Shown in pieces: positions 1 through 64,000 of a stretch of DNA of 64,000 nt. Origin of the DNA: Levilactobacillus lanxiensis (GTDB lineage Bacteria > Bacillota > Bacilli > Lactobacillales > Lactobacillaceae). The position numbers were made by a program, and so were the translations under genes. The stretch lies in NCBI RefSeq assembly GCF_016861655.1, contig NZ_BOLN01000001.1:62001-126000 (forward strand). Direction: 5' to 3'. Position 1 is the first letter of the stretch; each line of letters opens with the position of its first letter. A model generated the notes under the pieces. It saw only the letters and a list, made by a program, of their open reading frames with translations. It had not been told where the DNA came from and made no database searches.

Positions 1-717
1 CCCAAGCGCACTGTCCGCTAGTAGCGGGCGCAGTGGGGTAATCTGAGACACCGGTACGGACCCATCCGTGAGTCGGCCAGAAAGCGTGCCGTAGACATTG
101 TGAATCATTCCCGTCCCCAGAGCCGACCAGTCGACTGGCGTGGCCCGTAGCCGCTGAAAAGTGGCATCAACGGGGTGATCCGCATCATGTTCGTCAACAG
201 GAGATCCCAAGAGGACTAACCGGTTCAGCCGGGGAACATCCCCCGCCGCACCGTACAATAACAAACTATTAACTGCAGCACTGCCACCCCACGAGTGAGC
301 CACGAGATTATAGGCTTGCACGTGGTCGTGGCTTTTTAAATACCGCAAAATCGCGGTGATCCAGCTAATCTGCTGTTGATAGTCGGCCGTAAACGTATGG
401 TCAAATATCACTTGAATCAGTGGATTATCGGCTTGGCCGGTCCACTTTCCAGTGACATGTAACTCCCCGTGACGGTCGACGCGCACCGTTAACACTTTGT
501 GACCAAATCCGGCTCGAGCCAGCCACCGCAATAACCCATTATAGGTCCACGCGTTGCCACCCCAACCAGGAATAAAGAGTGTCGGCGTTGTCGTGTAAGT
601 GAACCGTGGTCGCCGTCGTCGCAGGGGCTCTGCCGGGGTCGTCTGCCGACTTGCCCAGTGAAACCCCAACCAACTTGCACCCAAAACCATTGGCAACCAA
701 CGTAATTTACGCCACAT
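1..717 (-). CDS. DUF915-type alpha/beta hydrolase, 3' part outside window
   Basis: Reads leftwards from an ATG at 715-717 behind a strong AAGGAGGG site and runs off the window edge after 239 codons. After a hydrophobic N-terminus (a membrane anchor or signal, residues about 4-25) comes a strand ending in FIPGWGGNAW, the oxyanion-loop region of lipase-like hydrolases. The nucleophile elbow is HSWGG, with serine as the presumed nucleophile. This matches the exported DUF915 cell-surface hydrolases common in lactobacilli. Substrate is unknown. The catalytic His would lie beyond the edge. A distant relative with GHSNGG is encoded at 28458-29351. Confidence 0.8.
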   Translation of the reverse strand, partial: MWRKLRWLPMVLGASWLGFHWASRQTTPAEPLRRRRPRFTYTTTPTLFIPGWGGNAWTYNGLLRWLARAGFGHKVLTVRVDRHGELHVTGKWTGQADNPLIQVIFDHTFTADYQQQISWITAILRYLKSHDHVQAYNLVAHSWGGSAAVNSLLLYGAAGDVPRLNRLVLLGSPVDEHDADHPVDATFQRLRATPVDWSALGTGMIHNVYGTLSGRLTDGSVPVSQITPLRPLLADSALG

Positions 718-1001
718 ACCGCAACCCTCCTTAAACTAATCCATTATGCCAGTTCTCTCAATTGTACACAAGTGAAATTTCGTTCATAAAACATTTGTCA
801 CCGTTAACATTTTTACGTGGAAATTCATCCGCATAAGTTATGGCCTATCTTGGTCAAACAAACGTTGCTTCACGACAGCCTTGTGATTAACCGCACCAAT
901 TATTGGTTTTTGTTAGAAATTCATTTGACAATTGTCCGGACAAAAATATATGATAGACTTAAATGAAACCGCTTTAGACAAATAGAAATCGAGGACTTGC
1001 T
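718..1001 (+). promoter_or_regulatory. galM promoter and cre-like site
   Basis: A sigma-A promoter reads TTGACA at 925-930, an 18-base spacer and TATGAT at 949-954. TGAAACCGCTTTAG at 964-977 closely resembles the CcpA site (cre) and covers the expected transcription start, so glucose repression by roadblock is likely. The ribosome site GAGGA is at 989-993. The rest of this spacer shows nothing clear. Confidence 0.65.
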
Positions 1002-2033
1002 ATGCAAACTGCTACGAACCACTGGGATACTTACCAAAATGAAGCCGTCACTGAATACACCATTGAAAATGACAATGGTGTGAAGCTTGCCATCCTGAGC
1101 TGGGGAGCCACGTTGCACCAGTTAATGGTGCCGACTGCCAAGGGTGATAAGAATCTGGTGCTATCTTACCACAAGATGGCCGATTACCTAGACAATCCGT
1201 TCTACGTTTGCATGGGCATTGGCCGAACTGCTGGCCGGATTACCCGGGGAACTTTCGACTTAGACGGTCAAACCGTTCACGTTGATCCTAATGAAGGAAA
1301 GAATACCCTGCATGGTGGTCCCCACGGCTTCAACACGGTCAACTGGGCCGGTAACCTGGACACCACGGACCCCGACAAGGCACGAATCATTTTGACCCAC
1401 ACCTTCAAGAGCACCGACGACTCCTTCCCTGGTGACCTGACCGCTAAAATGATCTACAGTCTGGACAACCACGACCGGGTGACCCTGGCCTTCGAAGCCA
1501 CTAGCACGGCACTCACCCTCTTCAATCCAACGCTGCACGTCTACTTTAACGTCGGCGATGACCAGTTGATTTCTGGGCAAACGTTGCAGATCAACAGCCA
1601 AGAACACCTCGATCTTGACGGCGAAAAATTACCAACCGGGAAGATGGTCGCTAACGCTGGCACCCCTTACGACTTCGCCGACGGTCAAAACTTAGGCAAG
1701 GCCATCCGTGGACTCCAAGACATCCCCGAAAAGGGCTTCGATGACGTGTACCACGTGGTTCCGGGCGCCGATGACATGGTCGCTAAATTATCCGATCCGC
1801 AATCCAACCGGGCCGTCACCATCAAGTCCAAGCGTAACGGTCTCGTGGTCTTCACCGCGAACTCCTTCACGTCCGACATGAAGTTGACGACTGGTGCTGG
1901 CCAGCCTTACATGGGCGTTGCGTTGGAAGCACAAGGACTTCCCGACTCCCAGAACTTCCCTGAATTTGGGGACGTTAAGCTGGCGCCAGGCGAGACCAAG
2001 CGCGACGAAATCATCTACGACATCACTTACTAA
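1002..2033 (+). CDS. galM: Aldose 1-epimerase (galactose mutarotase)
   Basis: 343 residues, normal length for GalM. It interconverts the alpha and beta anomers of aldoses in the cytoplasm. Family landmarks are GIGRTAGRI near residue 73, LHGGPHGFN near 104 (substrate-binding His), NPTLHVYFNV near 170 (catalytic His region) and the C-terminal VALEAQGLPDSQNFPEF with the catalytic Glu region. Maltose phosphorylase, encoded 5 kb away, releases beta-glucose 1-phosphate and glucose, so a mutarotase fits with the sugar genes of this region, although it is transcribed alone from its own promoter. An inverted class A repeat begins about 30 bases after the stop. Confidence 0.93.
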   Translation: MQTATNHWDTYQNEAVTEYTIENDNGVKLAILSWGATLHQLMVPTAKGDKNLVLSYHKMADYLDNPFYVCMGIGRTAGRITRGTFDLDGQTVHVDPNEGKNTLHGGPHGFNTVNWAGNLDTTDPDKARIILTHTFKSTDDSFPGDLTAKMIYSLDNHDRVTLAFEATSTALTLFNPTLHVYFNVGDDQLISGQTLQINSQEHLDLDGEKLPTGKMVANAGTPYDFADGQNLGKAIRGLQDIPEKGFDDVYHVVPGADDMVAKLSDPQSNRAVTIKSKRNGLVVFTANSFTSDMKLTTGAGQPYMGVALEAQGLPDSQNFPEFGDVKLAPGETKRDEIIYDITY

Positions 2034-2065
2034 GCCTTTGATTTTGGTGGGCTAAACGGTCGTTG

Positions 2066-2350
2066 CCCTCGCCACAGACCTGGTGAAAAGTACGCTGACG
2101 CATGCGGTAACTTTCCGTTCCCGGCGGTGGGTTCAAAACGCCCTGCTATGGGGTCGGTTCCAGCCTGAGAAACGGGCTTCCACCTCGACTTTGAGCCGAA
2201 GTGCGGTCTCAAAGGTCGTCCCATGCTCTAAGCTGAGAAAAAACCTCAGCTAAGACCATCGACACAGCTGGTCGCCTTGGCCCACCTCTGGTCACTGACA
2301 CTTACCGTGCTGGCGCATTTTCACCAAGCCTGTGCTGACACAGGTTTAAC
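2066..2350 (-). repeat. Structured element, class A, inverted
   Basis: Full-length class A copy read on the minus strand. Its CCGGAGGCGC end is degenerate and faces the galM stop. Core blocks (CAGCTGTGTCGATGG, the CTTTGAGACCGC/GCTCAAAG hairpin, CCCCA(T)AGCAGGGC) are all present. The outer stem reads GGTGGGCCAAGGCG against CGTTTTGAACCCACC. Confidence 0.85.
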
Positions 2351-2442
2351 TCACCATCACGTGCTTACTTGTAGTGATTGGCTTAGCCTATCGTGAGTAT
2401 TAGCAGAAAGTTTTTCTGCGTGTGTTTTTCTAAAAATAGTTG

Positions 2443-2489
2443 AAAAAAAATCTGACTTTCCACTTTATGTGGGTGGTCAGATTTTTTTA
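2443..2489. terminator. Bidirectional rho-independent terminator
   Basis: A-tract, then an ATCTGAC/GTCAGAT stem with an inner CCAC/GTGG part, then a T-tract. It works in either direction and separates galM from the S14 gene. Confidence 0.7.
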
Positions 2490-2536
2490 GCAACGTTAAG
2501 TGATTGCGCCTACTAGGAATTTTCGAGTCGCTTCGT

Positions 2537-2611
2537 TTGACAATTAAATGGCCGCTATGATAAGTTAGTAAAACGTAATCATTACTATTTATAAAGGAGC
2601 GACATCTATTC
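2537..2611 (+). promoter_or_regulatory. Zur box and promoter of the S14 paralogue
   Basis: ACGTAATCATTACT centred on base 2580 has the perfect inner palindrome GTAAT-C-ATTAC with A/T-rich flanks. This closely matches the Bacillus Zur site TCGTAATNATTACGA. TTGACA at 2537-2542 is a good -35; the -10 is weak and lies near 2556-2565. The ribosome site AAAGGAG is at 2593-2599. I infer repression by Zur when zinc is sufficient. Confidence 0.65.
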
Positions 2612-2881
2612 ATGGCAAAGAAGTCAAAGATTGCAAAAGCAAAACGGATTGCAAAAACCGTTGAAAAGTACGCGGAACGCCGCGCTGAATTAAAGGCAGC
2701 GGGCGATTACGAAGCACTCGCCCTGTTACCGCGGGATGCCTCCCCAACCCGGATGCATCACCGAGACCACCTCGACGGCCGGCCACACGCCTACATGCGC
2801 AAGTTCGGGTTATCCCGGTTAAACTTCCGCCAATTAGCCCATCAGGGACAGATTCCCGGGGTCCGGAAGGCTAGCTGGTAG
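2612..2881 (+). CDS. rpsN: Ribosomal protein S14, zinc-independent (C-minus) form
   Basis: 89 residues with the S14 signature [23 protein letters not shown] around 47-69 and the C-terminal [11 protein letters not shown]. There is not a single cysteine, so the CxxC...CxxC zinc ribbon of the 61-residue housekeeping S14 is absent. In Bacillus the equivalent protein replaces zinc-containing S14 during zinc starvation and frees zinc. The gene stands alone, outside any ribosomal operon, behind a Zur-type operator, which fits that role. The housekeeping copy would be elsewhere in the genome. Confidence 0.95.
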
Positions 2882-2884
2882 ACA

Positions 2885-3012
2885 GAGTGCGGAGCAAGGC
2901 GGTTAACTCCTGAGCATTAACGTCATTAAGTGCCCGACCGGGGGACCCGGTCCGGTGCTTAATGGGGTTAAGCGGAGGGAGTTGCCTTGCGGAGCACGTT
3001 TCAGAGGCCGCC
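2885..3012 (+). repeat. Structured element C, complete copy
   Basis: Nested stem: GCAAGGC...AACTCC pairs with GGAGTTGCCTTGC, closing boxes GAGCATTAA and TTAAGCGGA. An inner hairpin ATTAAG...ACCGGG/CCCGGT...CTTAAT sits inside. It begins GAGTGCGGA and ends GCACGTTTCAG. The same boxes with different stem sequence recur at 22329-22450. It starts 3 bases after the S14 stop. Confidence 0.6.
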
Positions 3013-3222
3013 AGACTCGGGATAGACAGGCGTAGAACCAGTCAAACGATCTAACACCGTTTCCCGGTCAACGATACAGCCCATTGCCGAACCAAAGTTA
3101 AGCGCAGGGGCCTGCCCCGCGTAGCACGTTTCAGAGGCCGCCAGGACCAGGACAGAACCGTGTAGAACCGGTCAAAAGACCTAAAGCCGTTTCCCGGTCA
3201 ACGGCACAGTCCATTACTAAGA
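2993..3222 (+). repeat. Degenerate tandem repeat, two units of period 130
   Basis: Two units start with AGCACGTTTCAGAGGCCGCC at 2993 and 3123. They continue with (A/G)GTAGAACC(A/G)GTCAAA, CCGTTTCCCGGTCAACG and a shared CAG(C/T)CCATT. The second unit is preceded at 3097-3122 by the right half of element C (TTAAGCGCAGGGG plus hairpin), so the duplication carried part of C with it. No coding potential was seen. Confidence 0.6.
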
Positions 3223-3243
3223 CTGAACAAAATTTCAAAATCC

Positions 3244-3287
3244 AACCCACGTCAAACGCTGCCCGCGGCTCCGTTTGACGTGGGTTT
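3244..3287. terminator. Strong rho-independent terminator
   Basis: Stem AACCCACGTCAAACG / CGTTTGACGTGGGTT followed by T5. The right arm TTGACG (3275-3280), 17 bases and TAAACT (3298-3303) also form a plausible promoter for the next gene, so terminator and promoter overlap. Confidence 0.75.
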
Positions 3288-3338
3288 TTCCATGCCGTAA
3301 ACTTGAGATAACATTGTTCCTAAAAAGGAGAAAATCAC

Positions 3339-3782
3339 ATGACAGAAATCTTAACGGTCATTCGCGACTTTACCGTTTATGGCAACCGGGATGAGGATCA
3401 GGTTCCCTACGGCCTCGACTTACCTAAAATCAGCGCACAATTCGTTGGCGTGAGTCCCGCCATGGCGTTTGACGTCCACAACCAACCGAAACTAGCCCGC
3501 GACAAAGAACGCCAACTTCGTAAAATTGAAACCGCTATCCGCACGGAATTTGAAGCGGACATCGCTAACCTGGGTAGCGACGACCTGAACGCAAACCTCG
3601 CGACCATGCAACACCTCCTCACGACTTTCAAAGAGCGGCTCGAACAAGACTTTTTGGTTAAGGACCAACTCGACTTGGAAAGCCTGACCACGCACGGTGA
3701 ATGGCTGGCCTACTGGCAAGAAGATGCGCCCATGGTCAAGGCCAAGGAACAGCAACAGGAAAATATGCCGAATGACTTTTAA
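3339..3782 (+). CDS. Hypothetical cytoplasmic protein
   Basis: 147 residues behind an AAAAGGAGAAAATCAC ribosome site. No signal peptide or membrane segment. Residues 50-105 are rich in charged and Leu/Ala residues and look helical. The C-terminus ends in Gln/Glu-rich KAKEQQQENMPNDF. I do not recognise a family. It stands alone between a terminator-embedded promoter and a bidirectional terminator. Third-position GC use resembles its neighbours, so it looks like a real resident gene. Confidence 0.75.
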   Translation: MTEILTVIRDFTVYGNRDEDQVPYGLDLPKISAQFVGVSPAMAFDVHNQPKLARDKERQLRKIETAIRTEFEADIANLGSDDLNANLATMQHLLTTFKERLEQDFLVKDQLDLESLTTHGEWLAYWQEDAPMVKAKEQQQENMPNDF

Positions 3783-3795
3783 CACACTATATGAC

Positions 3796-3830
3796 AAAGG
3801 AGCTGTGACCCAATCGTCACGGCTCCTTTT
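3796..3830. terminator. Bidirectional terminator between convergent genes
   Basis: AAAGGAGCTGTGAC / GTCACGGCTCCTTTT with a 6-base loop. Serves both the hypothetical gene and the convergent nitronate monooxygenase-like gene. Confidence 0.8.
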
Positions 3831-3836
3831 TACTTT

Positions 3837-4811
3837 CTATGCAGGAATTCCTGCGCTGATTCGGTCAACGATCGTTTGCACGGCATCAATCGCATGGATG
3901 TTAGAAATCCCTAAACCAAATGAGGCGTACCCCTTACTCAGGTCACCGACCAGCATCCCCTGGCGCATACCATCATACGCATTAGAGGCCTTGAAGATTT
4001 CCTGACCGGTTGCGCCAGCTTGGTTCATCTCCATCAAATGATTGGGCAGTTCGCCCGGCAAGGACCGGTAGTAAGCTGGCTCTGACCGGTACATTAACAT
4101 GTCATCGGCATTAGTCGTAACACCTTGTTGTTTGATGTTCTCGGCCATCCGCGATTCTTGACTCATCAGAAAGGCCGTGCCACAGTACACACCTTCCGCA
4201 CCGAGAGCAAAGGCAGCCTTCGCCGTCCGGGCATCCGTAATGCCCCCAGCGGCCATGATTGGGGTATGATCAACCGCATCGGCTAATAACGGCACGATGG
4301 ACAGGGTCCCCACCGTTCTTTCGGGGACGGTCCCCCCTTCGTCAAACCCAGTGGCTACAATGACGTCGGCACCATTGGCTTCGGCTTCTTGAGCGTTCTC
4401 AACGGACGGTGTGATGTACCGGTAGACGATTTTGACCCCGTGTTCGTGTAATTCCTTGAACAGCGTTGGGACGATTGGCCCCACGTAGGCCACGACCGGA
4501 ATCTTTTCGGCATAGATCAGCTCTAGCGTTGGCCGCGTAAAGGTATCGGTCTTAGGATCGCCGGTGGGTCCAAAGTTCAACCCAAAAGGCTTGTCCGTCA
4601 ATGCCTTGGTCTTGTGGATTTCTGTACGCATCCGCTCAATCGTCTCATCTAAGGACTTGGTGCCCGTGGTTTGGCCCGCGTTGAACCCCAGCATTCCTAA
4701 GCCACCGGCATTACTAACGGCGGCCACCAATTTAGCATCCGTCAACCACAGTAGTGGTCCCTGAATAATGGGTTTCTCAATTCCTAAAATATCGCAAATT
4801 CGATTGGTCAT
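3837..4811 (-). CDS. Nitronate monooxygenase / 2-nitropropane dioxygenase family FMN protein
   Basis: 324 residues forming a TIM-barrel flavoprotein of the NPD family. The N-terminal IQGPLLWLTDAKLVAAVSNAGGLG is the family's FMN/nitronate region. GADVIVATGFDEGG near 150 and PIMAAGGITDARTAKAAFALGAEGVYCGTAFL near 185-215 bind FMN phosphate. The loop usually read as (E)AGGH has DEGGT here, so the usual active-site His is absent. That weakens a strict nitronate monooxygenase call; a FabK-like or other oxidoreductase role is possible. It is divergent from a LysR regulator that probably controls it. Confidence 0.8.
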   Translation of the reverse strand: MTNRICDILGIEKPIIQGPLLWLTDAKLVAAVSNAGGLGMLGFNAGQTTGTKSLDETIERMRTEIHKTKALTDKPFGLNFGPTGDPKTDTFTRPTLELIYAEKIPVVAYVGPIVPTLFKELHEHGVKIVYRYITPSVENAQEAEANGADVIVATGFDEGGTVPERTVGTLSIVPLLADAVDHTPIMAAGGITDARTAKAAFALGAEGVYCGTAFLMSQESRMAENIKQQGVTTNADDMLMYRSEPAYYRSLPGELPNHLMEMNQAGATGQEIFKASNAYDGMRQGMLVGDLSKGYASFGLGISNIHAIDAVQTIVDRISAGIPA

Positions 4812-4965
4812 GACTATTACCTCCTGGGTGATTTTTGATTATTTTTAATTTGTAAGTCTATTCACAAGTGCTATTATATTAGCAAAGAACGTGTTTGACC
4901 AATACGGATTCATTTTTAAAATATAACCAAAGTGTAATAACCTATGACCAAAGGAGCCTTATCCC
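4812..4965. promoter_or_regulatory. Divergent promoters with shared -35 region
   Basis: Leftward: TTGGTC (reverse of 4897-4902), 18-base spacer, TATAAT (reverse of 4873-4878). Rightward: TTGACC 4895-4900 with an A/T-rich -10 around 4919-4925. The two -35 boxes overlap. That is a typical layout for a LysR regulator controlling both itself and its neighbour. Confidence 0.55.
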
Positions 4966-5883
4966 ATGAATCGTCAACGAACCTTGTTAAGCATTCTACA
5001 ATCCGTCGAATTTTCCGCCACTATCTCAGAAATTGCCGACCGACTTTACCTGAGTCAACCCTACGTGAGCCGCATTTTAAAGGACGAAGAAACCAAGTTC
5101 GGCGTTGTCCTGATCAACCGCCGTGACAAGCCCATCGAACTCACCAAGTTTGGCGTTTTTATTCTCGCTAGTTTGAAAAAAATCGCCAGTGCTGAGGACA
5201 GTCTAAACACAGGCATTGAAAACCTCAAGGCCCAGCAATCTCGCCCCATCCGCATCAGCAACGGGAATCCCTTTCTGACTGAGGACATTATCGACGCCAT
5301 CACGCGTTACCTGGATGCCCATCCTCAAGCCAACATTGAACTCGCCCAATCGCAGACCCGCCATGTGGCCAGCGACTTGGCCGAGGGCGCTATCGATATT
5401 ACCATTGGTCAACGCTGGAACGCCGCGGACATTGAGATCACCGACCTCCCCTCGCCCGTTTTCTATCTGCCGATTGCCGACTCCTGTCAGCCATTCGATC
5501 CCAGCACGCTTTATCTGCCCTTGGAGGACGACACGCTGACCAGAATGGCGGAGTGCCGCTACGTTGGGCTTTCTGGCCATTCCGAATTTCAAGCCTACGT
5601 GGATAACCTCTTCAAGCGCGTCGGCATTCACCCCCGCAACCAACTCTTCTTGCCGACGCCGGCCAGCGCCCTGAAAACCGTCTTCAACATGACCAATGCC
5701 ACAACCATCACGACCCGCAAGCTGGCCGAACGCCACCTGCCCGCGGGCCGCTACAACCTAATGCCCCTGCCAACCAACTTTATTCGCACCGACACCTCCA
5801 TCATGACCCTGACCACAGCGGATCAAACGATTCAACAGTTAGCCCATTTTTTGACTGATGAACTGGTACGGGCAATTCGTTAA
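4966..5883 (+). CDS. LysR-family transcriptional regulator
   Basis: 305 residues. The winged helix-turn-helix occupies residues 1-60 (SEIADRLYLSQPYVSRILKDEETKFGVVLINR), followed by a linker helix and a periplasmic-binding-like effector domain from about 88. The recognition helix SQPYVSRILKDEE is a slightly divergent form of the LysR consensus. It starts behind AAGGAGCC and is divergent from the nitronate monooxygenase-like gene with overlapping promoters, so that gene is the likely target. The effector is unknown. Confidence 0.85.
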   Translation: MNRQRTLLSILQSVEFSATISEIADRLYLSQPYVSRILKDEETKFGVVLINRRDKPIELTKFGVFILASLKKIASAEDSLNTGIENLKAQQSRPIRISNGNPFLTEDIIDAITRYLDAHPQANIELAQSQTRHVASDLAEGAIDITIGQRWNAADIEITDLPSPVFYLPIADSCQPFDPSTLYLPLEDDTLTRMAECRYVGLSGHSEFQAYVDNLFKRVGIHPRNQLFLPTPASALKTVFNMTNATTITTRKLAERHLPAGRYNLMPLPTNFIRTDTSIMTLTTADQTIQQLAHFLTDELVRAIR

Positions 5884-5893
5884 AGCCGTCACT

Positions 5894-5932
5894 AAAATAG
5901 CTCCCACCACTTACGGTGAGGAGCTATTTTTA
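5894..5932. terminator. Bidirectional terminator
   Basis: AAAATAGCTCCCACC / GGTGAGGAGCTATTTT between convergent genes. It overlaps the stop codon of the leftward gene. Confidence 0.8.
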
Positions 5933-6415
5933 ACGACTCATCAACTTTTGCCAGCCAAGCATCCCCAGCAACCCGACTAAAACTAGTGGCGCCAACACAA
6001 CGCCCAAGAAATCAATCAACCGGCGAACCAAAACGTCAAAATCACCAGTGTGACTGGTCGGCCGTTTAACACGCACGGACCCACCCATCAAGAACGGCCC
6101 ACCCATGTGCACATAGATATGTTGATTCTGAAGTGCGGCCGAGGCATCACCAACCTGTGGCACCCTGCGTCGGTAATGGCGCACAATCACTTTTTCACCG
6201 ACAATGCAGATCACCGGAAAGAGCCCCACCAGGTTAAACGTCAGGTACCAGGAAACACCATCCCACACCGGCACAAATTGGCCGAATACCAAGCGACAAT
6301 CAACCAAAAGTCCCAGCAGGTAAGTAACCAACCCCAGTGCGTAAGCCAGCCAATAGTTTCGTAGTCGTTTAAAGTTATCGTCGATGATGAAGTCTTGCTT
6401 TTTCACCGCCATCAT
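5930..6415 (-). CDS. Hypothetical membrane protein, three or four helices
   Basis: 161 residues. Hydrophobic segments lie at about 22-42, 52-75 and 135-157, with a basic loop (VIVRHYRRRVPQVGD) after the second, suggesting a polytopic inner-membrane protein. The ATG may be the first or second Met (ATGATG) behind AAGGGG. I do not recognise the family. The gene is monocistronic and ends in a shared terminator. Confidence 0.65.
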   Translation of the reverse strand: MMAVKKQDFIIDDNFKRLRNYWLAYALGLVTYLLGLLVDCRLVFGQFVPVWDGVSWYLTFNLVGLFPVICIVGEKVIVRHYRRRVPQVGDASAALQNQHIYVHMGGPFLMGGSVRVKRPTSHTGDFDVLVRRLIDFLGVVLAPLVLVGLLGMLGWQKLMSR

Positions 6416-6523
6416 CCCCTTGAATCGGATTGAAATTTGCGTAAATTATACCTAGCGATATCTTCGAGGCGTTAGCCCAACACATGGGGATGCACGATGA
6501 ACTCCCTAACCTCAATCGACAGC

Positions 6524-6561
6524 AAAAGCAGCGCCCACCATTAACGTGAGCGCTGCCTTTT
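6524..6561. terminator. Hairpin terminator
   Basis: AAAAGCAGCGC / GCGCTGCCTTTT with a 15-base loop. It could end leftward transcripts of the maltose phosphorylase gene that read through the two repeats in between. Confidence 0.5.
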
Positions 6562-6616
6562 GACTACATTTGTGTAATTAACGTTCAATCAAATCTGATA
6601 AAAACGACTGTCTGTG

Positions 6617-6815
6617 GGCTAAACCAGTGTCAGCCGCAGGTATGGTGAAAATGAGCTCAGCCGTGGGAGTTTTCTTAGCGGTTTACCGCTTAGAAAACTG
6701 CTACCTTTGAGACTCGGGTTAGGAGGCTCAAAGTAAGTCTGGAGACCGCCTTTTGGCTCCAGACGGGCGCCCACAGCGAACCGGTCTCATTTGCACCATG
6801 CCGGAGGCGCTGGCT
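6617..6815 (+). repeat. Structured element, class B
   Basis: Complete copy. P3 reads AGTTTTCTTAGCGG/CCGCTTAGAAAACT, P4 CTTTGAGA/GGCTCAAAG and P5 GTCTGGAG/CTCCAGAC. Terminal arms are weaker than usual (ATGGTGAAAATGAG against CTCATTTGCACCAT). A class A copy follows directly in the same orientation. Confidence 0.88.
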
Positions 6816-6857
6816 AGAACTGTTCAGCCATCAGCTTGATAAAAATGGGTGCGAACC

Positions 6858-7048
6858 ACGTCAGTGACCAGAGGCGGGCCAAGCCGCCCAGCTGTGTCGA
6901 TGGACTTAGCTGAGGTTTCTCACTCAGCTTAGCCCATGGGACAACCTTTGAGACCGCACTTCGGCTCAAAGTTGAGGTGGAAGCCCGCTTCTCAGGCTGG
7001 AACCGACCCCACAGCAGGGCCGCTTGAGCCCGCCGTCGGGAACGAAAA
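6858..7048 (+). repeat. Structured element, class A core without its right end
   Basis: Core complete from GTGACCAGAGGCGGGCC to CCGTCGGGAACG. The terminal inverted repeat arm after it is missing. The outer stem is compensated: GGCGGGCCAAGC pairs with GCTTGAGCCCGCC. It ends about 17 bases from the maltose phosphorylase stop. Confidence 0.85.
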
Positions 7049-7064
7049 TCGTACACACACATTT

Positions 7065-9335
7065 TTACTCAGTGACTGCGGCGCTTAAGTTGACCTTTTC
7101 GCCAGCCACGTCAATCGTCAATGGTTCCCCACTGATCAGCTTGAAGTGTGGACCATCAGCGTGAACGCTGACTTCGATCAGACGACCACGGAAGACTTGA
7201 CGGAAGCTGTAGCTCTTCCATTGCTTAGGCAGGAATGGCGCAAAGTGTAATTGGCCATCGCGAACCCGCATGCCAGCGAATCCTTGAACCACGGCAATCC
7301 AACCACCGGTCATGGCCGTGATGTGTAAGCCATCGACCGTATCGTTGTTGTAGTTGTCCAGGTCCAAACGTGCCGTCCGGTTGTACAATTCAACGGCCTT
7401 GTCTTCGTAGTGCAAGTCAGCGGCTAAGACGGAGTGAATTGCGGGAGACAGACTTGATTCGTGAACCGTCAGTGGTTCGTAGAAATCAAAGTTTGACTTC
7501 TTTTGTTCCGGCGTAAAGTCGTCGATGAAGTCCCAGATACCTTGGAGCACGTCCCCTTGCTTGATGTAAGGTGAACGCAAGATCTTGTCCCACGACCAGT
7601 TTTGGTTGATTGGGCGTTGCCCGTCTGGAATAGCACTGACGGGTTCGATGTCCTTGTCCAGGAAGCCATCGTGTTGGACGAAGATGTTCAAGTCCTTGTC
7701 GTAAGGCAGGTACATCCGGTCAACAATATCTTGCCACTTGGCCTTTTGGTCGGCAGAAATGTTCAGCTTCTTAGCCGTTTCCTTGTCAACCTTGCCCAAG
7801 ATTTCCAACGTGTACTTCAACGTCCACTGGGCCAAAATGTTGGTGTACCAGTTGTTGTCAACGTTATTTTCGTATTCGTCAGGACCCGTGACCCCATGAA
7901 TCATGTACTTGTTGTTACGCTTGCTAAAGTGTACCCGGTCGGCCCAGAACTTAGAAATTTCGGTCAAGACCTTGGCCCCTTCATGCAGGACGTAGCTGGT
8001 ATCGCCGGTGTAACGCGTGTAGTTGTAAATGGCGAAGGCAATGTCACCGTTCCGGTGAATTTCTTCGAAGGTGATTTCCCATTCGTTATGGCATTCGATC
8101 CCGTCGAACGTCACCATTGGGAAGAGGGCACCGTCTAAGCCTTGTTCCTTGGCGTTGATGTAGGCACCGTCCAATTGCTTGTAACGGTACATCAACAGGT
8201 TGCGGGTCACTTCGGGGTTCGTGATTCCCAGGTAAACGGGAACGGCGAAGGCTTCAGTATCCCAGTAAGTGGCACCACCATATTTCTCACCCGTGAACCC
8301 TTTAGGCCCAATGTTCAAGCGAGAATCTTCACCATAGTAAGTGGAGAACAGCTGGAACAGGTTGAAACGGATCCCCTGTTGCGATTCATCGTCGCCGTTG
8401 ATGACAACGTCGGACTTTTCCCAACGCTTGCCCCAGATGCTGGTGTGGGCGTCGAACAACTCTTCATAGGAAGACTTGGCAACCTTGTCGCTAAGTTCAT
8501 GCATCGCGGCCGTTAATTTTTCTTGGCTGTCGTAGTCACGGGAAGTCACCACGATAACCCGCTTTTCCAATTCAGTCGTTGCTTGTGGTGCTAAACTCCC
8601 GGTGTAGGCGTTGACCACTTCTTTGTCGTTCGGTTGGGTAACGGCGACGTTCTTAAGATCCGTCACGGTCCGCATTTCCATCCCAGAAGTGAATTGTGGG
8701 GTGCCAAATGGGTTAGGCGTCGTCTTGGCAACCACGCTACCGCTGTCTTGGCCTTGTTCTGCGGCTAAGACGTCCCAGAAGCGTTCGTCGTAGTTGGCTT
8801 CTTCGTTCTTAACATCGGCATCGATGCTTGGCTTGATGGTGACGTCAACGCTGGCGTCGCTCAAGTTCTTGACCGTGACCTTTTGAACGGAGAGTTCTTG
8901 TTGGGACACACTCAGGAAGCGTTGGAAGGTCAAGGCAACCTTGACGTCCCCGCGTTCAACCGTGAATGACCGGTTCAAGACACCCTGTTGCAGGTTGAGG
9001 TCCAAGGTGAAGTCGCTAAACTTATCCTTGGCTAAATCAACGGCTTGACCATTGATTTCGATGGGTAATTTGATAAAGTTAACGGCATTGACCACTTTAC
9101 CAAAGTACTTGGGATAACCGTTCTTCCACCAACCGACCCGGGTCTTGTCTGGATACCAGACACCACCTAAGTAAATGCCTTGCAAAGAGTCGCCAGAGTA
9201 ACCTTCTTCAAAGTCGCCCCGCATCCCCATGTAGCCGTTACCTAAGCTAGTCATGGATTCTTGAAGACGCTTGTCTTGGGGGTCAAAAGTATGGGTAATG
9301 ACGTTCCAAGGTTGTACCTCAAAAATACGTTTCAT
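7065..9335 (-). CDS. mapA: Maltose phosphorylase, GH65
   Basis: 756 residues. In the cytoplasm it splits maltose with phosphate into beta-glucose 1-phosphate and glucose. The sequence closely resembles, from memory, the structurally solved L. brevis enzyme. Landmarks are the N-terminal beta-sandwich start MKRIFEVQPWNVITHTFDP, GATYWDTEAF and FDGIECHNEWEITFEEIHR in the (alpha/alpha)6 barrel, the acid-catalyst motif VTGPDEYENN, and the phosphate/sugar region LTVHESSLSPAIHS. I chose the ATG at 9333-9335 (11 bases after GGAG) over longer in-frame starts. The expected beta-phosphoglucomutase gene is not adjacent. Confidence 0.96.
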   Translation of the reverse strand: MKRIFEVQPWNVITHTFDPQDKRLQESMTSLGNGYMGMRGDFEEGYSGDSLQGIYLGGVWYPDKTRVGWWKNGYPKYFGKVVNAVNFIKLPIEINGQAVDLAKDKFSDFTLDLNLQQGVLNRSFTVERGDVKVALTFQRFLSVSQQELSVQKVTVKNLSDASVDVTIKPSIDADVKNEEANYDERFWDVLAAEQGQDSGSVVAKTTPNPFGTPQFTSGMEMRTVTDLKNVAVTQPNDKEVVNAYTGSLAPQATTELEKRVIVVTSRDYDSQEKLTAAMHELSDKVAKSSYEELFDAHTSIWGKRWEKSDVVINGDDESQQGIRFNLFQLFSTYYGEDSRLNIGPKGFTGEKYGGATYWDTEAFAVPVYLGITNPEVTRNLLMYRYKQLDGAYINAKEQGLDGALFPMVTFDGIECHNEWEITFEEIHRNGDIAFAIYNYTRYTGDTSYVLHEGAKVLTEISKFWADRVHFSKRNNKYMIHGVTGPDEYENNVDNNWYTNILAQWTLKYTLEILGKVDKETAKKLNISADQKAKWQDIVDRMYLPYDKDLNIFVQHDGFLDKDIEPVSAIPDGQRPINQNWSWDKILRSPYIKQGDVLQGIWDFIDDFTPEQKKSNFDFYEPLTVHESSLSPAIHSVLAADLHYEDKAVELYNRTARLDLDNYNNDTVDGLHITAMTGGWIAVVQGFAGMRVRDGQLHFAPFLPKQWKSYSFRQVFRGRLIEVSVHADGPHFKLISGEPLTIDVAGEKVNLSAAVTE

Positions 9336-9475
9336 GGTAAACATGTCTCCTTTTTTAAGTGTGTTATTTTTGTTTAATGAAAAACGACCCAAGCGCTCAG
9401 CCAAAATGGTTAAACCCTCAGGCCGCCCCAGCCAAAGTTCCTTTGACCAGTTTATTTACAATGTTATAAATAGTT

Positions 9476-9668
9476 CCGCCTCCGGGACCCTGTAAATGGG
9501 ATCGGAACGCTGTGGGCGAACGCCCGGAGCCAAGGAGCGGTCTCCGTGCTTACTTTGAGCCGCCACAGCGTCTCAAAGATATCAATCTTCTAAGCGGCAA
9601 AGCCACTAAGAAGATTCCCACGGCTGGACCCATTTACAGGCCCCCTGCGGCTAATACTGGTTTAAACA
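9476..9668 (-). repeat. Structured element, class B, inverted
   Basis: Its right end faces the mapA start. The terminal arms are changed on both sides (CCTGTAAATGGG / CCCATTTACAGG instead of the GGTGAAAAT form), a compensated change. P3 is AATCTTCTTAGTGGC / GCCGCTTAGAAGATT, read along the element. Confidence 0.88.
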
Positions 9669-9784
9669 TTGCGGTAACCTACTATTGATCAACAGGTAAT
9701 CGATAAGACAAACCAGTATCACAATGACATCATACAAGCTAACGTCAATCAACTTGAAGCAATCAGTCAAAGAAAAGAATTGAC

Positions 9785-9978
9785 CGGTTTAAACCGATGT
9801 TAGCCGTGAGGGTGAGAAAAATGAGCTCAGCCGGGGGATTTACTGAGCGCACTGCTCAGTAAATGGCGACTTTGAGACTCGGTCTAAGAGGCTCAAAGCG
9901 AGCCCGAAGACCGCCCTTCGGCTTCGGGCGTCCTGCCCACAGCGTTCCAGTCTCATTTTTCTCACCCGGTAAGGCGAA
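9785..9978 (+). repeat. Structured element, class B
   Basis: Forms an outward-facing pair with the copy at 9476. Arms GGGTGAGAAAAATGAG / CTCATTTTTCTCACCC are perfect and differ from other copies on both sides. P3 is ATTTACTGAGC/GCTCAGTAAAT and P5 GCCCGAAG/CTTCGGGC, both compensated. It ends 13 bases from the transporter stop. Confidence 0.9.
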
Positions 9979-9990
9979 TTAAACATCCGT

Positions 9991-11364
9991 TTAAGCCTTG
10001 TAAGTTTCCTTGATGGCGCCGACGGAGATAGCACCGATAGCCATGATGATACCAGCTAACAAGAACATGTTGGCTTGGGCACCACCGAGCAGTGGGAACA
10101 AGGCGAAACTAGCTAAGGAAGCAACGATTTGTGGCAAGCAAATTGATCCGTTGAACAACCCCAGGTAAGTCCCCATGTGGGCACCGGACAAGGCGTTGGT
10201 AACCATAGTCAATGGGTAAGTGTTCATCGCAGCCCAAGCAATCCCAACTAAGATAAATGACACGATCAAAGCGTATTGGTTGTGCAGGAAGAAGACGGAG
10301 ATAAACCCAAGGGCCCCTAAACCTAAGCTCCCGGCGTAACCCAATTTGTGCACGTTGTTTGGTAACTTAGCCAAAACGTATGACCAAACCACAGCGGCGA
10401 TAGATTGAACGGCGGCTAAGACCCCGTACCAGTTACCAGCAGCCTGGTAGCCAGCGGATGCGGCGTTCGTCGTGTGCCAAACGTTGGCAGCGATAGCACC
10501 GGCGGAGTAAGTCCACAGGTATTGGAAGGCAACCCAGCAGAAGAATTGAACTAAGGTAACGGTCCAGAAGACCTTAGGCGCAGACTTCAGTAACGTCCAC
10601 CAGTTCCCACCTTCAGCGTTATCTTCCTTGGTAATGCCATGGTATTTTGCATAAGTATCTGGATCATATTCGTGAACCCGGAAAATTGTGAATAAACTCG
10701 TGATAACCAACAGGACAGCCCCAACATAGAAGGCAACCTTAACCGTTGCGGGCACAACCCCTTTAGAAGCGGTGTTGGCAATCCCAATTGCGGCGAACAG
10801 GAATGGCAGGATGGCGGCTAAAACGGCACCCGTGTTGGATAAGAAACTTTGAATCCCGTAAGCGTAACTCTTCTGGTCATCGTTGACCATGTCCCCGACC
10901 ATCATCTTGAACGGTTGCATGGCAACGTTAGAAGACAAGTCCAGGAAGGCCACGGTAATGGCACCGAACAGTAAGGCAGCTAGTGACGCGTACCCGAAGC
11001 CCATACTCCCTGAGTTAGGCAACAGGCACATGACAATGACCGCGACAATCGTCCCAAGTAACAGGTAAGGTAACCGGCGGCCGCCCCACTTTGGTGCCCA
11101 AGTTCTGTCGGAATAGTACCCGACAATCGGTTGCACAATCAAGCCGGCCAATGGTGGCAAGATGAAGAACCACCCTAAACTGTTAGGATCGGCCCCAATG
11201 GTTTGGAAAATCCGACTCATTTGGGAACTTTGTAACGTGAAGGCCGTTTGAACCCCCAAGAAACCAAAGTTGATCATCCAAATTGTGCTGGCAGGCAGTT
11301 TAGGCAGGCCACTTTTGGGCTTGGCTTCAGCTGTTGGTGCCTTTTCAGAAGCAACATCTGACAT
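9991..11364 (-). CDS. MFS sugar transporter, SLC45/GPH-like, probable maltose permease
   Basis: 457 residues with about 12 hydrophobic helices after a 25-residue charged N-terminus. GFLGVQTAFTLQSSQMSRIFQTIGADP in helix 1 and the loop 2-3 motif GYYSDRTWAPKWGGRRLPYLL are typical of the sucrose/maltose-proton symporter branch. It starts behind TTAGGAGG. The gene lies between lacI and maltose phosphorylase, all on one strand, so import of maltose for phosphorolysis is the natural reading. Its promoter carries a LacI operator and a cre. Two class B repeats separate it from mapA. Confidence 0.9.
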   Translation of the reverse strand: MSDVASEKAPTAEAKPKSGLPKLPASTIWMINFGFLGVQTAFTLQSSQMSRIFQTIGADPNSLGWFFILPPLAGLIVQPIVGYYSDRTWAPKWGGRRLPYLLLGTIVAVIVMCLLPNSGSMGFGYASLAALLFGAITVAFLDLSSNVAMQPFKMMVGDMVNDDQKSYAYGIQSFLSNTGAVLAAILPFLFAAIGIANTASKGVVPATVKVAFYVGAVLLVITSLFTIFRVHEYDPDTYAKYHGITKEDNAEGGNWWTLLKSAPKVFWTVTLVQFFCWVAFQYLWTYSAGAIAANVWHTTNAASAGYQAAGNWYGVLAAVQSIAAVVWSYVLAKLPNNVHKLGYAGSLGLGALGFISVFFLHNQYALIVSFILVGIAWAAMNTYPLTMVTNALSGAHMGTYLGLFNGSICLPQIVASLASFALFPLLGGAQANMFLLAGIIMAIGAISVGAIKETYKA

Positions 11365-11401
11365 GTGAAAACCTCCTAAAATCTCATTTTTAAATAATTG
11401 C

Positions 11402-11462
11402 TGAAAACGATTACATGAATCATTATTGCACCGGATTGAAATTAATGCAACCGTTTGCGCAA
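11402..11462 (-). promoter_or_regulatory. Transporter promoter with LacI operator and cre
   Basis: On the minus strand: TTGCAT (reverse of 11445-11450), 17-base spacer, AATAAT (reverse of 11422-11427). The palindrome TGCAACCGTTTGCGCA (11446-11461) overlaps the -35 and fits a MalR-type LacI operator. TGAAAACGATTACA (11402-11415) matches the cre consensus exactly just downstream of the start. A further cre-like TTAAAGCGCTTTTA lies near 11480-11493. Confidence 0.75.
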
Positions 11463-11507
11463 CTTTTTTTGGAACTTTTTTAAAGCGCTTTTATACCGCT
11501 GACAATT

Positions 11508-11550
11508 AAAAAAGGCCTGCCGACTGGATTTATCGCCAGTCGTGCAGGCC
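11508..11550 (-). terminator. Terminator of the lacI gene
   Basis: GGCCTGC(A)CGACTGG / CCAGTCGGCAGGCC then T6 on the minus strand. It isolates lacI from the transporter promoter. Confidence 0.85.
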
Positions 11551-11558
11551 CTCACAAT

Positions 11559-12524
11559 CTATTTAATTTCGTACGGAATTCTGATCTGTCCAGGGGTCGG
11601 TGTGTCTAACGGTTCCCGGTCACTAAACAGCAAAGCCACGGTTGCCGAACCCATTTTTTCCGGGAACAAGTTCACCGAATGCAAATCTGCATCCGTCAAA
11701 CCCGTTGGTAGCGAGTGGTTGAAGCTGACCACCGGAAAATTACGGATGCTGGACTGTTCGCGAACCAAACGATAAAATTCAATCGCGTTAAAGTCATCGG
11801 TCGCCATGATCCCATCAATTTCTGGATGTTGCTTAATGAACAAGCGGGCCCGATTGACCTCGCCTAACTTGCAGGTCAACGGCTCCACGTTGAAACTGGC
11901 GGCGACACGTTCGTATCCCTGACGCCGTTGTTGTTCATAGGCCCAGTCGTGCGCCGACTCCACGAAGACGGGATGCTTAACCTCTAGCTGGTTCAACAGG
12001 TAGGTGGCCCCGCCAATCCCGGCCTGTAGATTATCGTTGTCCACGAAGTAGTCGTTGGCGTTGTCATCCGGCTGACCGATCGTCACGAACCGCAAATGGT
12101 GCTGACGCAGGAAGGCCGCAATCGGATCATCGTGGTGCGCATACATCAGGACAAACCGCTTGATTTTCCCTTGAACGACCATCGATTTGACGTTCTCCAA
12201 CAAGTCTGCGGACGTCTTACTGATGGCCACGGACAACACGTAATGTCGTTGCGTGAGCTGCCCGTTGATCCCCCGTAACAGGTCAATGTAGAACGGGTTC
12301 TCGGGATGGCTGTGATCCGCGGTCGGAAAGACCACCCCCACGGCATTGGCTTCCCCCGCCGTTAAATTTTTCGCATTATAATTTGGTAAATACCCCTCCG
12401 CCTCGGCCAGCGCCTGGATGCGTTCCCGGGTCGCCTGACTAATACGCGGATTATTATTTAAAGCCCGTGAGGCGGTCGACACTGAGACCCCGGCCTTCGC
12501 GGCAATATCGCGGATAGTTAACAT
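11559..12524 (-). CDS. LacI-family regulator, probable maltose repressor (MalR)
   Basis: 321 residues. The helix-turn-helix reads MLTIRDIAAKAGVSVSTASRALNNNPRISQATRERI, with hinge helix NYNAKNLTAGEANAVGVVFP, then a sugar-binding core (NPFYIDLLRGI, VESAHDWAYEQQRRQGYE, GIMATDDFNAIEFYRL). I chose the ATG at 12522-12524 because AAGGAG lies 12 bases upstream; the longer start at 12548 has no ribosome site. It precedes the transporter and mapA, and a LacI-type palindrome sits on the transporter -35. Confidence 0.92.
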   Translation of the reverse strand: MLTIRDIAAKAGVSVSTASRALNNNPRISQATRERIQALAEAEGYLPNYNAKNLTAGEANAVGVVFPTADHSHPENPFYIDLLRGINGQLTQRHYVLSVAISKTSADLLENVKSMVVQGKIKRFVLMYAHHDDPIAAFLRQHHLRFVTIGQPDDNANDYFVDNDNLQAGIGGATYLLNQLEVKHPVFVESAHDWAYEQQRRQGYERVAASFNVEPLTCKLGEVNRARLFIKQHPEIDGIMATDDFNAIEFYRLVREQSSIRNFPVVSFNHSLPTGLTDADLHSVNLFPEKMGSATVALLFSDREPLDTPTPGQIRIPYEIK

Positions 12525-12583
12525 CTTTTTGACATACTCCTTATTCATCGTTTGATTCGAACCGTCTAAATGAGAACACCAAT

Positions 12584-12782
12584 TTCGTTCCCGACGGCGA
12601 ATTCAAGATGCCCTGCTGTGGGGCCCGCCCCCAGCCTGAGAAGCGGTCTGGGGCCTCGCCTTGAAACCTCGCTAAAACCCGCGAGTTTCCAAGGTCGTCC
12701 CGTGCTCTAAGCTGAGGAAATCACTCAGCTAAGACCACCGACACAGCTGACCATCTTGATTCGCCTCTGGTCACTGACATTA
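12584..12782 (-). repeat. Structured element, class A core, inverted
   Basis: Lacks both terminal arms. The P4 stem is rebuilt: CTTGGAAACTCGCG / AGCGAGGTTTCAAG replaces the usual CTTTGAGA/CTCAAAG. The end nearest lacI is the element's right end. Confidence 0.82.
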
Positions 12783-12961
12783 GTGTACTCATTTGACACT
12801 AGCGAACAATAATCACGATACCGAATCAAACTGCTTTGACGTTATGTTTATTTTTAATAATTTTAAGTATATTGATTGACTAGTCCATCAACCGTATTGG
12901 TCCATCATGTCCATGACGCCAATGATTTGGGTGAAAAAACGCTTGCTTGCAGATTACACTG
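12783..12961. other. AT-rich spacer between two outward-facing class A elements
   Basis: About 180 bases of AT-rich sequence with no ORF or clear signal. It lies between the left ends of two divergent elements. Confidence 0.5.
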
Positions 12962-13234
12962 TCCACCGGCCGGTGAAAATGCGCCAGCGAGGACAGTATG
13001 AGTGACCAGAGGTGGGGCAAAATGCCCGGCTGTGTCGGTGGCCTTGGCTGGAGTTTTGTTCCAGCCTAGCCCACGGGACAACCTTTGCGACCGCTTTTCA
13101 GGCGCAAAGTTGAGGTGGAAGCCCGTTTCTCAGGCTGGAACCGACCCCATAGCAGGGCGTTTTGAACCCACCGTCGGGAACGCCATTACATGCCCACAGC
13201 GTCACGGCCCATTTTCACCGGCCCGGAGGCAATG
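12962..13234 (+). repeat. Structured element, class A with class B-like right end
   Basis: Complete. Outer stem compensated (GGTGGGGCAAAATGCC / GGCGTTTTGAACCCACC). P3 is CCTTGGCTGG/CCAGCCTAG. The right end GCCCACAGCGTCACGGCCC is the block otherwise seen in class B, so this copy is mosaic. Confidence 0.86.
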
Positions 13235-13345
13235 ACAACGACCAAACACCACCAAGCCAGCGGTCTTGATGAAACAACCTTACCATAGAACCGGCGCCAT
13301 TGAAACTTTTTCCGGGTTGAAATGGTTACGCATTGCCCAGGGCAA

Positions 13346-13383
13346 ACAAAAGGTTCCAGCCGCAGACAACTAGCTGGAACCTG
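13346..13383 (-). terminator. Terminator of the histidine kinase gene
   Basis: AGGTTCCAGC / GCTGGAACCT, followed on the minus strand by TTTTGTTT. Confidence 0.75.
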
Positions 13384-13409
13384 ATTGACGACCACTTGGT
13401 TAAGTCGCC

Positions 13410-14759
13410 TTACTTTTTCTTGGGTTTCTTTTCGTGCCGACTGGTCAGGCCGTTTTCTGGATTGAGCGGCAACGTGGCCACAAATTGACTCCCGTGCGGC
13501 TGGTTATCCCTGACCGCAATGGTGCCGTGATGCAGGCTAACAATCCACTGGGCAATCGACAAGCCTAGGCCATTGCCACCGGTTTGGCGACTCCGGGACG
13601 TGTCAACGCGGTAAAACCGGTCAAAGATTCGTTTGCGGTCTGCCAACTGAATGCCGATACCTTGGTCGGCGACAATCAGTTGCCATTTACGGTTGACCAA
13701 CTTGGCTGTCACCGTGATGGTACTGCCCTTAGGCGAATACTTCATGGCGTTATCAATCAGGATATTCATCAATTGATGGATTAAGTTCTGATCCAGCGTG
13801 GCCTTGAAATCGGCCACGGGTTCCATGACCAACTTTTTCCCTTGACTGGCAGCGATTTCCGTGTACGGTTCCACGGTCCGGTCCAAAAACTGGGCAACGT
13901 GGGTCGCTTCAAAGTTCGTTTGTAACGTATTGGAATCCGACCGCGCTAGCGCCAACAGATCCTGGGTCAGCTTCTGAAGTCGCTGACTTTCACTACTGGC
14001 AATCGCAATATTTTCCGCCTGATCAATAATTTTATCGTTCGGTTTCGTCAGGAGGAGTTCCAGCTTATTTTGGATGATGGTCAGTGGCGTCCGCAACTCG
14101 TGCGCGGCATTACCCACGAACTCGGTCTGCCGGCCCCACGACCGGAGAATCGGCCGCATGGTCAAGCGTGACATCCACATGCTCATCAAGATCGACAACA
14201 GCCAGAAGACCCCCATGGTGATCAACATGACCTTGGTAAACGTATGCATGGCGGCCTTTTGCGGGTCAATATTTTCCATGATGAGTAGGTATCTGCCCGC
14301 CACCGTCTTGTCCGTATTACTCTGCGGCACCTTCACCAGTAACGTTCGAAAATTATACTTGCCGTTGATGACAATCGAATGGAGTTGGCCCTGTTGTGAG
14401 GTGTCCAGGACCACATTTTTCAGCGTCTCGTAGCGCGAGCCCAACTGCGTTTTGTTTAAGATCTTGCCATTCGTGTTAAAAACCACCGTCGTGGTCATGA
14501 ACGGATGAATGGCGGTTCGGTGCAGGGCCTGTTGGGCGTCCTGTTTATCCTTTTGAAAGGGTTGTGCCGTCTTCTGTTGTGGCGGTCCCGCCAGCCGGGC
14601 ACTGCGTTCGACGCGCAGTGTCTGATCCGTCGTGGTCAGAATCGTTCGCCGAAACAGCACGAACACAATGACGCCCAGCAACACGAAAATCAGGGTAAAA
14701 CCGATGAAACTGCTCCAAAAGAGCCGCCACTGCTGGGCGCGATTAACTTTATTGCTCAT
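13410..14759 (-). CDS. Sensor histidine kinase, CiaH-like
   Basis: 449 residues. TM1 at about 13-37, an extracytoplasmic domain of about 125 residues, TM2 near 170-192, then HisKA (phospho-acceptor in FVGNAAHELRTPLTII) and the ATPase domain with N box LMNILIDNAMKYSP, G1 VADQGIGI, F box FDRFYRVD and G2 GGNGLGLSIAQW. The start ATG lies in GATGAGCAATAA, overlapping the regulator stop by 11 bases, so the two are translationally coupled. The lysine-rich tail HEKKPKKK is unusual. The H-box resembles CiaH, but the signal sensed is unknown. Confidence 0.9.
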   Translation of the reverse strand: MSNKVNRAQQWRLFWSSFIGFTLIFVLLGVIVFVLFRRTILTTTDQTLRVERSARLAGPPQQKTAQPFQKDKQDAQQALHRTAIHPFMTTTVVFNTNGKILNKTQLGSRYETLKNVVLDTSQQGQLHSIVINGKYNFRTLLVKVPQSNTDKTVAGRYLLIMENIDPQKAAMHTFTKVMLITMGVFWLLSILMSMWMSRLTMRPILRSWGRQTEFVGNAAHELRTPLTIIQNKLELLLTKPNDKIIDQAENIAIASSESQRLQKLTQDLLALARSDSNTLQTNFEATHVAQFLDRTVEPYTEIAASQGKKLVMEPVADFKATLDQNLIHQLMNILIDNAMKYSPKGSTITVTAKLVNRKWQLIVADQGIGIQLADRKRIFDRFYRVDTSRSRQTGGNGLGLSIAQWIVSLHHGTIAVRDNQPHGSQFVATLPLNPENGLTSRHEKKPKKK

Positions 14760-15441
14760 CTGGGGCCTCCACGATGTACCCCGCATTCCGGATGGTCCGC
14801 AACGACAGGTCACTGCCGGCATTCTTCAGCTCTTTACGCAGGTTACTCATATAAACTTCGACCACGGACAGACTGGTCTCGGAGTCAAAGCCCCACAGCC
14901 GGTTGAAAATTTGTTCCTTGGTGATAATTGTCCCCGGATTGGCCACCAAATAGGCCAGCAAATCAAATTCGCGACCCTTCAACGTCAAGGGGTCCCCGTT
15001 AAAGGTGGCTAGATGCTTGCTGGTGTTGATTGCCAACTGGCCGAGCGTAATCACATCCGAGCTATTCAGATGGCCTGTCCGCTTCAATAGGGCCTTCATG
15101 CGGGCAAGTAATTCCTCTCGGTGGAATGGCTTGGTGACATAGTCATCGGCCCCATCATTGAAGCCCCGCAACTTATCGGCAATCGTATCCTTAGCGGTCA
15201 AAATCAGTACGGGGGTCTTGATACCCTTATTTCGGATGTGTAAAAGCAGGTCCAGCCCACTTTCACCAGGGAGCATCAGGTCCAAAATGATGGCATCAAA
15301 GACATCCTGGCTGGCTAAAAACTCTCCCTGTTCGCCATCAAAGGCGGTTTCGGTTTCACAAATTGGCGAAATTAATTCGACAATGTCCGCGGATAATTCC
15401 TTTTCATCTTCGACAACTAATACCTTCGCAGTAGTACTCAA
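14749..15441 (-). CDS. OmpR-family response regulator, CiaR-like
   Basis: 230 residues. The receiver domain has acidic pocket VEDEKE, phosphorylation Asp in IILDLMLPGESG near residue 54, switch Thr in LILTAKD and Lys in DDYVTKPF. The C-terminal winged helix has FDLLAYLVANPGTIITKEQIFNRLWG and VEVYMSNLRKEL. It is the first gene of a two-gene operon with its kinase. A class A element begins about 50 bases upstream of the start, inside the promoter region. Confidence 0.93.
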   Translation of the reverse strand: MSTTAKVLVVEDEKELSADIVELISPICETETAFDGEQGEFLASQDVFDAIILDLMLPGESGLDLLLHIRNKGIKTPVLILTAKDTIADKLRGFNDGADDYVTKPFHREELLARMKALLKRTGHLNSSDVITLGQLAINTSKHLATFNGDPLTLKGREFDLLAYLVANPGTIITKEQIFNRLWGFDSETSLSVVEVYMSNLRKELKNAGSDLSLRTIRNAGYIVEAPDEQ

Positions 15442-15492
15442 CGGGCATTCCTCCTAGTAATTTGGTTTGATTCATTTTAAATTGGTCGTTGT

Positions 15493-15764
15493 CCGCGCCT
15501 CCGGGCTGGTGAAAATGAGCCTCGTCGCGTCCGTTCCCGGCGGTGAGCTCAAGGCGCCCTGCTGTGGGGCCGGTTCCAGCCGAAGGGCGGGCTTCCACCT
15601 CGACTTTGAGCCACAAAGCGGTCTCAAAGGTCGTCCCATGGGCTAAGCTGAGAAAAATCGCTCAGCTAAGGCCATCGACACAGCCGGTCACCTTGGCTCA
15701 CCTCTGGTCACTGCCACGACTGGCTCATTTCCACCAGCCCTGCGGCTCACACGGATTTGACACG
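15493..15764 (-). repeat. Structured element, class A, inverted
   Basis: Complete, with arms GGGCTGGTGAAAATGAGC / GGCTCATTTCCACCAGCCC. Outer stem compensated (GGTGAGCCAAGGTG / CGCCTTGAGCTCACC). The right end faces the response-regulator start. Confidence 0.9.
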
Positions 15765-16447
15765 GACCAACCACAACTGTTATTTCAGTGTACATGCCAG
15801 TGTGCCGGTTGACACAGCTGATCACTAACGGCGTGCTTTCAAAATATATTAGCGCTTAATAAGCACCTGAAATATTCGTCTCGTACCGACAACCATTTAA
15901 TTTACAGTTCACTTTACTCAGCAATAATCCAATTATATTGGCTACTAAATTCAAGTAGTCAATCAGCTAAATTTTACCACAACTGGTTGCGTATCCGGAG
16001 TGGTTACCCGACCCTATCGCTTCCGATCAGGGCAGTTAAGCTTATACCCTACACCATTAACAATAACGTAACCTTAAGTTATCGGGCTATGCCTATTTGA
16101 CTTGGCGAAATCCCCTTACGCATTCGCCCATTCTAGCCACCCCAAATCGCCAACAAATCCCGGTGCTGACCACGAGCTTAAGTCGTTCCCCTAACTAAAC
16201 GCTAAGTTTTTACGAAGTTTGGTACGTCACCGGCAGAGCTTCCCCATTTTTGCGGTAGACTTTTAACCAAAGAGTCTGCATGGTATTCTATTATAGTCAG
16301 ACATATTTGGTACTGGTTGGTTTGGCCCCCGCTGACTTTTGAGTGGGGTCACAATTACTGGCTAAGAGGGTTAGTCAATCACCAGTACAGGCAAACAAAA
16401 AACGCACCATGAAATAATAACAGCAGACCGTCCACGACAGTTGATGC
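15765..16447. other. Gene-free spacer between two outward-facing class A elements
   Basis: About 680 bases with no convincing ORF. The minus strand has a good TATAAT (reverse of 16290-16295) without a clear -35, so a leftward non-coding transcript is possible but not shown. No terminator was recognised. Confidence 0.4.
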
Positions 16448-16724
16448 GGGTTAAATTCCGTGTCAGCCGCAGGGCTGGGGAAAATGGGCCAGGTGTGGGA
16501 GTGACCAGAGGCGGATCAAAGTGACCAGCTGTGTCGATGGTCTTAGCTGAGGTTTCTCACTCAGCTTAGAGCATGGGACAACCTTTGAGACCGCACCTCA
16601 GGCTCAAAGTTGAGGTGGAAGCCCGCTTCTCAGGCTGGAACCGGCCCCACAGCAGGGCACTTTGAATCCGCCGCCGGGAACGGACACAACGCAGCCCAGT
16701 TTTCACCAGCCCGGAGGCGCGGGC
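16448..16724 (+). repeat. Structured element, class A
   Basis: Complete from GTTAAATTCCGTGTCAGCCG to CAGCCCGGAGGCGC. P3 is TCTTAGCTGAG/CTCAGCTTAGA. It ends about 40 bases before the YfhO-family start, so it would lie in that gene's promoter or leader. Confidence 0.9.
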
Positions 16725-16764
16725 AACACGAATTTTAACCAGAATCAATAACGGAGGGGTATTC

Positions 16765-19491
16765 ATGAAGCAACAACGGCACACCCTAGCGGCCCTAAGA
16801 GTTAGCCGCTGGGTGTATGGGGGAGCATTTCTAATTCCATTCGCCATTCTGTGTTTAATCTTTTGGCGTTTACAGATTACACCGTTTGGCCCACGAAACT
16901 TATTATTTAGCGATATCGGGACCCAGTACATCCCCATTCTAGAAAATCTACGGTCGACCGTCCTGCACGGGCAGTTTCACCTCTTTTCCTTTTCACTTGG
17001 GTCTGGGAGCGGCATTATTCCCCTCCTGACCTACTACGTCATCAGTCCGTTCAATCTCCTGGTCTTTCTCTTCTCGGCGACCAAATTGCCGGTGGCGATG
17101 ACCTGGATCATTATTTTAAAAATTAGTACGATTGGCCTGACCATGGCTGTTTTCATCCGGCACGCCTTTTTGAAGAGCGGCTGGTCCATGTTACTGTTCA
17201 CCACGGCCTTTAGCCTGTGCGGGTTCGTTAGCATGTACTTCTATGACATGATGTGGCTGGACGCCCTGATTTGGTTGCCACTGGTGGCCCTGGGCCTGCA
17301 CCGTATCGTCAGTCTGCACCGCTATGGCCTGTACACGGTTAGCCTGACCGCCACCATTATTAGTAATTACTATATGGGTTATATGACTTGCCTGTTTTCA
17401 GTTATGTACTTTATCTACTTAATCATTGAACATCAACCCAACGCCACGCCATTCAAGGACGTTTGGCACATGCACTGGCCCGCCATTCGCCAATTTACGA
17501 TTGGTTCCTTGGTTGCCGGTGGGATGTCGATGATTGTCCTGATTCCAACAGCGATGGGGATGCTGCTGACCGGGAAGAGTAATTTCTTCATCAATAATTA
17601 CCTGCCCACGCCGATGTTTGGACCGGAAGTGCTCGCCCAGTTTGCGCCGGGAACCAGCACCTACGCGTCCCATTTATACCACGCACCGTCGTTATTCATG
17701 GGCACACTGATGTTTCTCCTGCTCATCGTCTACTTCGTCTCCCCCCAGATTCACGCGGTGGAAAAGAAGCGAACGATGTGGCTCTTAATTGTCATGGGAC
17801 TGGGCCTATTCGTCACGGTATTAAACACCACCTGGCACATGTTCCAACAACCCGCTGGCTTTCCATACCGGAACGTTTACTTCTTTACATTCCTGGCATT
17901 GACAACGGCCTACCGAGCTTGGCAAACGCACCCGTCCCAGTCGATGAACGACCCACAGAAGGTCCTCGCTCTGGTCTGGGCCGCGGGTCTACTGGTCATC
18001 GGCTTTCTGAGTGCCCAGGTGATTCCGACCGTTTGGGACCACTTGCTGCCCAGCTACAATCACGACCTGTACGTCATGAGTCAACCGGCCTTTCACCTAC
18101 TGTGGCCGGCACTGGGCCTGTTGTTGCTCAACACGATGCTGCTCTTCATCACCGAGTGGCGCCCGATTCGCCTAGGCTTAATGGGCGTCTTGATTTTGTT
18201 TGAACTGGGCGGCACCTTCCTAATGGCCACTCAGGGCATGGAATGGGGATCTCAGCCTAAGTTTGAAAAATACTATCAAAAGGACGCCGCCAACCTCAAC
18301 CGAGTGACGGCTGCCAAATCGAAACCCAACCTGCACCGCATCGACTTCAGCCATTCCCAAATTGGCCGGGCCTACAGCGGCGTTTACAACCACTACAACG
18401 ATGCCATCATGTTCAATTATCCTGGCGTCAGTTACTACAGCTCCACGCTGGATGAGCAGTCCCGGGTCTTCCAACACGACCTTGGCTACTTCAGTCCCAA
18501 CGTGCGGCGGATTAGTTCGCAGGGCTATACCAGCCTGACCGACACGCTGATGGGCGTTAAGTACCGGCTGAATGCCAAGTACCAAGACCCCGTCTCATTG
18601 CTGGACACGTACGCCGGTTTCGGCTTCGCGGTGCCCCAGAAATTTGGTAAACTCCAGTTGGACGACCAAGCGGCGCTGATCAACCAGCAACGTATCCTGG
18701 CGGCCTTAGACGCCCCTAAGAATACGTTGGCGCCCGTGAAGGTCTTGAGCGTCACGACTCACCGCGCCCACGAGGACGACCTGAAACGGGTTGCTGGTTC
18801 AACGGATATGCCGAGCCAACGTTTCGTCCAAACGTTTAAGGTGCGAGTCAACGCGACCGGCCTGTTGCACGGCTACTCACCGGCCAATGCGATTATCTAC
18901 TCGAGTCTGGCGGTCAATGGCCGTTCCGTCAGACCCATGATCAAGGCCGATGGCTACCGCTATTTGGCAAAATTGGGCTGGTTCACCAAGGGTGACGTAC
19001 TGAAAATCAGTTACATCACCCAGGAACCACTGGCCGGCTACACCAACCAGTTTGCTTCCATGAACGAGCGCAAATTCGTCAAACTGGTCGATAGCTTAAA
19101 GCAACAACGGTTCAAGCTACGCGCCAACAGTGGCGTTTCCTGGTTATCCGGGGACGTCACGGGCACCACGGACCGAAATCTGCTCTACGTCGCAATTCCA
19201 AAAACACCGGGCTGGTCAGCCACGGTTAACGGCAAGCCGGTCGCCATCCAATCGGCCATGCATGCGCAATCGCTGCTTCCCGTGCGCCACAACTATCCGG
19301 GGATGATTGGCGTGCCGCTCAAGCCGGGCAAGAATCACGTTGTCCTACACTACACCACGCCAGGACTGAAGTTGGGCATGACCATTAGTTTGGCCAGCTT
19401 CGTCGTCTTCATCCTCCTGTGGTTCACGGTGGAATGGCAACGGCCCCTGAAGAAGCGCGAAGAAGATTTAGCAAATCAACATCATTTCTAA
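16765..19491 (+). CDS. YfhO-family polytopic membrane protein
   Basis: 908 residues behind AACGGAGGGG. The N-terminal half has about 11-12 helices with YfhO landmarks LLFSDIGTQYIPILENLRS (an acidic pair in the first loop, as in GT-C glycosyltransferases), FSFSLGSGSG and SNYYMGYMTCLFSVMYF. A large outside domain (about 480-865) follows, then one more helix near 870-892. In Bacillus and lactobacilli YfhO proteins take part in glycosylation of lipoteichoic or wall polymers. The acceptor here is inferred only. Monocistronic, with a terminator directly after. Confidence 0.88.
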   Translation: MKQQRHTLAALRVSRWVYGGAFLIPFAILCLIFWRLQITPFGPRNLLFSDIGTQYIPILENLRSTVLHGQFHLFSFSLGSGSGIIPLLTYYVISPFNLLVFLFSATKLPVAMTWIIILKISTIGLTMAVFIRHAFLKSGWSMLLFTTAFSLCGFVSMYFYDMMWLDALIWLPLVALGLHRIVSLHRYGLYTVSLTATIISNYYMGYMTCLFSVMYFIYLIIEHQPNATPFKDVWHMHWPAIRQFTIGSLVAGGMSMIVLIPTAMGMLLTGKSNFFINNYLPTPMFGPEVLAQFAPGTSTYASHLYHAPSLFMGTLMFLLLIVYFVSPQIHAVEKKRTMWLLIVMGLGLFVTVLNTTWHMFQQPAGFPYRNVYFFTFLALTTAYRAWQTHPSQSMNDPQKVLALVWAAGLLVIGFLSAQVIPTVWDHLLPSYNHDLYVMSQPAFHLLWPALGLLLLNTMLLFITEWRPIRLGLMGVLILFELGGTFLMATQGMEWGSQPKFEKYYQKDAANLNRVTAAKSKPNLHRIDFSHSQIGRAYSGVYNHYNDAIMFNYPGVSYYSSTLDEQSRVFQHDLGYFSPNVRRISSQGYTSLTDTLMGVKYRLNAKYQDPVSLLDTYAGFGFAVPQKFGKLQLDDQAALINQQRILAALDAPKNTLAPVKVLSVTTHRAHEDDLKRVAGSTDMPSQRFVQTFKVRVNATGLLHGYSPANAIIYSSLAVNGRSVRPMIKADGYRYLAKLGWFTKGDVLKISYITQEPLAGYTNQFASMNERKFVKLVDSLKQQRFKLRANSGVSWLSGDVTGTTDRNLLYVAIPKTPGWSATVNGKPVAIQSAMHAQSLLPVRHNYPGMIGVPLKPGKNHVVLHYTTPGLKLGMTISLASFVVFILLWFTVEWQRPLKKREEDLANQHHF

Positions 19492-19495
19492 CCAA

Positions 19496-19537
19496 AATAA
19501 GCTGACGTTAACCCTTCACAGGTTAGTGCCAGCTTTT
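19496..19537. terminator. Bidirectional terminator
   Basis: AAGCTGACGTTAACC / GGTTAGTGCCAGCTTTT with a 7-base loop, between convergent YfhO and CadD genes. Confidence 0.8.
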
Positions 19538-19540
19538 CGT

Positions 19541-20152
19541 TTACAAAAATTTAAGTAACTGCGGAATCGTGCCATTTTCTAAAATGATAAAAAGTCCTAG
19601 GCCAATATAGATGGCCGAAATGACCCAACGATTGTAGCGCTCGATGAACTCGCCGACCCCTGGCAGGCAGGAGATTTTCTGCGCCGTGAACACCAGCAAG
19701 TAGATCATGATCAGGAAAACAATCAGCGTCACGATGAGCTGTTGGCGGGTCAGCGTCACAAAGTACGGCACGAACAGTCCGAGGTTGTCCGCCCCACAAC
19801 TTCCGATGGTCACAATGGCCACGGTCTCGGTCAACTTACTGAGGCCCTTGCTGTGCAGGCGTTCCTTCGCTTTGGCCTCCCCGGAGTCTTCAACAAACCA
19901 GACTCGAATCCCAAAGTAGATGGGAATCAATCCCAATAAGCCCAACAACCATTTTTCGGGCACATAGTGCAGTACGAAAGCAAAAAAGAGGCTCATCAAA
20001 ATCAACGCCACGGATCCCAGGTACTGGCCCAGGTAAATATCCAGGTACTGGCGTTTATCTTTGACATGGGCAAAATAAATCAAGAGGATGACAAGCAGGT
20101 CAACGGCGGTGGCGGTATATAACATCACGGCCGTCAGAATGGTCTGAAACAT
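19541..20152 (-). CDS. CadD-family cadmium resistance transporter
   Basis: 203 residues with five or six membrane helices and the family sequence SCGADNLGLFVPYF near residue 118, where Asp and Asn sit in a helix. CadD proteins lower cytoplasmic cadmium; whether this one handles Cd is inferred from family. The track-length start is a GTG lying on the ribosome site; I chose the ATG at 20150-20152, 8 bases after TTGGAG. The ribosome site GGAGTGC is exactly complementary to the loop of the two candidate small RNAs. Confidence 0.85.
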   Translation of the reverse strand: MFQTILTAVMLYTATAVDLLVILLIYFAHVKDKRQYLDIYLGQYLGSVALILMSLFFAFVLHYVPEKWLLGLLGLIPIYFGIRVWFVEDSGEAKAKERLHSKGLSKLTETVAIVTIGSCGADNLGLFVPYFVTLTRQQLIVTLIVFLIMIYLLVFTAQKISCLPGVGEFIERYNRWVISAIYIGLGLFIILENGTIPQLLKFL

Positions 20153-20263
20153 GACGGGCACTCCAATCTGTAGTGAAAGCTCTTACAATTGCAGTGTATC
20201 ACATTTTCCGTCCCCGACAAGTAGGCAATTCCCTAACGACGGGAAATGGTGAAAAATGGAAAC

Positions 20264-20308
20264 AAAAAATGAGCCAACCACCAAATTTGTTTGAGGGTTG
20301 ACTCATTC
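20264..20308 (-). terminator. Terminator
   Basis: AATGAGTCAACCC / GGTTGGCTCATT then TTTTTTGTTT on the minus strand. Probably ends antiporter transcripts that cross the class B element. Confidence 0.75.
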
Positions 20309-20390
20309 GATTGCATTGTATTTTATTGATTAAGTGTCGCGTCGCCAAACAATGTTTGTTAGACACACGAAAGCCGACTACAGCCGATCA

Positions 20391-20588
20391 CGAATCAAAC
20401 CAGTGTCAGCCGCAGGGCTGGTGAAAATGGGCTCAGCCGTGGGAGTTGCCTTAGCGGGTTCCCCGCTTAGACAACTGCTATCTTTGAGACGTGGTTTTCG
20501 GCTCAAAGTAAGTCTGGAGACCGCCCTTCGGCTCCAGACGTGCGCCCACAGCGTCACGGCCCATTTTCACCAGCCCGGAGGCGCCAAC
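20391..20588 (+). repeat. Structured element, class B (type copy)
   Basis: Best-preserved copy. Perfect 17-base arms GGCTGGTGAAAATGGGC / GCCCATTTTCACCAGCC, inner P2 CCGTGGG/CCCACAG, and three hairpins: P3 AGTTGCCTTAGCGG, P4 CTTTGAGA...CTCAAAG and P5 GTCTGGAG/CTCCAGAC. Ends 12 bases from the antiporter stop. Confidence 0.92.
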
Positions 20589-20599
20589 AAAAGCTCGTT

Positions 20600-21796
20600 T
20601 TATTCGGACGGGCGGACTTTGGAGCGGTCGACTTCCCCATGGTGCACGCGGTCCATCGTCCACCGCAACAGGAACGGTGCCAACAGCGTCGCGATAATGA
20701 TGGCCGCCACGATTGCTGAGTACCGAACGGGTGACATCAGCTTAGCCGCGTACCCGATTTGTGCGATGATTAAAGCCATTTCACCCCGAGAGACCATCCC
20801 GGCGCCCACTGCGGCGGAACTGCCCCAGGAGAAGCCGGCCATTTTGGCCCCACTCCCGGCACCAATCAACTTGGACAGAACGGCCACGGCCGTCAGGACT
20901 AGGATGAACCCAATCTGTTTGCCCAACCCATTAAAGTCCATGTTCAGCCCAATGCTGACAAAGAATACGGGGATGAACAATGCGTAGCCAACTGGCTCAA
21001 TGTGCCGGTCGACCGTGGAGCGCGCCGTCGTTTGGGAAATAGCGATACCGGCAAAGAAGGCCCCGACCACGTCGCTTAAGCCAACGAGTTCGGCTACGTA
21101 AGCCATCCCGAAACACAGGATGATGGCCATCAGTGTTGGGCCCATTGGAATCAACAGGCGTTCACCAATTTTAGCCATGTAAGGCGCTAACCAGCGGACC
21201 ACAAAGTAAATGGCCGCAAAGTAAATCACCTGTTCAATCGTGGTTAGTAAGAGGCTGCTAGACTGCGCGGCGCTCTCACCAACGGCGGTTCCGGTCGTGC
21301 TGACCAACACACTTAAAATCACAACGGCCAGCACGTCATCAACCACGGCGGCCCCCAGAATCGTGGTCCCCTCGCGGCTATTTAACGCGTTCATTTCCTT
21401 TAAGACTTCCACGGAAATTGAAACGGAGGTCGCGGCGAAAATCACACTGATGAATAAACTTTCCGTGACGCCCAGGTTGTAAAACATCCCCACGGCGTAC
21501 GTCCCCAACACGGGAATCAGGACCCCCATGAGGGCGACCAACACGCTGGGTTTCAGGTAGCGTTTCAACAGTTGTAAATCACTTTCGAGTCCGGCGATGA
21601 ACATCAGGATGATGACCCCGATTTCCGCAAAGCCTTCCAGTGAGTGGCTGAGTGAGATCCAGCCCAACATGGCCGGTCCCACTAGGACCCCCACTAACAG
21701 TTGGCCGATGACGGCCGGAATCCCGATACGGGTACAGTAGTGTCCCACCACGGTTGTTGCCAATAAGATTAACGTTAAGTCTTTTAATAGTTCCAC
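20600..21796 (-). CDS. CPA2-family monovalent cation/proton antiporter
   Basis: 398 residues with 12-13 hydrophobic helices. IGIPAVIGQLLVGVLVGPAMLGW and FIAGLESDLQLLKRYLKPS are typical of CPA2 (NapA/KefB) exchangers, and VVDDVLAVVIL contains the transport-site aspartate pair. No C-terminal RCK domain, so it resembles NapA. The GTG at 21794-21796 sits behind GGGAGGA; longer readings start in the attenuator. Ion (Na+ or K+) cannot be read from sequence. The leader contains an upstream ORF and terminator. Confidence 0.9.
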   Translation of the reverse strand: MELLKDLTLILLATTVVGHYCTRIGIPAVIGQLLVGVLVGPAMLGWISLSHSLEGFAEIGVIILMFIAGLESDLQLLKRYLKPSVLVALMGVLIPVLGTYAVGMFYNLGVTESLFISVIFAATSVSISVEVLKEMNALNSREGTTILGAAVVDDVLAVVILSVLVSTTGTAVGESAAQSSSLLLTTIEQVIYFAAIYFVVRWLAPYMAKIGERLLIPMGPTLMAIILCFGMAYVAELVGLSDVVGAFFAGIAISQTTARSTVDRHIEPVGYALFIPVFFVSIGLNMDFNGLGKQIGFILVLTAVAVLSKLIGAGSGAKMAGFSWGSSAAVGAGMVSRGEMALIIAQIGYAAKLMSPVRYSAIVAAIIIATLLAPFLLRWTMDRVHHGEVDRSKVRPSE

Positions 21797-21939
21797 AAGT
21801 TTCCTCCCTCGCACGAAAAAAGCGACCGCCTCAAAACGGTCCCCCCAACCCAAGGAGGACGCTGTTCTTGAAAGCAATCGCTTCAACCATCTCTAATTCA
21901 TATTTCATACAGTATACTAGAAAACGCCACCAATCGCAA
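21797..21939 (-). promoter_or_regulatory. Antiporter promoter and attenuator-like leader
   Basis: Promoter: TTGCGA (reverse of 21934-21939), 17 bases, TATACT (reverse of 21911-21916). The leader RNA can form either GUCCUCC/GGGGGGAC, or a terminator GACCG/CGGUC plus U6 (21816-21843). The two share the GGGGGGACCG block and exclude each other. A 19-codon ORF ends in the terminator stem. Confidence 0.55.
21831..21890 (-). CDS. Possible leader peptide, 19 codons
   Basis: ATG at 21888-21890, TGA at 21831-21833, encoding MVEAIAFKNSVLLGLGGPF. The last codons (Gly-Gly-Pro-Phe-stop) lie on the left arm of the attenuator terminator, so a paused or fast ribosome there would decide which hairpin forms. 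The ribosome site is weak (TTAGAG). Inference only; it could be chance. Confidence 0.35.
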   Translation of the reverse strand: MVEAIAFKNSVLLGLGGPF

Positions 21940-22064
21940 CACAGACGACCACGCTCTGTTAGGCCACACAGTCAATTGGGAATAAAATTACCTGCGAGCG
22001 CAAACTTAATTACCCGTTGAAGGACTAATCGTGGTAAACTAATAACGATTGTGAGGTGACACGT

Positions 22065-22274
22065 GTGAAGTGGCTTGAATCTAATTTAGTCGTGATCTTT
22101 TGGTCCGTTATCTTCGGCGAAGTTATGGGTTACATCGGTGGTACGTTGGAACAAATGACTTGGGAACCCATGAAAATTGGGATCTGGATGGCAGTAGTCG
22201 CTGTGATTGCGGTCAACGGAATCACGCTACTTAGCCGTGATAACCAAGCTTCCAGTGATAAAAAGTCACGTTAA
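22065..22274 (+). CDS. DUF2929 (YjzD-like) small membrane protein
   Basis: 69 residues with two membrane helices. LVVIFWSVIFGEVMGYIGGTLEQMTWEP then a second helix IGIWMAVVAVIAVNGITLL is the DUF2929 pattern. I prefer the GTG at 22065 because GAGG lies 8 bases upstream; a GTG at 22056 overlaps that site. Function unknown. A terminator follows. Confidence 0.75.
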   Translation: MKWLESNLVVIFWSVIFGEVMGYIGGTLEQMTWEPMKIGIWMAVVAVIAVNGITLLSRDNQASSDKKSR

Positions 22275-22290
22275 GCTTGATCGATAAACG

Positions 22291-22319
22291 GAGCCTTGGC
22301 TGATGCTGAGGCTTTTTTG
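22291..22319 (+). terminator. Terminator of the DUF2929 gene
   Basis: GAGCCTTGGC/GCTGAGGCTTTTTT. Confidence 0.75.
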
Positions 22320-22328
22320 TTACGAAAA

Positions 22329-22450
22329 GAGTGGGACAAGAGGCGCTTAGCCGGCGAGCATTAAGGCTGATACCCGGATAATCCTGGTTTGGGATTATTT
22401 GGTTATCAGTTTTAAGCGGAACTGGCTGCCTCTTGGCGCACGTTTCAGCC
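22329..22450 (+). repeat. Structured element C, second copy
   Basis: Shares boxes GAGCATTAA, TTAAGCGGA and GCACGTTTCAG with 2885-3012, but its stems differ: AAGAGGC...AGCCGG pairs with CTGGCTGCCTCTT, and the inner stem is CTGATA...GGATAATCC / GGGATTATT...TATCAG. Conserved single strands with compensated helices suggest a functional fold. Confidence 0.6.
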
Positions 22451-22467
22451 ATATATAAGTACGCCGT

Positions 22468-22499
22468 AAAAGCGCCTGGGAATTTATCCCAGGCGCTTT
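22468..22499. terminator. Terminator of the secreted-protein gene
   Basis: AAAAGCGCCTGGG / CCCAGGCGCTTT with a 7-base loop. Confidence 0.8.
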
Positions 22500-22521
22500 G
22501 TCGTTCTAAGTATCAACTGAT

Positions 22522-22917
22522 TTACCGTGCCCGAACATAGGTCATCGATTGGCCGTTAAACGACCACTTCAGGGCGGGCTGTTGCTGGTAGTGCGTGCGT
22601 TGCAAGTTGTTGTACGCCCCCACCTGCATGCCCCCGGCGATCTTAAAGACCGAGATGCTGTGCTTGCCTTGATAGACACCCAGTTCCTTGCCCGCGTAAG
22701 ACCCGAACTGGCTCTTAAACGAGCGCGCGGTAATTTTTAATTTGAGATTCTTTTTCGCTGACCAAGTGGCATGCTTTAATTTCCAAGTTCCCCGATAAGC
22801 CTGTGGCACCGACTGATAAATGCTCTGCGCAGCGGCCGGCTGAGGCGCCGTCAACATGGTGGCCCCCAAGCCCAAAGTGGTCGCAGCAATTGTCGTCATG
22901 AATAATTGTTTCAGCAT
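22522..22917 (-). CDS. Small secreted protein, RGTW family
   Basis: 131 residues. Signal peptide 1-30 with cleavage after AAA in APQPAAAQS, then a 100-residue mature domain opening with VPQAYRGTWKLKH. The rest alternates polar and aromatic residues, suggesting a small beta barrel. Very similar in layout to the next gene (23400-23813) and related to three others in this window. Function unknown. The ribosome site GAGGGGAGTG contains an exact 8-base complement of the candidate small-RNA loop CACUCCCC. Confidence 0.8.
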   Translation of the reverse strand: MLKQLFMTTIAATTLGLGATMLTAPQPAAAQSIYQSVPQAYRGTWKLKHATWSAKKNLKLKITARSFKSQFGSYAGKELGVYQGKHSISVFKIAGGMQVGAYNNLQRTHYQQQPALKWSFNGQSMTYVRAR

Positions 22918-23127
22918 AGCTATCCACTCCCCTCACCATTTAGCGTATCACTAGATGAGCAGAGCTTGGGCACTAGGAAACCGATTGGCAAGGTAACTTA
23001 ACAAAGAAACTTGGCGTGACGTGCTGAGAACAATGGCACGTTGGAGCAGGTACGCGTTCCACTATTAGGACACAAACGGCGTGAACGTCCCGGCCAGCAC
23101 CAACCACCTCAAGACCTAACCGAGCAA
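22918..23127. other. Spacer without recognised gene
   Basis: About 210 bases holding the promoter of the leftward secreted-protein gene. No other feature seen before the class A element at 23128. Confidence 0.4.
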
Positions 23128-23396
23128 CGGGTCAAACCCGTGTCAGCCACGGAGCTGGGAAAACTGGACCCAACTAGGTCGTTGTTAGTGACCAGAGGCA
23201 GATCAAAGTGACCGGCTGTGTCGGTGGTCTTGGCTGGAGTTTTGTTCCAGCCTAGCCCACGGGGCAACCTTTGAGACCGCACTCTGGCTCAAAGTTGAGG
23301 TGGAAGCCCGCCCTTCGGCTGTAACCGACCCCATAGCCGGGCACTTTGAATCTGCCACCGGGAACGAAAACCACCACGACTAGGCTCGGTTTTAAC
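23128..23396 (+). repeat. Structured element, class A, degraded right end
   Basis: Core complete; P3 is TCTTGGCTGG/CCAGCCTAG. The left end CGTGTCAGCC is present, but the right arm has decayed to TAGGCTCGGTTTTAACCC. It abuts the stop of the secreted-protein gene at 23400. Confidence 0.83.
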
Positions 23397-23399
23397 CCG

Positions 23400-23813
23400 T
23401 TACTTGGCTTTGACGTAGTAGGCGGTTGAGGTGTTGAACGTCCACTTCAGTGCGACCTGGTTCTTATAGTGCGTCCGGCGCAAAACGTTGTACTCGCCAA
23501 CCTGCTTCCCATTAGCGATTTGGAAGACGGACACATACTTCTTGCCAACCTTCTTACCAATGTGAACACCCAGTTGTTTGTCCTTGTATGTACCGAAATC
23601 ACTCTTAAAGACCCGTGCCTTAATCTTCAGCTGACTGCCCTTTTTCACGCGACCGGTCGAATGTTTGAGCTTCCAAGTTCCCCGGTAACGCTTGGGAATC
23701 TTCTGGTAAACGCTCTGCTTAGCGGCTGCCGGTTGTGGTGCCTGGATGAGGCCTTCAAACCCCAGTCCCAAGGCGCTAACAGCTAAAACAGTCATCACTT
23801 TATTTCGTAACAT
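23400..23813 (-). CDS. Small secreted protein, RGTW family
   Basis: 137 residues. Signal peptide ending APQPAAAKQ near 30, then KIPKRYRGTWKLKHSTGRVKKGSQLKIKARVF. Highly basic mature part with regular aromatic and Gly residues. It is a tandem paralogue of 22522-22917 (shared RYRGTWKLKH, FG(S/T)Y, LGV, RTHY, ALKW(S/T)FN). The ATG at 23811-23813 follows AGGGAG by 9 bases, so the longer start at 23831 is rejected. Function unknown. Confidence 0.8.
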   Translation of the reverse strand: MLRNKVMTVLAVSALGLGFEGLIQAPQPAAAKQSVYQKIPKRYRGTWKLKHSTGRVKKGSQLKIKARVFKSDFGTYKDKQLGVHIGKKVGKKYVSVFQIANGKQVGEYNVLRRTHYKNQVALKWTFNTSTAYYVKAK

Positions 23814-23890
23814 ATGATCCGCTCCCTTCATAGGTTTAGTTTATCACGAAAGCGGTTACTTTAGCAGGTAAATGCAACGCTCTCTGACGT

Positions 23891-23930
23891 AAAAAAGCGC
23901 GTCCGACTGGCTGTCGACCACGCTTAAAAA
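23891..23930 (-). terminator. Terminator of the alarmone synthetase operon
   Basis: AGCGTGGTCGAC / GTCGGACGCGCT followed by T6 on the minus strand. Confidence 0.65.
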
Positions 23931-23935
23931 CCATA

Positions 23936-24598
23936 CTAAATATTTTCTTCTGCACGGATCTGATTCTTAATGCCATTCATGTCCTGGTCCAATTGATGCA
24001 CCAGCTCGGCCTTGGCAATCAACTCACGCCGCAGCTCATCTTGGTGGTGCACGTTCTTTTTATAACTTAATTCATGCTCGAGCGAGGCCCAGAAATTCAT
24101 GGCAATCGTGCGAATCTGGACCTCGACCGTGACCTCCTGAACGCCAGCCGCCAAAAAGACGGGCACCGCTAAAATCAGGTGCAGGCTCCGGTAGCCGTTG
24201 GGTTTCGGCTTTGAAACGTAATCCTTGCGCTTTAAAATTTTAATATCCGGTTGTTTCTCCAGGCGCCGTTCCATGGACAAAATATCATCCTCGAAGCGCA
24301 CAATGACGCGGATGCCAGCAATGTCATGCATCTGGTCCGGTAGCGTCTGCAGGTTCAGTGCCAAGTGTTTGCGCTGCACCTTTTCGATAATACTCTCCGG
24401 CGACTTGATGCGTGACTGCAGGCTGTCGACCAGTGTGTGGCCATTTTGAATTTGATATTCCTGGTCGAGGTAGTGAATCTTGGTTTCAACCACCTGGACC
24501 GCACTCCGATAATTTAACATCAACGCGCGAAACTGATCGATGGCCTTTAGTGAAGTCGGGTCGTTGGGAAACTGCGCGGGTAAGTTCTCGTTAGCCAT
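23936..24598 (-). CDS. Small alarmone synthetase, RelA/SpoT synthetase domain only
   Basis: 220 residues carrying only a (p)ppGpp synthetase domain: QMHDIAGIRVIVRFEDDI, the pyrophosphate donor motif KRKDYVSKPKPNGYRSLHLIL and EVQIRTIAMNFWASLEHELSYK. There is no hydrolase, TGS or ACT domain, so it belongs to the RelP/RelQ group that makes (p)ppGpp without ribosomes. Motif spacing does not let me choose between them. The ATG overlaps the stop of the upstream MFS gene (TAATG), so the two are coupled. Confidence 0.9.
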   Translation of the reverse strand: MANENLPAQFPNDPTSLKAIDQFRALMLNYRSAVQVVETKIHYLDQEYQIQNGHTLVDSLQSRIKSPESIIEKVQRKHLALNLQTLPDQMHDIAGIRVIVRFEDDILSMERRLEKQPDIKILKRKDYVSKPKPNGYRSLHLILAVPVFLAAGVQEVTVEVQIRTIAMNFWASLEHELSYKKNVHHQDELRRELIAKAELVHQLDQDMNGIKNQIRAEENI

Positions 24599-25833
24599 TA
24601 ATTTATGCTCCTTTTAGCGGGCCGCTTGTGCCATTGCCGCATTTCGGGCACCAGCCACGCTAGTAATAAGAAATTTAATAGCAGCGTCAAGGCGGTAAAC
24701 ATAAAGACGCCGTTGTAATTGAACCAGTTGGCGACCACCCCACCCAACATGGCGCCCAGCATACTGCCGAGGGCCTGGAAGGATTGGTTCCAGCTAAAGA
24801 CCGTCCCGGTCAAGGATTGTGGCGCATTCTTCGTCAACATCGTCTGCACAGCCGGGAACAGAGCGCCGTCCGAGATGCCAATCATGAACCGGAAAATGCC
24901 GAGTAGCCAAACGCTGGTCACAAAGCCTTGGGGGAAATACATCAGGACGGCGAAGACGTAGCCGAACACCAACACGCGCTGTGTGCCGTGCCGGTCGCCA
25001 TATTCACCCAGTTTTGGAGCCGCCAATAGCGTTGAAATCCCTGGCAAGGCCGCGATGATTCCGGCAACCAGCGTGATGGGGCCGGTGTGATGCATCAACT
25101 GCCGGACATACAGACTAATGATTGGGGTAATCGAATTATTGCCCATTTGAATAAACATGGTCGAAATCAATAACACCACGATGAGGGTCGGATTCTTCAC
25201 CTGTTTCAGGAAAAAACCGGCCTGGGCCTGACGTGCCTTACTGATGGGCGTAAAGTGTTCGTGGACCAGCGTTGCGCTCAGGAAGAACACGATAATCAGG
25301 AAAATCCCGGTTAGGATAAACGTCCAGCGAATCGAAAACACTTGGGCCAGGATACCACCCAACACTGGGCCAATCAAATTACCGCTCACATAACCGGTCG
25401 TCAGGATGCCCAGGGCGTTGCCGCTCTTCTCCTTCGGCGTTTCCGACGCAATCAGCGCACTGGCATTGGGAATGTACCCCGCAAAGAAACCTTGTAAAAA
25501 GCGCAGGCCAATCAACTGCCAAACGTTGGTCACAAACCCCATCAAGCCAATGACAGCGGCCATCCCCAACGAGGACCGTAGCAGCATGAGTTTCCGGCCT
25601 TTCCGATCCGCCAGTTTGCCCCATAATGGTGACACCACGGCAATCACAAAGAAGGTTGCCGCGTAGGTCAGCCCACTATACATGGTCAGCTGGCCCTTCG
25701 TAAACGTCCCCAAATCATCGACGTATAACGAAATAAATGGCATGATTTCACTGAATCCCATGCCAGCAATAAATGTCCCTAACCATAAGACAGCTAAATT
25801 TTGCCGCCATTGCTCGGTCTTGCGTGTTCCCAC
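24598..25833 (-). CDS. MFS drug efflux transporter (MdtG/PmrA-like)
   Basis: 411 residues with 12 helices. MFS motif A is GKLADRKGRKLMLLRS after helix 2, and antiporter motif C is GYVSGNLIGPVLGGILAQ in helix 5, which marks drug-proton antiporters of the DHA1 group. A GTG start at 25831-25833 lies 9 bases after GAGAGG. It is translationally coupled to the alarmone synthetase, a pairing that could link stress signalling and efflux, but the substrate is unknown. Confidence 0.85.
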   Translation of the reverse strand: MGTRKTEQWRQNLAVLWLGTFIAGMGFSEIMPFISLYVDDLGTFTKGQLTMYSGLTYAATFFVIAVVSPLWGKLADRKGRKLMLLRSSLGMAAVIGLMGFVTNVWQLIGLRFLQGFFAGYIPNASALIASETPKEKSGNALGILTTGYVSGNLIGPVLGGILAQVFSIRWTFILTGIFLIIVFFLSATLVHEHFTPISKARQAQAGFFLKQVKNPTLIVVLLISTMFIQMGNNSITPIISLYVRQLMHHTGPITLVAGIIAALPGISTLLAAPKLGEYGDRHGTQRVLVFGYVFAVLMYFPQGFVTSVWLLGIFRFMIGISDGALFPAVQTMLTKNAPQSLTGTVFSWNQSFQALGSMLGAMLGGVVANWFNYNGVFMFTALTLLLNFLLLAWLVPEMRQWHKRPAKRSIN

Positions 25834-25927
25834 GGTGAGTCGCCTCTCGTTTCTGAAAATCTACTTACCTTTTAGTTTAGCATAACCGAGCCAACTGTCA
25901 CTTGATTTTGCTAACCCATTTTCCCGC

Positions 25928-25958
25928 AAAAAAAGCCCGAGAGTCGCCCCTCGAGCTT
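25928..25958 (-). terminator. Terminator of the TauE/DUF1634 operon
   Basis: AGCTCGAG / CTCGGGCT then T7 on the minus strand. Confidence 0.75.
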
Positions 25959-25981
25959 CACACATTCTTCTATTCTGTGGC

Positions 25982-26359
25982 TTATCCTTTAACCCCAATC
26001 GCTAATGCGATGAGTAAAATAATTAACACTAACGTGGTGATGGCCACGTACAGGTGATCCTTTTCTTTATAAAAAGCGTAGATGGAAACGACGACCCGCA
26101 AGACGGGCGTTAAAATCAGGCAGTATACCCCAAGCATCATGATGGCGTAGGGCTTTAATTGCCACGTTCCGGCCAGAATCATCCCCATTTGCCGGGGCAC
26201 GAAATCCCCTTCGTAGCCGGAGTAACCGGTAATCAGGAATAAAGCTAAGCCAATCAACATGACAATGGCGGAGAAAATAACCCCAACCTGAAGAATTCGC
26301 CCAATAATGGTTTCGACCTGTGCCATTTCTCTGGCGGTCGTTGCTGGTTTTTGTGCCAT
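25982..26359 (-). CDS. DUF1634 membrane protein
   Basis: 125 residues with three helices (about 24-45, 70-92, 102-122). The N-terminal VETIIGRILQVGVIFSAIVMLIGLALF is the DUF1634 pattern. Its ATG overlaps the TauE stop (TAATG). DUF1634 genes commonly sit beside TauE/SafE exporters, so it is probably an accessory subunit. Confidence 0.82.
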   Translation of the reverse strand: MAQKPATTAREMAQVETIIGRILQVGVIFSAIVMLIGLALFLITGYSGYEGDFVPRQMGMILAGTWQLKPYAIMMLGVYCLILTPVLRVVVSIYAFYKEKDHLYVAITTLVLIILLIALAIGVKG

Positions 26360-27204
26360 TAGAAGTGAACCCCCAATCCTTTAAATAACATTTGGAATCC
26401 AATGTACAAGATAATTGGAATAAAGACAATACGAATCCACCGCGCTGGCAGAACTTGCATGATCCGTGAGCCAATCACAGCACCACCCAAGATACCTAAG
26501 GCCATGGGAACGGCAATCCCTGGTAAAATCGCGCCGTTAAAGAAGTACACCGTGGCACTCGCTGCTGCCGTAACCCCCATCATCAAGTTGGACGTTGAAC
26601 TGGAAGGTTTCAGTGGCATCTTCATAAAGGTATCCAATGCCATCACCTTGAAGGCGCCGGACCCAATGCCCAGCAACCCACTAGCGACCCCGGCCCCAAA
26701 CATCACGGAAAAACCGGCTGGCACGTTTTCAACCTGGTAATCAATATCTTTCATTTCGGCCTTATCAAAGTAAGTCCCGTTTAATTTCAACTTCGCCGCA
26801 ATTTTATCCGGTTCGACCCGTTGTAAGACTTCGGACCCGCGCCGCAACTTGCGGTACATGTTCCACCCAGAGAAAACGAGCAGGCATCCAAATAACAGGT
26901 ACAAGTATTTGGGATCTAAGACCCCGGTTAACAAGGCCCCCACGATGGCCCCAATGGTCGTCGCAATTTCCAAAAACATAGCGACCCGCAGGTTTAATAC
27001 GTTATCGCGCAGGTAAGCGATGGTTGATCCTGAACTAGTGGCGATAACGGCAATGATACTAGCCCCAATCGCGTATTTAATGTTTAACCCCATCCCAAGG
27101 GTTAAGATTGGCGTGATAATCATCCCACCACCGATACCTAAAATGGCCCCGGCGATTCCGGCGAAGATACCCACGGCCAACATAATAATGGCTGTATGAA
27201 TCAT
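26359..27204 (-). CDS. TauE/SafE-family anion exporter
   Basis: 281 residues, eight helices in two repeats. The repeat signatures GIAGAILGIGGGMIITPIL (residues 15-34) and GVASGLLGIGSGAFKVMAL are typical of this family, which exports sulfite, sulfoacetate or related organosulfur anions. It starts 9-10 bases after GGAGG. It forms a two-gene operon with DUF1634. The LysR gene at 27560-28417 is a neighbour on the same strand and a possible regulator. Confidence 0.88.
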   Translation of the reverse strand: MIHTAIIMLAVGIFAGIAGAILGIGGGMIITPILTLGMGLNIKYAIGASIIAVIATSSGSTIAYLRDNVLNLRVAMFLEIATTIGAIVGALLTGVLDPKYLYLLFGCLLVFSGWNMYRKLRRGSEVLQRVEPDKIAAKLKLNGTYFDKAEMKDIDYQVENVPAGFSVMFGAGVASGLLGIGSGAFKVMALDTFMKMPLKPSSSTSNLMMGVTAAASATVYFFNGAILPGIAVPMALGILGGAVIGSRIMQVLPARWIRIVFIPIILYIGFQMLFKGLGVHF

Positions 27205-27469
27205 AAGTGACTAATGCCTCCTTCATCAATTTACTTAACCGATTATCAACCTTTGCGGGGATGGCGGCAAGTTTGCCAGGGAATAATTCGTCGCATATTT
27301 GTTAAATATTTCACATTAAAAATCAGCTTGGTACCAGCGTTTATAAAATAGTCTATTCGAAATTGTGCATCATCAAATATAATGTTTTTCTTAACCCCAA
27401 TGTTTTTCAGCCAATTTCCACCCTTAACTAATGGGAAACGTTCAGGCTTACAATCGCTTTCATAAGCAA
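27205..27469. other. Spacer holding the TauE promoter region
   Basis: AT-rich sequence with no ORF I trust. No LysR-type palindrome stood out. Confidence 0.35.
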
Positions 27470-27508
27470 AAGAAATTGCCATACAAAAATCATATGGCAA
27501 CTTCTTTT
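27470..27508 (-). terminator. Terminator of the LysR gene
   Basis: AAGAAGTTGCCATA / TATGGCAATTTCTT with a 9-base loop. Confidence 0.7.
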
Positions 27509-27559
27509 ATTTTGTATTTAACATATGTTAGAACGCCGCTTGCAACCGCAACTTTAGCC

Positions 27560-28417
27560 TCAGTAGCTGTCGATAAACCGCTGAAGGAGCGGGCTAGGCG
27601 TGATTTGTTCCGGCCAAACCAACTTCAGGGTGGTGCGCCACGGTTGATACCGAATCTGCCGGACACTGGTTTGCAGACCACTCGTCTGTTCCGCCACCGA
27701 CTGTGGCACGACCGCCACGCCCATCCGGGACTCGGCCCATTGAACCGCCGTCCGCGCATCATCGCAGGTACAGGCAATGAATGGCGCCATTTGCTTTTCA
27801 GCGAAAGTGGCTTGGAACAGATGCTCGAACCGACGATAAATAATCAAGGGAACGGTCGCTAGGTCCTCGACCTTTAACGTAGCCGCCGGAAAGTGGTCAT
27901 ACTTCTTGGGCACCACGGCCACCATCGACTCCGTAGCTAGGTCCTTGCTGGCTAATCCCGGTGCCGTAAAGGGCGTCCGCACGATGGCCACATCAATTAG
28001 ATGTTTTTCTAACCGATCAATCAGGCCATACGTGTTGTCCTCAAACAAGCGAATCTGAACCTTAGGGTAATGACGCGTGAGGGTACGAAGCTTGGCGTTC
28101 GGCGTTGCCCCAATCGACGACGAAATCACGCCGACCGACAACACGCCCGCTAACCCTTGTCCTAGTGACCGCACCTGGCTGTCTGCCCGGTCCCTGAGAT
28201 CGACCAGTTGTTGCGCATAATCTCGCAAGAGTTGCCCCGCGGGCGTTAACGTTGTCCCACTAGCGGAGCGGTTCAAGAGGGTCACGCCCATCTCCGTCTC
28301 TAACTGTTTTAACTGATAACTCAATGGTGGCTGAGCCATATGAAGCTGTTGGGCCGCTGCCGTAATCTGGCCGGCATTGGCCACCGCCAAAAAATATTCT
28401 AGTTGTCGAAAATTCAC
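27560..28417 (-). CDS. LysR-family transcriptional regulator
   Basis: 285 residues. Textbook LysR helix-turn-helix: MNFRQLEYFLAVANAGQITAAAQQLHMAQPPLSYQLKQLETEMGVTLLNR, then an effector domain from about 92 (LSVGVISSSIGATPNAKLRTLTRHYP). The GTG at 28415-28417 gives the classic MNFRQLEYF start with a G-rich ribosome site 8 bases upstream. Target uncertain: TauE operon downstream or the hydrolase/EIIC genes upstream. Confidence 0.87.
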   Translation of the reverse strand: MNFRQLEYFLAVANAGQITAAAQQLHMAQPPLSYQLKQLETEMGVTLLNRSASGTTLTPAGQLLRDYAQQLVDLRDRADSQVRSLGQGLAGVLSVGVISSSIGATPNAKLRTLTRHYPKVQIRLFEDNTYGLIDRLEKHLIDVAIVRTPFTAPGLASKDLATESMVAVVPKKYDHFPAATLKVEDLATVPLIIYRRFEHLFQATFAEKQMAPFIACTCDDARTAVQWAESRMGVAVVPQSVAEQTSGLQTSVRQIRYQPWRTTLKLVWPEQITPSPLLQRFIDSY

Positions 28418-28457
28418 CGAGAAGACCCCCACCGTTTTTTTCCATTATACCAAACCT

Positions 28458-29351
28458 TCAAGGCAGACCGGTCTCTCCGGTAATGGAACGCTGCTGGTTC
28501 TTGTTGGGCCGTTGATAGCGATCTTTTGCCGGCAAGTTTTCTTTCAAGAGATATTGCCGAATCAATAAGACAATCTGCTTGTTTTGCGGCAGGTCCGAAT
28601 GGGTCGTATCGTCCCCGGTAACGGTAATTTGGGTGTAGTGCGCCACCTGATTTTGGAAGACGTACTTCCCCTGGTTGACGCTGTTCGCTGGCACCGTGCC
28701 ATCGCTGGAGTAATTCTCCGTTCCGGCTACGGAGTACACGGTCAGTTTCTTGGGTAGTTTACTCCGGCCCGCGACCAACTCTTTGAGAATGGCCGTTCGG
28801 GTCGTTGTACTATCGGACTCCATGTTATACGGTGTCGCGATGGTCATCAGTTTATCAATGGCCACGTGCTTGATCTGCGGGAAATCCTTCTCTAGAAATA
28901 GGCTGAGGATCAACCCACCATTAGAATGACCCAGCGCCGAAAAATGATTGAAGTGGTAAGTTTTCACCAAGTCTTTAATCGCCAGTGATAACCACTTGGC
29001 CTGCTTATTGATATTTTCATAGCCGTCACGATTATTTTCAAAGGCTATTACAATAAACGGTTGATTATCCCCCTGCCGAATCGACCCGGTATAGGAAATT
29101 TGGCCGTTTTCGGCCACTTTGACCTTTAACACGCTATGACTAGCCTTGGTTTCTTTACGCAACTGCGTAATCAACGTATCAAAGCGATTTTGACTGGCAC
29201 TCGACCCTGGCACCATGATCGTCGGGTTCAAGGGCGTTTTATAGTTTGTTTTATATTGGGTGATGCGCTGCTGCATCCAACCGACACTAGGGAGAAAGAT
29301 TCCTAGGACGACAATCACCCCGAGAAGCCATCGCCACCAACTATGCCGCAT
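28458..29351 (-). CDS. DUF915-type exported alpha/beta hydrolase
   Basis: 297 residues. N-terminal anchor helix WWRWLLGVIVVLGIFLPSVGW, then NPTIMVPGSSASQNRFDTLI (oxyanion region), nucleophile elbow ALGHSNGGL near 145 and catalytic His candidate in DDTTHSDLPQN near 260. Likely a cell-surface serine hydrolase of unknown substrate, related to the cut-off gene at 1-717. The ATG at 29349-29351 follows GGGGGCGAGG; it overlaps the upstream EIIC gene by 11 bases, so the pair is coupled. Confidence 0.85.
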   Translation of the reverse strand: MRHSWWRWLLGVIVVLGIFLPSVGWMQQRITQYKTNYKTPLNPTIMVPGSSASQNRFDTLITQLRKETKASHSVLKVKVAENGQISYTGSIRQGDNQPFIVIAFENNRDGYENINKQAKWLSLAIKDLVKTYHFNHFSALGHSNGGLILSLFLEKDFPQIKHVAIDKLMTIATPYNMESDSTTTRTAILKELVAGRSKLPKKLTVYSVAGTENYSSDGTVPANSVNQGKYVFQNQVAHYTQITVTGDDTTHSDLPQNKQIVLLIRQYLLKENLPAKDRYQRPNKNQQRSITGETGLP

Positions 29352-30657
29352 GGTCCTCGCCCCCTTCATGATTCAGTAGCCGAACAAATGGGACATAGAT
29401 CAAGACCGAAATAGTTAAACACACCAGGCTAAGTAGTAAGGCGCGCCAGTCGCCCCCGGTACCCAGAAAGGCAATCAGTGGTCCCGGCGTCGTCCGTGGC
29501 ACCGGGTAAACAATCGGTGGGACTAGTTTCCAGGTAATGGCAAACCAGGCCAACACAATGTTCACTGCGGGCGCTACTAGAAATGGAATCAACAGGATTG
29601 GATTGTACAAGACGGGTAATCCCAACAGCGTGGGTTCGTTCAGGTTAACCAGATTCGGTAAAAATGTCTGGCTCGCCACTCGCCGGTAACTGGCCTGCTT
29701 GGAGACCAAACCAATCGCAATCAATAGGGCCAACGTCATACCGGCACCCCCAAAGTTGGCGTAGGCATCCCCCAAGGTATGTAGCGTCACGGCATTCGGG
29801 GCGCCCCAACCAGACCCATGCTGAACGGCGTAGGCCAGATTTTGCAGGGAGGTCACCGAGCTGTTTCCAGCCAATGAAATCGGTCCAATGAGTCCCAACC
29901 ACCATAAAACATTACTCAACGTCGTGACACCTAAAATCACAAATCCCCGGTGGCCAGGGTTCACCACGGCCGCACTGAGGGCCTGGTAGACCAGATCATT
30001 CATGCCGCCATCCGTGAACCAGCTGAAGCCATAGCCCAACGCCACCATTAAAATCAGAACGAAAACGGTGGGCCACGCCACGCGACTGGCCCACGACATC
30101 TGTCCGAAACGGGGATGCCGTTGCTGCCAATTTGTTAGGCTTGCCATTAAATGACTTCCTAGCCACCCCACTGCCAGGCCAACCACAATGGCCAAGAAAA
30201 TGCCTTGCGGTCCTAAATTATTCTCAACAAATAGCGACATGCCATCACTCTCGGAATTAGGCATCCCCAGCATATCGTAATTCACGTTGAGCGCCAGAAA
30301 GGCTAGCGCACTCATCACACCAACTGCTAGGGCATCCCCACGATAGGTGCGTGCCAAATAATGGCCGGTTGTAAAGGCCACAATGACCGCCACCACGCCG
30401 TTAACAACCAGACTTAACGCCTGAAAGAACTGCTGCCACAGGTCAATTCCAGGCAGCCAACTCCCAATATGATAAATTTGGTAAAAAAAACCACTGGAGG
30501 CTAAAAAGCTTTGACAGACAACGTCCACTAAAGTCATCACTAAAATAAAGGGGTACGCTACTCGCAACGCCTCTTTAATTGCCCGCATGGCTCGCCACTG
30601 TTCCATTCGCTGATTAATCCGCCACAATCCCCGTAACGGTTGCCATCTTCCCATCAT
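29341..30657 (-). CDS. PTS EIIC permease subunit, orphan
   Basis: 438 residues, about 10 helices. FLPNLVNLNEPTLLGLPVLYNPILLIPF is the substrate-binding motif of the lactose/cellobiose-type EIIC family (NEP...G.P...NP...IPF). The residue before it is Leu rather than the usual His or Ile. No EIIA or EIIB gene is nearby, so it must borrow soluble subunits or act differently. It overlaps an exported hydrolase gene, an uncommon pairing. Confidence 0.87.
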   Translation of the reverse strand: MMGRWQPLRGLWRINQRMEQWRAMRAIKEALRVAYPFILVMTLVDVVCQSFLASSGFFYQIYHIGSWLPGIDLWQQFFQALSLVVNGVVAVIVAFTTGHYLARTYRGDALAVGVMSALAFLALNVNYDMLGMPNSESDGMSLFVENNLGPQGIFLAIVVGLAVGWLGSHLMASLTNWQQRHPRFGQMSWASRVAWPTVFVLILMVALGYGFSWFTDGGMNDLVYQALSAAVVNPGHRGFVILGVTTLSNVLWWLGLIGPISLAGNSSVTSLQNLAYAVQHGSGWGAPNAVTLHTLGDAYANFGGAGMTLALLIAIGLVSKQASYRRVASQTFLPNLVNLNEPTLLGLPVLYNPILLIPFLVAPAVNIVLAWFAITWKLVPPIVYPVPRTTPGPLIAFLGTGGDWRALLLSLVCLTISVLIYVPFVRLLNHEGGEDHAA

Positions 30658-30848
30658 TCATCGATCCCCTTATCCCTTGAACTGTTTTCATTATACGGCC
30701 TTTTCGTAAAAATTAACGTTCCAGACCTTATAAATTAATTAATGTTAAAGGAATACTGACTACCTGCCATCATCTAACTAACTCTACTAATCAGTTCTTA
30801 GCAGGGTTATACTCGAGATGCACAAAATAATTAACGGAGATGAGCAAT

Positions 30849-31361
30849 TTGCATTTACATAAACAATTAACGACCTTGGCTCTACTTACGGGCGGTCTAC
30901 TACTGGGCGCAACGGGCACTGTAACCGCCAACGCCAAGTACCAAGGCCATTCGTCGACCCCCACTGAACTACGGGGAACCTGGTATCAATACCAAGGCAA
31001 GCACAAATGGCTAAAAATCAAAATCACCAAGCATGCCTTCAACTGGAACAACCAGTTACGATATACCCCGCAGAAAAAGAGTTGGCACCAGCTGTACATT
31101 AAGAAGTATAAGAAGGGCCAAGACGCTGGTGACGGAATTAAGGGCTACGGTGGCACCAACTACGTCTTTAACGGAAAGCTTAAGTTTGACTATCAACGCC
31201 TAGGTAACTTTTGGCTTTCAAAGCAACGGGTTAAGGGCCAGCGAGTTATGAAATCCTACAAAAACATGTTTGACTTCAAGGTCTATACCAAGAAAAAGAT
31301 TGCCCACGATTACTCGTATCAATACAAGGGTAAGCAATACATGAATAGAATTGGGCGTTAG
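30849..31361 (+). CDS. Small secreted protein, RGTW family
   Basis: 170 residues. Signal peptide about 1-28 (LTTLALLTGGLLLGATGTVTANA), then TPTELRGTWYQYQGKHKWLKIKITKHAF. Rich in Lys, Tyr, Trp and Gly. GGAG abuts an ATG at 30840, which is too close, so the TTG at 30849 (9-base spacing) is the better start; the ATG remains possible. Related to four other secreted proteins in this window. Function unknown. Monocistronic with a terminator. Confidence 0.75.
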   Translation: MHLHKQLTTLALLTGGLLLGATGTVTANAKYQGHSSTPTELRGTWYQYQGKHKWLKIKITKHAFNWNNQLRYTPQKKSWHQLYIKKYKKGQDAGDGIKGYGGTNYVFNGKLKFDYQRLGNFWLSKQRVKGQRVMKSYKNMFDFKVYTKKKIAHDYSYQYKGKQYMNRIGR

Positions 31362-31366
31362 CCCGC

Positions 31367-31400
31367 AGCCGGTTGGAAGTCATTTCCAGCCGGCTTTTTA
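31367..31400. terminator. Bidirectional terminator
   Basis: AGCCGGTTGGAA / TTCCAGCCGGCTTTTT between convergent genes. Confidence 0.85.
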
Positions 31401-31401
31401 G

Positions 31402-32634
31402 TTAATGAACCCCGTCGCGCCGTTTCACCGCCCGCCATACCGTACTGGTGCTGAGGCCGAAGCGGTCGGCAATTTCGCGATAGGTCTGCCCCGCTGCTCG
31501 CAACTGTTGTAAGGTCGTCGCTGCTGGTTGGGCGGCTGGCTGGGTAGCGATGGGCACGGAAACCACCGTTGGCAATTGCAAAATGGGTGGTGCTAACGGC
31601 CGCGGTTCCTGGATAACCACCGGATCAGCCTGTTTGATACGGGCCAACTCATCGATCACAAAATGAGTGGTCTGCGCGTCCCATAGGGCATTGTGTTGCT
31701 TGGGGTTGAAGATATTCAGCAGGCCCGCAATCCCATTTAACGGTAAGAAATGGTGGGTATCCTTTTGATGATTGCTACGGTTAATGACCTGATTGGTGTA
31801 CAGGCTCCCGTCAAACACGCAGAGTGGCGCCATTAATGCCGCCCGGTCCTCTTCTGCCAAGTACGGCAGATTCACCGCCAGCGTGTGGCGAAGCAAGCGC
31901 AGATCATTGCCCTGGTCCCAGAAAACAAGCGGTAACTGCCGCCGTAAGACCTGTTGGATAAAGTCCTTCAATACAGTCAGCGGCCGGGCCTGCTGCTCAT
32001 AGTCCGCCAAAGAGGTCCCTGTCTCCTTGAGGCCGCGCAGTTTCATTTCCGCAGCAAAGGCAGGCTGGTCAAAATAGCGATTGAAATAAATATCCAGGGG
32101 CTGATTTCCCCGGTACCCCAACGCGGCCAGCTGAAAGATCCCGGCCTTCTCGCCATCAATGGTCGTTCGATCCATGGCGATGTGGTCGCCCGTTCGTTGC
32201 GTCCGAAAGAGAATTCCAAACTCGCAGTCAATGACGACGTATTCGCGTGGAATCTCCTGCAACACCCGAATGTTGGGAAAGACCGAGCGCAATTGCGCGC
32301 TGGACTGGGCAACTAGCGTGGGGTGTTCCGAGGCAAACTGGTAGCCGTGGCTGTGAATCCGCGACACCGAATCCAAGCCATCCGCATCCGTATCGTAAGC
32401 CATAATTTTTTTGCTCCCTAGGACAAAGGTCCGTCCCGATGTGAAGAAAATTTTAAACCGGTCTTTCTTGTCAATCATGATGGAGAGCACCTTGCCCCAT
32501 GTGCTCAACACCGGCGTTAATTGGCCATTGGCTTCGACCTGATAAACGGGATAGTCTAACATAAATAGATTGTGTTCTTGCGTGGTAGTATTATCCGGAA
32601 CAGTCTGTTCCAAATACACGATTTTGGCGGTCAT
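31402..32634 (-). CDS. DEDDh-type exonuclease-like protein with C-terminal helix-turn-helix
   Basis: 410 residues. An N-terminal domain of about 125 residues is unassigned. Then come three exonuclease motifs: Exo I YVVIDCEFG (D and E), Exo II FWDQGNDLRLL (D), and Exo III HNALWDAQT (H and D four apart, the DEDDh pattern). An Ala/Pro/Gln-rich linker (about 345-375) leads to a resolvase-like helix-turn-helix TYREIADRFGLSTSTVWRAVKRR at the end. Fusion of a 3'-5' exonuclease fold to a DNA-binding helix-turn-helix is unusual. Start chosen at the second Met behind GGGGG. Confidence 0.72.
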   Translation of the reverse strand: MTAKIVYLEQTVPDNTTTQEHNLFMLDYPVYQVEANGQLTPVLSTWGKVLSIMIDKKDRFKIFFTSGRTFVLGSKKIMAYDTDADGLDSVSRIHSHGYQFASEHPTLVAQSSAQLRSVFPNIRVLQEIPREYVVIDCEFGILFRTQRTGDHIAMDRTTIDGEKAGIFQLAALGYRGNQPLDIYFNRYFDQPAFAAEMKLRGLKETGTSLADYEQQARPLTVLKDFIQQVLRRQLPLVFWDQGNDLRLLRHTLAVNLPYLAEEDRAALMAPLCVFDGSLYTNQVINRSNHQKDTHHFLPLNGIAGLLNIFNPKQHNALWDAQTTHFVIDELARIKQADPVVIQEPRPLAPPILQLPTVVSVPIATQPAAQPAATTLQQLRAAGQTYREIADRFGLSTSTVWRAVKRRDGVH

Positions 32635-32667
32635 ATTCATCCCCCATTTCCACTTTCCTCCGTTAAG

Positions 32668-32716
32668 ACAAGAACGCCCTCTTCACAGCTAACTTGGTGA
32701 AGAGGGCGTTCTTGTC
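32668..32716. terminator. Long perfect-stem terminator
   Basis: 19-base perfect arms ACAAGAACGCCCTCTTCAC / GTGAAGAGGGCGTTCTTGT. It begins at the antitoxin stop. Confidence 0.85.
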
Positions 32717-32992
32717 CTATGACGGTTCGACTTCAGCCGGTTCCGTCACCATTTCCTGGCTCACGACGGCGGCAGCTTCCTTTTGCTCAGCGGTCGCCTG
32801 TAACCAAGCGCGGCTTTCTAGGTGACTCAAAATAAACTGATTTTCCAGCAGATTACTGTACTCTTCCACGGAAATCAGTACGACGTTATGCTTGTTCTTA
32901 CGGGTAATCATCAAAGGTTCTTGATTATTGGTCACTCGCTTCATGTAGTGCTTTAACTTCTTCCGGAAAAACGCGTAACTCGTTGCGTCCAT
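32717..32992 (-). CDS. Phd/YefM-family antitoxin-like protein, no toxin partner
   Basis: 91 residues. MDATSYAFFRKKLKHYMKRVTNNQEPLMITRKNKHNVVLISVEEYSNLLEN is the Phd/YefM DNA-binding fold with the usual IT.....NVVL.S..EY core. The extended acidic tail would be the toxin-binding part. Downstream there is a terminator at once and no YoeB/RelE-like ORF, so it is an orphan. The ATG at 32990-32992 follows GGGGAGGG; the ATG at 33013 lacks a ribosome site. Confidence 0.82.
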   Translation of the reverse strand: MDATSYAFFRKKLKHYMKRVTNNQEPLMITRKNKHNVVLISVEEYSNLLENQFILSHLESRAWLQATAEQKEAAAVVSQEMVTEPAEVEPS

Positions 32993-33039
32993 AATGTCCC
33001 TCCCCAGGTTCATTGCTGCTGGTCTAAGTCACTCAGTTC

Positions 33040-33190
33040 TGGCACCACGTTCGTCTGACAATCATTGTCAGGCCCTCACACGTCATCAGTTGCTGGTCAT
33101 CCCCTGAGCGCTCAGCAAACCCGGTTCCGGCCGAAGGACCTGCCGGGTTGCTTTTCCCAGGGGAATGATTGCACCCCCTCACCAATGATT
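33040..33190 (-). other. Structured leader upstream of the antitoxin gene
   Basis: Nested inverted repeats. CCCCTG (33100-33105) pairs with CAGGGG (33158-33163). Inside are TGAGCGCTCA and GCAAACCCGG/CCGGGTTGC, giving a two-hairpin fold. CTGACAATCATTGTCAG (33055-33071) is a second near-palindrome and may be the antitoxin's operator. No known riboswitch recognised. Confidence 0.4.
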
Positions 33191-33307
33191 ACCCCAATGT
33201 TAACGGATAAAGTCCCCGGCGTATAGCCTATTTACACAACATTTACATACAAATTTTACAATAATGAAAGCACAGCAATCCTTGTATAACAGCATTTATA
33301 CGACCAC

Positions 33308-33337
33308 CAAAAAAGCCGAGAGTTTTCACTCCCGACC
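33308..33337 (-). terminator. Terminator of the beta-lactamase-fold gene
   Basis: GTCGGGAG / CTCTCGGC then T6 on the minus strand. Confidence 0.75.
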
Positions 33338-33344
33338 TAATTCA

Positions 33345-34169
33345 TTAATGATGTTGATTCAAATAGGTAACCGTGTCTCTGCCCAACCGATTCATGGCGT
33401 GATACTGCTGATACTGATTGCCCTGTTGCGCCATCACCACGACCGTGTAGGTGCCGTGAGACGTCTTAAAGAGGCTCGCATCGTTCTGGACGCCCTTGGC
33501 TGGGAACTCGCCCGTCTTGTTGTACACGGCGGCGTGCGTCACCAACTTGGGGAGCTTGCTATGATTCTTGCAATGATGTAACAGGTTCATCATTTGCTTG
33601 TCCCGGGTTTTCCCTAACAACTTATGTTGCGAGACTAACGTTAAGAACCTGGTCAAATCATGCACCGATGTGTAATTATCATGTCCACGACTGATGGCCC
33701 GCGTATCCATCATATACCGCTTTAGATGCGTGTGCTTAAAGCCATACTGCTTGGCGGTCTTGTTTACCAATTTGAACCCACCTAGCCGATGAATCAAGGC
33801 ATTGGTGGCCGTGTTATCGGAATTATAAATCATCCGTTTCAAATTAGTCTTCACCGTCTTGGTCAATTTCAAATGGTGATCCTGGGCCCGTTTGAAAATC
33901 GTCAGCATCACGTAGACCTTAATGGTACTGGCCGACCGCTGCGCCTGGACCTGGTGATTGCCCGTGGTCACGCTTAGCGGCCGCTGACCCAAGCGCGTGA
34001 CCTGGACCGACCATCGGCCATGAACCGGTGCCATGTCTCGTTTGATGACCTTCTTAATGGCCGCCTTTTCGTGTGAGACCGTCGTTGCCTGGGCTGTTAC
34101 CGTGGACCCCAACAACCCTAACGCTAGGGCACCCACAATGCTGAATCTAAGCCATCTTTTTCCTGTCAT
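33345..34169 (-). CDS. Exported serine hydrolase, class A beta-lactamase fold
   Basis: 274 residues. Signal peptide to about residue 29 (VTAQATT). The three penicilloyl-enzyme motifs are present: S81-T-I-K84 (nucleophile Ser and Lys), S117-D-N119 and K218-T-G220. There is no clear omega-loop ExxLN, so strong beta-lactamase activity is unlikely; a cell-wall peptidase or esterase role is as plausible. Very basic. Monocistronic with its own terminator. Confidence 0.85.
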   Translation of the reverse strand: MTGKRWLRFSIVGALALGLLGSTVTAQATTVSHEKAAIKKVIKRDMAPVHGRWSVQVTRLGQRPLSVTTGNHQVQAQRSASTIKVYVMLTIFKRAQDHHLKLTKTVKTNLKRMIYNSDNTATNALIHRLGGFKLVNKTAKQYGFKHTHLKRYMMDTRAISRGHDNYTSVHDLTRFLTLVSQHKLLGKTRDKQMMNLLHHCKNHSKLPKLVTHAAVYNKTGEFPAKGVQNDASLFKTSHGTYTVVVMAQQGNQYQQYHAMNRLGRDTVTYLNQHH

Positions 34170-34223
34170 CCTTATTCATTCCTCCAAGGCCGGCCCGCCA
34201 AATTTCGTGTGAGTCCGCGCGAT

Positions 34224-35489
34224 TTATTTGCCATATTCCGTGGCGATAACTTTATTGTCACCCGTCGTGTTGTCGGTCAATTCACCTTTCGAATTGATGC
34301 CGTACCACCCCACGGTTGGGTCCACAATATCCGTGACTCCTTGTTTCTTCATGTTCTCCGTGCTGTGATTTTCCTTGACCCGAATCGTCAACGTGCCATC
34401 ATCATTCGTTGTTTGCGTGAAGAACATGTCCTGAATGGTGATGTGCTTGCCCGCATAGTCCTGCTTCAAGTGTAACCAGACCCACTGGTTGACCTGATCC
34501 GTCGTTAAGTTATGCGTGTCCACCGCACTGGTCGCGGCCGAACTACTGCTAGTGCTGGTCGTGGCGGAACTCTCACTAGAACTTGCCGTCCTGACATCTC
34601 CCTTTTGGGCAGCCGCAGCGCCATATGGCCGGTCGGCCTTGGCCTGCGTGGCCGTCAGCTGGGTCATCGCTGGGATATTACCAAACACCCCGATTAACTT
34701 CAGCCGGTCGTTTGTCAGCTGCACGCGATAAATGTTTAAGGCCGTTTTGTTGCCAATACCATACGATTTCACCCAATAATTGTTATGCGCCAGCTTCTTA
34801 TAGGACACATCTTGATTAACGCCCCAACCGGAACCGCCAGAAACTAATTCCTTATGCTGATTATAGGTATCATTGTGGCCATCTAAACTGTCCGCATTCA
34901 CGTAGAAGGTCGTCCGCATAAACGCGTCACTCGACGATTCATAGGCCCCCGCTGGGTCAACGAGGCCACCCGGGTGATAGCGTTTGGCGGCATACAGATC
35001 CGTTTGCCAGGTGCCCTTTAATTCTGCGGGGACTCCCGCCGTCCATCCCTTACCGTTATCACCCACGATAAAATTACGGTTGAACTTTGGTGATGTACTC
35101 TTCAGATTATAGGCCTGCTTGGCGTCATCCCCCCAACTAAAGGTGACCGTGGCCGTCTGCTTCTTTGGCAGCTTAACCGTTAACTTTTTAAGGCCGTCCT
35201 GTGACTTGACGCCGGTGATGATACCTTTGATCACGGTGCGTTTGTTAGTCGTCAGCGCCCACTGCCAATGGTTCTGGTGATACGTGAATCGTGAGTAAGT
35301 CACCTGCTGATTAGTTCGGGTTCCCGTATCCTCCGCCGAACTCTTTCGCACTGGCTGCAGCAACGTCGTCAGTTTTGATGGTTGTGGCTGATCGGCTAGT
35401 TTCTGTTGCGTGGTAGATTTCGCACGGCAACCGCTTACAAGTACAACCGCCACTAAGGCGAGGCCGAGTAACTTCGCTTTCGTTTGCAT
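34224..35489 (-). CDS. Lipoprotein, Lreu_0056-like
   Basis: 421 residues. Signal peptide with lipobox LVSGC (Cys 20) in VVLVSGCRAK. Mature part about 20-300 of mixed sequence, then a Ser/Thr/Ala-rich linker (ASSSESSATTSTSSSSAATS) and a C-terminal domain opening NLTTDQVNQWVWLHLKQDY. This layout recalls the Lreu_0056 family of lactobacilli (from memory). The start ATG at 35487-35489 follows GGGGAG; the longer ORF start is rejected because it would bury the signal peptide. Confidence 0.75.
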   Translation of the reverse strand: MQTKAKLLGLALVAVVLVSGCRAKSTTQQKLADQPQPSKLTTLLQPVRKSSAEDTGTRTNQQVTYSRFTYHQNHWQWALTTNKRTVIKGIITGVKSQDGLKKLTVKLPKKQTATVTFSWGDDAKQAYNLKSTSPKFNRNFIVGDNGKGWTAGVPAELKGTWQTDLYAAKRYHPGGLVDPAGAYESSSDAFMRTTFYVNADSLDGHNDTYNQHKELVSGGSGWGVNQDVSYKKLAHNNYWVKSYGIGNKTALNIYRVQLTNDRLKLIGVFGNIPAMTQLTATQAKADRPYGAAAAQKGDVRTASSSESSATTSTSSSSAATSAVDTHNLTTDQVNQWVWLHLKQDYAGKHITIQDMFFTQTTNDDGTLTIRVKENHSTENMKKQGVTDIVDPTVGWYGINSKGELTDNTTGDNKVIATEYGK

Positions 35490-35587
35490 GATTAGCTCCC
35501 CTATCTTTTCGTCCGTTTGCCAAACAGTGCCGACACTCGTCGTCCAAGTCTCAGCACTATCGTTGTTCCCTATCACTTCTGTATGTA

Positions 35588-35842
35588 CTAGTTCTTGCTC
35601 TCGCTGATGACCCGCTTGACCCACCGCTGTGAATAACCATACTTATCGGCGAGTTGTTTCTCCGACATCTGCGGATACTTTTCTTGGATAGCCGCAACTG
35701 TCCCATTCCGGTCGTACAGCTTCATTGGCAGGTTCAACTGAGTCCCACGAAATTCCTGGTAAAATTTGAGCATTTCGTCGGTTCCCAGCAGTTCATCGAG
35801 CTTTTTATAAACGCCTTGCAGCGCATCTGTATCAATATCCAT
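35588..35842 (-). CDS. Mor-family small transcription regulator
   Basis: 84 residues: VYKKLDELLGTDEMLKFYQEFRGTQLNLPMKLYDRNG then a helix-turn-helix MSEKQLADKYGYSQRWVKRVI. This is the layout of the Mor/C family (named from the Mu middle-operon activator) widespread in Firmicutes. Tandem paralogue of the next gene with 134 bases between them. The start at the internal Met follows GGGAAGG; the N-terminal extension in the open frame has no family match. Confidence 0.75.
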   Translation of the reverse strand: MDIDTDALQGVYKKLDELLGTDEMLKFYQEFRGTQLNLPMKLYDRNGTVAAIQEKYPQMSEKQLADKYGYSQRWVKRVISESKN

Positions 35843-35976
35843 AGTTTTTTCAAGCCTTCCCAGTTGTTTAAAGATTCTTAAACAAAGGTTAGCAAATTTT
35901 TGTGGCAGATAGTAATAGCTTCGACACCTATAATAGCATACACAGTTATTTGCTGGATTGATTGTATAGTTGCACG

Positions 35977-36240
35977 TCAAATACCGTCGTTTTTATTTTC
36001 GTGTTGGAGGTATTTGCGCACGGTGCGCTCAGCTAACTGGTACTGGGCACTCAACTCATGCACCGAAGCGCCAGCTGAATAGTCCCCCTGAATGCGCTCC
36101 TGCAAGGCCTCGCGCCGCATCAACCGCATTGGGAAGTTGACCGTGCTTCCCCGAAAATCCTTAAAGACTTTAAGCGTATTCTCCTCACCAATTAATTCTG
36201 CCAAGTCTTGGTAAATCGCCTGCCAATCATCTTTTGCCAT
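35977..36240 (-). CDS. Mor-family small transcription regulator
   Basis: 87 residues: AIYQDLAELIGEENTLKVFKDFRGSTVNFPMRLMRREAL followed by SVHELSAQYQLAERTVRKYLQHENK. Same fold and order as 35588-35842 (shared L(L/I)G..., FRG, (L/F)PM(K/R)L, helix-turn-helix), so the pair arose by duplication. A strong GGGAGG site lies 9 bases before the ATG. No prophage genes are near. The targets are unknown; the secreted-protein genes on either side are candidates by position only. Confidence 0.8.
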   Translation of the reverse strand: MAKDDWQAIYQDLAELIGEENTLKVFKDFRGSTVNFPMRLMRREALQERIQGDYSAGASVHELSAQYQLAERTVRKYLQHENKNDGI

Positions 36241-36346
36241 GTCGTCCAGCCTCCCTTCTCCTAAAATTTTTGCTTACCTACAGTCTAAACTATTCTGGGG
36301 CTTGGGTGTCCACTTATTTTCGCAAGGCGCGTACTTTTTGTGAAAT

Positions 36347-36384
36347 AAAAAGAATCCGTCACTTATTGGCGAATTCTCTTTATG
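36347..36384 (-). terminator. Terminator of the paired secreted-protein operon
   Basis: AGAATTCGCC / GACGGATTCTTTTT with an AATAAGT loop, on the minus strand. Confidence 0.55.
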
Positions 36385-36391
36385 AAATAAC

Positions 36392-36874
36392 TTAGAACGC
36401 TAAATGCTTTTGAATCGACAGTGGGGCAAAATACTGGTGTTTCGTTTTGAAGTGCGTAAAGACCATCGGCTTCAAGCTGGGATCCTGTTGGGGTGAGGCA
36501 ATCACAGTCCGCTTCTTGCCACGAATCTTCATAGTCATGGTAAAGTAACTACCTGTGTCGCCGGGATGCGTTTTACTATTGAAATTGTACATGCTACGCT
36601 TACCCTTTTGCATCGTCTTAGTAATCGTCAAGCTCGGCAATTTGTATAGCTTACCAAAGCCCCAGCTGACCTGATGCTTCTTGATAACCATTTTGTACAT
36701 GCCATCCTTCTTGCCCATGTAGTGGTACCAGGTTCCCCGCATCTTTTTGGGCGTCACCTTTACCGTCCGATACTTAGTGGCTGCTTGCACAGTGGTGGTG
36801 CCTGCATTAAGGGCACTGCCACCAACCAGCGTTGCCAATACAATAACAAAACTAATTACAAATTTCTTCATCAT
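36392..36874 (-). CDS. Small secreted protein, RGTW family
   Basis: 160 residues. Signal peptide about 1-32 (GGSALNAGTTTVQAATK), then VTPKKMRGTWYHYMGKKDGMYKMVIKKHQVSW. Second gene of a two-gene unit: only 11 bases separate it from its paralogue upstream, and its GGAAGG site overlaps that gene's end. Function unknown. Confidence 0.8.
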   Translation of the reverse strand: MMKKFVISFVIVLATLVGGSALNAGTTTVQAATKYRTVKVTPKKMRGTWYHYMGKKDGMYKMVIKKHQVSWGFGKLYKLPSLTITKTMQKGKRSMYNFNSKTHPGDTGSYFTMTMKIRGKKRTVIASPQQDPSLKPMVFTHFKTKHQYFAPLSIQKHLAF

Positions 36875-36885
36875 TAACGACCTTC

Positions 36886-37377
36886 CTACTGAGTAATTGG
36901 ATCAGGGCGCTTGTTCAATACTTTCTGAGAAACAGTATAAGTTCGCTTAGGCTTAGTCTTCGTAAAAACGTCTGGATTTATACCAGAGCCTTGAGGAAGT
37001 TCAACTAAGACGTGCCGCTTCTTCCCGTTAATCTTCTTTGTATAATTAAAAAGAACTGTTCCACCACTTGGGGTCGTCTTACTATCAAATCCATACAAAG
37101 CAAGTTTCCCTTTTTGATAATCCTTCGTCACATCTAACTTTTTGATTAAAGAATTCTGATCGTCATATTTGTATCTGAACGAATGCTTCTTAATGACAAT
37201 CTTAAACATACCGCGCTTAGCATCCTTATGGTACCAAGTTCCACGCATCTTTTTAGGAGTAGCTTTCAAGTGCGTAAATTTGGTTTTAGCTGCCTGCGCC
37301 GTCGTCCCCGACATCACCGCACTGCCGCCAACAACTGCGGCCAAAACGATCATCAAGCTGATCAACAATTTCTTCAT
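36886..37377 (-). CDS. Small secreted protein, RGTW family
   Basis: 163 residues. Signal peptide MKKLLISLMIVLAAVVGGSAVMSGTTAQAA, then ATPKKMRGTWYHKDAKRGMFKIVIKKHSF. It aligns through most of its length with 36392-36874 (signal peptide, KKMRGTWYH, IKKH, DSKT.P..G), so it is a tandem duplication. The ATG at 37375-37377 follows GGAG by 9 bases; an upstream in-frame extension is rejected. Confidence 0.8.
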   Translation of the reverse strand: MKKLLISLMIVLAAVVGGSAVMSGTTAQAAKTKFTHLKATPKKMRGTWYHKDAKRGMFKIVIKKHSFRYKYDDQNSLIKKLDVTKDYQKGKLALYGFDSKTTPSGGTVLFNYTKKINGKKRHVLVELPQGSGINPDVFTKTKPKRTYTVSQKVLNKRPDPITQ

Positions 37378-37493
37378 GCCCAACATCTCCCATTTATTAT
37401 GTACGTTGGTAATTTCACCAACAATTGGTTCAACCACCACCCCATAAGGATACACCTGGAACCGCAAAAAACGTAGTCTCAATTTCCCCACTA

Positions 37494-37530
37494 AAAATGG
37501 CGCTCAGTCCCATCGGACCGGCGCCATTTT
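37494..37530. terminator. Terminator of the secreted paralogue at 37540
   Basis: AAAAATGGCGC / GCGCCATTTT with an inner TCC/GGA pair. Confidence 0.7.
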
Positions 37531-37539
37531 GGCTAATCA

Positions 37540-38628
37540 TTACCAATTTAAAGAATTACTGGTTAATATTTCTGGGTTGTGGTTACTCATCAGGTAGGCC
37601 TGGCCGTCATCCCCAAAGGTCAGCCCCTCGAACTCCCGGGTCGAGTCAAAGCCCGTCCAGGTCACGTCATCGCTGGTCAACTGGCCCAGCTTGGAAACCG
37701 GCAAACTGGCGATTGAATCGTCAGCCACCAGATATAACCGGTCGTTGTGCGGGTTGTACGCCATGCTTTGCACGCAGGTGCCCGGACCATGTTCCAGAAT
37801 CTGCTTGGTCAATTGGAAATGTACGCGATTATTTTGAATCGTTCCCTGATAAAGATAAACGTTCACGGGGTCGGGGCGCGTCCAGAAGTAGGCGTGGCCG
37901 GCCTGGTCAAAGGCCAAGACGTGACCACCAGGAACGTTGAGTGTCTTTGACTTTAGCCGAAACTGAATCTTGTGGACCGGTGCCAACGTGCTGGCACTGA
38001 TCTGTTGGAGTACGCCGTACTTACTGAGATTGACCCGCGGTGCCGACTCCTTGTCGCACCACATGTAAAACTTCTGCGTGGCCCAGTCGTAGGCCAGGGA
38101 TTGGCCGTGCCCGGTCGCAAATGCCGGGCCCACCTTAATGGCCGCCCGAATCTGCTGTTCCTGGGCGGAATGATTGGCAGCAGTCGTGTAGACCATTTGG
38201 ATCTGCCGCGGTGTCGCATTCAGTTGGGCCAAAGCGGACATATCAAACCGCACGATGCGGCCACGATTCTGCCAAGCCGTAGGACAGTAAACGACGTAGA
38301 GGTATTGCCCGACCACGGCGGAACTCTGCGGGTCGCCCCACGCCTGGTGTTGGTACCCCGGAATCGGCAACAGGTATTTCGTGGTAAAGGTGACCGCGCT
38401 GCCCTGATTGCTGGCAATCGTGTTCACCCCATGTGGATTGGTGGCATTGGCGTAGGCCGTGGGTACCGTGACGAAATGCACCTGCGCATCATCTAACGAC
38501 GTCAAATTTTTCGGTGTGGCCAGGGCCGCGACCGACTGCTTCACCAACGTGTCTGCTTGTGCGGGAACCGCCATCCCCATCAATCCCAAACTGAGGATTA
38601 ACGCCCCGAGTAAATGAATTCTTCGCAT
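37540..38628 (-). CDS. Large secreted protein, possible beta-propeller
   Basis: 362 residues with signal peptide 1-25 (AVPAQA). Repeated motifs of the type (L/Y)Y(V/L)xxxx..., for example YLYVVYCPTAW, KFYMWCDKES, HAYFWTRPD, RLYLVADDS, QAYLMSNHNPEI, spaced about 45-60 residues, suggest a propeller-like fold. Two conserved Cys (YCPTAW and WCDKE) may form a disulfide. Paralogue of the next gene; the two form a likely operon (85 bases apart). Family name not recognised. Confidence 0.75.
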   Translation of the reverse strand: MRRIHLLGALILSLGLMGMAVPAQADTLVKQSVAALATPKNLTSLDDAQVHFVTVPTAYANATNPHGVNTIASNQGSAVTFTTKYLLPIPGYQHQAWGDPQSSAVVGQYLYVVYCPTAWQNRGRIVRFDMSALAQLNATPRQIQMVYTTAANHSAQEQQIRAAIKVGPAFATGHGQSLAYDWATQKFYMWCDKESAPRVNLSKYGVLQQISASTLAPVHKIQFRLKSKTLNVPGGHVLAFDQAGHAYFWTRPDPVNVYLYQGTIQNNRVHFQLTKQILEHGPGTCVQSMAYNPHNDRLYLVADDSIASLPVSKLGQLTSDDVTWTGFDSTREFEGLTFGDDGQAYLMSNHNPEILTSNSLNW

Positions 38629-38713
38629 AATCCCTCACCCCTCAATGTTTTCAGCCAGTATACTGCACCGACCGCCAACTAGCGGAGATAAGGATTTTTT
38701 CAACTTGCTAAAC

Positions 38714-39802
38714 TTACCAACTGACCCGGTTGCCCCGCAGAATTTCCGGATTGTGATTGGTCAACAGGTAGGCGTGACCGCCCTTGGTAAACGTCAGGCC
38801 TTCAAATTCCCGTTTGGATGAGAACTTGGTCCAGCGCACGTTATTCTTGGTCAGATGACCCTTGCCGGAGAGCTTGCTGACGGGCACGCTAGCGATTGAA
38901 TCGTCGGCCACCAGGTAGACCCGGTTGGTGTGTGGATTGTACCCCATACTCTGCACGTGGGTCCCCGGACCATGTTTCAAAATCTGCCGCGTCAGTCGGA
39001 ATTTCACGTGATGCTTCGAGATACTCCCCTGATAAATGTAGGCCTGATGCGTCGTTGGTCGACTCCAGAAGTAGGCCCGGCCCTTCTTATCAAACGTTAA
39101 CACGTGGCCACCCGGCACCGCAAACCGCTTGTGCTTCAGGCGGAACCGAATTTGATACCGCGGCGTCAAGGTGTTGGCCTTGATCTGTTTGATGTACCCG
39201 TACTGATTGACGGGTGTGGCCGCCGACTTCTCCTTGTCACACCACATATAAAGATGATGATTTTTCCAGTTATACGCTAACGACTGACCATGTCCCGTTT
39301 CAAAGGGCTTCCCAACCTTGACAGCCGCATGACTGGCAAGTTGCGCCTTGGCATTGCTGGTGTAGGCCGTCTGTAATTGTTGCGGCGTCAGGCCTAATTT
39401 ATTCAGCTTCTTCATATCGTAACGCACGATGCGCCCACGATTGTGCCAAGCCGTGGGACAGTACAAAACGTAGAGATAACGGCCGTTGGTGGTCAGACCC
39501 TGCGGATTGCCCCAGGCCTGATTGTGGTAACCGGGTAGCGGCAACAAATATTTCGTTTTAAAAGTGATTGCCGTCCCCCGACTCCGTTTGATAGTGTTGA
39601 TGCCATGCGTATTCTTGGCGTGCTGATAATTTTTGGGTGCTTTAACGTAGTGCACGCGAGAATTGTTCACGTGCCGCATCCGCCCCACGCTTAAAGCGGA
39701 TGACTTCTGGTGATACGTCCCGTAGGCCTGTGCGGTCGTACTGCCGCCCAGCCCCAAGCTGACGGCCACCAATACCGTTAAACCCCAATGTAGCTTCTTC
39801 AT
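38714..39802 (-). CDS. Large secreted protein, paralogue of 37540-38628
   Basis: 362 residues with signal peptide to about 28 (TTAQA). It shares with its neighbour HGINTI, KYLLP(L/I)PGY, QAWG(N/D)PQ, YCPTAW.NRGRIVR(Y/F)DM, TGHGQSLAY, MWCDKE, VPGGHVL, HGPGT.VQSM.YNPH, VADDSIAS.PVSKL, REFEGLTF and NHNPEIL. It is more basic and Lys/His-rich than its partner. The ATG at 39800-39802 follows GAGGGG by 9 bases. Function unknown. Confidence 0.78.
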   Translation of the reverse strand: MKKLHWGLTVLVAVSLGLGGSTTAQAYGTYHQKSSALSVGRMRHVNNSRVHYVKAPKNYQHAKNTHGINTIKRSRGTAITFKTKYLLPLPGYHNQAWGNPQGLTTNGRYLYVLYCPTAWHNRGRIVRYDMKKLNKLGLTPQQLQTAYTSNAKAQLASHAAVKVGKPFETGHGQSLAYNWKNHHLYMWCDKEKSAATPVNQYGYIKQIKANTLTPRYQIRFRLKHKRFAVPGGHVLTFDKKGRAYFWSRPTTHQAYIYQGSISKHHVKFRLTRQILKHGPGTHVQSMGYNPHTNRVYLVADDSIASVPVSKLSGKGHLTKNNVRWTKFSSKREFEGLTFTKGGHAYLLTNHNPEILRGNRVSW

Positions 39803-39971
39803 GATCAAATCCCCTCAACATTTTTTCGTTTTACAAACCTTCACACTGTTTGAATCCAAACTTTGTCCACTGAATAATTGCCTACCAAATCAGTTCATGC
39901 AAAACACCGCGACATGATTGCGAACAACTGCCAAATAATTAATATCTCATAATCTGTTTGGTTATCATTCA

Positions 39972-40166
39972 AGTCTTGTCGCAGGGCTGGTGAAAATGAG
40001 TTTAGCCGTGGGAGTTGCCTTAGTGGTGCTAACCACTTAGGCAACTGATATCTTTGAGACGCATCTTTTTGCGGCTCAAAGTAAGGTTGGCGACCGCTCT
40101 TTGGCGCCAACCGTTCGCCCACAGCGTTCCGACTCATTTTCACCAGCCCGGAGACACTGACAACGC
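39972..40166 (+). repeat. Structured element, class B
   Basis: Arms GGGCTGGTGAAAATGAG / CTCATTTTCACCAGCCC are perfect. P3 is AGTTGCCTTAGTGG/CCACTTAGGCAACT and P5 GGTTGGCG/CGCCAACC, both compensated against other copies. The right end faces luxS. Confidence 0.9.
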
Positions 40167-40281
40167 CAGTGTAACCAATCCCCAAAGCGTTCATTATATT
40201 AATTATATCGCAAGCATTCCTGGCAAACAAAGATTCTGCTAATGTGATGCATTCAACATTACTAACTGGCTAGGACAAACT

Positions 40282-40313
40282 AAAAGGAACCCGGCAGCCT
40301 GCCAGATTCCTTT
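40282..40313 (-). terminator. luxS terminator
   Basis: AAAGGAA...GGCA / TGCC...TTCCTTTT on the minus strand. Confidence 0.7.
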
Positions 40314-40334
40314 GGGGTTTGCGTTTAACTTAAT

Positions 40335-40808
40335 CTAGATGACTTCGCGCTTGAAAGGATCCTTAGAAATCCCTTTGTCCAGGATATCCTTGCTCCATTC
40401 CTTAGCGGAGAACAAACTGTGGTCGCGGTAGTTCCCACAGCTGTATTTGTCAGTGCCTTGGACGTCTTTCCATTCCGTATCAAAGGCAATCCGGTGCAGC
40501 GCAGCCTTTAAAGCCTTGGCAACTTCTTCAGTGGATTGTTCGCCCCAGGTGATCAAATGGAACCCGGTCCGGCAACCAAATGGTGAGCAATCAATGACGC
40601 CAGACATTTCATCACGCAGGTAACCCGCCAGTAAATGTTCAATCGTATGTAACCCGGCCGTTGGAATTGCGTTTTCGTTAGGTTGAACTAATCGTAAATC
40701 AAAGTTAGAAATGACGTCGCCCTTGGTCCCTGTTTCCCGAGTAATCAACCGAACGTAAGGTGCTTTAACAGCTGTGTGATCCAAAGTAAAACTTTCAACT
40801 TTTGCCAT
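40335..40808 (-). CDS. luxS: S-ribosylhomocysteine lyase LuxS
   Basis: 157 residues, normal length. It cleaves S-ribosylhomocysteine to homocysteine and the autoinducer-2 precursor DPD. The metal ligands H-T-I-E-H ([17 protein letters not shown]) and the conserved Cys (SCGNYRDHS) are visible, as is the catalytic Cys in [12 protein letters not shown]. Monocistronic. Upstream lies a deleted class A element; downstream a terminator and a class B element. Confidence 0.97.
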
Positions 40809-40875
40809 TATTTGCCAACTCCCTTTTCATTATATATGTTAATAACCAGTTTGGTGTGGGGTAGACTGCGTTGAT

Positions 40876-41013
40876 ACTTGCCTCCGGCATGGTGAAAATG
40901 GGCCGGAACACGGTGAAGTCCGTTCCCGACGGCAGATTCAAGGTGCCCTGGTCACTAACCGCAACCTAGTTGGCCATTTTCACCATACCTGCGGCTAACA
41001 GTGGCTTAACCCA
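40876..41013 (-). repeat. Structured element, class A, internally deleted
   Basis: Both terminal arms are intact (GGCATGGTGAAAATGGGCC / GGCCATTTTCACCATACC), but about 130 bases of the core are lost. The junction GCCCTGGTCACT joins ...GCCCTG to TGGTCACT... at a CTG microhomology. Confidence 0.8.
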
Positions 41014-41244
41014 CACGAAACTTGTTAACGATACTTCCTTTACTGTACACCAAAGTAACCGCTACCGGCCACTAATTTATTTTAGGGAATTATAACCATT
41101 TTTGTAAACGCTGGTCTGCCAGTAACTTGGCTACATTTAGATAGGATTCATTAGAACATAATTGTCCTACTTGCGAGTTAAACGACAGTCATCTAGTTCT
41201 GTAATACCTGCACAATCTGACAGCCACCACTCAATTTTTCCAGC
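41014..41244. other. AT-rich spacer between outward-facing elements
   Basis: About 230 bases without recognised signal or ORF, between a class A and a class B element. Confidence 0.4.
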
Positions 41245-41444
41245 GGGCTAAGTCTATGTGAGCCGCAGGGTGGGTGAAAATGGGGCCAGCCGTGGGAATT
41301 TCCTTAGCGGTTTTACCGCTTAGGAAATTGCTATCTTTGAGACGCGTTTCTCAGCGGCCCAAAGTAAGGCTGGAGACCGTCCTTTGGCTCCAGCCGTGCG
41401 CCCACAGCGTTCCGCTCCCATTTTCACCCACCCTGCGGCGCTGC
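41245..41444 (+). repeat. Structured element, class B
   Basis: Arms GGGTGGGTGAAAATGGG / CCCATTTTCACCCACCC are changed on both sides. P3 is AATTTCCTTAGCGG/CCGCTTAGGAAATT, also compensated. The right end faces the LCP gene start. Confidence 0.9.
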
Positions 41445-41562
41445 AAAAAAGACTAACCCGCCAGGTAAGATTTGGTTAAGAGACTACCTAATTAGGTAAA
41501 GGTCGCCGCCATTTGCCACGTAAATGACTATACTTGTCAGCGTATAAGGGGGAGGAGTCATC

Positions 41563-42558
41563 ATGCAAAACGCACCATTGCCGTCACGGGGACGGCATTT
41601 TACCAGTCGGCGTCACCGCGGACGCCACATCATTTTGACCCTGCTCGCGCTCTTCCTGGTGGGCGGTGGACTTTACGGGTGGCACGCTTGGCACACGGCT
41701 CAACAAACCTTTTCAGCAACCTATCACGCCGTGGGCAAGCCCAGCGATACCACCATTACCAGTGGCAAGCCGTTTGCCATTCTCCTGTTGGGTACCGATA
41801 CCGGCGCACTTGGGCGGACGCAGGTTGGCCGGACTGACACCATGATTGTCGCGACGATTAATCCGCAGAAACAGACGGCCAAGCTGACCAGCATTCCCCG
41901 GGACACACTGGTCAATATTTATGGTAGTCAAAACGACGAGGAAAAGATCAACGCGGCCTACCCACTCTACGGCGCCAAAACCACGATTCAGACCGTGGAG
42001 CACCTGGTCAACATCCCCATCCACTACTATGTGCTCCTGAACATGGGTGGCCTGGAGAAAATGATCAACGCGGTTGGCGGCGTTACGATTGATCCGCTGC
42101 TGACCTTCCACTATCAACAGGCCAACGTCACCAAGGGCGTTAAGATTCATCTAAACGGCGCCAGCGCCCTGGCCTACTCAAGGATGCGCGACCAGGACCC
42201 ACTCGGCGATTACGGTCGCCAAGCCCGCCAACGTCAAATCATCAAGGCACTGGTGTTAAAGGAAGCCAGCTTGAGCTCGGTTCTGCGCTACCAAACAGTT
42301 TTGAAGTCGCTCAACAGCAATCTGCAAACGAATCTGACCTTCGACGACCTGATGTGGCTACGTACCAAGGACGGCCACGCCAGCCGCCATATCGAATCCC
42401 AAACGCTCCAGGGCCAACCAGCCACTATCAACGGCATCGATTACCAAATCGCACCACAAAGTGAAATCACCAAGGTCTCAACGGGTCTTCGCCAAGCATT
42501 AGGCTTAGCCACCACCAGCACGTTTCAAACGGACGCGTTGGACCCGATGGGGTTTTAA
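41563..42558 (+). CDS. LytR-CpsA-Psr (LCP) family wall-polymer ligase
   Basis: 331 residues. One N-terminal helix (ILTLLALFLVGGGLYGW) anchors an outside LCP domain: ILLLGTDTG...GRTDTMIVATI, TSIPRDTLV (Arg-Asp of the active site), INAAYPLYGAKTTIQTVEHL, INAVGGV, LNGASALAYSRMRDQDPLGDYGRQARQRQIIKAL. LCP enzymes transfer teichoic acids or other lipid-linked polymers to peptidoglycan. The stretch of basic residues before the helix is usual. Strong GGGGGAGGAG ribosome site. Confidence 0.93.
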   Translation: MQNAPLPSRGRHFTSRRHRGRHIILTLLALFLVGGGLYGWHAWHTAQQTFSATYHAVGKPSDTTITSGKPFAILLLGTDTGALGRTQVGRTDTMIVATINPQKQTAKLTSIPRDTLVNIYGSQNDEEKINAAYPLYGAKTTIQTVEHLVNIPIHYYVLLNMGGLEKMINAVGGVTIDPLLTFHYQQANVTKGVKIHLNGASALAYSRMRDQDPLGDYGRQARQRQIIKALVLKEASLSSVLRYQTVLKSLNSNLQTNLTFDDLMWLRTKDGHASRHIESQTLQGQPATINGIDYQIAPQSEITKVSTGLRQALGLATTSTFQTDALDPMGF

Positions 42559-42576
42559 AGGTCCTTAAAGGCAAAT

Positions 42577-42623
42577 AAAAAATGCAGACTGGCAATTCTC
42601 ACGGAATTGTCGGTCTGCATTTA
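42577..42623. terminator. Terminator of the LCP gene
   Basis: AAATGCAGAC...GGCAATTC / GAATTGTC...GGTCTGCATTT. Confidence 0.8.
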
Positions 42624-42693
42624 CTTTATTTACATTTAATTTTTAAAGAGATATATCTAATGGTAAACAACCGACTAACTAAATCAGAGACAA

Positions 42694-43027
42694 CCAAGAG
42701 CGACCAGAAGCGGGTCAAGGTTCCCCGCTGTGTCGATGGCGCTAGCTACATAATTGATTAGCCATTCACAACTAAGTTCAGTTGGACACCACACAGCCTA
42801 CTCGGGTTTAAACCAGAAGTTTGGTAAAAATCAATCGTAGCCGCAGGAAGCCAGGGATGGAGCCAGCTGTGTCGATGGCGTTAGTTACCGTTTTTGAGGT
42901 AACTTACACCATGGGACGACTTTGGAGCCTGGCTGGTCCTGCCAGGCTTCAAAGCGAGCCGGAAGACCGCCTTTTGGCTGGAGGCGGGCCCCACAGCAGG
43001 TGGAATCCCTGGAAGCCGGAGGCGGTT
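42694..43027 (+). repeat. Degenerate structured element, class A/B chimera
   Basis: A class A fragment at 42699-42765 (GACCAGAAGCGGGTCAAGG...CTGTGTCGATGGCGCTAGCT). Then at 42836-43025 a shortened copy with class A start (CAGCTGTGTCGATGGCG), rebuilt P3 (AGTTACC/GGTAACT) and class B-like P5 (GAAGACCGCCTTTTGGCTGG). Arms are reduced to CCAGGGAT/ATCCCTGG. Ends 13 bases from the next stop codon. Confidence 0.65.
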
Positions 43028-43039
43028 ATTTTTAGCCAA

Positions 43040-43861
43040 CTACTCTGATTTATTTTGGCGGAGTTGCCAGATGTGCCAGCCGATGATTAGGATACTAGCA
43101 TCCGCCAGCACCGTCCCCAGCGCAATCAACAGGTTACCCGCGGACGTCACCATCAACCCGGAGGTCAACGGGAACCGCGCCAGTAAGCCCAGCAGCGTCG
43201 TGATCCACAAGCTCCCCAGAATTGCGGGGAACCAGGAATCCGCGTGCCGCCGGTGATGCCACCAGGTCAGTCCGGTGACGGCCAGGGCGAAGACCAGCAG
43301 GAACACACTACCACCAACCCGGGTCAGGTAGATGAGCCCTCGCGCTGGGACGACTCGTGCGGCCAGCCACGTCGCGAGAAACAGCGCCACAACGATGACC
43401 AACCAGCCGACTAGCTGCATTTGCGAGGTCACCCGCCCGGCCAACCATACACCGAGTATCATGGCAATCACGAAGATGCCAAATTGTACCGTGATCAGTA
43501 ACCCCTGTAACGGCACGGCTGGTAGAATCGCTGCGGGTAAAACTACCCCTAAGATAAAGATTAAAACGGGCACCAGCAAGTCCCAGGTCAACCACGCGGG
43601 TTTCGTCGAAGCCGCTCCCACTTGCGCCGCGACGATCTGCGGGTCCGCTCCAAAAAAGTCTTGGGCGGATTGCTCTTTTGACTGCGCCACTAATAAATTG
43701 GGCAAGACTTCCCGTAATTTTCGCTGGAGGGTATCCTCGTTAGCGAACTTGGGCTGTTGCCGCAAGGCCGCCACTAGGTCATCCCAGTAAGCCTGATTTT
43801 CTGGCGAAAGTTGCTCGCGTAATGCTTGATTTTGTTCCGCAATCGATAAGCGTTCTGCCAA
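43040..43861 (-). CDS. DUF1129-type membrane protein
   Basis: 273 residues. A cytoplasmic helical N-terminus (LSPENQAYWDDLVAALRQQPKFANEDTLQRKLREVLPNLLVAQSKEQSAQDFFG) matches the start of lactobacillal DUF1129 proteins, followed by six or so helices. The TTG at 43859-43861 lies 8 bases after GGAG; a TTG at 43888 is the alternative. Function unknown. It lies downstream of a promoter region shared with nothing else. Confidence 0.7.
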   Translation of the reverse strand: MAERLSIAEQNQALREQLSPENQAYWDDLVAALRQQPKFANEDTLQRKLREVLPNLLVAQSKEQSAQDFFGADPQIVAAQVGAASTKPAWLTWDLLVPVLIFILGVVLPAAILPAVPLQGLLITVQFGIFVIAMILGVWLAGRVTSQMQLVGWLVIVVALFLATWLAARVVPARGLIYLTRVGGSVFLLVFALAVTGLTWWHHRRHADSWFPAILGSLWITTLLGLLARFPLTSGLMVTSAGNLLIALGTVLADASILIIGWHIWQLRQNKSE

Positions 43862-43940
43862 GATTGCCACTCCTCTCGTTTCACTCAATATCCCCCATGA
43901 TAGGGAAGTTTTCCCCGGAATACCACTGATTTATCGCGGC

Positions 43941-44297
43941 CTAGCGAAAGAGCCAGCCAAGCCAACTACCACCGGCAGCCAATATCAGGCCACCGACGAC
44001 ACTGAGTAGGAGATACAGCGTCATGGCGCCATACCGGCGTTGGTCCGCCAGCATAACGACCTCGTGGCTAAACGTTGAATAGGTCGTAAAGCCACCCAGG
44101 ACGCCGGTTCCCAATAAAATTGCGGTCAAATTAGTTGCCTGCCAACCGGTTAAAAAGCCTAGCAGTAGGCACCCCAACCAGTTGATCAACAACGTGGCGA
44201 GCGGCCACCGATTGCCATGATAGGACTGCACCAATCGCGTCATTCCGTAGCGGCCCAGAGCCCCCACGGTCGCGCCCAGGCCAGCCACCGCGGCCAT
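43941..44297 (-). CDS. crcB: Fluoride channel CrcB/Fluc, second subunit
   Basis: 118 residues, four helices. GALGRYG in helix 1, NWLGCLLLGF (Asn facing the pore) in helix 2 and GFTTYSTFSHE in helix 3 (the Phe-box and Na+ site region). Its ATG overlaps the stop of the first crcB (TGATG), and GGAGG lies inside that gene. Tandem crcB genes usually encode a heterodimeric dual-topology pair that exports fluoride. The longer open frame upstream is not used. Confidence 0.9.
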   Translation of the reverse strand: MAAVAGLGATVGALGRYGMTRLVQSYHGNRWPLATLLINWLGCLLLGFLTGWQATNLTAILLGTGVLGGFTTYSTFSHEVVMLADQRRYGAMTLYLLLSVVGGLILAAGGSWLGWLFR

Positions 44298-44689
44298 CAC
44301 TTTTCCTCCAAGTGAAACGACCACCAGTGCCGGGCAATCCAAACACCCAGAGCGCTGCAAATCATCCCACCAATAACGGTGATCAGCACGTAACTGATGG
44401 CCGCTAGCCACCGTTGTTCACTCACCAAACGCACGGCGTCGACACTAAACGTTGAGAAGGTCGTAAACGCCCCGACGCCACCGACACCTAAGCCCACGGT
44501 CACGGCTTCCGGCCACCGAGCCGTCAGGCGTTTGGCATGTGACAGCCAAGCCAACAGCCCACTCCCAATCAAGTTGATCAAAATCGTCGCCCAGGGAAAT
44601 CCGGCTGCCGCGGGCAACGCTTGCCCCACCAGGTAACGCCCACTGCCCCCAAGAAAGGCAAAAACAATAATTGCAAACACGTTAGCCAT
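44297..44689 (-). CDS. crcB: Fluoride channel CrcB/Fluc, first subunit
   Basis: 130 residues, four helices. GGSGRYL, ILINLIGSGLLAWL and GAFTTFSTFSVD are the three signature segments. The ATG follows GGAGGAGGCC by 7 bases. Coupled to the second subunit. I looked for a fluoride riboswitch upstream and did not find its conserved sequence. Confidence 0.92.
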   Translation of the reverse strand: MANVFAIIVFAFLGGSGRYLVGQALPAAAGFPWATILINLIGSGLLAWLSHAKRLTARWPEAVTVGLGVGGVGAFTTFSTFSVDAVRLVSEQRWLAAISYVLITVIGGMICSALGVWIARHWWSFHLEEK

Positions 44690-44726
44690 TTGCTGGCCTC
44701 CTCCAAAAGTATCTTTCCATTGTACC

Positions 44727-44750
44727 AAAAAAGCCGCCATCAAGGCGACT
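44727..44750 (-). terminator. Small hairpin with T-run upstream of crcB
   Basis: CGCC/GGCG stem then T6 on the minus strand, between a TATAAT (reverse of 44803-44808) and crcB. Could be an attenuator, or end upstream transcription; TGGTACAAT just downstream is an extended -10 for a second promoter. Confidence 0.45.
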
Positions 44751-44829
44751 TCTAGTGAAACTAGTTTGGTTGGTACGAATTGACCGAGAAAATTTGAAGC
44801 ATTATATCAATCAGCCAGATCTATCCGCA

Positions 44830-44871
44830 TTACAAATTACAAATTACAAATTACAAATTACAAATTACAAA
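44830..44871 (+). repeat. Tandem heptamer, six copies of TTACAAA
   Basis: Six exact consecutive copies in the crcB/cstR spacer. Length is likely variable between strains by slippage. No role evident. Confidence 0.9.
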
Positions 44872-44924
44872 CCAATTGTCAATTCAGCGACAATCACTGT
44901 CAAATAACGACGACATTGTCATTG

Positions 44925-45220
44925 GGTAAACCCACGTCAGCCGCAGGGCTGGTGAAAATGGGCTGACTAGGCCAGTGTGAGTGACCAGAGGCAGATCAAG
45001 GTGACCAGCTGTGTCGGTGGTCTTGGCCGGCGTTTTTTGCCGGCCTAGAGCACGGGACGGCCTTGGAAACTCGCGATTTTCAGCGAGGTTTCAAGCCGAG
45101 CTGGAAGACCGCCCCTCAGGCTGGAAGCGTGCCCCACAGCAGGGCACCTTGAAGCTGCCGCCGGGAACGGCGCCCACAGCGTCACGGCCCATTTTCACCA
45201 GTCCGGAGGCGCTGACAACG
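44925..45220 (+). repeat. Structured element, class A, mosaic right end
   Basis: P3 TCTTGGCCGG/CCGGCCTAGA and P4 CTTGGAAACTCGC / GCGAGGTTTCAAG are compensated. The right end GCCCACAGCGTCACGGCCC is the class B block. Outermost pairing GTCAGC/GCTGAC is intact. Ends about 7-14 bases from the cstR-like stop. Confidence 0.9.
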
Positions 45221-45226
45221 ATTTAT

Positions 45227-45490
45227 TTAGTGTGTTTTAACAACCAGGTCGAGCGCCGTTTGTAAGTCGCGCTGCTGGTCTTCGCTGAGCTGGTCATCCG
45301 CGATGCACTGCTTGACGTTTTCAGCGACGACGACCCCGATCATGCGTTCCACGCCGGAACGAACGGCGGCAAGTTGGGTCAGAATATCCTGACATTCCCG
45401 ACCGTCGTCAACCATCTTCAGGATGCCTTGCAACTGGCCATCCGCCCGCCGAAGCCGATTCTTTAATTGACTGGACGTTGTTTGGACCAT
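45227..45490 (-). CDS. CsoR/FrmR-superfamily repressor, CstR-like thiol sensor
   Basis: 87 residues, all-helical. Cys33 (GRECQDI) and Cys62 (AENVKQC) are conserved, but the His that completes the copper site of CsoR is Asn58 here. Cys-Asn-Cys is the CstR pattern, in which two thiols react with persulfides rather than bind Cu(I). Coupled to thioredoxin by a TAATG overlap, and an ATACCCC-AA-GGGGTAT operator sits on the operon promoter, so autoregulation is likely. A metal-sensing role cannot be fully excluded. Confidence 0.85.
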   Translation of the reverse strand: MVQTTSSQLKNRLRRADGQLQGILKMVDDGRECQDILTQLAAVRSGVERMIGVVVAENVKQCIADDQLSEDQQRDLQTALDLVVKTH

Positions 45491-45816
45491 TAAGCGCTCA
45501 CCTCAGTTAATTTTTCGTCGATGTACTTCTTGAGTGCGGCCTTGGGATGAAAGCCCACAACCTTTTCCGTTGGCATGCCGTTCTTGAAGATGACCAAAGA
45601 TGGAATACTCATGATGCCCAGAGACTGCGCCAATTCTTGGTTCTGGTCGACATCGAGGGACGCAAACTTCACTTGATCACCGTACGCTTCGTCTAAGCTT
45701 TCCAGAACGGGCGTCTGCATTTTACATGGCCCACACCAGTCAGCCCAAAAGTCCACGACCGTGACCGCGGTGTCATCACCAATGTGTTCAAAATCCTTGC
45801 TTGTAATTGCTTGCAT
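45490..45816 (-). CDS. trxA: Thioredoxin
   Basis: 108 residues. Active site WADWCGPCK (Cys28, Cys31) and the cis-proline loop SIPSLVIFKNG. First gene of an operon with the CstR-like repressor, so it probably serves sulfane-sulfur or thiol stress rather than being the only housekeeping thioredoxin. Start chosen at the second Met, 10 bases after GAGGAGG; the Met two codons earlier has only a 4-base spacing. Confidence 0.93.
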   Translation of the reverse strand: MQAITSKDFEHIGDDTAVTVVDFWADWCGPCKMQTPVLESLDEAYGDQVKFASLDVDQNQELAQSLGIMSIPSLVIFKNGMPTEKVVGFHPKAALKKYIDEKLTEVSA

Positions 45817-45854
45817 GTTCATTCATCCTCCTCGGTTTCTTAATCAGTGTCATC

Positions 45855-45880
45855 AGTATACCCCAAGGGGTATGATGACG
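45855..45880 (-). promoter_or_regulatory. CstR/CsoR-type operator on the trx promoter
   Basis: Perfect palindrome ATACCCC-AA-GGGGTAT at 45858-45873. The minus-strand -10 TATACT (reverse of 45855-45860) overlaps it; the -35 is weak. CsoR and CstR operators are G-tract palindromes with A/T edges of this form. Confidence 0.7.
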
Positions 45881-45951
45881 CCAGCTTTTTGTTTTTAGCG
45901 CAGACAAAAAGGCGTGACACCCGTAGGCACCACGTCTCATTTACCAATTCG

Positions 45952-47358
45952 TTAATCTTTCGTCAGTTCTGGATCCTCGTCCATGCCGGCCGTCAAACGG
46001 GGATGGTTGTTCCCACGCTTGGTTTCCTTTTCCACAGCCTGTTGGGCGACCAAGTTCAAGTAGTTGAATGGGTCGTCAAAGTTGGGATTGAACAGCATGT
46101 CTACAAAGGCCAAATCGTCAATCGTGTTACGGTTTTGAATCGCAATCGAAATGGCGTTAGCGGATTGGGCCACTTCATGTTTGCTGAAGAATTGTGCCCC
46201 TAAGATCCGCCGGTTTTGCCGGTTGTAGACCAAGTTGATGGTCAGGTCATCCGTTGATGGCATGTACGTTGGCCGCCAAGTGCCTTCGAACGTCACCATA
46301 TCAGCATCAAATCCCGCGTTCAACGCGTGGTCAATGGTCAATCCGGTTGAAGCCAACGTCCGGCCAAAGATTTGCATCGCGGAAGTGGCTTGCGTACCCG
46401 TGTACTTTTGAATGTTGCCGAAGATGTTGATCCCGGCTAACATCCCTTGCCGGACCGCGTTCGTTGCCAGTGACGTGTAAGCTGGCTTACCAGTTGGGTT
46501 AAAGTTAACCACACTGGCGTCCCCACAAGCAAAGATGTCAGGATCAGATGATTGCACGTAGTCGTTGATGATGATGGCGCCGTGCCGATCCATGTCGACT
46601 TGGCCCCGCAACAATTCTGTATTGGGCACAAAGCCCGTGCAGACAACGGCTAAGTCAGCGGTGAAGTCCCCGTTCGTGGTTTCGATAACTAATTCGCCGT
46701 CATCGTTCCCTGTAAATGAGGTCACCCGCCGATTCAATAACACGTTAACCCCTTTGTCTTCAAGGATGCTGACGATATGGTCAGACAAACCCTTGTCGAC
46801 GTAGTGGTTCAAGATGATGTCTCGTGATTGTAACAGCTGAACTTCGTGGCCAGTCCGCGCATAACTTTCAGCTAATTCGGTTCCGATATAACCGGCACCA
46901 ACGATTGCAATCCGTTTAACACCCTTAGCAGCTTCGTTAATCGCAACTGCTTGTTCATAATTCTTGCAAAGCATGACCTTATCTTCATCGATACCAAAAA
47001 TAGGTGGTACCGTTACGGTTGACCCCGTTGCCATGATTAGCTTGTCGTAAGTGTCTGTGGTCACATCCCCAGACTCCATATCAACAACTTCGACCGACTT
47101 CGTTGCTGCGTCGATCTTAATCACGTTGTGTCGGGTCAAAACCTTTGCCCCGGCTTCCGCAAGTTGTTCAGGTGAAGAATAGAACATGTCCTCAAGATGC
47201 TTGACTTGCCCATCAAGGAATAATGAGATCCCACATGAAAGGAAAGAGACGTTCGTATGCCGTTCGTAAATGGTCACATCTGTGTCCGGATGATCACGCA
47301 AAATTTGTAGCGCTGCATTAGTTCCAGCGTGTGTACTACCAACAATGATGACTTTCAT
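45952..47358 (-). CDS. nox: NADH oxidase (water-forming) / CoA-disulfide reductase family flavoprotein
   Basis: 468 residues. FAD site GSTHAGTNAALQ at the N-terminus, redox Cys in SFLSCGISLFL (about residue 42), NADH site IVGAGYIGTELAES near 153 and FAD site DPDIFACGDAS near 275. The single active Cys and the C-terminal dimer domain fit H2O-forming Nox; CoA-disulfide reductases share this layout. It regenerates NAD+ with O2 in a heterofermenter. Extended acidic C-terminus (about 20 residues). Ribosome site GGAGGG. Confidence 0.9.
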   Translation of the reverse strand: MKVIIVGSTHAGTNAALQILRDHPDTDVTIYERHTNVSFLSCGISLFLDGQVKHLEDMFYSSPEQLAEAGAKVLTRHNVIKIDAATKSVEVVDMESGDVTTDTYDKLIMATGSTVTVPPIFGIDEDKVMLCKNYEQAVAINEAAKGVKRIAIVGAGYIGTELAESYARTGHEVQLLQSRDIILNHYVDKGLSDHIVSILEDKGVNVLLNRRVTSFTGNDDGELVIETTNGDFTADLAVVCTGFVPNTELLRGQVDMDRHGAIIINDYVQSSDPDIFACGDASVVNFNPTGKPAYTSLATNAVRQGMLAGINIFGNIQKYTGTQATSAMQIFGRTLASTGLTIDHALNAGFDADMVTFEGTWRPTYMPSTDDLTINLVYNRQNRRILGAQFFSKHEVAQSANAISIAIQNRNTIDDLAFVDMLFNPNFDDPFNYLNLVAQQAVEKETKRGNNHPRLTAGMDEDPELTKD

Positions 47359-47830
47359 GTTTACCCTCCTACATGAAAAACGATTCTAAAGCTAGTCTAC
47401 TTGAAAGTTAGCGAAAGATAAATGACTTCGTCTCGGAAAACCCGGTAAATCAGGCATTTTCCTCACACTTTCATTAAAATGGTGAAAGCATGTGCGTTTT
47501 GCACGAAAAAAATTCGCGGTTAATTTATTATTCAATAAGTAAAAAGCGTAAAAAGAATAGCGTCAAAATAACGAACAGGCTTACAAATGCCGGTAGTCCG
47601 CGGTTTGCCTCATTTGTGGATTTTTAGACCTACCGTCGATACCGTAACCCGTCTACTCCGCAAGCGATTTTCATTTATTTTGACGATTGGCAATCCATTG
47701 TCCGCAACCGTTAGCAACGCAATCCTTATGGGGCCTGGCCTGGTTTTGTCTCGGCATTTCCCGTCAGTTATCGTTAAGTCGCTTAGCCCATAGACTTTCT
47801 AACCATTTTTTTCGAACAGTTACAATTCGC
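47359..47830. other. Spacer without recognised gene
   Basis: Holds the nox promoter region, with an imperfect repeat CTTTCA...TGAAAG at 47469-47490 that could be a regulator site. The short open frames here have no ribosome site and poor codon use. Confidence 0.4.
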
Positions 47831-47865
47831 TTGCGAATAATGACGAGACTCGGTATTATACCCGT

Positions 47866-48014
47866 AGTTGGTTCGTGATACGTTCTGACCTTAAGCACTG
47901 TGATAGATGATAGGAATCACTGTCTATAGATGCACTCCCCCCAAAACAAGTGATTTATTAACAGATTCCTAAATAGAGGCCCTGAGTAATCCGCATGTTG
48001 CTCAGGGCCCTTTC
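47866..48014 (+). ncRNA. Candidate small RNA with C-rich loop (copy 2)
   Basis: Promoter TTGCGA (47831-47836), 17 bases, TATTAT (47854-47859). A hairpin AATCACT (47915-47921) / AGTGATT (47949-47955) exposes GCACTCCCCCCAAAA (47932-47946); an alternative closure is TAGGAATC/GATTCCTA. The terminator is GGCCCTGAG/CTCAGGGCCCTTTCT (47978-48014). About 148 nt, no ORF. It shares loop sequence and layout with the candidate at 49733. Confidence 0.5.
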
Positions 48015-48044
48015 TATGCCCAAATTTCTCTGGGCTGTGCTTTG

Positions 48045-48334
48045 TCTTGCGCCTCCGGGCCGGTGAAAATTGAGCCGTGACGTGGTAGTTGGCCGTTCCC
48101 GGCGGCGGATTCAAGGTGCCCTGCTGTGGGGTCGGTTCCAGCCTGAAGAACAGGCTTCCACCTCGACTTTGAGCCAAAGAGCGGTCTCAAAGATCGTCCC
48201 ATGCTCTAAGCTGAGTGAAAAACCTCAGCTAAGACCATCGACACAGCTGGTCACCTTGATCCGCCTCTGGTCACTAACATCTACCTAGCCCGCCCATTTT
48301 CATCAACCCTACGGCTTAGACTAGCTTAGCCCGT
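48045..48334 (-). repeat. Structured element, class A, inverted
   Basis: Complete; the left arm is altered (CCCATTTTCATCAACCC). Outer stem GGCGGATCAAGGTG / CACCTTGAATCCGCC is the best preserved. Both flanking genes are leftward; the right end faces the small-RNA terminator. Confidence 0.88.
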
Positions 48335-48376
48335 TTCATTTGGGCATTCTCAACTATTCCTACTACCTAAACAACA

Positions 48377-48414
48377 AGACCCCTCACGTATTTTTTACGT
48401 AAGGGGCCTCTTTT
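48377..48414. terminator. dedA terminator
   Basis: AGACCCCTCACGTA / TACGTAAGGGGCCTCTTTT, usable in both directions. Confidence 0.75.
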
Positions 48415-48446
48415 ACATCCTATTAATATTTGTTTTACTATTAAAC

Positions 48447-49100
48447 CTAGCGGCTGGTCTTCGCCGTCCGTACTTCGCGGTAATACTGCCAGCCTTGGCG
48501 TACTAAGAACGGAATCGCCAGGAGACCGATGAATAGCCACGTGAAGTTCTGGCGGATGAACGGTGTGTTGCCGAAGAAGTAGCCGACCGCCGAACAGCTG
48601 AAGACCCAGATGAAACTGCCCGCCAAGTTATAGAGACGGAACTGGCGCCATTTCATGTCCGTGGTACCCGCAATGATCGGTACAAATAACCCAACGAAGG
48701 GGATGAACCGGCCAATCAGCAGCGTTTGATCCTCGTTACGGGTGAAGACTGCCGTGGCCTGTTTGACTTTGTCTTCTGGCAGGCGCTTAATCAGTTTTTC
48801 CTGATGCTCGCCCCACTTCAAGGTTGTCACGTACTTGACCGCCGAGCCGGCCGTCGCTGCCATCGTGAACATGAGGACCAGCAGCCAAATATTTAACTGC
48901 GAATGCGGATTAGCCGCAATCGACCCCACCATGAACAATAAGGATTGTCCCGGGATGAAGGAAAAAATCAACATGCCTGATTCCAAAAAGATTAAAAAGA
49001 ATAAGACCGGATAGATGCCCGTCCCTAATTGGTTCGTCAGGGGCACCAACACGGTCAACGGGTGCCAAATGATCTCCCAAATCAACGCTACTAAACTCAT
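48447..49100 (-). CDS. DedA-family membrane protein
   Basis: 217 residues. FLIFLESGMLIFSFIPGQSLLFMVGSIAA is the DedA signature (Glu and Pro-Gly in a re-entrant region), and GRFIPFVGLFVPIIAGTTDMKWRQFRLYNLAGSFIWV holds the conserved Arg and Gly. Family members flip lipids such as undecaprenyl phosphate or phosphatidylethanolamine across the membrane; which lipid is not visible. Ribosome site GGAGGGAG. Confidence 0.9.
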   Translation of the reverse strand: MSLVALIWEIIWHPLTVLVPLTNQLGTGIYPVLFFLIFLESGMLIFSFIPGQSLLFMVGSIAANPHSQLNIWLLVLMFTMAATAGSAVKYVTTLKWGEHQEKLIKRLPEDKVKQATAVFTRNEDQTLLIGRFIPFVGLFVPIIAGTTDMKWRQFRLYNLAGSFIWVFSCSAVGYFFGNTPFIRQNFTWLFIGLLAIPFLVRQGWQYYREVRTAKTSR

Positions 49101-49697
49101 CCTACGTCTCCCTCCGTCGTGGCCGACAAGCTGCCGTCATTCACCTTATTTAAACGATAAGTGAATTTACTTTGAATTGTCGCCACGCTTTGGCCTAGAT
49201 GGCCAATCTCCCATAAAGTTGTTGCGGTTTTCTAATTAGGTGACGGGACGCTTCACCATCGAACCCATTAAAGTCCTTATTAGCTATTGTTTTCATTAAT
49301 AAAACCATTATAAATGATTAACGGGTGATAAGTCTTTATTTTCCCATTTTTCCTTAATCTACTGATAACTGAATCCATAATTGGTCTACGTCGGTGTTTG
49401 CTAATCGGTGACCAGCACCGGTTTACCAAGTGACCTGGCCCAACCAAGCAAATGTGTCGTCAACAATCGATCAATCCAACGCTTGTTTCCTATTATACGT
49501 CTAAACTGTCAGTTGTCAGTACTGCCTTAAATGTTAATCGCCGGGCAGCCTAAAAACGCGGCCGCATCGCTGTCATACCGGGATGTTGCCGCATTGATTT
49601 ATTTATGAGCACTAGTCTTATCAGCTGGAAACAGCCATTAAGTTTACCAACGATTGACAGCCAACGCCATTATTAGTAAATTTATGAAACCAATCAA
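49101..49697. other. Long spacer upstream of dedA
   Basis: About 600 AT-rich bases with the dedA promoter. TTGGCC-TAGAT-GGCCAA at 49187-49204 is a small palindrome. No gene seen. Confidence 0.4.
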
Positions 49698-49732
49698 TTG
49701 CACCTAATTTGATTAGGGGTTACACTACAATC

Positions 49733-49872
49733 AAGTTAGTAACAAAGACTGTTGCTAACGGAGTCGTACCAAATTCTTAATACTCTTTTACGAGCAGCAC
49801 TTAGCACTCCCCCAAAGTATCTAACCCTGCTCGTATCCCCCCTCAAGCCACGACGCGAATCGTGGCTTTTTT
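49733..49872 (+). ncRNA. Candidate small RNA with C-rich loop (copy 1)
   Basis: Promoter TTGCAC (49698-49703), 17 bases, TACACT (49721-49726). 5' hairpin GTTAGTAAC/GTTGCTAAC (49735-49759). Main hairpin TACGAGCAG (49789-49797) / CTGCTCGTA (49827-49835) with loop GCACTCCCCCAAA (49804-49816). A second C-run TCCCCCC (49836-49842) precedes the terminator AAGCCACGA/TCGTGGCTT plus T-run (49845-49872). About 140 nt, no ORF. Confidence 0.55.
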
Positions 49873-50111
49873 AGTGGGAAAATTTTGCGCGTTTAGATTG
49901 TAAGGATGACTAAGTTTCTAGCCGAATTTGTTGGTAATTTCCGAATACTTCTTGGTTCTTAAAAATTGTTTGATAGCGTGTCTAGTTCAAATATTACGGC
50001 TAACCTTTACGCCGATTAAATCCAGCAATGACACGATACAAGACCAGCTCAATTAGCGCGAAGCCTAGCTCGGTATCACCCACCACAGTTAAAATCCACT
50101 TGGACTACACG
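49873..50111. other. Spacer without recognised signal
   Basis: About 240 bases between the small-RNA terminator and a truncated repeat. Nothing recognised. Confidence 0.35.
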
Positions 50112-50228
50112 CGGGCTTAACCTGTGTCAGCCGCAGGGTCGGTGAAAATGAGCCAGCGTGGACAGTATCAGTGACCAGAGGCGGATCAAGGCGCCCAGCT
50201 GTGTCGATGGTCTTAGCTGAGGTTCTCT
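50112..50228 (+). repeat. Structured element, class A, truncated
   Basis: Only the left part, from GTGTCAGCCGCAGGG to the P3 start CTTAGCTGAGG. With about 35 bases of preceding flank it is repeated at 50272 (period 170), so a duplication joined it to a class B copy. Confidence 0.82.
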
Positions 50229-50271
50229 CCACTGTTTGACCATATCGATCACCATTAGTTAAAACCCACCT

Positions 50272-50476
50272 GGACTACACGCGGGTTTAACCAGTGTCAG
50301 CCGCAGGGTCGGTGAAAATGAGCTCAGCCGTGGGAGTTGCCTTAGCGGTTTACCGCTTAGACAACTGCTATCTTTGAGACGTGGTCTTCGGCTCAAAGTA
50401 AGCCAGGAGACCGTCTTTTGGCTCCGGGCGTGCGCCCACAGCGTCCCGGCTCAGTTTTCACCGACCCGGAGGCGAA
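50272..50476 (+). repeat. Structured element, class B
   Basis: Complete. Arms GGGTCGGTGAAAATGAGC / GCTCAGTTTTCACCGACCC. P3 AGTTGCCTTAGCGG. The right end lies 14 bases from the DegV-family stop. Confidence 0.9.
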
Positions 50477-50490
50477 TGGGAGTACCCACG

Positions 50491-51345
50491 TTAGTCCAAG
50501 ACCTGGACGCCGACGCCGATGAGGCCCGGTCCCGTATGCACGCCCAACGCCGGTGAGACATCCCCGGCATACCAATCGGTGACGTTCGGATGAGCCGCCT
50601 TCAACTGGTCCAAGACCTGTTGTCGCAGGTCCGGGTCGGCCCCATCACATACAGCCACGTTGACCTTGGTGGCATCACCAATGGCACCATCGACCAAGTC
50701 TAATAGTTTGCCAATCGTCCGTTTGGCGCCCCGTACCTTGGCAATCGGGTAGTAGATGCCCTCTGGATCACAGGAAATAATTGGTTTCACGTTTAAGAGG
50801 GTTCCGGCCATGCCGGCCACCTTACCAATACGGCCCCCGGCTTGCAGGTATTTCAGACTGGGCACATAAAAGAAGACCTTCGTCTGCGCCGTTACGCGTT
50901 CAACTTCCTTAATGATGTCGGCAAACGCTAATCCCTGGTCCCGTAACTGAGCCGCGTAGATGGCCGAAAAACCACTGCCGATGCCGACACTGCGGGTGTT
51001 GATCACGTGAACCGTCAACGGCGAATCTTCCGCTAACAGCTGGGTCTCCTGAAAAGTCCCGGAGAGGGCAGCAGAAATGCAGACGGCAATCACGTGCGTG
51101 TAGCCGGACGCCTGAATGCGCTCCAGTGCGTCCAAGATTCGTTTACCAGTCGGACTCGCCGTGGTCGCTTTCTCGGTCGCCTGGCGTCGATAAAATTCAG
51201 TTGGGGTAATGGTTAACCGGTCTTCGTAGACCCGGTCACGGAAGACCACGTTCATTGGCATCAATGCCATGTCAGCGGCGGCTAACACTTCAGCCGGCAC
51301 ATCCGAACAGGAATCGACTAAAATGGCAATTTTTTCTGGTTGCAT
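50491..51345 (-). CDS. DegV-family fatty-acid-binding protein
   Basis: 284 residues. IAILVDSCSDVPAEVL at the N-terminus, TASPTGKRILDALERI (phosphate or carboxylate loop), ISAALSGTFQ, VHVINTRSVGIGSGF, YLQAGGRIGKVAG and the C-terminal GVHTGPGLIGVGV are DegV landmarks. Relatives (FakB) bind an acyl chain so that a kinase can phosphorylate it. Ribosome site GAGG. Monocistronic. Confidence 0.92.
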   Translation of the reverse strand: MQPEKIAILVDSCSDVPAEVLAAADMALMPMNVVFRDRVYEDRLTITPTEFYRRQATEKATTASPTGKRILDALERIQASGYTHVIAVCISAALSGTFQETQLLAEDSPLTVHVINTRSVGIGSGFSAIYAAQLRDQGLAFADIIKEVERVTAQTKVFFYVPSLKYLQAGGRIGKVAGMAGTLLNVKPIISCDPEGIYYPIAKVRGAKRTIGKLLDLVDGAIGDATKVNVAVCDGADPDLRQQVLDQLKAAHPNVTDWYAGDVSPALGVHTGPGLIGVGVQVLD

Positions 51346-51771
51346 GACGGTTACCTCGTTTCTCCTAGTTTCGCTCTTCGATAATAACTAAGATTATAAC
51401 GCAATCATCTGGTTTTGGAAACTAGGTTATCTATACTTTGTTTTAAATCTAACGTAACGAACCGTTTCAGTTGCCCTTTGAGTCACCAGTGTTCTCATTA
51501 ATGATGGGACCCAACCATGCAATCAAAAAATATTTTTCGGCTTAAAATTTTAGCCCATTCTAATCCTGTAATTAGTCGCTTCCTCTAGTTATCACTGAAC
51601 AGCCACCAGGCCACCGACTTATCGGTTTTTTCACACGGCAAGGCGGGCCAACCATGAAACCGTCACCACGTTCCTTTTTGCCCGGAGTCCCCCACCCGTA
51701 GTTAATATAAAAACTATAGTTACAAACATATAAAAACTTTTTTGGCCCACCAAAAATTAATCCCAACACGG
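51346..51771. other. Spacer upstream of mntH
   Basis: AT-rich. A small hairpin ACCGA-CTTA-TCGGT with T6 at 51612-51632 looks like a weak terminator. No ORF with a ribosome site. Confidence 0.35.
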
Positions 51772-51799
51772 TTGACATTACGGCTAAATGGCCTATACT
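51772..51799 (+). promoter_or_regulatory. mntH promoter
   Basis: TTGACA 51772-51777, 16 bases, TATACT 51794-51799. GGCTAAATGGCC in the spacer is a small palindrome. No clear MntR box. The leader of about 150 nt carries a 42-codon ORF. Confidence 0.6.
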
Positions 51800-51804
51800 T
51801 ACGA

Positions 51805-51933
51805 ATGGAATTGAAGCGCGTCACAAGAGTTAGCTTCGTTAATTTTGCCATTATTCGCACCATTTACGCCACGCTGACGCTGACTCGCGTTCACCAGGAA
51901 AGGCAGAAGTCAATCGACTACCTGAATTTCTAA
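51805..51933 (+). CDS. Possible short ORF in the mntH leader
   Basis: 42 codons starting with an ATG only 5 bases after the -10, so it would be leaderless. It reads [20 protein letters not shown] and on to DYLNF, and ends 22 bases before mntH. No ribosome site and no recognised family; it may be chance. Confidence 0.25.
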
Positions 51934-51955
51934 GCCAATAGAAAAGAGGGATTTT

Positions 51956-53332
51956 ATGAATAATCATGAAACCGACGAGAAGAAGCACCATATGATTCAG
52001 TCAACCGGGGGCAACCAAAAGAGCCTGGATGAAGTTAATGGGACCGTTGAAGTCCCGCAAAATGCGGGCTTCTGGCGAACCCTGATGGCCTACACCGGCC
52101 CTGGGGCCTTAATTGCCGTGGGGTATATGGACCCCGGGAACTGGATCACGTCGATCGCCGGTGGTGCCCAGTACAAGTACACGTTACTTGCCGTGGTTTT
52201 ACTTTCCAGTTTAGTCGCCATGCTGTTACAAGCCATGTCGGCCCGACTGGGGATTGTCACGGGAAAGGATTTGGCCCAGCTGACCCGGGAACATACCGGT
52301 AAGCGAACTGGATTCTTCCTGTGGATTGTCACTGAATTAGCTATTATGGCGACTGATATCGCCGAAATTATTGGGTCCGCGATTGCGTTGAAGCTGTTAT
52401 TCGGCTTCCCGCTGATTGTCGGGATCATCATCACCGCCATGGACGTTCTGGTCCTGTTGGTCCTGATGAAGTTAGGGTTCCGGAAGATTGAAGCCATTGT
52501 GGCGACCTTGGTTGCCGTGATTCTCTTCGTCTTCCTGTACGAAGTTATCCTCGCCCAACCCCATATGAGCCAAGTGTTAGAGGGTTACCTGCCTTCTAGC
52601 AGCATCATCACCAACCATGGGATGTTGTACCTGTCCTTAGGGATTGTCGGTGCGACGGTGATGCCCCATGATTTGTACCTGGGTTCCTCAATTTCACAAA
52701 CCCGGAGCTTTGATCGTAAGGACCGTAAGAGTGTGGCCCAAGCCATCAAGTTCACCACGATTGATTCCAACATCCAATTGACGCTGGCCTTCGTGGTCAA
52801 CAGTTTGTTGCTGATTTTGGGTGCCGCCCTCTTCTTTGGTACCAACAGTGACCTCGGTCGATTCGTTGACTTGTTCAACGCCTTGTCCGACAGTCAAATT
52901 GTTGGGGCCATCGCCAGTCCAATCCTGAGTATGCTGTTCGCTTTAGCCCTGTTATCTTCCGGGCAAAGCTCAACCATTACCGGGACGCTGGCCGGGCAGA
53001 TCATCATGGAGGGGTTCATCAACTTAAAGATGCCACTTTGGGCACAACGGTTGATCACCCGGTTACTTTCCGTAACGCCAGTAATCATCTTCGCCATTAT
53101 CTACCATGGTAACGAAGCGAAGATTGAAAATCTCCTGACGCTGTCGCAAGTCTTCCTGAGTATCGCGTTACCATTTGCCATGATTCCACTAGTCATGTTC
53201 ACTAGTAGCAAGAAGCTGATGGGTGAATTCGCCAACCGGACCTGGAGCCGAATCCTCGGTTGGATCATCGCGGTCATCCTCATTATCTTAAACATTTACC
53301 TGATTCTTAATACCGTCGGCCTGGTGAAGTAA
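51956..53332 (+). CDS. mntH: Nramp-family manganese/divalent metal transporter
   Basis: 458 residues, 11 helices. Metal-site motifs are DPGNW in helix 1 ([11 protein letters not shown]) and MPHDLYL in helix 6 ([14 protein letters not shown]); the Met of the MPH motif marks transition-metal selectivity. Lactobacilli accumulate high manganese and often have several MntH copies. The N-terminal 35 residues are hydrophilic and longer than usual. AGAGGG ribosome site; strong promoter and terminator of its own. Confidence 0.95.
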
Positions 53333-53344
53333 CCTCGCTGATAT

Positions 53345-53387
53345 CCCCGTTCGCTGGCAGTCGTTGTCAACGAACGGGGATTTTTTT
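53345..53387 (+). terminator. mntH terminator
   Basis: CCCCGTTCG / CGAACGGGG then T7. Confidence 0.85.
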
Positions 53388-53392
53388 AGGCT

Positions 53393-53421
53393 TTGACATT
53401 CGCCGAAGACACGCGTATACC
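53393..53421 (+). promoter_or_regulatory. Promoter of the GNAT gene
   Basis: TTGACA 53393-53398, 17 bases, TATACC 53416-53421. Confidence 0.65.
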
Positions 53422-53449
53422 TAAAGAAAAAAGTTAACGAGGTGGTTAA

Positions 53450-53977
53450 ATGTGTACGCCAAATATTCAGTTAAAGGACCCCAAAATTGCGGACGCCGCA
53501 GCGTTATATGCTTTGATTGACCAGGACCGCGACAATCTTTCCCGCTGGTTACCCTGGGCCGCCACAACCACTTCGACAGCGGATGAGCGCATTTTCCTAC
53601 GCTACTGTCAGGGACGAATCGCCGACAAACAGCTGTGGCTCGCGGTTATCTGGGTCGACCAGCACCCCGCTGGTATGATCGACCTCCACGAATTCAAGGA
53701 TGACCACGCCGATATCGGCTACTGGCTTGGCCGCGACTTTCGTGGTCAGGGCATCGTTTCGCGCAGCCTCGCCATGGCCGAAAACATTGGCTTCACCCGC
53801 CTAAAATGCCACAAACTGGAGCTCCTAGCGGCAACAGACAACCAGCCCAGCCGTCACGTCGCCGAGCGTAACCACTACCACCAAGACGGAATTCTGCGTC
53901 AACACATTCCCACCCGTGATGGGTACAGCGATGCAGTTGTTTACTCCAAACTCAAATCTGAATTTCAGCCAAGTTAA
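53450..53977 (+). CDS. GNAT acetyltransferase, RimJ/RimL type
   Basis: 175 residues. Residues 1-60 hold the RimL-like start (DAAALYALIDQDRDNLSRWLPWA). The acetyl-CoA motif DIGYWLGRDFRGQGIVSRSL is near 88-107, then ENIGFTRLKCHKLELLAATDNQPSRHVAERN. Target (a protein N-terminus, or an antibiotic or amino acid amine) is unknown. Monocistronic between promoter and terminator. Confidence 0.88.
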   Translation: MCTPNIQLKDPKIADAAALYALIDQDRDNLSRWLPWAATTTSTADERIFLRYCQGRIADKQLWLAVIWVDQHPAGMIDLHEFKDDHADIGYWLGRDFRGQGIVSRSLAMAENIGFTRLKCHKLELLAATDNQPSRHVAERNHYHQDGILRQHIPTRDGYSDAVVYSKLKSEFQPS

Positions 53978-54026
53978 AAGACGTTACCTACTCTGTGAAT
54001 TAGCAGAATGGGTAACGCCTTTCTTG
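53976..54026 (+). terminator. Terminator of the GNAT gene
   Basis: AAAAGACGTTACCTA / GGGTAACGCCTTTCT with an inner CTGTG...GCAG part. Confidence 0.7.
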
Positions 54027-54075
54027 TGGCTTGAAGTTGCTTCGGCCATAATCACGTTAACCGATACTAAACTAA

Positions 54076-54115
54076 GGGCGTCCCCACTAACCATCGAATG
54101 TTAGAAAGGACGCCC
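54076..54115. terminator. Hairpin, possible leftward terminator
   Basis: GGGCGTCC / GGACGCCC with inner CTAAC/GTTAG. It may end SDR transcripts beyond the class A element; the T-run is poor. Confidence 0.45.
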
Positions 54116-54148
54116 GTTTACAGTTTATTTAAGTGAAAATCGCTAAAT

Positions 54149-54394
54149 CGGGTTAAGCCTGTGTCAGCCGAGGAGCTGGTGAAAATGGTCCCCACCATGG
54201 CCAGTATCAGTGACCAGAGGCGGATCAAGGTGACCAGCTGTGTCGATGACCTTAGCTGAGGTTTTTCACTCAGCTTAGCTCATGGGACGACCTTTGAGAC
54301 CGACCTTTGGCTAAAAGTCGAGGTGGAAGCCCGCTCCTCAGGCTGGAACCGGCCCCACAGCAGGGCACCTTGAATCCGCCGTCGGGAACGGCAA
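54149..54394 (+). repeat. Structured element, class A, right arm missing
   Basis: Left arm GAGCTGGTGAAAATGG and the full core through CCGTCGGGAACGG; it stops there, about 16 bases from the SDR stop codon. Confidence 0.87.
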
Positions 54395-54409
54395 CTGCCT
54401 TAAACCAAA

Positions 54410-55159
54410 TTAAGCGCGTTGACCACCGTCGACGGTGAATTCGGCCCCGTTAGCGAACTTAGATTCGTCGCTACCCAGGTAAACACAAACTTCACCAATG
54501 TCTTCGGGCTTACCCATGTGGCCCACAGGAATCCCAGCAATAATTTGTTGCTTAGCAGCTTCTGGGACGATGGCCGTGTCGATCCAGCCAGGGTGAACAG
54601 AGTTAACGCGAATGTCGATCTTCCGTTGTGCCAAGTTCAAAGCCGTGGCATGAGTCAACAGGCGTGAGCCACCCTTACTTGCGGAATAGGCTGGGGCAAA
54701 TGGCAAACCGACCAAGCCGGCAACGGAGGACACGTTAATGATGGACCCCTTGGCATCAGCCGTTTCCTTCATGGCGTTGATGGCAGCCTTTTCACCCAAG
54801 AAGTTAGCGGTCAAGTTGACGTCGATCACCTTTTGCCAATCTTCTAAGGATAAGTCTTCGATAGCGCCGTTAACGCCACCGATACCGGCATTGTTGACTA
54901 AGATATCCACGCGGCCAAATTTTTCAACCGTGGCATCAATCACCTTTTGCCAGTCGGCTTCTTTAGAAACATCTTGTTGGACAAACAAGCTCACCGCATC
55001 ACCAAATTTGGCAACGGCCGCATGCCCGCCGTCCACGTTATGGTTGGCAGTCAGGACAACTTTCGCCCCTTCACGAACGTAGCATTCCGCAACGCCCAGG
55101 CCGATTCCGGCGACCCCACCAGTGATAATAGCAACTTTTCCTTTTAAACGATCTGACAT
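54410..55159 (-). CDS. Short-chain dehydrogenase/reductase
   Basis: 249 residues, classical SDR. NAD(P) site [17 protein letters not shown], catalytic Ser in NVSSVAG and Tyr-x-x-x-Lys in YSASKGG, C-terminal FTVDGGQRA. Similar in layout to the R-specific alcohol dehydrogenase of L. brevis but clearly different in sequence (from memory). There is Asn-His-Asn after the second strand rather than a clear NADP Arg, so cofactor is uncertain. Substrate unknown. Confidence 0.88.
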
Positions 55160-55549
55160 AAATACGCACCCCTTTTGATTTTTAGTTCTCGTTCATAATA
55201 TCACATAATGTTGCCCGTAAAAAATAATTCACTCAAATCGTGTGGGGGATCAGCTGACTATCTACAATAAGAGACCGACATCTGCCAATCGCTTAATCAA
55301 TATAGAAAGAAAAATCAGTTTAATCCGAACTGAACCTTTTCACTTTCTACTACCATATGGACATATCCGGCCATCTAAGCCGTCTTAGCCAATTTCCGGC
55401 GTAGTTACCCGTTAGACGGTTTAATATGCGTCACAAGCGGAATATTCACCATTTATATAGCATGCTATTTGAAACAGTAAATCGATAATTAGTTATTCTT
55501 ACAAACCAGTTGTCGATAACCACCCTTACTGGGTAAAACGGGCGTACGC
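55160..55549. other. Spacer without recognised gene
   Basis: AT-rich; it should contain the SDR promoter. No ORF, hairpin or repeat stands out. Confidence 0.35.
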
Positions 55550-55580
55550 AAAAAGGCGCGTACCAGCTGGTACGCACCTT
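55550..55580 (-). terminator. Terminator of the aldehyde dehydrogenase gene
   Basis: AAGGTGCGTACC / GGTACGCGCCTTTTT on the minus strand with an AGCT loop. Confidence 0.8.
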
Positions 55581-55595
55581 AAGCTCACTTAATTT

Positions 55596-57011
55596 TTAAA
55601 ATTTGTGTGGCAGAATCAAACCACCAGTTTCATCGTCGTTTGGACGATCACGCTTAACCACTAACTCTTGGTTAATGAAGCTAGAAATCCCGTTTTGACC
55701 TAACTCACGACCGAAGCCGGAACCCTTAACCCCACCGAATTCAAGCTCTGGTAAGGAGCTGAAGAAGGTGTTGACGAAGACCATGCCCGTTTCGATACGA
55801 GAAGCCAATTTGGCACCGGCCTCTTGGCTCCCAGCAAAGACGATACCGCCTAAACCGTAGTCCGCATCGTTAGCCAAGGCAACGGCTGCGTCGTCATCGG
55901 CAACCTTGTAGACCTGGGCAACGGGACCAAACATTTCCTTGCCGTAAGCCGGATTGCTCTTATCGATGTCGGTTAAAATCGTTGGCATGAAGAATTGGCC
56001 TTCATCGTCGATAGGTTCGTGCACGTAGTAAGGTGTAGCCCCACCCGCAATGGCTTCTGCCACTTGGGCTTGGAGTTTTTCCTTGGCCTTCTTGGAGTTC
56101 ATTGGGGCCAGCGTCGTCTCAGGGTCCATGGGATCGCCCATTTTAACGGATGAGAACGCGGCCTTCAAAGATTCCAGAAATTCATCATAGTGGTTCGCCG
56201 TCACGATGAACCGCTTGGATGAGGTGCAGACCTGCCCGGCGTTGTATAACCGTGCCCGTGGTGCGATGGCCTTCACGTCAGCCATGTTGGCGTCGTGAGC
56301 GACGATAAAGGCATCGACCCCACCTAATTCCATCGTGTTCTTCTTGAGATACTTGCCGGCCACTTCGGCAACGGCAGTGCCGCCCCGTTCGGACCCAGTT
56401 AAGGCCACCCCTTGGATTCGCTTGTCCGCAACCACGTCAGAGACTTGGTCGTAGGACAGGAACAGGTTGGTTAAGGCGCCTTCTGGTGCACCAGCGCGGC
56501 GAACAGCGTCTTCAAAGGCTAACGCTGAAGCAGGCGTAATCGCCGCGTGCTTGTAAACGATTGGATCACCGGCCGCAAAGTTTGGCGCAAAGATCCGCAT
56601 CATTTGGTAGTAAGGGAAGTTCCAGGGTTCAACGGCTAATAAGACACCGAGGGGATGGTTTTCCAGTTGGGCTTCACCCGCAATCGACTCGATCTTCCGT
56701 GGTGCCAGGAACTCGCCGGCGTGGTCGGCATAGTAATCGGCAATCATAGCACAGAGAATCACTTCACCCTTGGCTTCGGTGTAGAGCTTCCCCATTTCAG
56801 TCGTCAAAACTTTGGCAAGACTATCCGTTTCGTCCCGGAAGATTTGGGCCAGCTTGTGCAAAACTGGGGTCCGCGTGAACACGGGGTCATTCCGCCACTC
56901 TTTGTACAACTTTTGTGCTTTGGCTAAACTTTCTTCAACATATTCTGGTGTTGCGTTTTCATAAGTTTTAACAACTTCATTGGTATAGGGATTGGTAGTT
57001 TGGTAGGCCAT
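55596..57011 (-). CDS. NAD(P)-dependent aldehyde dehydrogenase, succinate-semialdehyde type
   Basis: 471 residues. It oxidises an aldehyde to the acid. Landmarks are VEPWNFPYYQMMR, catalytic Glu in MELGGVDAFI, catalytic Cys in NAGQVCTSSKRF and cofactor residues GSERGG near 205. Sequence style is that of the GabD-like branch in lactobacilli. A near-cre CTAAACCGCTTTCA lies upstream at 57147-57160, so carbon control is possible. The adjacent TetR gene is a candidate regulator. Confidence 0.92.
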   Translation of the reverse strand: MAYQTTNPYTNEVVKTYENATPEYVEESLAKAQKLYKEWRNDPVFTRTPVLHKLAQIFRDETDSLAKVLTTEMGKLYTEAKGEVILCAMIADYYADHAGEFLAPRKIESIAGEAQLENHPLGVLLAVEPWNFPYYQMMRIFAPNFAAGDPIVYKHAAITPASALAFEDAVRRAGAPEGALTNLFLSYDQVSDVVADKRIQGVALTGSERGGTAVAEVAGKYLKKNTMELGGVDAFIVAHDANMADVKAIAPRARLYNAGQVCTSSKRFIVTANHYDEFLESLKAAFSSVKMGDPMDPETTLAPMNSKKAKEKLQAQVAEAIAGGATPYYVHEPIDDEGQFFMPTILTDIDKSNPAYGKEMFGPVAQVYKVADDDAAVALANDADYGLGGIVFAGSQEAGAKLASRIETGMVFVNTFFSSLPELEFGGVKGSGFGRELGQNGISSFINQELVVKRDRPNDDETGGLILPHKF

Positions 57012-57256
57012 TCTAATTTCCTCCTTATGGGGTCATCCTGAATTCACAATGTAACCCCTTACGAGAGTTACTATACCTTTTAAAATAGCGCAATACCAGT
57101 GCTTTGTTTGTGACGTTTTAAGCAAATTATTAGTGAAACGGGCAAGCTAAACCGCTTTCAACCGGTTGCATTTTTCGTAATTGGTCTAGTAAGTTTTTAT
57201 CTATTTTGGCCCGCAACCAATCGTTTGATTTGACAATTAGTCGGTAAATTTTTCGC
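57012..57256. promoter_or_regulatory. Aldehyde dehydrogenase promoter region with cre-like site
   Basis: CTAAACCGCTTTCA at 57147-57160 resembles cre; AACCGGTT follows. No clean promoter boxes were assigned. Confidence 0.4.
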
Positions 57257-57284
57257 AAAAAAAGAGTCACTGGCTGACAGTGAC
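57257..57284 (-). terminator. Terminator of the TetR gene
   Basis: GTCACTG-TCAG-CCAGTGAC then T7 on the minus strand. Confidence 0.8.
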
Positions 57285-57307
57285 CCGCGGTGACGCTTAT
57301 ATAGGCG

Positions 57308-57874
57308 TTAACTCAACTTCCAACGATCCAAAATCCCGTTGAACAGCCGGTTAGCCGTCGTAATTTGGTCCAAAACCGTTCGCGGACTTGCCGTGAAGTT
57401 ATCATTGGCCCATTTGTTAATGATGCCTAACGCCCCGGCAGCGATAAATTCCGCTGAAGTGTCAATGACATCTTCTTTTAAGTAACGGTACTCAGGCATT
57501 GCGTGGAGCAAAATTGACAGTCGTGACGCCACAAATTCATTCGTGGATTGCCGCCAAACACCATCGTCGTACGGATAAGCGTTCAGGAAAATCTTTGAAT
57601 GGTCTGCGATCCGTTCCAGTAATTGAATTACTGCTGGTCGCCAGTTCTCTAAGGTCAACGTCATTGGTTGTTCGCGACGTGGCGCTTCCACAATGAAGTG
57701 CTCGTAGACAAACGCTAATAACTCGTACTTGTCTGCGAAATAATAGTAAAACGTCTTCCGGTGAACTTCCGCCTCGTCCGCAATTTCACGGACCGTAATC
57801 TTATCGAACGTGTTGTGGTTCAACAACGAAGCCAAGGCCTCCGCAATGCGCTCCTTAGTTTCCGATGCAGCCAT
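57308..57874 (-). CDS. TetR-family transcriptional regulator
   Basis: 188 residues. Helix-turn-helix ITVREIADEAEVHRKTFYYYFADKYELL at about 25-52, then a helical ligand domain. The pattern (RxTFYYYFxDKYxLL, then a larger C-terminal part with WANDNF) resembles the DhaS-like TetR subgroup. The ATG at 57872-57874 follows GGAGG by 7 bases; the upstream start lacks support. Target unknown, possibly the aldehyde dehydrogenase next to it. Confidence 0.88.
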   Translation of the reverse strand: MAASETKERIAEALASLLNHNTFDKITVREIADEAEVHRKTFYYYFADKYELLAFVYEHFIVEAPRREQPMTLTLENWRPAVIQLLERIADHSKIFLNAYPYDDGVWRQSTNEFVASRLSILLHAMPEYRYLKEDVIDTSAEFIAAGALGIINKWANDNFTASPRTVLDQITTANRLFNGILDRWKLS

Positions 57875-58161
57875 CGTGATACCTCCAATCATTTACACAC
57901 CATTTAAGTTTAAGTATTAATCGTCGCTGATTTATCCCCCCGGCAGTCAGCAACTTTAACTAACGTCCTAAGCTGATTAAAATTATACGCGTTCTTCGGT
58001 GAGAAGAAACCCCTTTCGCGTAATTTTATCAACCGATTATGTCTATTAATAATCGTACTCTTCAGTATTTGAACACGATTGATTATAGCATAACTAGGGG
58101 CCTATTGTGCGATAGATTTGCGCGCAATAGGTAATAATTCCGTAGATTTCGGGAAAAATGG

Positions 58162-58686
58162 TCAGTTTTCTTCGAAATTCACCTTAATTTCGTTTGATTT
58201 TAACGACCCTTCTAGCCGAAGCAAGGTCTGTTTCCGTGGCAAGCCACCAGCGTAACCGGTCAAATCACCATCACCTGCGACGACCCGATGACACGGGACA
58301 ACCAGACTAATCGGATTGTGCCCCACCGCGCCACCAATCGCTTGGGCGCCAACGAAATGGCCCAACTGTTCGCCCACTTCGGCAGCTAGTTCACCGTACG
58401 TGCGTACCTGACCATAGGGAATCCGTTGTAATTGTTGCCAGACGGCTTGACGGAAGGGAGTTCCCTGCGGCCGAACCGGGAAATTAACGGGTGGCTGTTT
58501 CCCAGCAAAATAAGCCGTCAGCCACGTCTCAACTTTCGCAAAGATAGGGCGTTCCGCAACTAAAGTCAGTTTAGGTAATGTACTCCCATAATACTTTTGG
58601 TCCGTAAACCATAACCCGGTTAAGGACAGGCCATCCGACATCACCGTAACCGGTCCCAAGGGCGTCTCCAAGCGTTTTTGTAGCAT
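58162..58686 (-). CDS. ogt: Methylated-DNA--protein-cysteine methyltransferase
   Basis: 174 residues. Suicide repair of O6-alkylguanine: alkyl-acceptor Cys in ISLVVPCHRVVAGDG, helix-turn-helix with Arg finger in RIPYGQVRTYGELAAEVG, and AQAIGGAVGHNP. The N-terminal domain (ETPLGPVTVMSDGLSLTGLWF) is of the Ogt type. Start at the second Met gives better spacing from GGGG. Confidence 0.94.
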   Translation of the reverse strand: MLQKRLETPLGPVTVMSDGLSLTGLWFTDQKYYGSTLPKLTLVAERPIFAKVETWLTAYFAGKQPPVNFPVRPQGTPFRQAVWQQLQRIPYGQVRTYGELAAEVGEQLGHFVGAQAIGGAVGHNPISLVVPCHRVVAGDGDLTGYAGGLPRKQTLLRLEGSLKSNEIKVNFEEN

Positions 58687-58805
58687 TGTCATTCCCCTTT
58701 TTGTTTTAATTTTACCATTAAAAAAGCGCGTCGGCTAACTTGCCCACTCGTCTAGGCCAATCTGTTACCAATTTGTCACATTTCTCCGATAGATTGACGT
58801 AAATT

Positions 58806-58998
58806 GTCGCCTGCGGCTGCCAGGAGCTCCGCCTGCTGTGGGGTCGGTTCCAGCCTAAGAAGCGGGCTTCCACCTCGACTTTGAGCCACAAAACCCGCGT
58901 CTCAAAGTTCGCCCCGCGCTGTAGGCCGGGAAAGAACCCCGACCAACACCGCCGACACAGCTGGCTCCGTCCTGGCCTCCTCCGGCTAAAATTAGCCG
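58806..58998 (-). repeat. Structured element, class A, inverted, divergent
   Basis: Recognisable by CTGCTGTGGGG, CCAGCC, CCACCTCGACTTTGAG and GACACAGCTGG. P3 and P4 are partly rebuilt (GGCCGGG.../CCCCGACC). Both ends are eroded. It is followed by a class B copy in the same orientation. Confidence 0.72.
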
Positions 58999-59052
58999 TC
59001 CATGCCATCAGAGATTTAGACAAAAGCGCCCTCTGTCCACTTGTATCACTCT

Positions 59053-59235
59053 TGTGCCTTGCCGGGCGGAACGCGGTGGGCGGCCGTCTGAAGCCAAAGA
59101 GCGGTCTTCAGACTTACTTTGAACCGCTAAGACCCGCGTTTCAAAGATACCAATTCCCTAAGTGGCACCCGAACCGTGCCACTTAGGGAATTCCCGCGGC
59201 TGACGCCATTGACGTTGCCCTATCGGCTGACATAA
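59053..59235 (-). repeat. Structured element, class B, inverted, eroded ends
   Basis: P3 AATTCCCTAAGTGGCA / TGCCACTTAGGGAATT is the longest of all copies. P5 GTCTGAAG/CTTCAGAC. The terminal arms have decayed. Confidence 0.8.
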
Positions 59236-59387
59236 GTGCTGGCCGAGACCTTAGCTCTCCGTTCTGGCTAGCCAACTCATATAAACATCCAGCGTAACAC
59301 AAAAAGTGTAGGTATCATCTGATTGCCAGACAATGCCTACACCTCTGATAAGCTCTTTAATTAGCCCACAAATCGTTACTGATTCTA

Positions 59388-59574
59388 TCCACATCAGCCG
59401 TGAGGGCAGTGAGAATAGGCTCAGCCGTGGGAGTTGTCTTAGCGGTTTACCGCTTAGACAACTGGTATCTTTGAGACACACTTTTCGGCTCAAAGTAAGC
59501 TGGAAAACCGCTCTATAGCTTCCGGCGTCCGCCCACAGCGTCACGGCCTATTTTCACTGCCCGGTAAGGCGGCA
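59388..59574 (+). repeat. Structured element, class B
   Basis: Arms GGGCAGTGAGAATAGG / CCTATTTTCACTGCCC with one mismatch; P5 GCTGGAA/TTCCGGC keeps pairing through a G-U. The right end faces the ndh stop. Confidence 0.88.
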
Positions 59575-59594
59575 AACAACGACCATGTAACCGT

Positions 59595-60806
59595 TTAGTG
59601 GTAGAGGTCGAACCGGCCCTTGGCTAAGGTGGTACTCAGGTGGGCACTTTCCATCAAGGAACGGTCGGTAATGATCTTCTTCATGGCCGAGGCGATGTAG
59701 CCGTGAATCTTCTTGTTGCTGCTGAAGATTTCACCGATACCATCGCGGTCGCTCAATGACGCAACGGTCCCGCTGGACTTGTAAACGAATGGCCGCGTCT
59801 CATGGCCCCGCAGCGCCAAGCCAATGTTCTTGGCCGCGTGCGAGCCACAAGCCAAGGCAATTTGGGCCGTCGTTGGGTATGGCCGGTTGCTTTCTGGATC
59901 CATGACCGCGGAGACATCCCCAATGATGTAAACTTCGGGATGGCCGTCCAAGGTCAAATCATCCTTTACCACGACCCGGTTCCGCCGTTGGTCAAAGCCA
60001 GAGTCGGCAATGACTTGAGAGCCACTGACCCCCACGGTCCAAACAATCGTGTTGGCAGCGACTTCGTGGGGCGTTTCGTCGTCCGTATTTTTATCCTGGT
60101 AAACCACTGCTCCCGGCTTGATTTCGGTAATGGCGGCGCCCAGTTTCATTTCAATATTGTGCTTGTCCATGAAGGCCAGCGCGTAGTCGGCCAGGGACTT
60201 GTCAAACATTGGCAAGATGCTCTTGCCCATTTCTAGACAGGTCACCTTAAAGGCTGGCGTGTTGTAGCGCGTCTGAAGTTTTGGCAACGACTGGCTCAGT
60301 TCACCCAGCAATTCGATCCCGGTAAACCCGGCCCCACAAACGGCAATTGACAAGTCGTTCGGGTCCTGCGTCTCGGCATAATGCTTGGCTTTGGCTTCAA
60401 TGTGTTGGTAAACGGCTTCGGACGTTTCCAGGTCATCCATAGGTAAGGCATTTTCCGCAGCGCCCTTTAACCCGAACGTTTCGGACTGGAAGCCTAACGC
60501 TAAGACCAGGTAATCGTAGGTCAAAGGTTCGTGCTCCGTCAACGTGACCTGCTTCTGGTCGATATCGACGTTGGTGACCGTGTCGCGAATGAATTCGACC
60601 CGGCTGCCAATCACATCGTTGATCTCGTAAGTAATCCGGTCAGGCGCAATGGTTCCGGCCGCAACCTCATGTAAATTGGTTTTCTCGGTATGAGTCCCCG
60701 TCTTATCCACTAAAACAATCTTGTCTTCACTGGGAACCTCACGTTGTAAGAACTTGATGGCCCGCATACCGGCGTACCCGCCACCTAGAACTAAAATCGT
60801 TGCCAT
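59595..60806 (-). CDS. ndh: Type II NADH dehydrogenase
   Basis: 403 residues. Membrane-associated, non-pumping NADH:quinone oxidoreductase. FAD site ILVLGGGYAGMRAI, THTEKTNLHEVAAGTI, NADH site IAVCGAGFTGIELLGEL and quinone/FAD site VYIIGDVSAVMDPESNRPYPTTAQIA. It would feed electrons to menaquinone and a bd oxidase if supplied with haem, or act as a redox valve. Ribosome site AAAAGGGG. Confidence 0.93.
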   Translation of the reverse strand: MATILVLGGGYAGMRAIKFLQREVPSEDKIVLVDKTGTHTEKTNLHEVAAGTIAPDRITYEINDVIGSRVEFIRDTVTNVDIDQKQVTLTEHEPLTYDYLVLALGFQSETFGLKGAAENALPMDDLETSEAVYQHIEAKAKHYAETQDPNDLSIAVCGAGFTGIELLGELSQSLPKLQTRYNTPAFKVTCLEMGKSILPMFDKSLADYALAFMDKHNIEMKLGAAITEIKPGAVVYQDKNTDDETPHEVAANTIVWTVGVSGSQVIADSGFDQRRNRVVVKDDLTLDGHPEVYIIGDVSAVMDPESNRPYPTTAQIALACGSHAAKNIGLALRGHETRPFVYKSSGTVASLSDRDGIGEIFSSNKKIHGYIASAMKKIITDRSLMESAHLSTTLAKGRFDLYH

Positions 60807-61229
60807 AATTAAACGACCCCTTTTCTATTTAAATAAGTTCTCCCTAAGTACAGTCAGTTAACAATGTTCACGTCAACTAAAACGGTTACATTTTAGTTAA
60901 CACTCACTGCTCCCCCCATTTGGAACCAGCAGGTGACCTAACTCGTCAGGGATATTTGTCTCTATTATACGGCTTATCAGGTGAAAAACCAGCTCGGAAC
61001 TATCGTAATCTATTTCACAAATCAACCGTGCACAATTGAATCGTTGTGAGACCAGTCTTCACGGGTAATTATCCCGTAAAAATCGTCAAAACATTTGGGT
61101 TATTTTTCCCATTTCTGCCAAGGATGTCACCCTTTGCCAACGCGATTCTGAGTCACAATAGCTGAAATTAGCCCCCAAAACCGTTACAGTGGAAGTTAGT
61201 AAATTAACCTGCGTATAGGAGGAATTTTC
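60807..61229. other. Divergent promoter spacer between ndh and an NAD(P)-binding gene
   Basis: About 420 bases. CACTGCT/AGCAGGTG at 60904-60931 encloses CCCCCC, a small hairpin with a C-rich loop; no terminator follows, so I do not call a small RNA. No clear operator was seen. Confidence 0.4.
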
Positions 61230-61871
61230 ATGACAACCTTAATTATTGGTGCTCACGGCCAGGTCGGCCAGCACATTGTCCAACAGCTCGCTGCAACCGG
61301 TGAAACCGTCTATGGGGCCATTCGGAACGCGGAACAGGCTGAAACTATCACCAAACTGGGCGGCCAAGCCCGCATGTTTGACCTGATGGGGACGGCAGAT
61401 GCCATGGTGCCGGCCATGAACGGGGTCGACACCGTCGTCTTCTCCGCTGGTTCCGGCGGCAGTACCGGGGACGACATGACCCTGAATATTGATTTAGATG
61501 GGGCCATCAAGTCGATGATTGCTACGGAAAAGGCCGGCATCAAGCGGTTTATCATCGTTAGTGCCCTGGGTACCGACGACCGTAGCTTCTGGGAAAAGTC
61601 TGGGATTCGTCCCTACTACGTGGCTAAATACTACGCTGACCAGTGGCTCCAAAACCGCACCAACCTGGATTACACGATTGTCCGTCCCGGCATTCTAACG
61701 AACGACGACTCAACGGGCAAGATTTCCGTGGATCCCGCTAACGCCGATTCTTCTAAGATTACGCGCAGCGACGTGGCGGCAGCCGTTGTGGCCGTCGTTA
61801 AGCATCCCCAATCCAAGCAGATTATTGCCATCGTTAACGGTGATGTGGCTGTTGCTGACGCGATTAAGTAA
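61230..61871 (+). CDS. NAD(P)-binding protein, atypical SDR (NmrA/YwnB-like)
   Basis: 213 residues. N-terminal LIIGAHGQVGQHIVQQL is the GxxGxxG Rossmann motif of atypical SDRs, followed by FSAGSGGSTGDDM, RFIIVSALGTDD and YYVAKYYADQWLQ (Tyr-x-x-x-Lys kept as YVAKY) and TIVRPGILTND. Probably a NAD(P)H-dependent oxidoreductase or redox sensor of unknown substrate. AGGAGG ribosome site. Strong terminator after. Confidence 0.87.
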   Translation: MTTLIIGAHGQVGQHIVQQLAATGETVYGAIRNAEQAETITKLGGQARMFDLMGTADAMVPAMNGVDTVVFSAGSGGSTGDDMTLNIDLDGAIKSMIATEKAGIKRFIIVSALGTDDRSFWEKSGIRPYYVAKYYADQWLQNRTNLDYTIVRPGILTNDDSTGKISVDPANADSSKITRSDVAAAVVAVVKHPQSKQIIAIVNGDVAVADAIK

Positions 61872-61904
61872 GATTTTTATCCCACCATTAAATTAGATTT
61901 TTTC

Positions 61905-61957
61905 AAAAAGTAGTAGATAACCCTTGGGTACACCAAGGACTATCTACTACTTTTTTG
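61905..61957. terminator. Strong bidirectional terminator
   Basis: AAAAAGTAGTAGATA...CCTTGG / CCAAGG...TATCTACTACTTTTTT. Confidence 0.9.
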
Positions 61958-61973
61958 AACGTCACCAATTCAC

Positions 61974-62248
61974 CTAATCAATTGAAATCGTTAATTGTTT
62001 GTTTAGCGCAAGTGCCAGTTTATTTAACATTTCGACACTTGTGTTATCTCCTCGCTCAATTCGGGCAATTGTAGATTGTGGAACCGAAGCCTTTTCTGCC
62101 GCCCTCGCTGAGTTAGCCCCGCCTTTTCGCGTGCTTGCATCAGGGCAACGGCAACCTCTAGTTTCACACAGCTTTGTTCAAACCCAATCTTGAATTCAGA
62201 ATCTGCCATTTGTGCCTGCAATAGGTCTTGAAACTTAACGGTTTTCAT
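61974..62248 (-). pseudogene. XRE/HigA-like helix-turn-helix gene with a one-base frameshift
   Basis: Starts MKTVKFQDLLQAQMADSEFK behind AAGGGG and reads in frame to EKAGLTQR. There the frame breaks in a G-rich run near 62110. Restoring one base gives TQREAAEKASVPQSTIARIERGDNTSVEMLNKLALALNKQLTISID and a stop at 61974, a complete XRE helix-turn-helix of about 91 residues. The length 275 is one short of a multiple of 3. HigB-type toxin gene absent. A sequencing error in the G run would also explain it. Confidence 0.8.
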
Positions 62249-62320
62249 AGCCGATATCCCCTTCATTCAAGTTTCTAAACAGGAACCACTTCTTGTGTCC
62301 GATTCTACCCGTTTTCAACC

Positions 62321-62358
62321 AAAAAATCAGCAACGGTCCCGCCGCTGCTGATCTTTTT
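62321..62358. terminator. Terminator of the small secreted-protein gene
   Basis: AAAAAATCAGCA / TGCTGATCTTTTT with inner CGG/CCG. Confidence 0.75.
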
Positions 62359-62386
62359 GGCTAACTTTAAGCTGCTGCCGGTATGC

Positions 62387-62686
62387 TTACTTCAGCTGAC
62401 TATCCGTGTGTTGTCGGTCCAGATTGAGCGCACTAGCATCCACGGCCGTCTGAACCTGATTTGAAATTTGCTTGGTTGTCGTCGGCTTGTGCAACTTAAT
62501 TTTAACGACTTGGACTGTCGTATTGGGCCGGGAGTTAAATTGAATCGTCGTCCGTTCAATGCGAGGAGCGGTCGCCGTAGCAGTTGCCGTCGTCGCCGCG
62601 GAAGCCCCAGCAGACGTTCCCAACAGCGTTGCCACCGTCATTGCCCCCAACATTACTTTCGTCATCATTGCTTTTACTTTAGTCAT
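62387..62686 (-). CDS. Small secreted protein, hypothetical
   Basis: 99 residues. Signal peptide 1-31 (MLGAMTVATLLGTSAGASAATT), an Ala/Thr repeat TTATATATAP, then a basic 60-residue tail without Cys. The ATG at 62684-62686 follows GGAGGAGTGG; a GTG three codons upstream is rejected. Family not recognised; not of the RGTW type. Confidence 0.65.
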   Translation of the reverse strand: MTKVKAMMTKVMLGAMTVATLLGTSAGASAATTATATATAPRIERTTIQFNSRPNTTVQVVKIKLHKPTTTKQISNQVQTAVDASALNLDRQHTDSQLK

Positions 62687-62875
62687 TACAACCACTCCTC
62701 CATTGATTTTCGTTCGTTATTAAGCATGTATTAGTTATACCATGCGTTTACCCGCTAAATCTTGAAGGCACGCTAAGGTTAATCTGTGAATTTCTTAGGT
62801 TCCGGTTATTTTCAATTGGTCATCTATTTAAGCACCAACAGACCTGCTAAAAAAACTAGCAAGTCCGGTTGTTGG
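62687..62875. other. Spacer with an imperfect hairpin
   Basis: CCAACAGACCTGCT ... AGCAAGTCCGGTTGTTGG at 62838-62876 forms a bulged stem-loop directly before the class B element. Nothing else was seen. Confidence 0.4.
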
Positions 62876-63074
62876 TTAAATCCCTGTAAGCCGTGAGGGT
62901 GGCGAAAATAGGCTCAGCAGTGGGAATGGACTTACCGATGATTCGTGCCGGTTAGTCCATTGGTATCTTTGAGACTCGCCTTTCGAGGCTCAAAGTAAGG
63001 CTGAAGACCGCCTTTTGGCTTCAGCCGTCCGCCCACCGCGTTCCGACCTATTTTTGCCACCCGGTAAGGCGCAG
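62876..63074 (+). repeat. Structured element, class B
   Basis: P3 AATGGACTTACCG/CGGTTAGTCCATT and P5 GGCTGAAG/CTTCAGCC are compensated; arms GGGTGGCGAAAATAGG / CCTATTTTTGCCACCC. It lies 76 bases before the response-regulator start, inside its promoter region. Confidence 0.9.
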
Positions 63075-63150
63075 ATAAGCACGAGCAATAAATGCGTTTA
63101 CATGCTACACTAATCGTAACTCACTGCGATAGTAAAGGAGCCCACTACAA

Positions 63151-63852
63151 ATGAAAAATACCATTCTACTCGTTGAAGACGAAGAGGGTCTGGCCAGTTA
63201 CGTGGCTAAGGAACTCACCTTTGAAGATTTTAACGTCCTGACCGCCGCCGATGGCGAAGCCGCCTGGGAGACCTACCAACAGGAAAAGGATCACTTGTTG
63301 CTGGTCCTGTTAGACTGGATGCTACCCAAGATGGACGGCATGGAAGTCCTGCGGCGAATTCGCAAGCACGATGAACTCCCCGTCATTATGATGACCGCCC
63401 GCGATTACCTGGGCGACAAGGTCACTGGCCTGGACAACGGGGCCGACGACTACATCACGAAACCCTTTGAAATTGAAGAACTCCTCGCCCGCATCCGGGT
63501 CATCCAACGCCGCACGGCCCATCAAAGTGGCCTGGATCAAACCTATACACTGGGCGACCTGACGCTGGTCACCAAGACCCGCCAAGTCGACCGGGCCGGT
63601 GAGACCATTCAGCTGACCCAACGCGAATACGATTTACTCCTCTTTCTCCTGCAACATCCCGGCCAAGTCTTCACCCGTGACGAACTGCTCGACAACGTCT
63701 GGGGCGTGGACTTTCTCGGCCAACAGAACGTGGTCGACGTGTACATCGGCTACCTTCGAAACAAAATTGACGTCGCCGGTGCCCCCCATTTGTTCCACAC
63801 GATTCGGGGCGTCGGCTACAGCTTGAAGGAAGATGACGCCGATGAGCACTAA
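63151..63852 (+). CDS. OmpR-family response regulator, ArlR/LisR-like
   Basis: 233 residues. Receiver: LLVEDEEGL, phosphorylation Asp in VLLDWMLPKMDGM (about residue 54), Thr in IMMTARD and Lys in DDYITKPF. DNA-binding winged helix: TQREYDLLLFLLQHPGQVFTRDELLDNVWG and VDVYIGYLRNKID. The next gene overlaps its stop by 11 bases (GATGAGCACTAA), the same coupling as in the two-component pair at 13410-15441. Ribosome site AAAGGAG. Confidence 0.93.
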   Translation: MKNTILLVEDEEGLASYVAKELTFEDFNVLTAADGEAAWETYQQEKDHLLLVLLDWMLPKMDGMEVLRRIRKHDELPVIMMTARDYLGDKVTGLDNGADDYITKPFEIEELLARIRVIQRRTAHQSGLDQTYTLGDLTLVTKTRQVDRAGETIQLTQREYDLLLFLLQHPGQVFTRDELLDNVWGVDFLGQQNVVDVYIGYLRNKIDVAGAPHLFHTIRGVGYSLKEDDADEH

Positions 63853-64000
63853 ACGCGCCCCACGAACCTACACGGATATCATTCGTCACTCGGTCACCAG
63901 CCTGCTGCTGACCATTGGCCTCATTATCGTGCTCACCGTCAGTATCACGCTAACGGTCGACCAACTCTTTCGGGCCCAGGATCAGGCGGAAAAACTCAGC
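63842..64000 (+). CDS. Sensor histidine kinase, N-terminal fragment
   Basis: 53 codons before the window ends. It starts MSTKRAPRTYTDIIRHSVTS and has one helix (LLLTIGLIIVLTVSITLTV), as expected for the first membrane segment of the partner kinase of the regulator before it. The catalytic part is outside the window. Confidence 0.85.
   Translation, partial: MSTKRAPRTYTDIIRHSVTSLLLTIGLIIVLTVSITLTVDQLFRAQDQAEKLS

Follow-up and report, generated by a model that had tools for sequence, protein, structure and literature searches.

A family of folded intergenic repeats with a four-way core in Levilactobacillus lanxiensis and other lactobacilli

We found that a non-coding element of about 215 nt, at positions 20391-20606 of a 64-kb stretch of the Levilactobacillus lanxiensis genome (the window, by which we mean the whole stretch of DNA that was analysed), consists of a four-way (cloverleaf) core on a terminal stem and belongs to a superfamily of folded repeats that is apparently undescribed. 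Judging from aligned copies alone, the fold is retained by compensated base changes across species and in one further genus. We tentatively read it, with slightly less than even confidence, as a structured element that is selfish or quasi-neutral, is under selection for its plus-strand fold and turns over by template switching and ectopic copying.

The element and its fold

The element is intergenic, lying between a CadD-type transporter gene (19541-20161, minus strand) and a cation:proton antiporter gene (20600-21886, minus strand), the closest named relatives of the latter being those of L. mulengensis and L. wangkuiensis (99%). An initial annotation had placed the limits of the element at 20391-20588, which is too short, since in sequence and folds the outer stem extends to 20606: bases 20391-20400 pair with 20597-20606, crossing the stop codon of the antiporter gene, and the last ten bases of the 5' flank zone (F), CGAATCAAAC, pair with GTTTTATTCG. 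The stem P2, which had been given as CCGTGGG/CCCACAG, is real, but has to be corrected to GC-C-GTGGG/CCCAC-A-GC, with a C.A mismatch in 72 of 88 class B copies. Compared with dinucleotide shuffles, the fold of 20391-20600 had z scores of -7.1 (plus strand) and -8.8 (minus strand), with none of 200 shuffles equalling it, and the plus-strand segment 20378-20615 also beat its shuffles, both when folded as RNA and when folded as DNA. The parts of the element and the other core matches in the window are given in Table 1, where D is the 3' flank and R1 is a covariance model built from 25 class B copies of the same genome, including the ten of the window.

Table 1. Parts of the element at 20391-20606 and further core matches in the window
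Feature	Position	Strand	Basis
Whole class B element, outer stem included	20391..20606	+	copy alignment, folds, R1 178.4 bits
5' flank zone F, left limit approximate	20365..20400	+	sequence; family-wide F-D complementarity
3' flank D, holding TTA, the stop codon of the minus-strand antiporter gene	20597..20606	+	sequence, ORF list
P1 5' strand, 18 bp, perfect	20415..20432	+	sequence, fold
P1 3' strand	20559..20576	+	sequence, fold
P2 5' strand, C.A mismatch inside	20436..20443	+	covariation tables
P2 3' strand	20545..20552	+	covariation tables
P3 hairpin, strong covariation, U.U mismatch common	20444..20476	+	pair tables, covariation test
P4 hairpin CTTTGAG-A-C...G-G-CTCAAAG, sequence mostly conserved, A.G mismatch	20482..20508	+	pair tables, covariation test
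P5 hairpin, strong covariation, conserved end AGACCG...GGCT	20512..20539	+	pair tables, alignment, covariation test
Class B core	6658..6778	+	profile match
Class B core	9508..9626	-	profile match
Class B core	9828..9944	+	profile match
Class B core	40004..40126	+	profile match
Class B core	41287..41409	+	profile match
Class B core, second in tandem	50325..50443	+	profile match
Class B core; orthologous place in G016 without core and arms, no clear repeat	59072..59202	-	profile match, comparison
Class B core	59422..59540	+	profile match
Class B core	62915..63040	+	profile match
Class A core	2116..2296	-	profile match
Class A core	6863..7044	+	profile match
Class A core	12586..12775	-	profile match
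Class A core, then class B type 3' arm (13190-13238); class B here in L080 and L081	13001..13182	+	profile match, locus comparison
Class A core	15532..15712	-	profile match
Class A core; A + B tandem at the same site in L081	16500..16682	+	profile match, locus comparison
Class A core	23187..23366	+	profile match
A-like core with other arms (third class), preceded by truncated A piece (42699-42747)	42859..43024	+	profile match
Class A core joined to a 3' arm of class B type (45170-45218)	44980..45169	+	profile match
Class A core	48094..48275	-	profile match
Class A core ending in P3, then own 5' flank repeated and full class B	50170..50231	+	profile match
Class A core	54209..54390	+	profile match
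A-like core with other arms (third class)	58803..58989	-	profile match

Covariation was assessed in an alignment of 36 class B copies, which had not been fitted to the structure and which came from 11 genomes of the Levilactobacillus group and one genome of another genus. The alignment comprised the ten window copies, 21 R1 matches from named loci (the best 22, less one near-identical tandem copy) and five strong matches from the other genus. Standard pairs filled 97.2% of the 1309 cells, compared with 32-47% for slid structures, and double changes occurred at 23 of the 37 pairs (164 cells), with none of 500 shuffles reaching any of these measures. A lack of covariation above background in a larger alignment, the outcome named in advance as refuting the fold, was therefore not what these copies from 12 genomes gave. 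Double changes were found at 11 of 12 pairs in P3 and 7 of 10 in P5, the two hairpins for which paired change had been described, and at 3 of 7 pairs in P2 and 2 of 8 in P4. The proposed cloverleaf with compensated changes holds as an overall fold, but P4 covaries little and is mostly conserved in sequence. Among the 88 class B and 123 class A copies compared in three genomes, some pairs take all four Watson-Crick forms, class A having been assessed in pair tables only, without shuffle and slide controls. In addition, all 88 class B copies, and every class A copy that could be scored (122 of the 123), retained an A.G mismatch in P4, and a U.U mismatch in P3 was present in 72 of the 88 and 118 of the 123 copies, respectively.

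Only full pairs of site-matched orthologs that reached 90% identity were used, the others being dropped; there were 16 of them, with 661 base pairs. Double changes between these orthologs numbered five that were Watson-Crick and four that were not Watson-Crick on both sides, with 0.61 double changes of any kind expected under independence, and single changes comprised 12 between Watson-Crick and G.U, 4 between Watson-Crick and A.C and 6 of other kinds. Divergence was 0.030 at paired bases and 0.066 at unpaired bases. Covariation and ortholog changes together support the earlier suggestion of selection on a folded form of RNA or DNA, with the two forms, RNA and single-stranded DNA, being indistinguishable by these tests.

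The covariation evidence has to be taken with caution, because template switching in replication alone can yield compensated changes; in the available part of PMC8794818, template switching at inverted repeats is documented as a source of both stems and compensated changes. The fold may then not be under selection at all, the compensated changes and the outer stem being mere by-products of switching at inverted repeats, a process that predicts compensated changes made in one step and stems growing into the flanks, as seen in F and D. However, the P4 and P3 mismatches that such a process would mend persist, P4 stays mostly conserved, the junctions and the end of P5 are conserved across genera, and orthologs show the excess of G.U over A.C given above, leaving this explanation highly improbable in our judgement. 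Constraint on mismatches and loops opposes its pure form, but template switching may still supply many of the changes.

The plus strand is likely, but not proven, to be the strand whose fold is selected. Consensus folds had energies of -62.1 (plus) versus -33.1 kcal/mol (minus) in class A and -61.5 versus -54.9 kcal/mol in class B, and the single changes between orthologs favour the plus strand. Filtered sums of G.U to A.C were 72:30 in class B and 214:63 in class A, omitting recurrent C.A columns (P2 of class B; P3a and the end of P4 in class A) as well as the P5a pairs of class A, which are uncertain. The raw totals of the large set, by contrast with the filtered ones, showed no plus-strand excess (72 G.U versus 103 A.C in class B, 217 versus 234 in class A), and the single copy 20391-20600 was more stable on the minus strand (-113.1 versus -102.5), which counts against the plus-strand reading.

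Distribution, position and turnover

The ten class B copies named in the initial annotation are all present in the window, scoring 115-178 bits with R1, but the family is larger, with two profile models revealing 23 core matches, ten of class B and 13 A-type, some of them truncated. Class A has the same plan as class B with a longer P2, and A variants with other arms represent at least a third class. Twelve A-type copies scored 24-46 bits with R1, and six weaker matches (E >= 0.005) included five that were the P3 hairpin on the opposite strand. A minus-strand remnant at 40880-41007, with both arms and almost no core, resembles the core-deleted copies seen between species.

In the genome of L. 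lanxiensis itself (G000), at least 150 R1 matches were found, together with 278 exact P4 motifs, compared with 0 for the reversed control. A portion of 506 kb contained 156 copies and 78 P4 motifs, corresponding to about 556 copies genome-wide, or 934 by density; with the density estimate tempered by the motif count, the copy number is roughly 550-900. R1 matches were present in 33 of 35 genomes of the genus (E <= 0.001, own genome counted), with G012 and G024 giving none at this threshold among 86 candidates scored in each. Across the family, in a survey that scored only the best ten or fewer candidates per genome, matches were found in 76 of 301 genomes and 13 of 40 Lactobacillaceae genera (E <= 1e-5, own genome counted). 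No R1 match at E <= 0.001 was found in loci of 14-21 kb from L. brevis ATCC 14869, L. parabrevis and several others, and two blastn queries, one from each of classes A and B, had no match among plasmid and phage records. In IMG/VR, 22 contigs contained the P4 motif; real copies were found in one, and the others had no R1 match passing E = 0.1. This contig (L230, UViG_2886212900_000003) carries a class B copy of 175.6 bits and a weaker copy, prophage and host flank not being distinguished. Past the antiporter gene, L. cerevisiae has a tandem of two near-identical class B copies spaced 250 nt apart (L085, 11317-11716), and L. hammesii has a distinct tandem repeat family (GAGCATTAACG...TTAAG, with CCCGGG inside) at about 11342-11800 of L094.

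In 344 kb of G000, 115 of 119 core matches could be placed between genes called from the longest ORFs, and two lay inside ORFs. The gene on the 3' side is near, with a median distance of 64.5 to 182 nt from the core depending on context (about 50 nt of which is arm), and the gene on the 5' side is far, with a median of 387 to 483 nt. Of the 115 copies, 72 face the end of the 3'-side gene, in a 3' to 3' arrangement, and 43 face its start.

P1 is common to the Levilactobacillus copies, the outermost stem being locus-specific, and in the other genus (loci L176-L178) P1 itself varies from copy to copy and still pairs. When F, 60-70 nt upstream, was compared with the reverse complement of its own D in 124 full copies, the mean score was 19.4, versus 13.0 for shuffled partners (p = 3e-35); these copies are not all independent, because orthologs and tandem members are included. 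A score of at least 18 was reached by 68 copies. In 36 of these the complementary segment runs 6 nt or more into an ORF, in 35 cases at the 3' end of the ORF, and in the best cases the overlap extends over 41-53 nt. Where D is coding, F is taken to be the copy. Differences between the two, in 37 alignments scoring at least 24, comprised 62 one-base gaps in F and 21 in D, besides 146 substitutions. The F zone, about 61-120 nt upstream of the cores, is about 60% A + C next to the element in G000, G016 and G029; this richness extends to about 60 nt from the outer stem and declines towards background farther out. Adenine mutagenesis of F of the type seen in diversity-generating retroelements was rejected, in that A was the base of D altered most, yet C, T and G were altered too often. 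A donor-derived guide sequence is not excluded as the nature of F, but the flanks of tandem copies, which resemble their own locus, count against it.

We compared 64 clusters between G000 and two close species. At 31 sites a single copy faced a single copy; orientation was kept in all 31, and class was kept in 23 and switched in 8, four in each direction. The remaining clusters included 32 with other copy numbers (two without a called partner) and one without anchors. In five aligned switches and one further, the breakpoints lay in the arms or the upstream flank. Tandems are laid out as F, an older copy cut in or after P3, a second F and a complete newer copy. Among 14 full single pairs of the same class, 8 had the ortholog as best match, and some diverged single copies were highly conserved between species, for example with 0.992 identity versus 0.845 for the nearest paralog. 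Over 46 pairs of same-class copies at matched places, some of them partial, median identity was 94% in the core, 87% in the 5' flank and 95% in the 3' flank, which is mostly coding.

Core conservation near that of the 3' flank fits a host role as well. The element might serve the host as a cis-acting RNA at gene ends, where it would protect transcripts, terminate them or exert antisense control, and selection acting on single copies would have spread and maintained it, as the nearness of its 3' end to genes, the 3' to 3' arrangement of 72 of 115 copies and the high conservation of some diverged single copies would suggest. However, classes swap at the same site between close species, the strand that appears to be selected runs antisense to the adjacent gene for the 72 copies in that arrangement, and two genomes of the genus lack an R1 match at E <= 0.001; we think such a role quite unlikely to be the explanation.

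Twelve indel candidates gave two clean presence/absence sites and one probable one, the rest being, by eye, within-copy deletions or tandem changes. At one clean site, flanked on both sides by TTTC, G029 has a class A copy that G000 lacks; at the other, flanked on both sides by TAATTA, G000 has a class B copy that G016 lacks. Both lie just downstream of terminator-like hairpins. The third place is that of the class B copy at 59072-59202 of the window, missing in G016. The direct repeats fit either a transposase or joining at short repeats, and the older state of the sites was not determined. Of six sites initially taken to be empty, five were internal deletions or partial losses. A class A core at 41469-41644 of contig C12 of G016 is missing from G000 (contig C2, 180070) almost exactly at the core edges, with poor arm-like sequence on both sides, representing a bare-core gain or loss.

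Candidate drivers and modes of copying

Terminal inverted repeats, high copy number, intergenic location and direct repeats of 4 and 6 bp downstream of terminator-like hairpins at the two clean sites are all compatible with a classical MITE, a non-autonomous DNA transposon on whose terminal stem the transposase of an insertion sequence (IS) acts in trans. The repeats are, however, of unequal length, with none clearly at the third site; the outermost bases are locus-specific, and in the other genus even P1 varies per copy; class B matches are not AT-rich, with a GC content of 0.51-0.58; and the plasmid and phage records gave no blastn match to the class A and class B queries. A parental IS, a defining feature of MITEs, was sought in 1.36 Mb from three genomes, and no gene-bearing relative flanked by these arms was found there; five pairs of arms separated by 1.9-4.4 kb are arms of neighbouring copies read on the opposite strand. 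We consider a MITE origin unlikely.

No dedicated recombinase or reverse transcriptase tracking the element was found, only two protein families having been tested. RVT_1 (PF00078) was present in 10 of 35 genomes of the genus. Six of these were among the ten genomes that had over 40 exact P4 motifs, and four among the 25 others, but it was absent from G016 despite the top-scoring copies there; a reverse transcriptase was rejected as driver on this sporadic occurrence, reverse transcriptases outside RVT_1 not being covered. Y1_Tnp (PF01797), found in 23 of 35, was absent from G029, which has top-scoring copies, and from the high-copy G003, and was rejected since it does not track the element. 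At L162 (G000, contig C4, about 76-78 kb) and L154 (G029, contig C22), RVT_1 lies beside a gene for a variable protein and a repeat pair of 99-100 nt, the near-identical members of which are 165 or 162 nt apart and differ mainly at adenines on the sense strand. These loci are diversity-generating retroelements, so the two reverse transcriptases of G000 and G029 belong to such systems.

These results bear on RNA-templated, SINE-like mobility, in which a plus-strand RNA would be reverse-transcribed at the gene-side junction and the end of the cDNA would fold back and copy the flank. A folded plus strand, a fixed 3' junction with a variable and truncated 5' side, and an F that is an error-rich inverted copy of D are consistent with such mobility, but the 25 of 35 genus genomes without an RVT_1 match, G016 among them, and the assignment of two reverse transcriptases to diversity-generating retroelements oppose it, and we rate it very unlikely.

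By inference, and with slightly less than even confidence, copying by host synthesis together with selection on the fold is favoured over a dedicated enzyme, because the searches for a driver, within the two protein families and the 1.36 Mb covered, were negative and template switching is documented. For a structured element turning over in this way, DNA synthesis would be primed at the gene-side (3') junction and would switch template into another copy via the shared arms; its end would then fold back, so that the gene-side flank would be copied in reverse to give the 5' flank F, and the new strand would rejoin upstream of or inside the old copy, with host replication and repair being sufficient for the copying. 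Fold-back copying is inferred from its products, and the many one-base gaps in F, which simple copying does not predict, speak against it. Our guess is that the fold works in the copying of the element itself, its function and its form, RNA or single-stranded DNA, not having been shown. It is possible, but in our view doubtful, that the element is an enzyme-less folded mobile unit, copied beside genes by host DNA synthesis, with an error-rich inverted copy of the gene end as its outer stem and with classes that overwrite one another at fixed addresses via shared arms, which would be a new kind.

Comparison with known systems

In the open-access literature, including the available portions of PMC12306157 and PMC8040213, no description of the element family was found; priority is not certain, because subscription papers were outside the literature search. 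Similarly, Rfam 15 gave no covariance-model match at gathering scores in the 64-kb window and five further loci, and, with the threshold relaxed to E = 10, a single copy from each of classes A and B gave only six implausible matches of unrelated types, far below the cut-offs.

HEARO and omega RNA, like other large structured bacterial RNAs, are tied to mobile DNA; the element is like them in being large and structured and differs in having no Rfam match at gathering scores. REP and BIME, with their RAYT (Y1) transposases, are high-copy folded units that form tandem and head-to-head clusters and have a hairpin of 20-40 nt. The lactobacillus element, in contrast, measures about 215-300 nt and has a four-way core, and Y1_Tnp is absent from G029 and G003, in which copies are top-scoring or many. 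The hairpins produced by template switching also have stems that arise by reverse-complement copying of nearby sequence, with compensated changes, but in the available part of PMC8794818 they are shown in microRNA and rRNA genes, whereas here an interspersed family has a conserved core.

BOX, RUP and SPRITE of Streptococcus pneumoniae, as far as the accessible text of PMC3049150 describes them, are likewise small repeats scattered through intergenic DNA, whose transcripts are predicted to fold; they are over-represented where genes converge and are thought to be mobile. Compensated changes across genera, a locus-specific outer stem and class switching are not mentioned in that portion of the paper, the comparison being by description, with no models compared. 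MITEs, including ERIC, which has 711 copies in Photorhabdus, resemble the element in being short and non-coding, with inverted terminal repeats and a stable transcript fold (PMC10969869, in the part available). The lactobacillus element differs from MITEs in that it is not AT-rich, no parental IS was found in the 1.36 Mb examined, its ends are not constant, and direct duplication was seen at two of three presence/absence sites and with unequal length.

The family provides hundreds of natural replicates for measuring compensated evolution, in which the question of template switching versus selection can be asked directly. Neither inverted, locus-specific copies of gene ends nor the replacement of one class by another at a fixed address is named in the accessible parts of accounts of other bacterial repeats, and the origin of the copies is therefore an open and testable question. 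The nearest kinds are BOX, RUP and SPRITE, on the one hand, and MITEs, on the other, with which the element shares the character of a small structured repeat.
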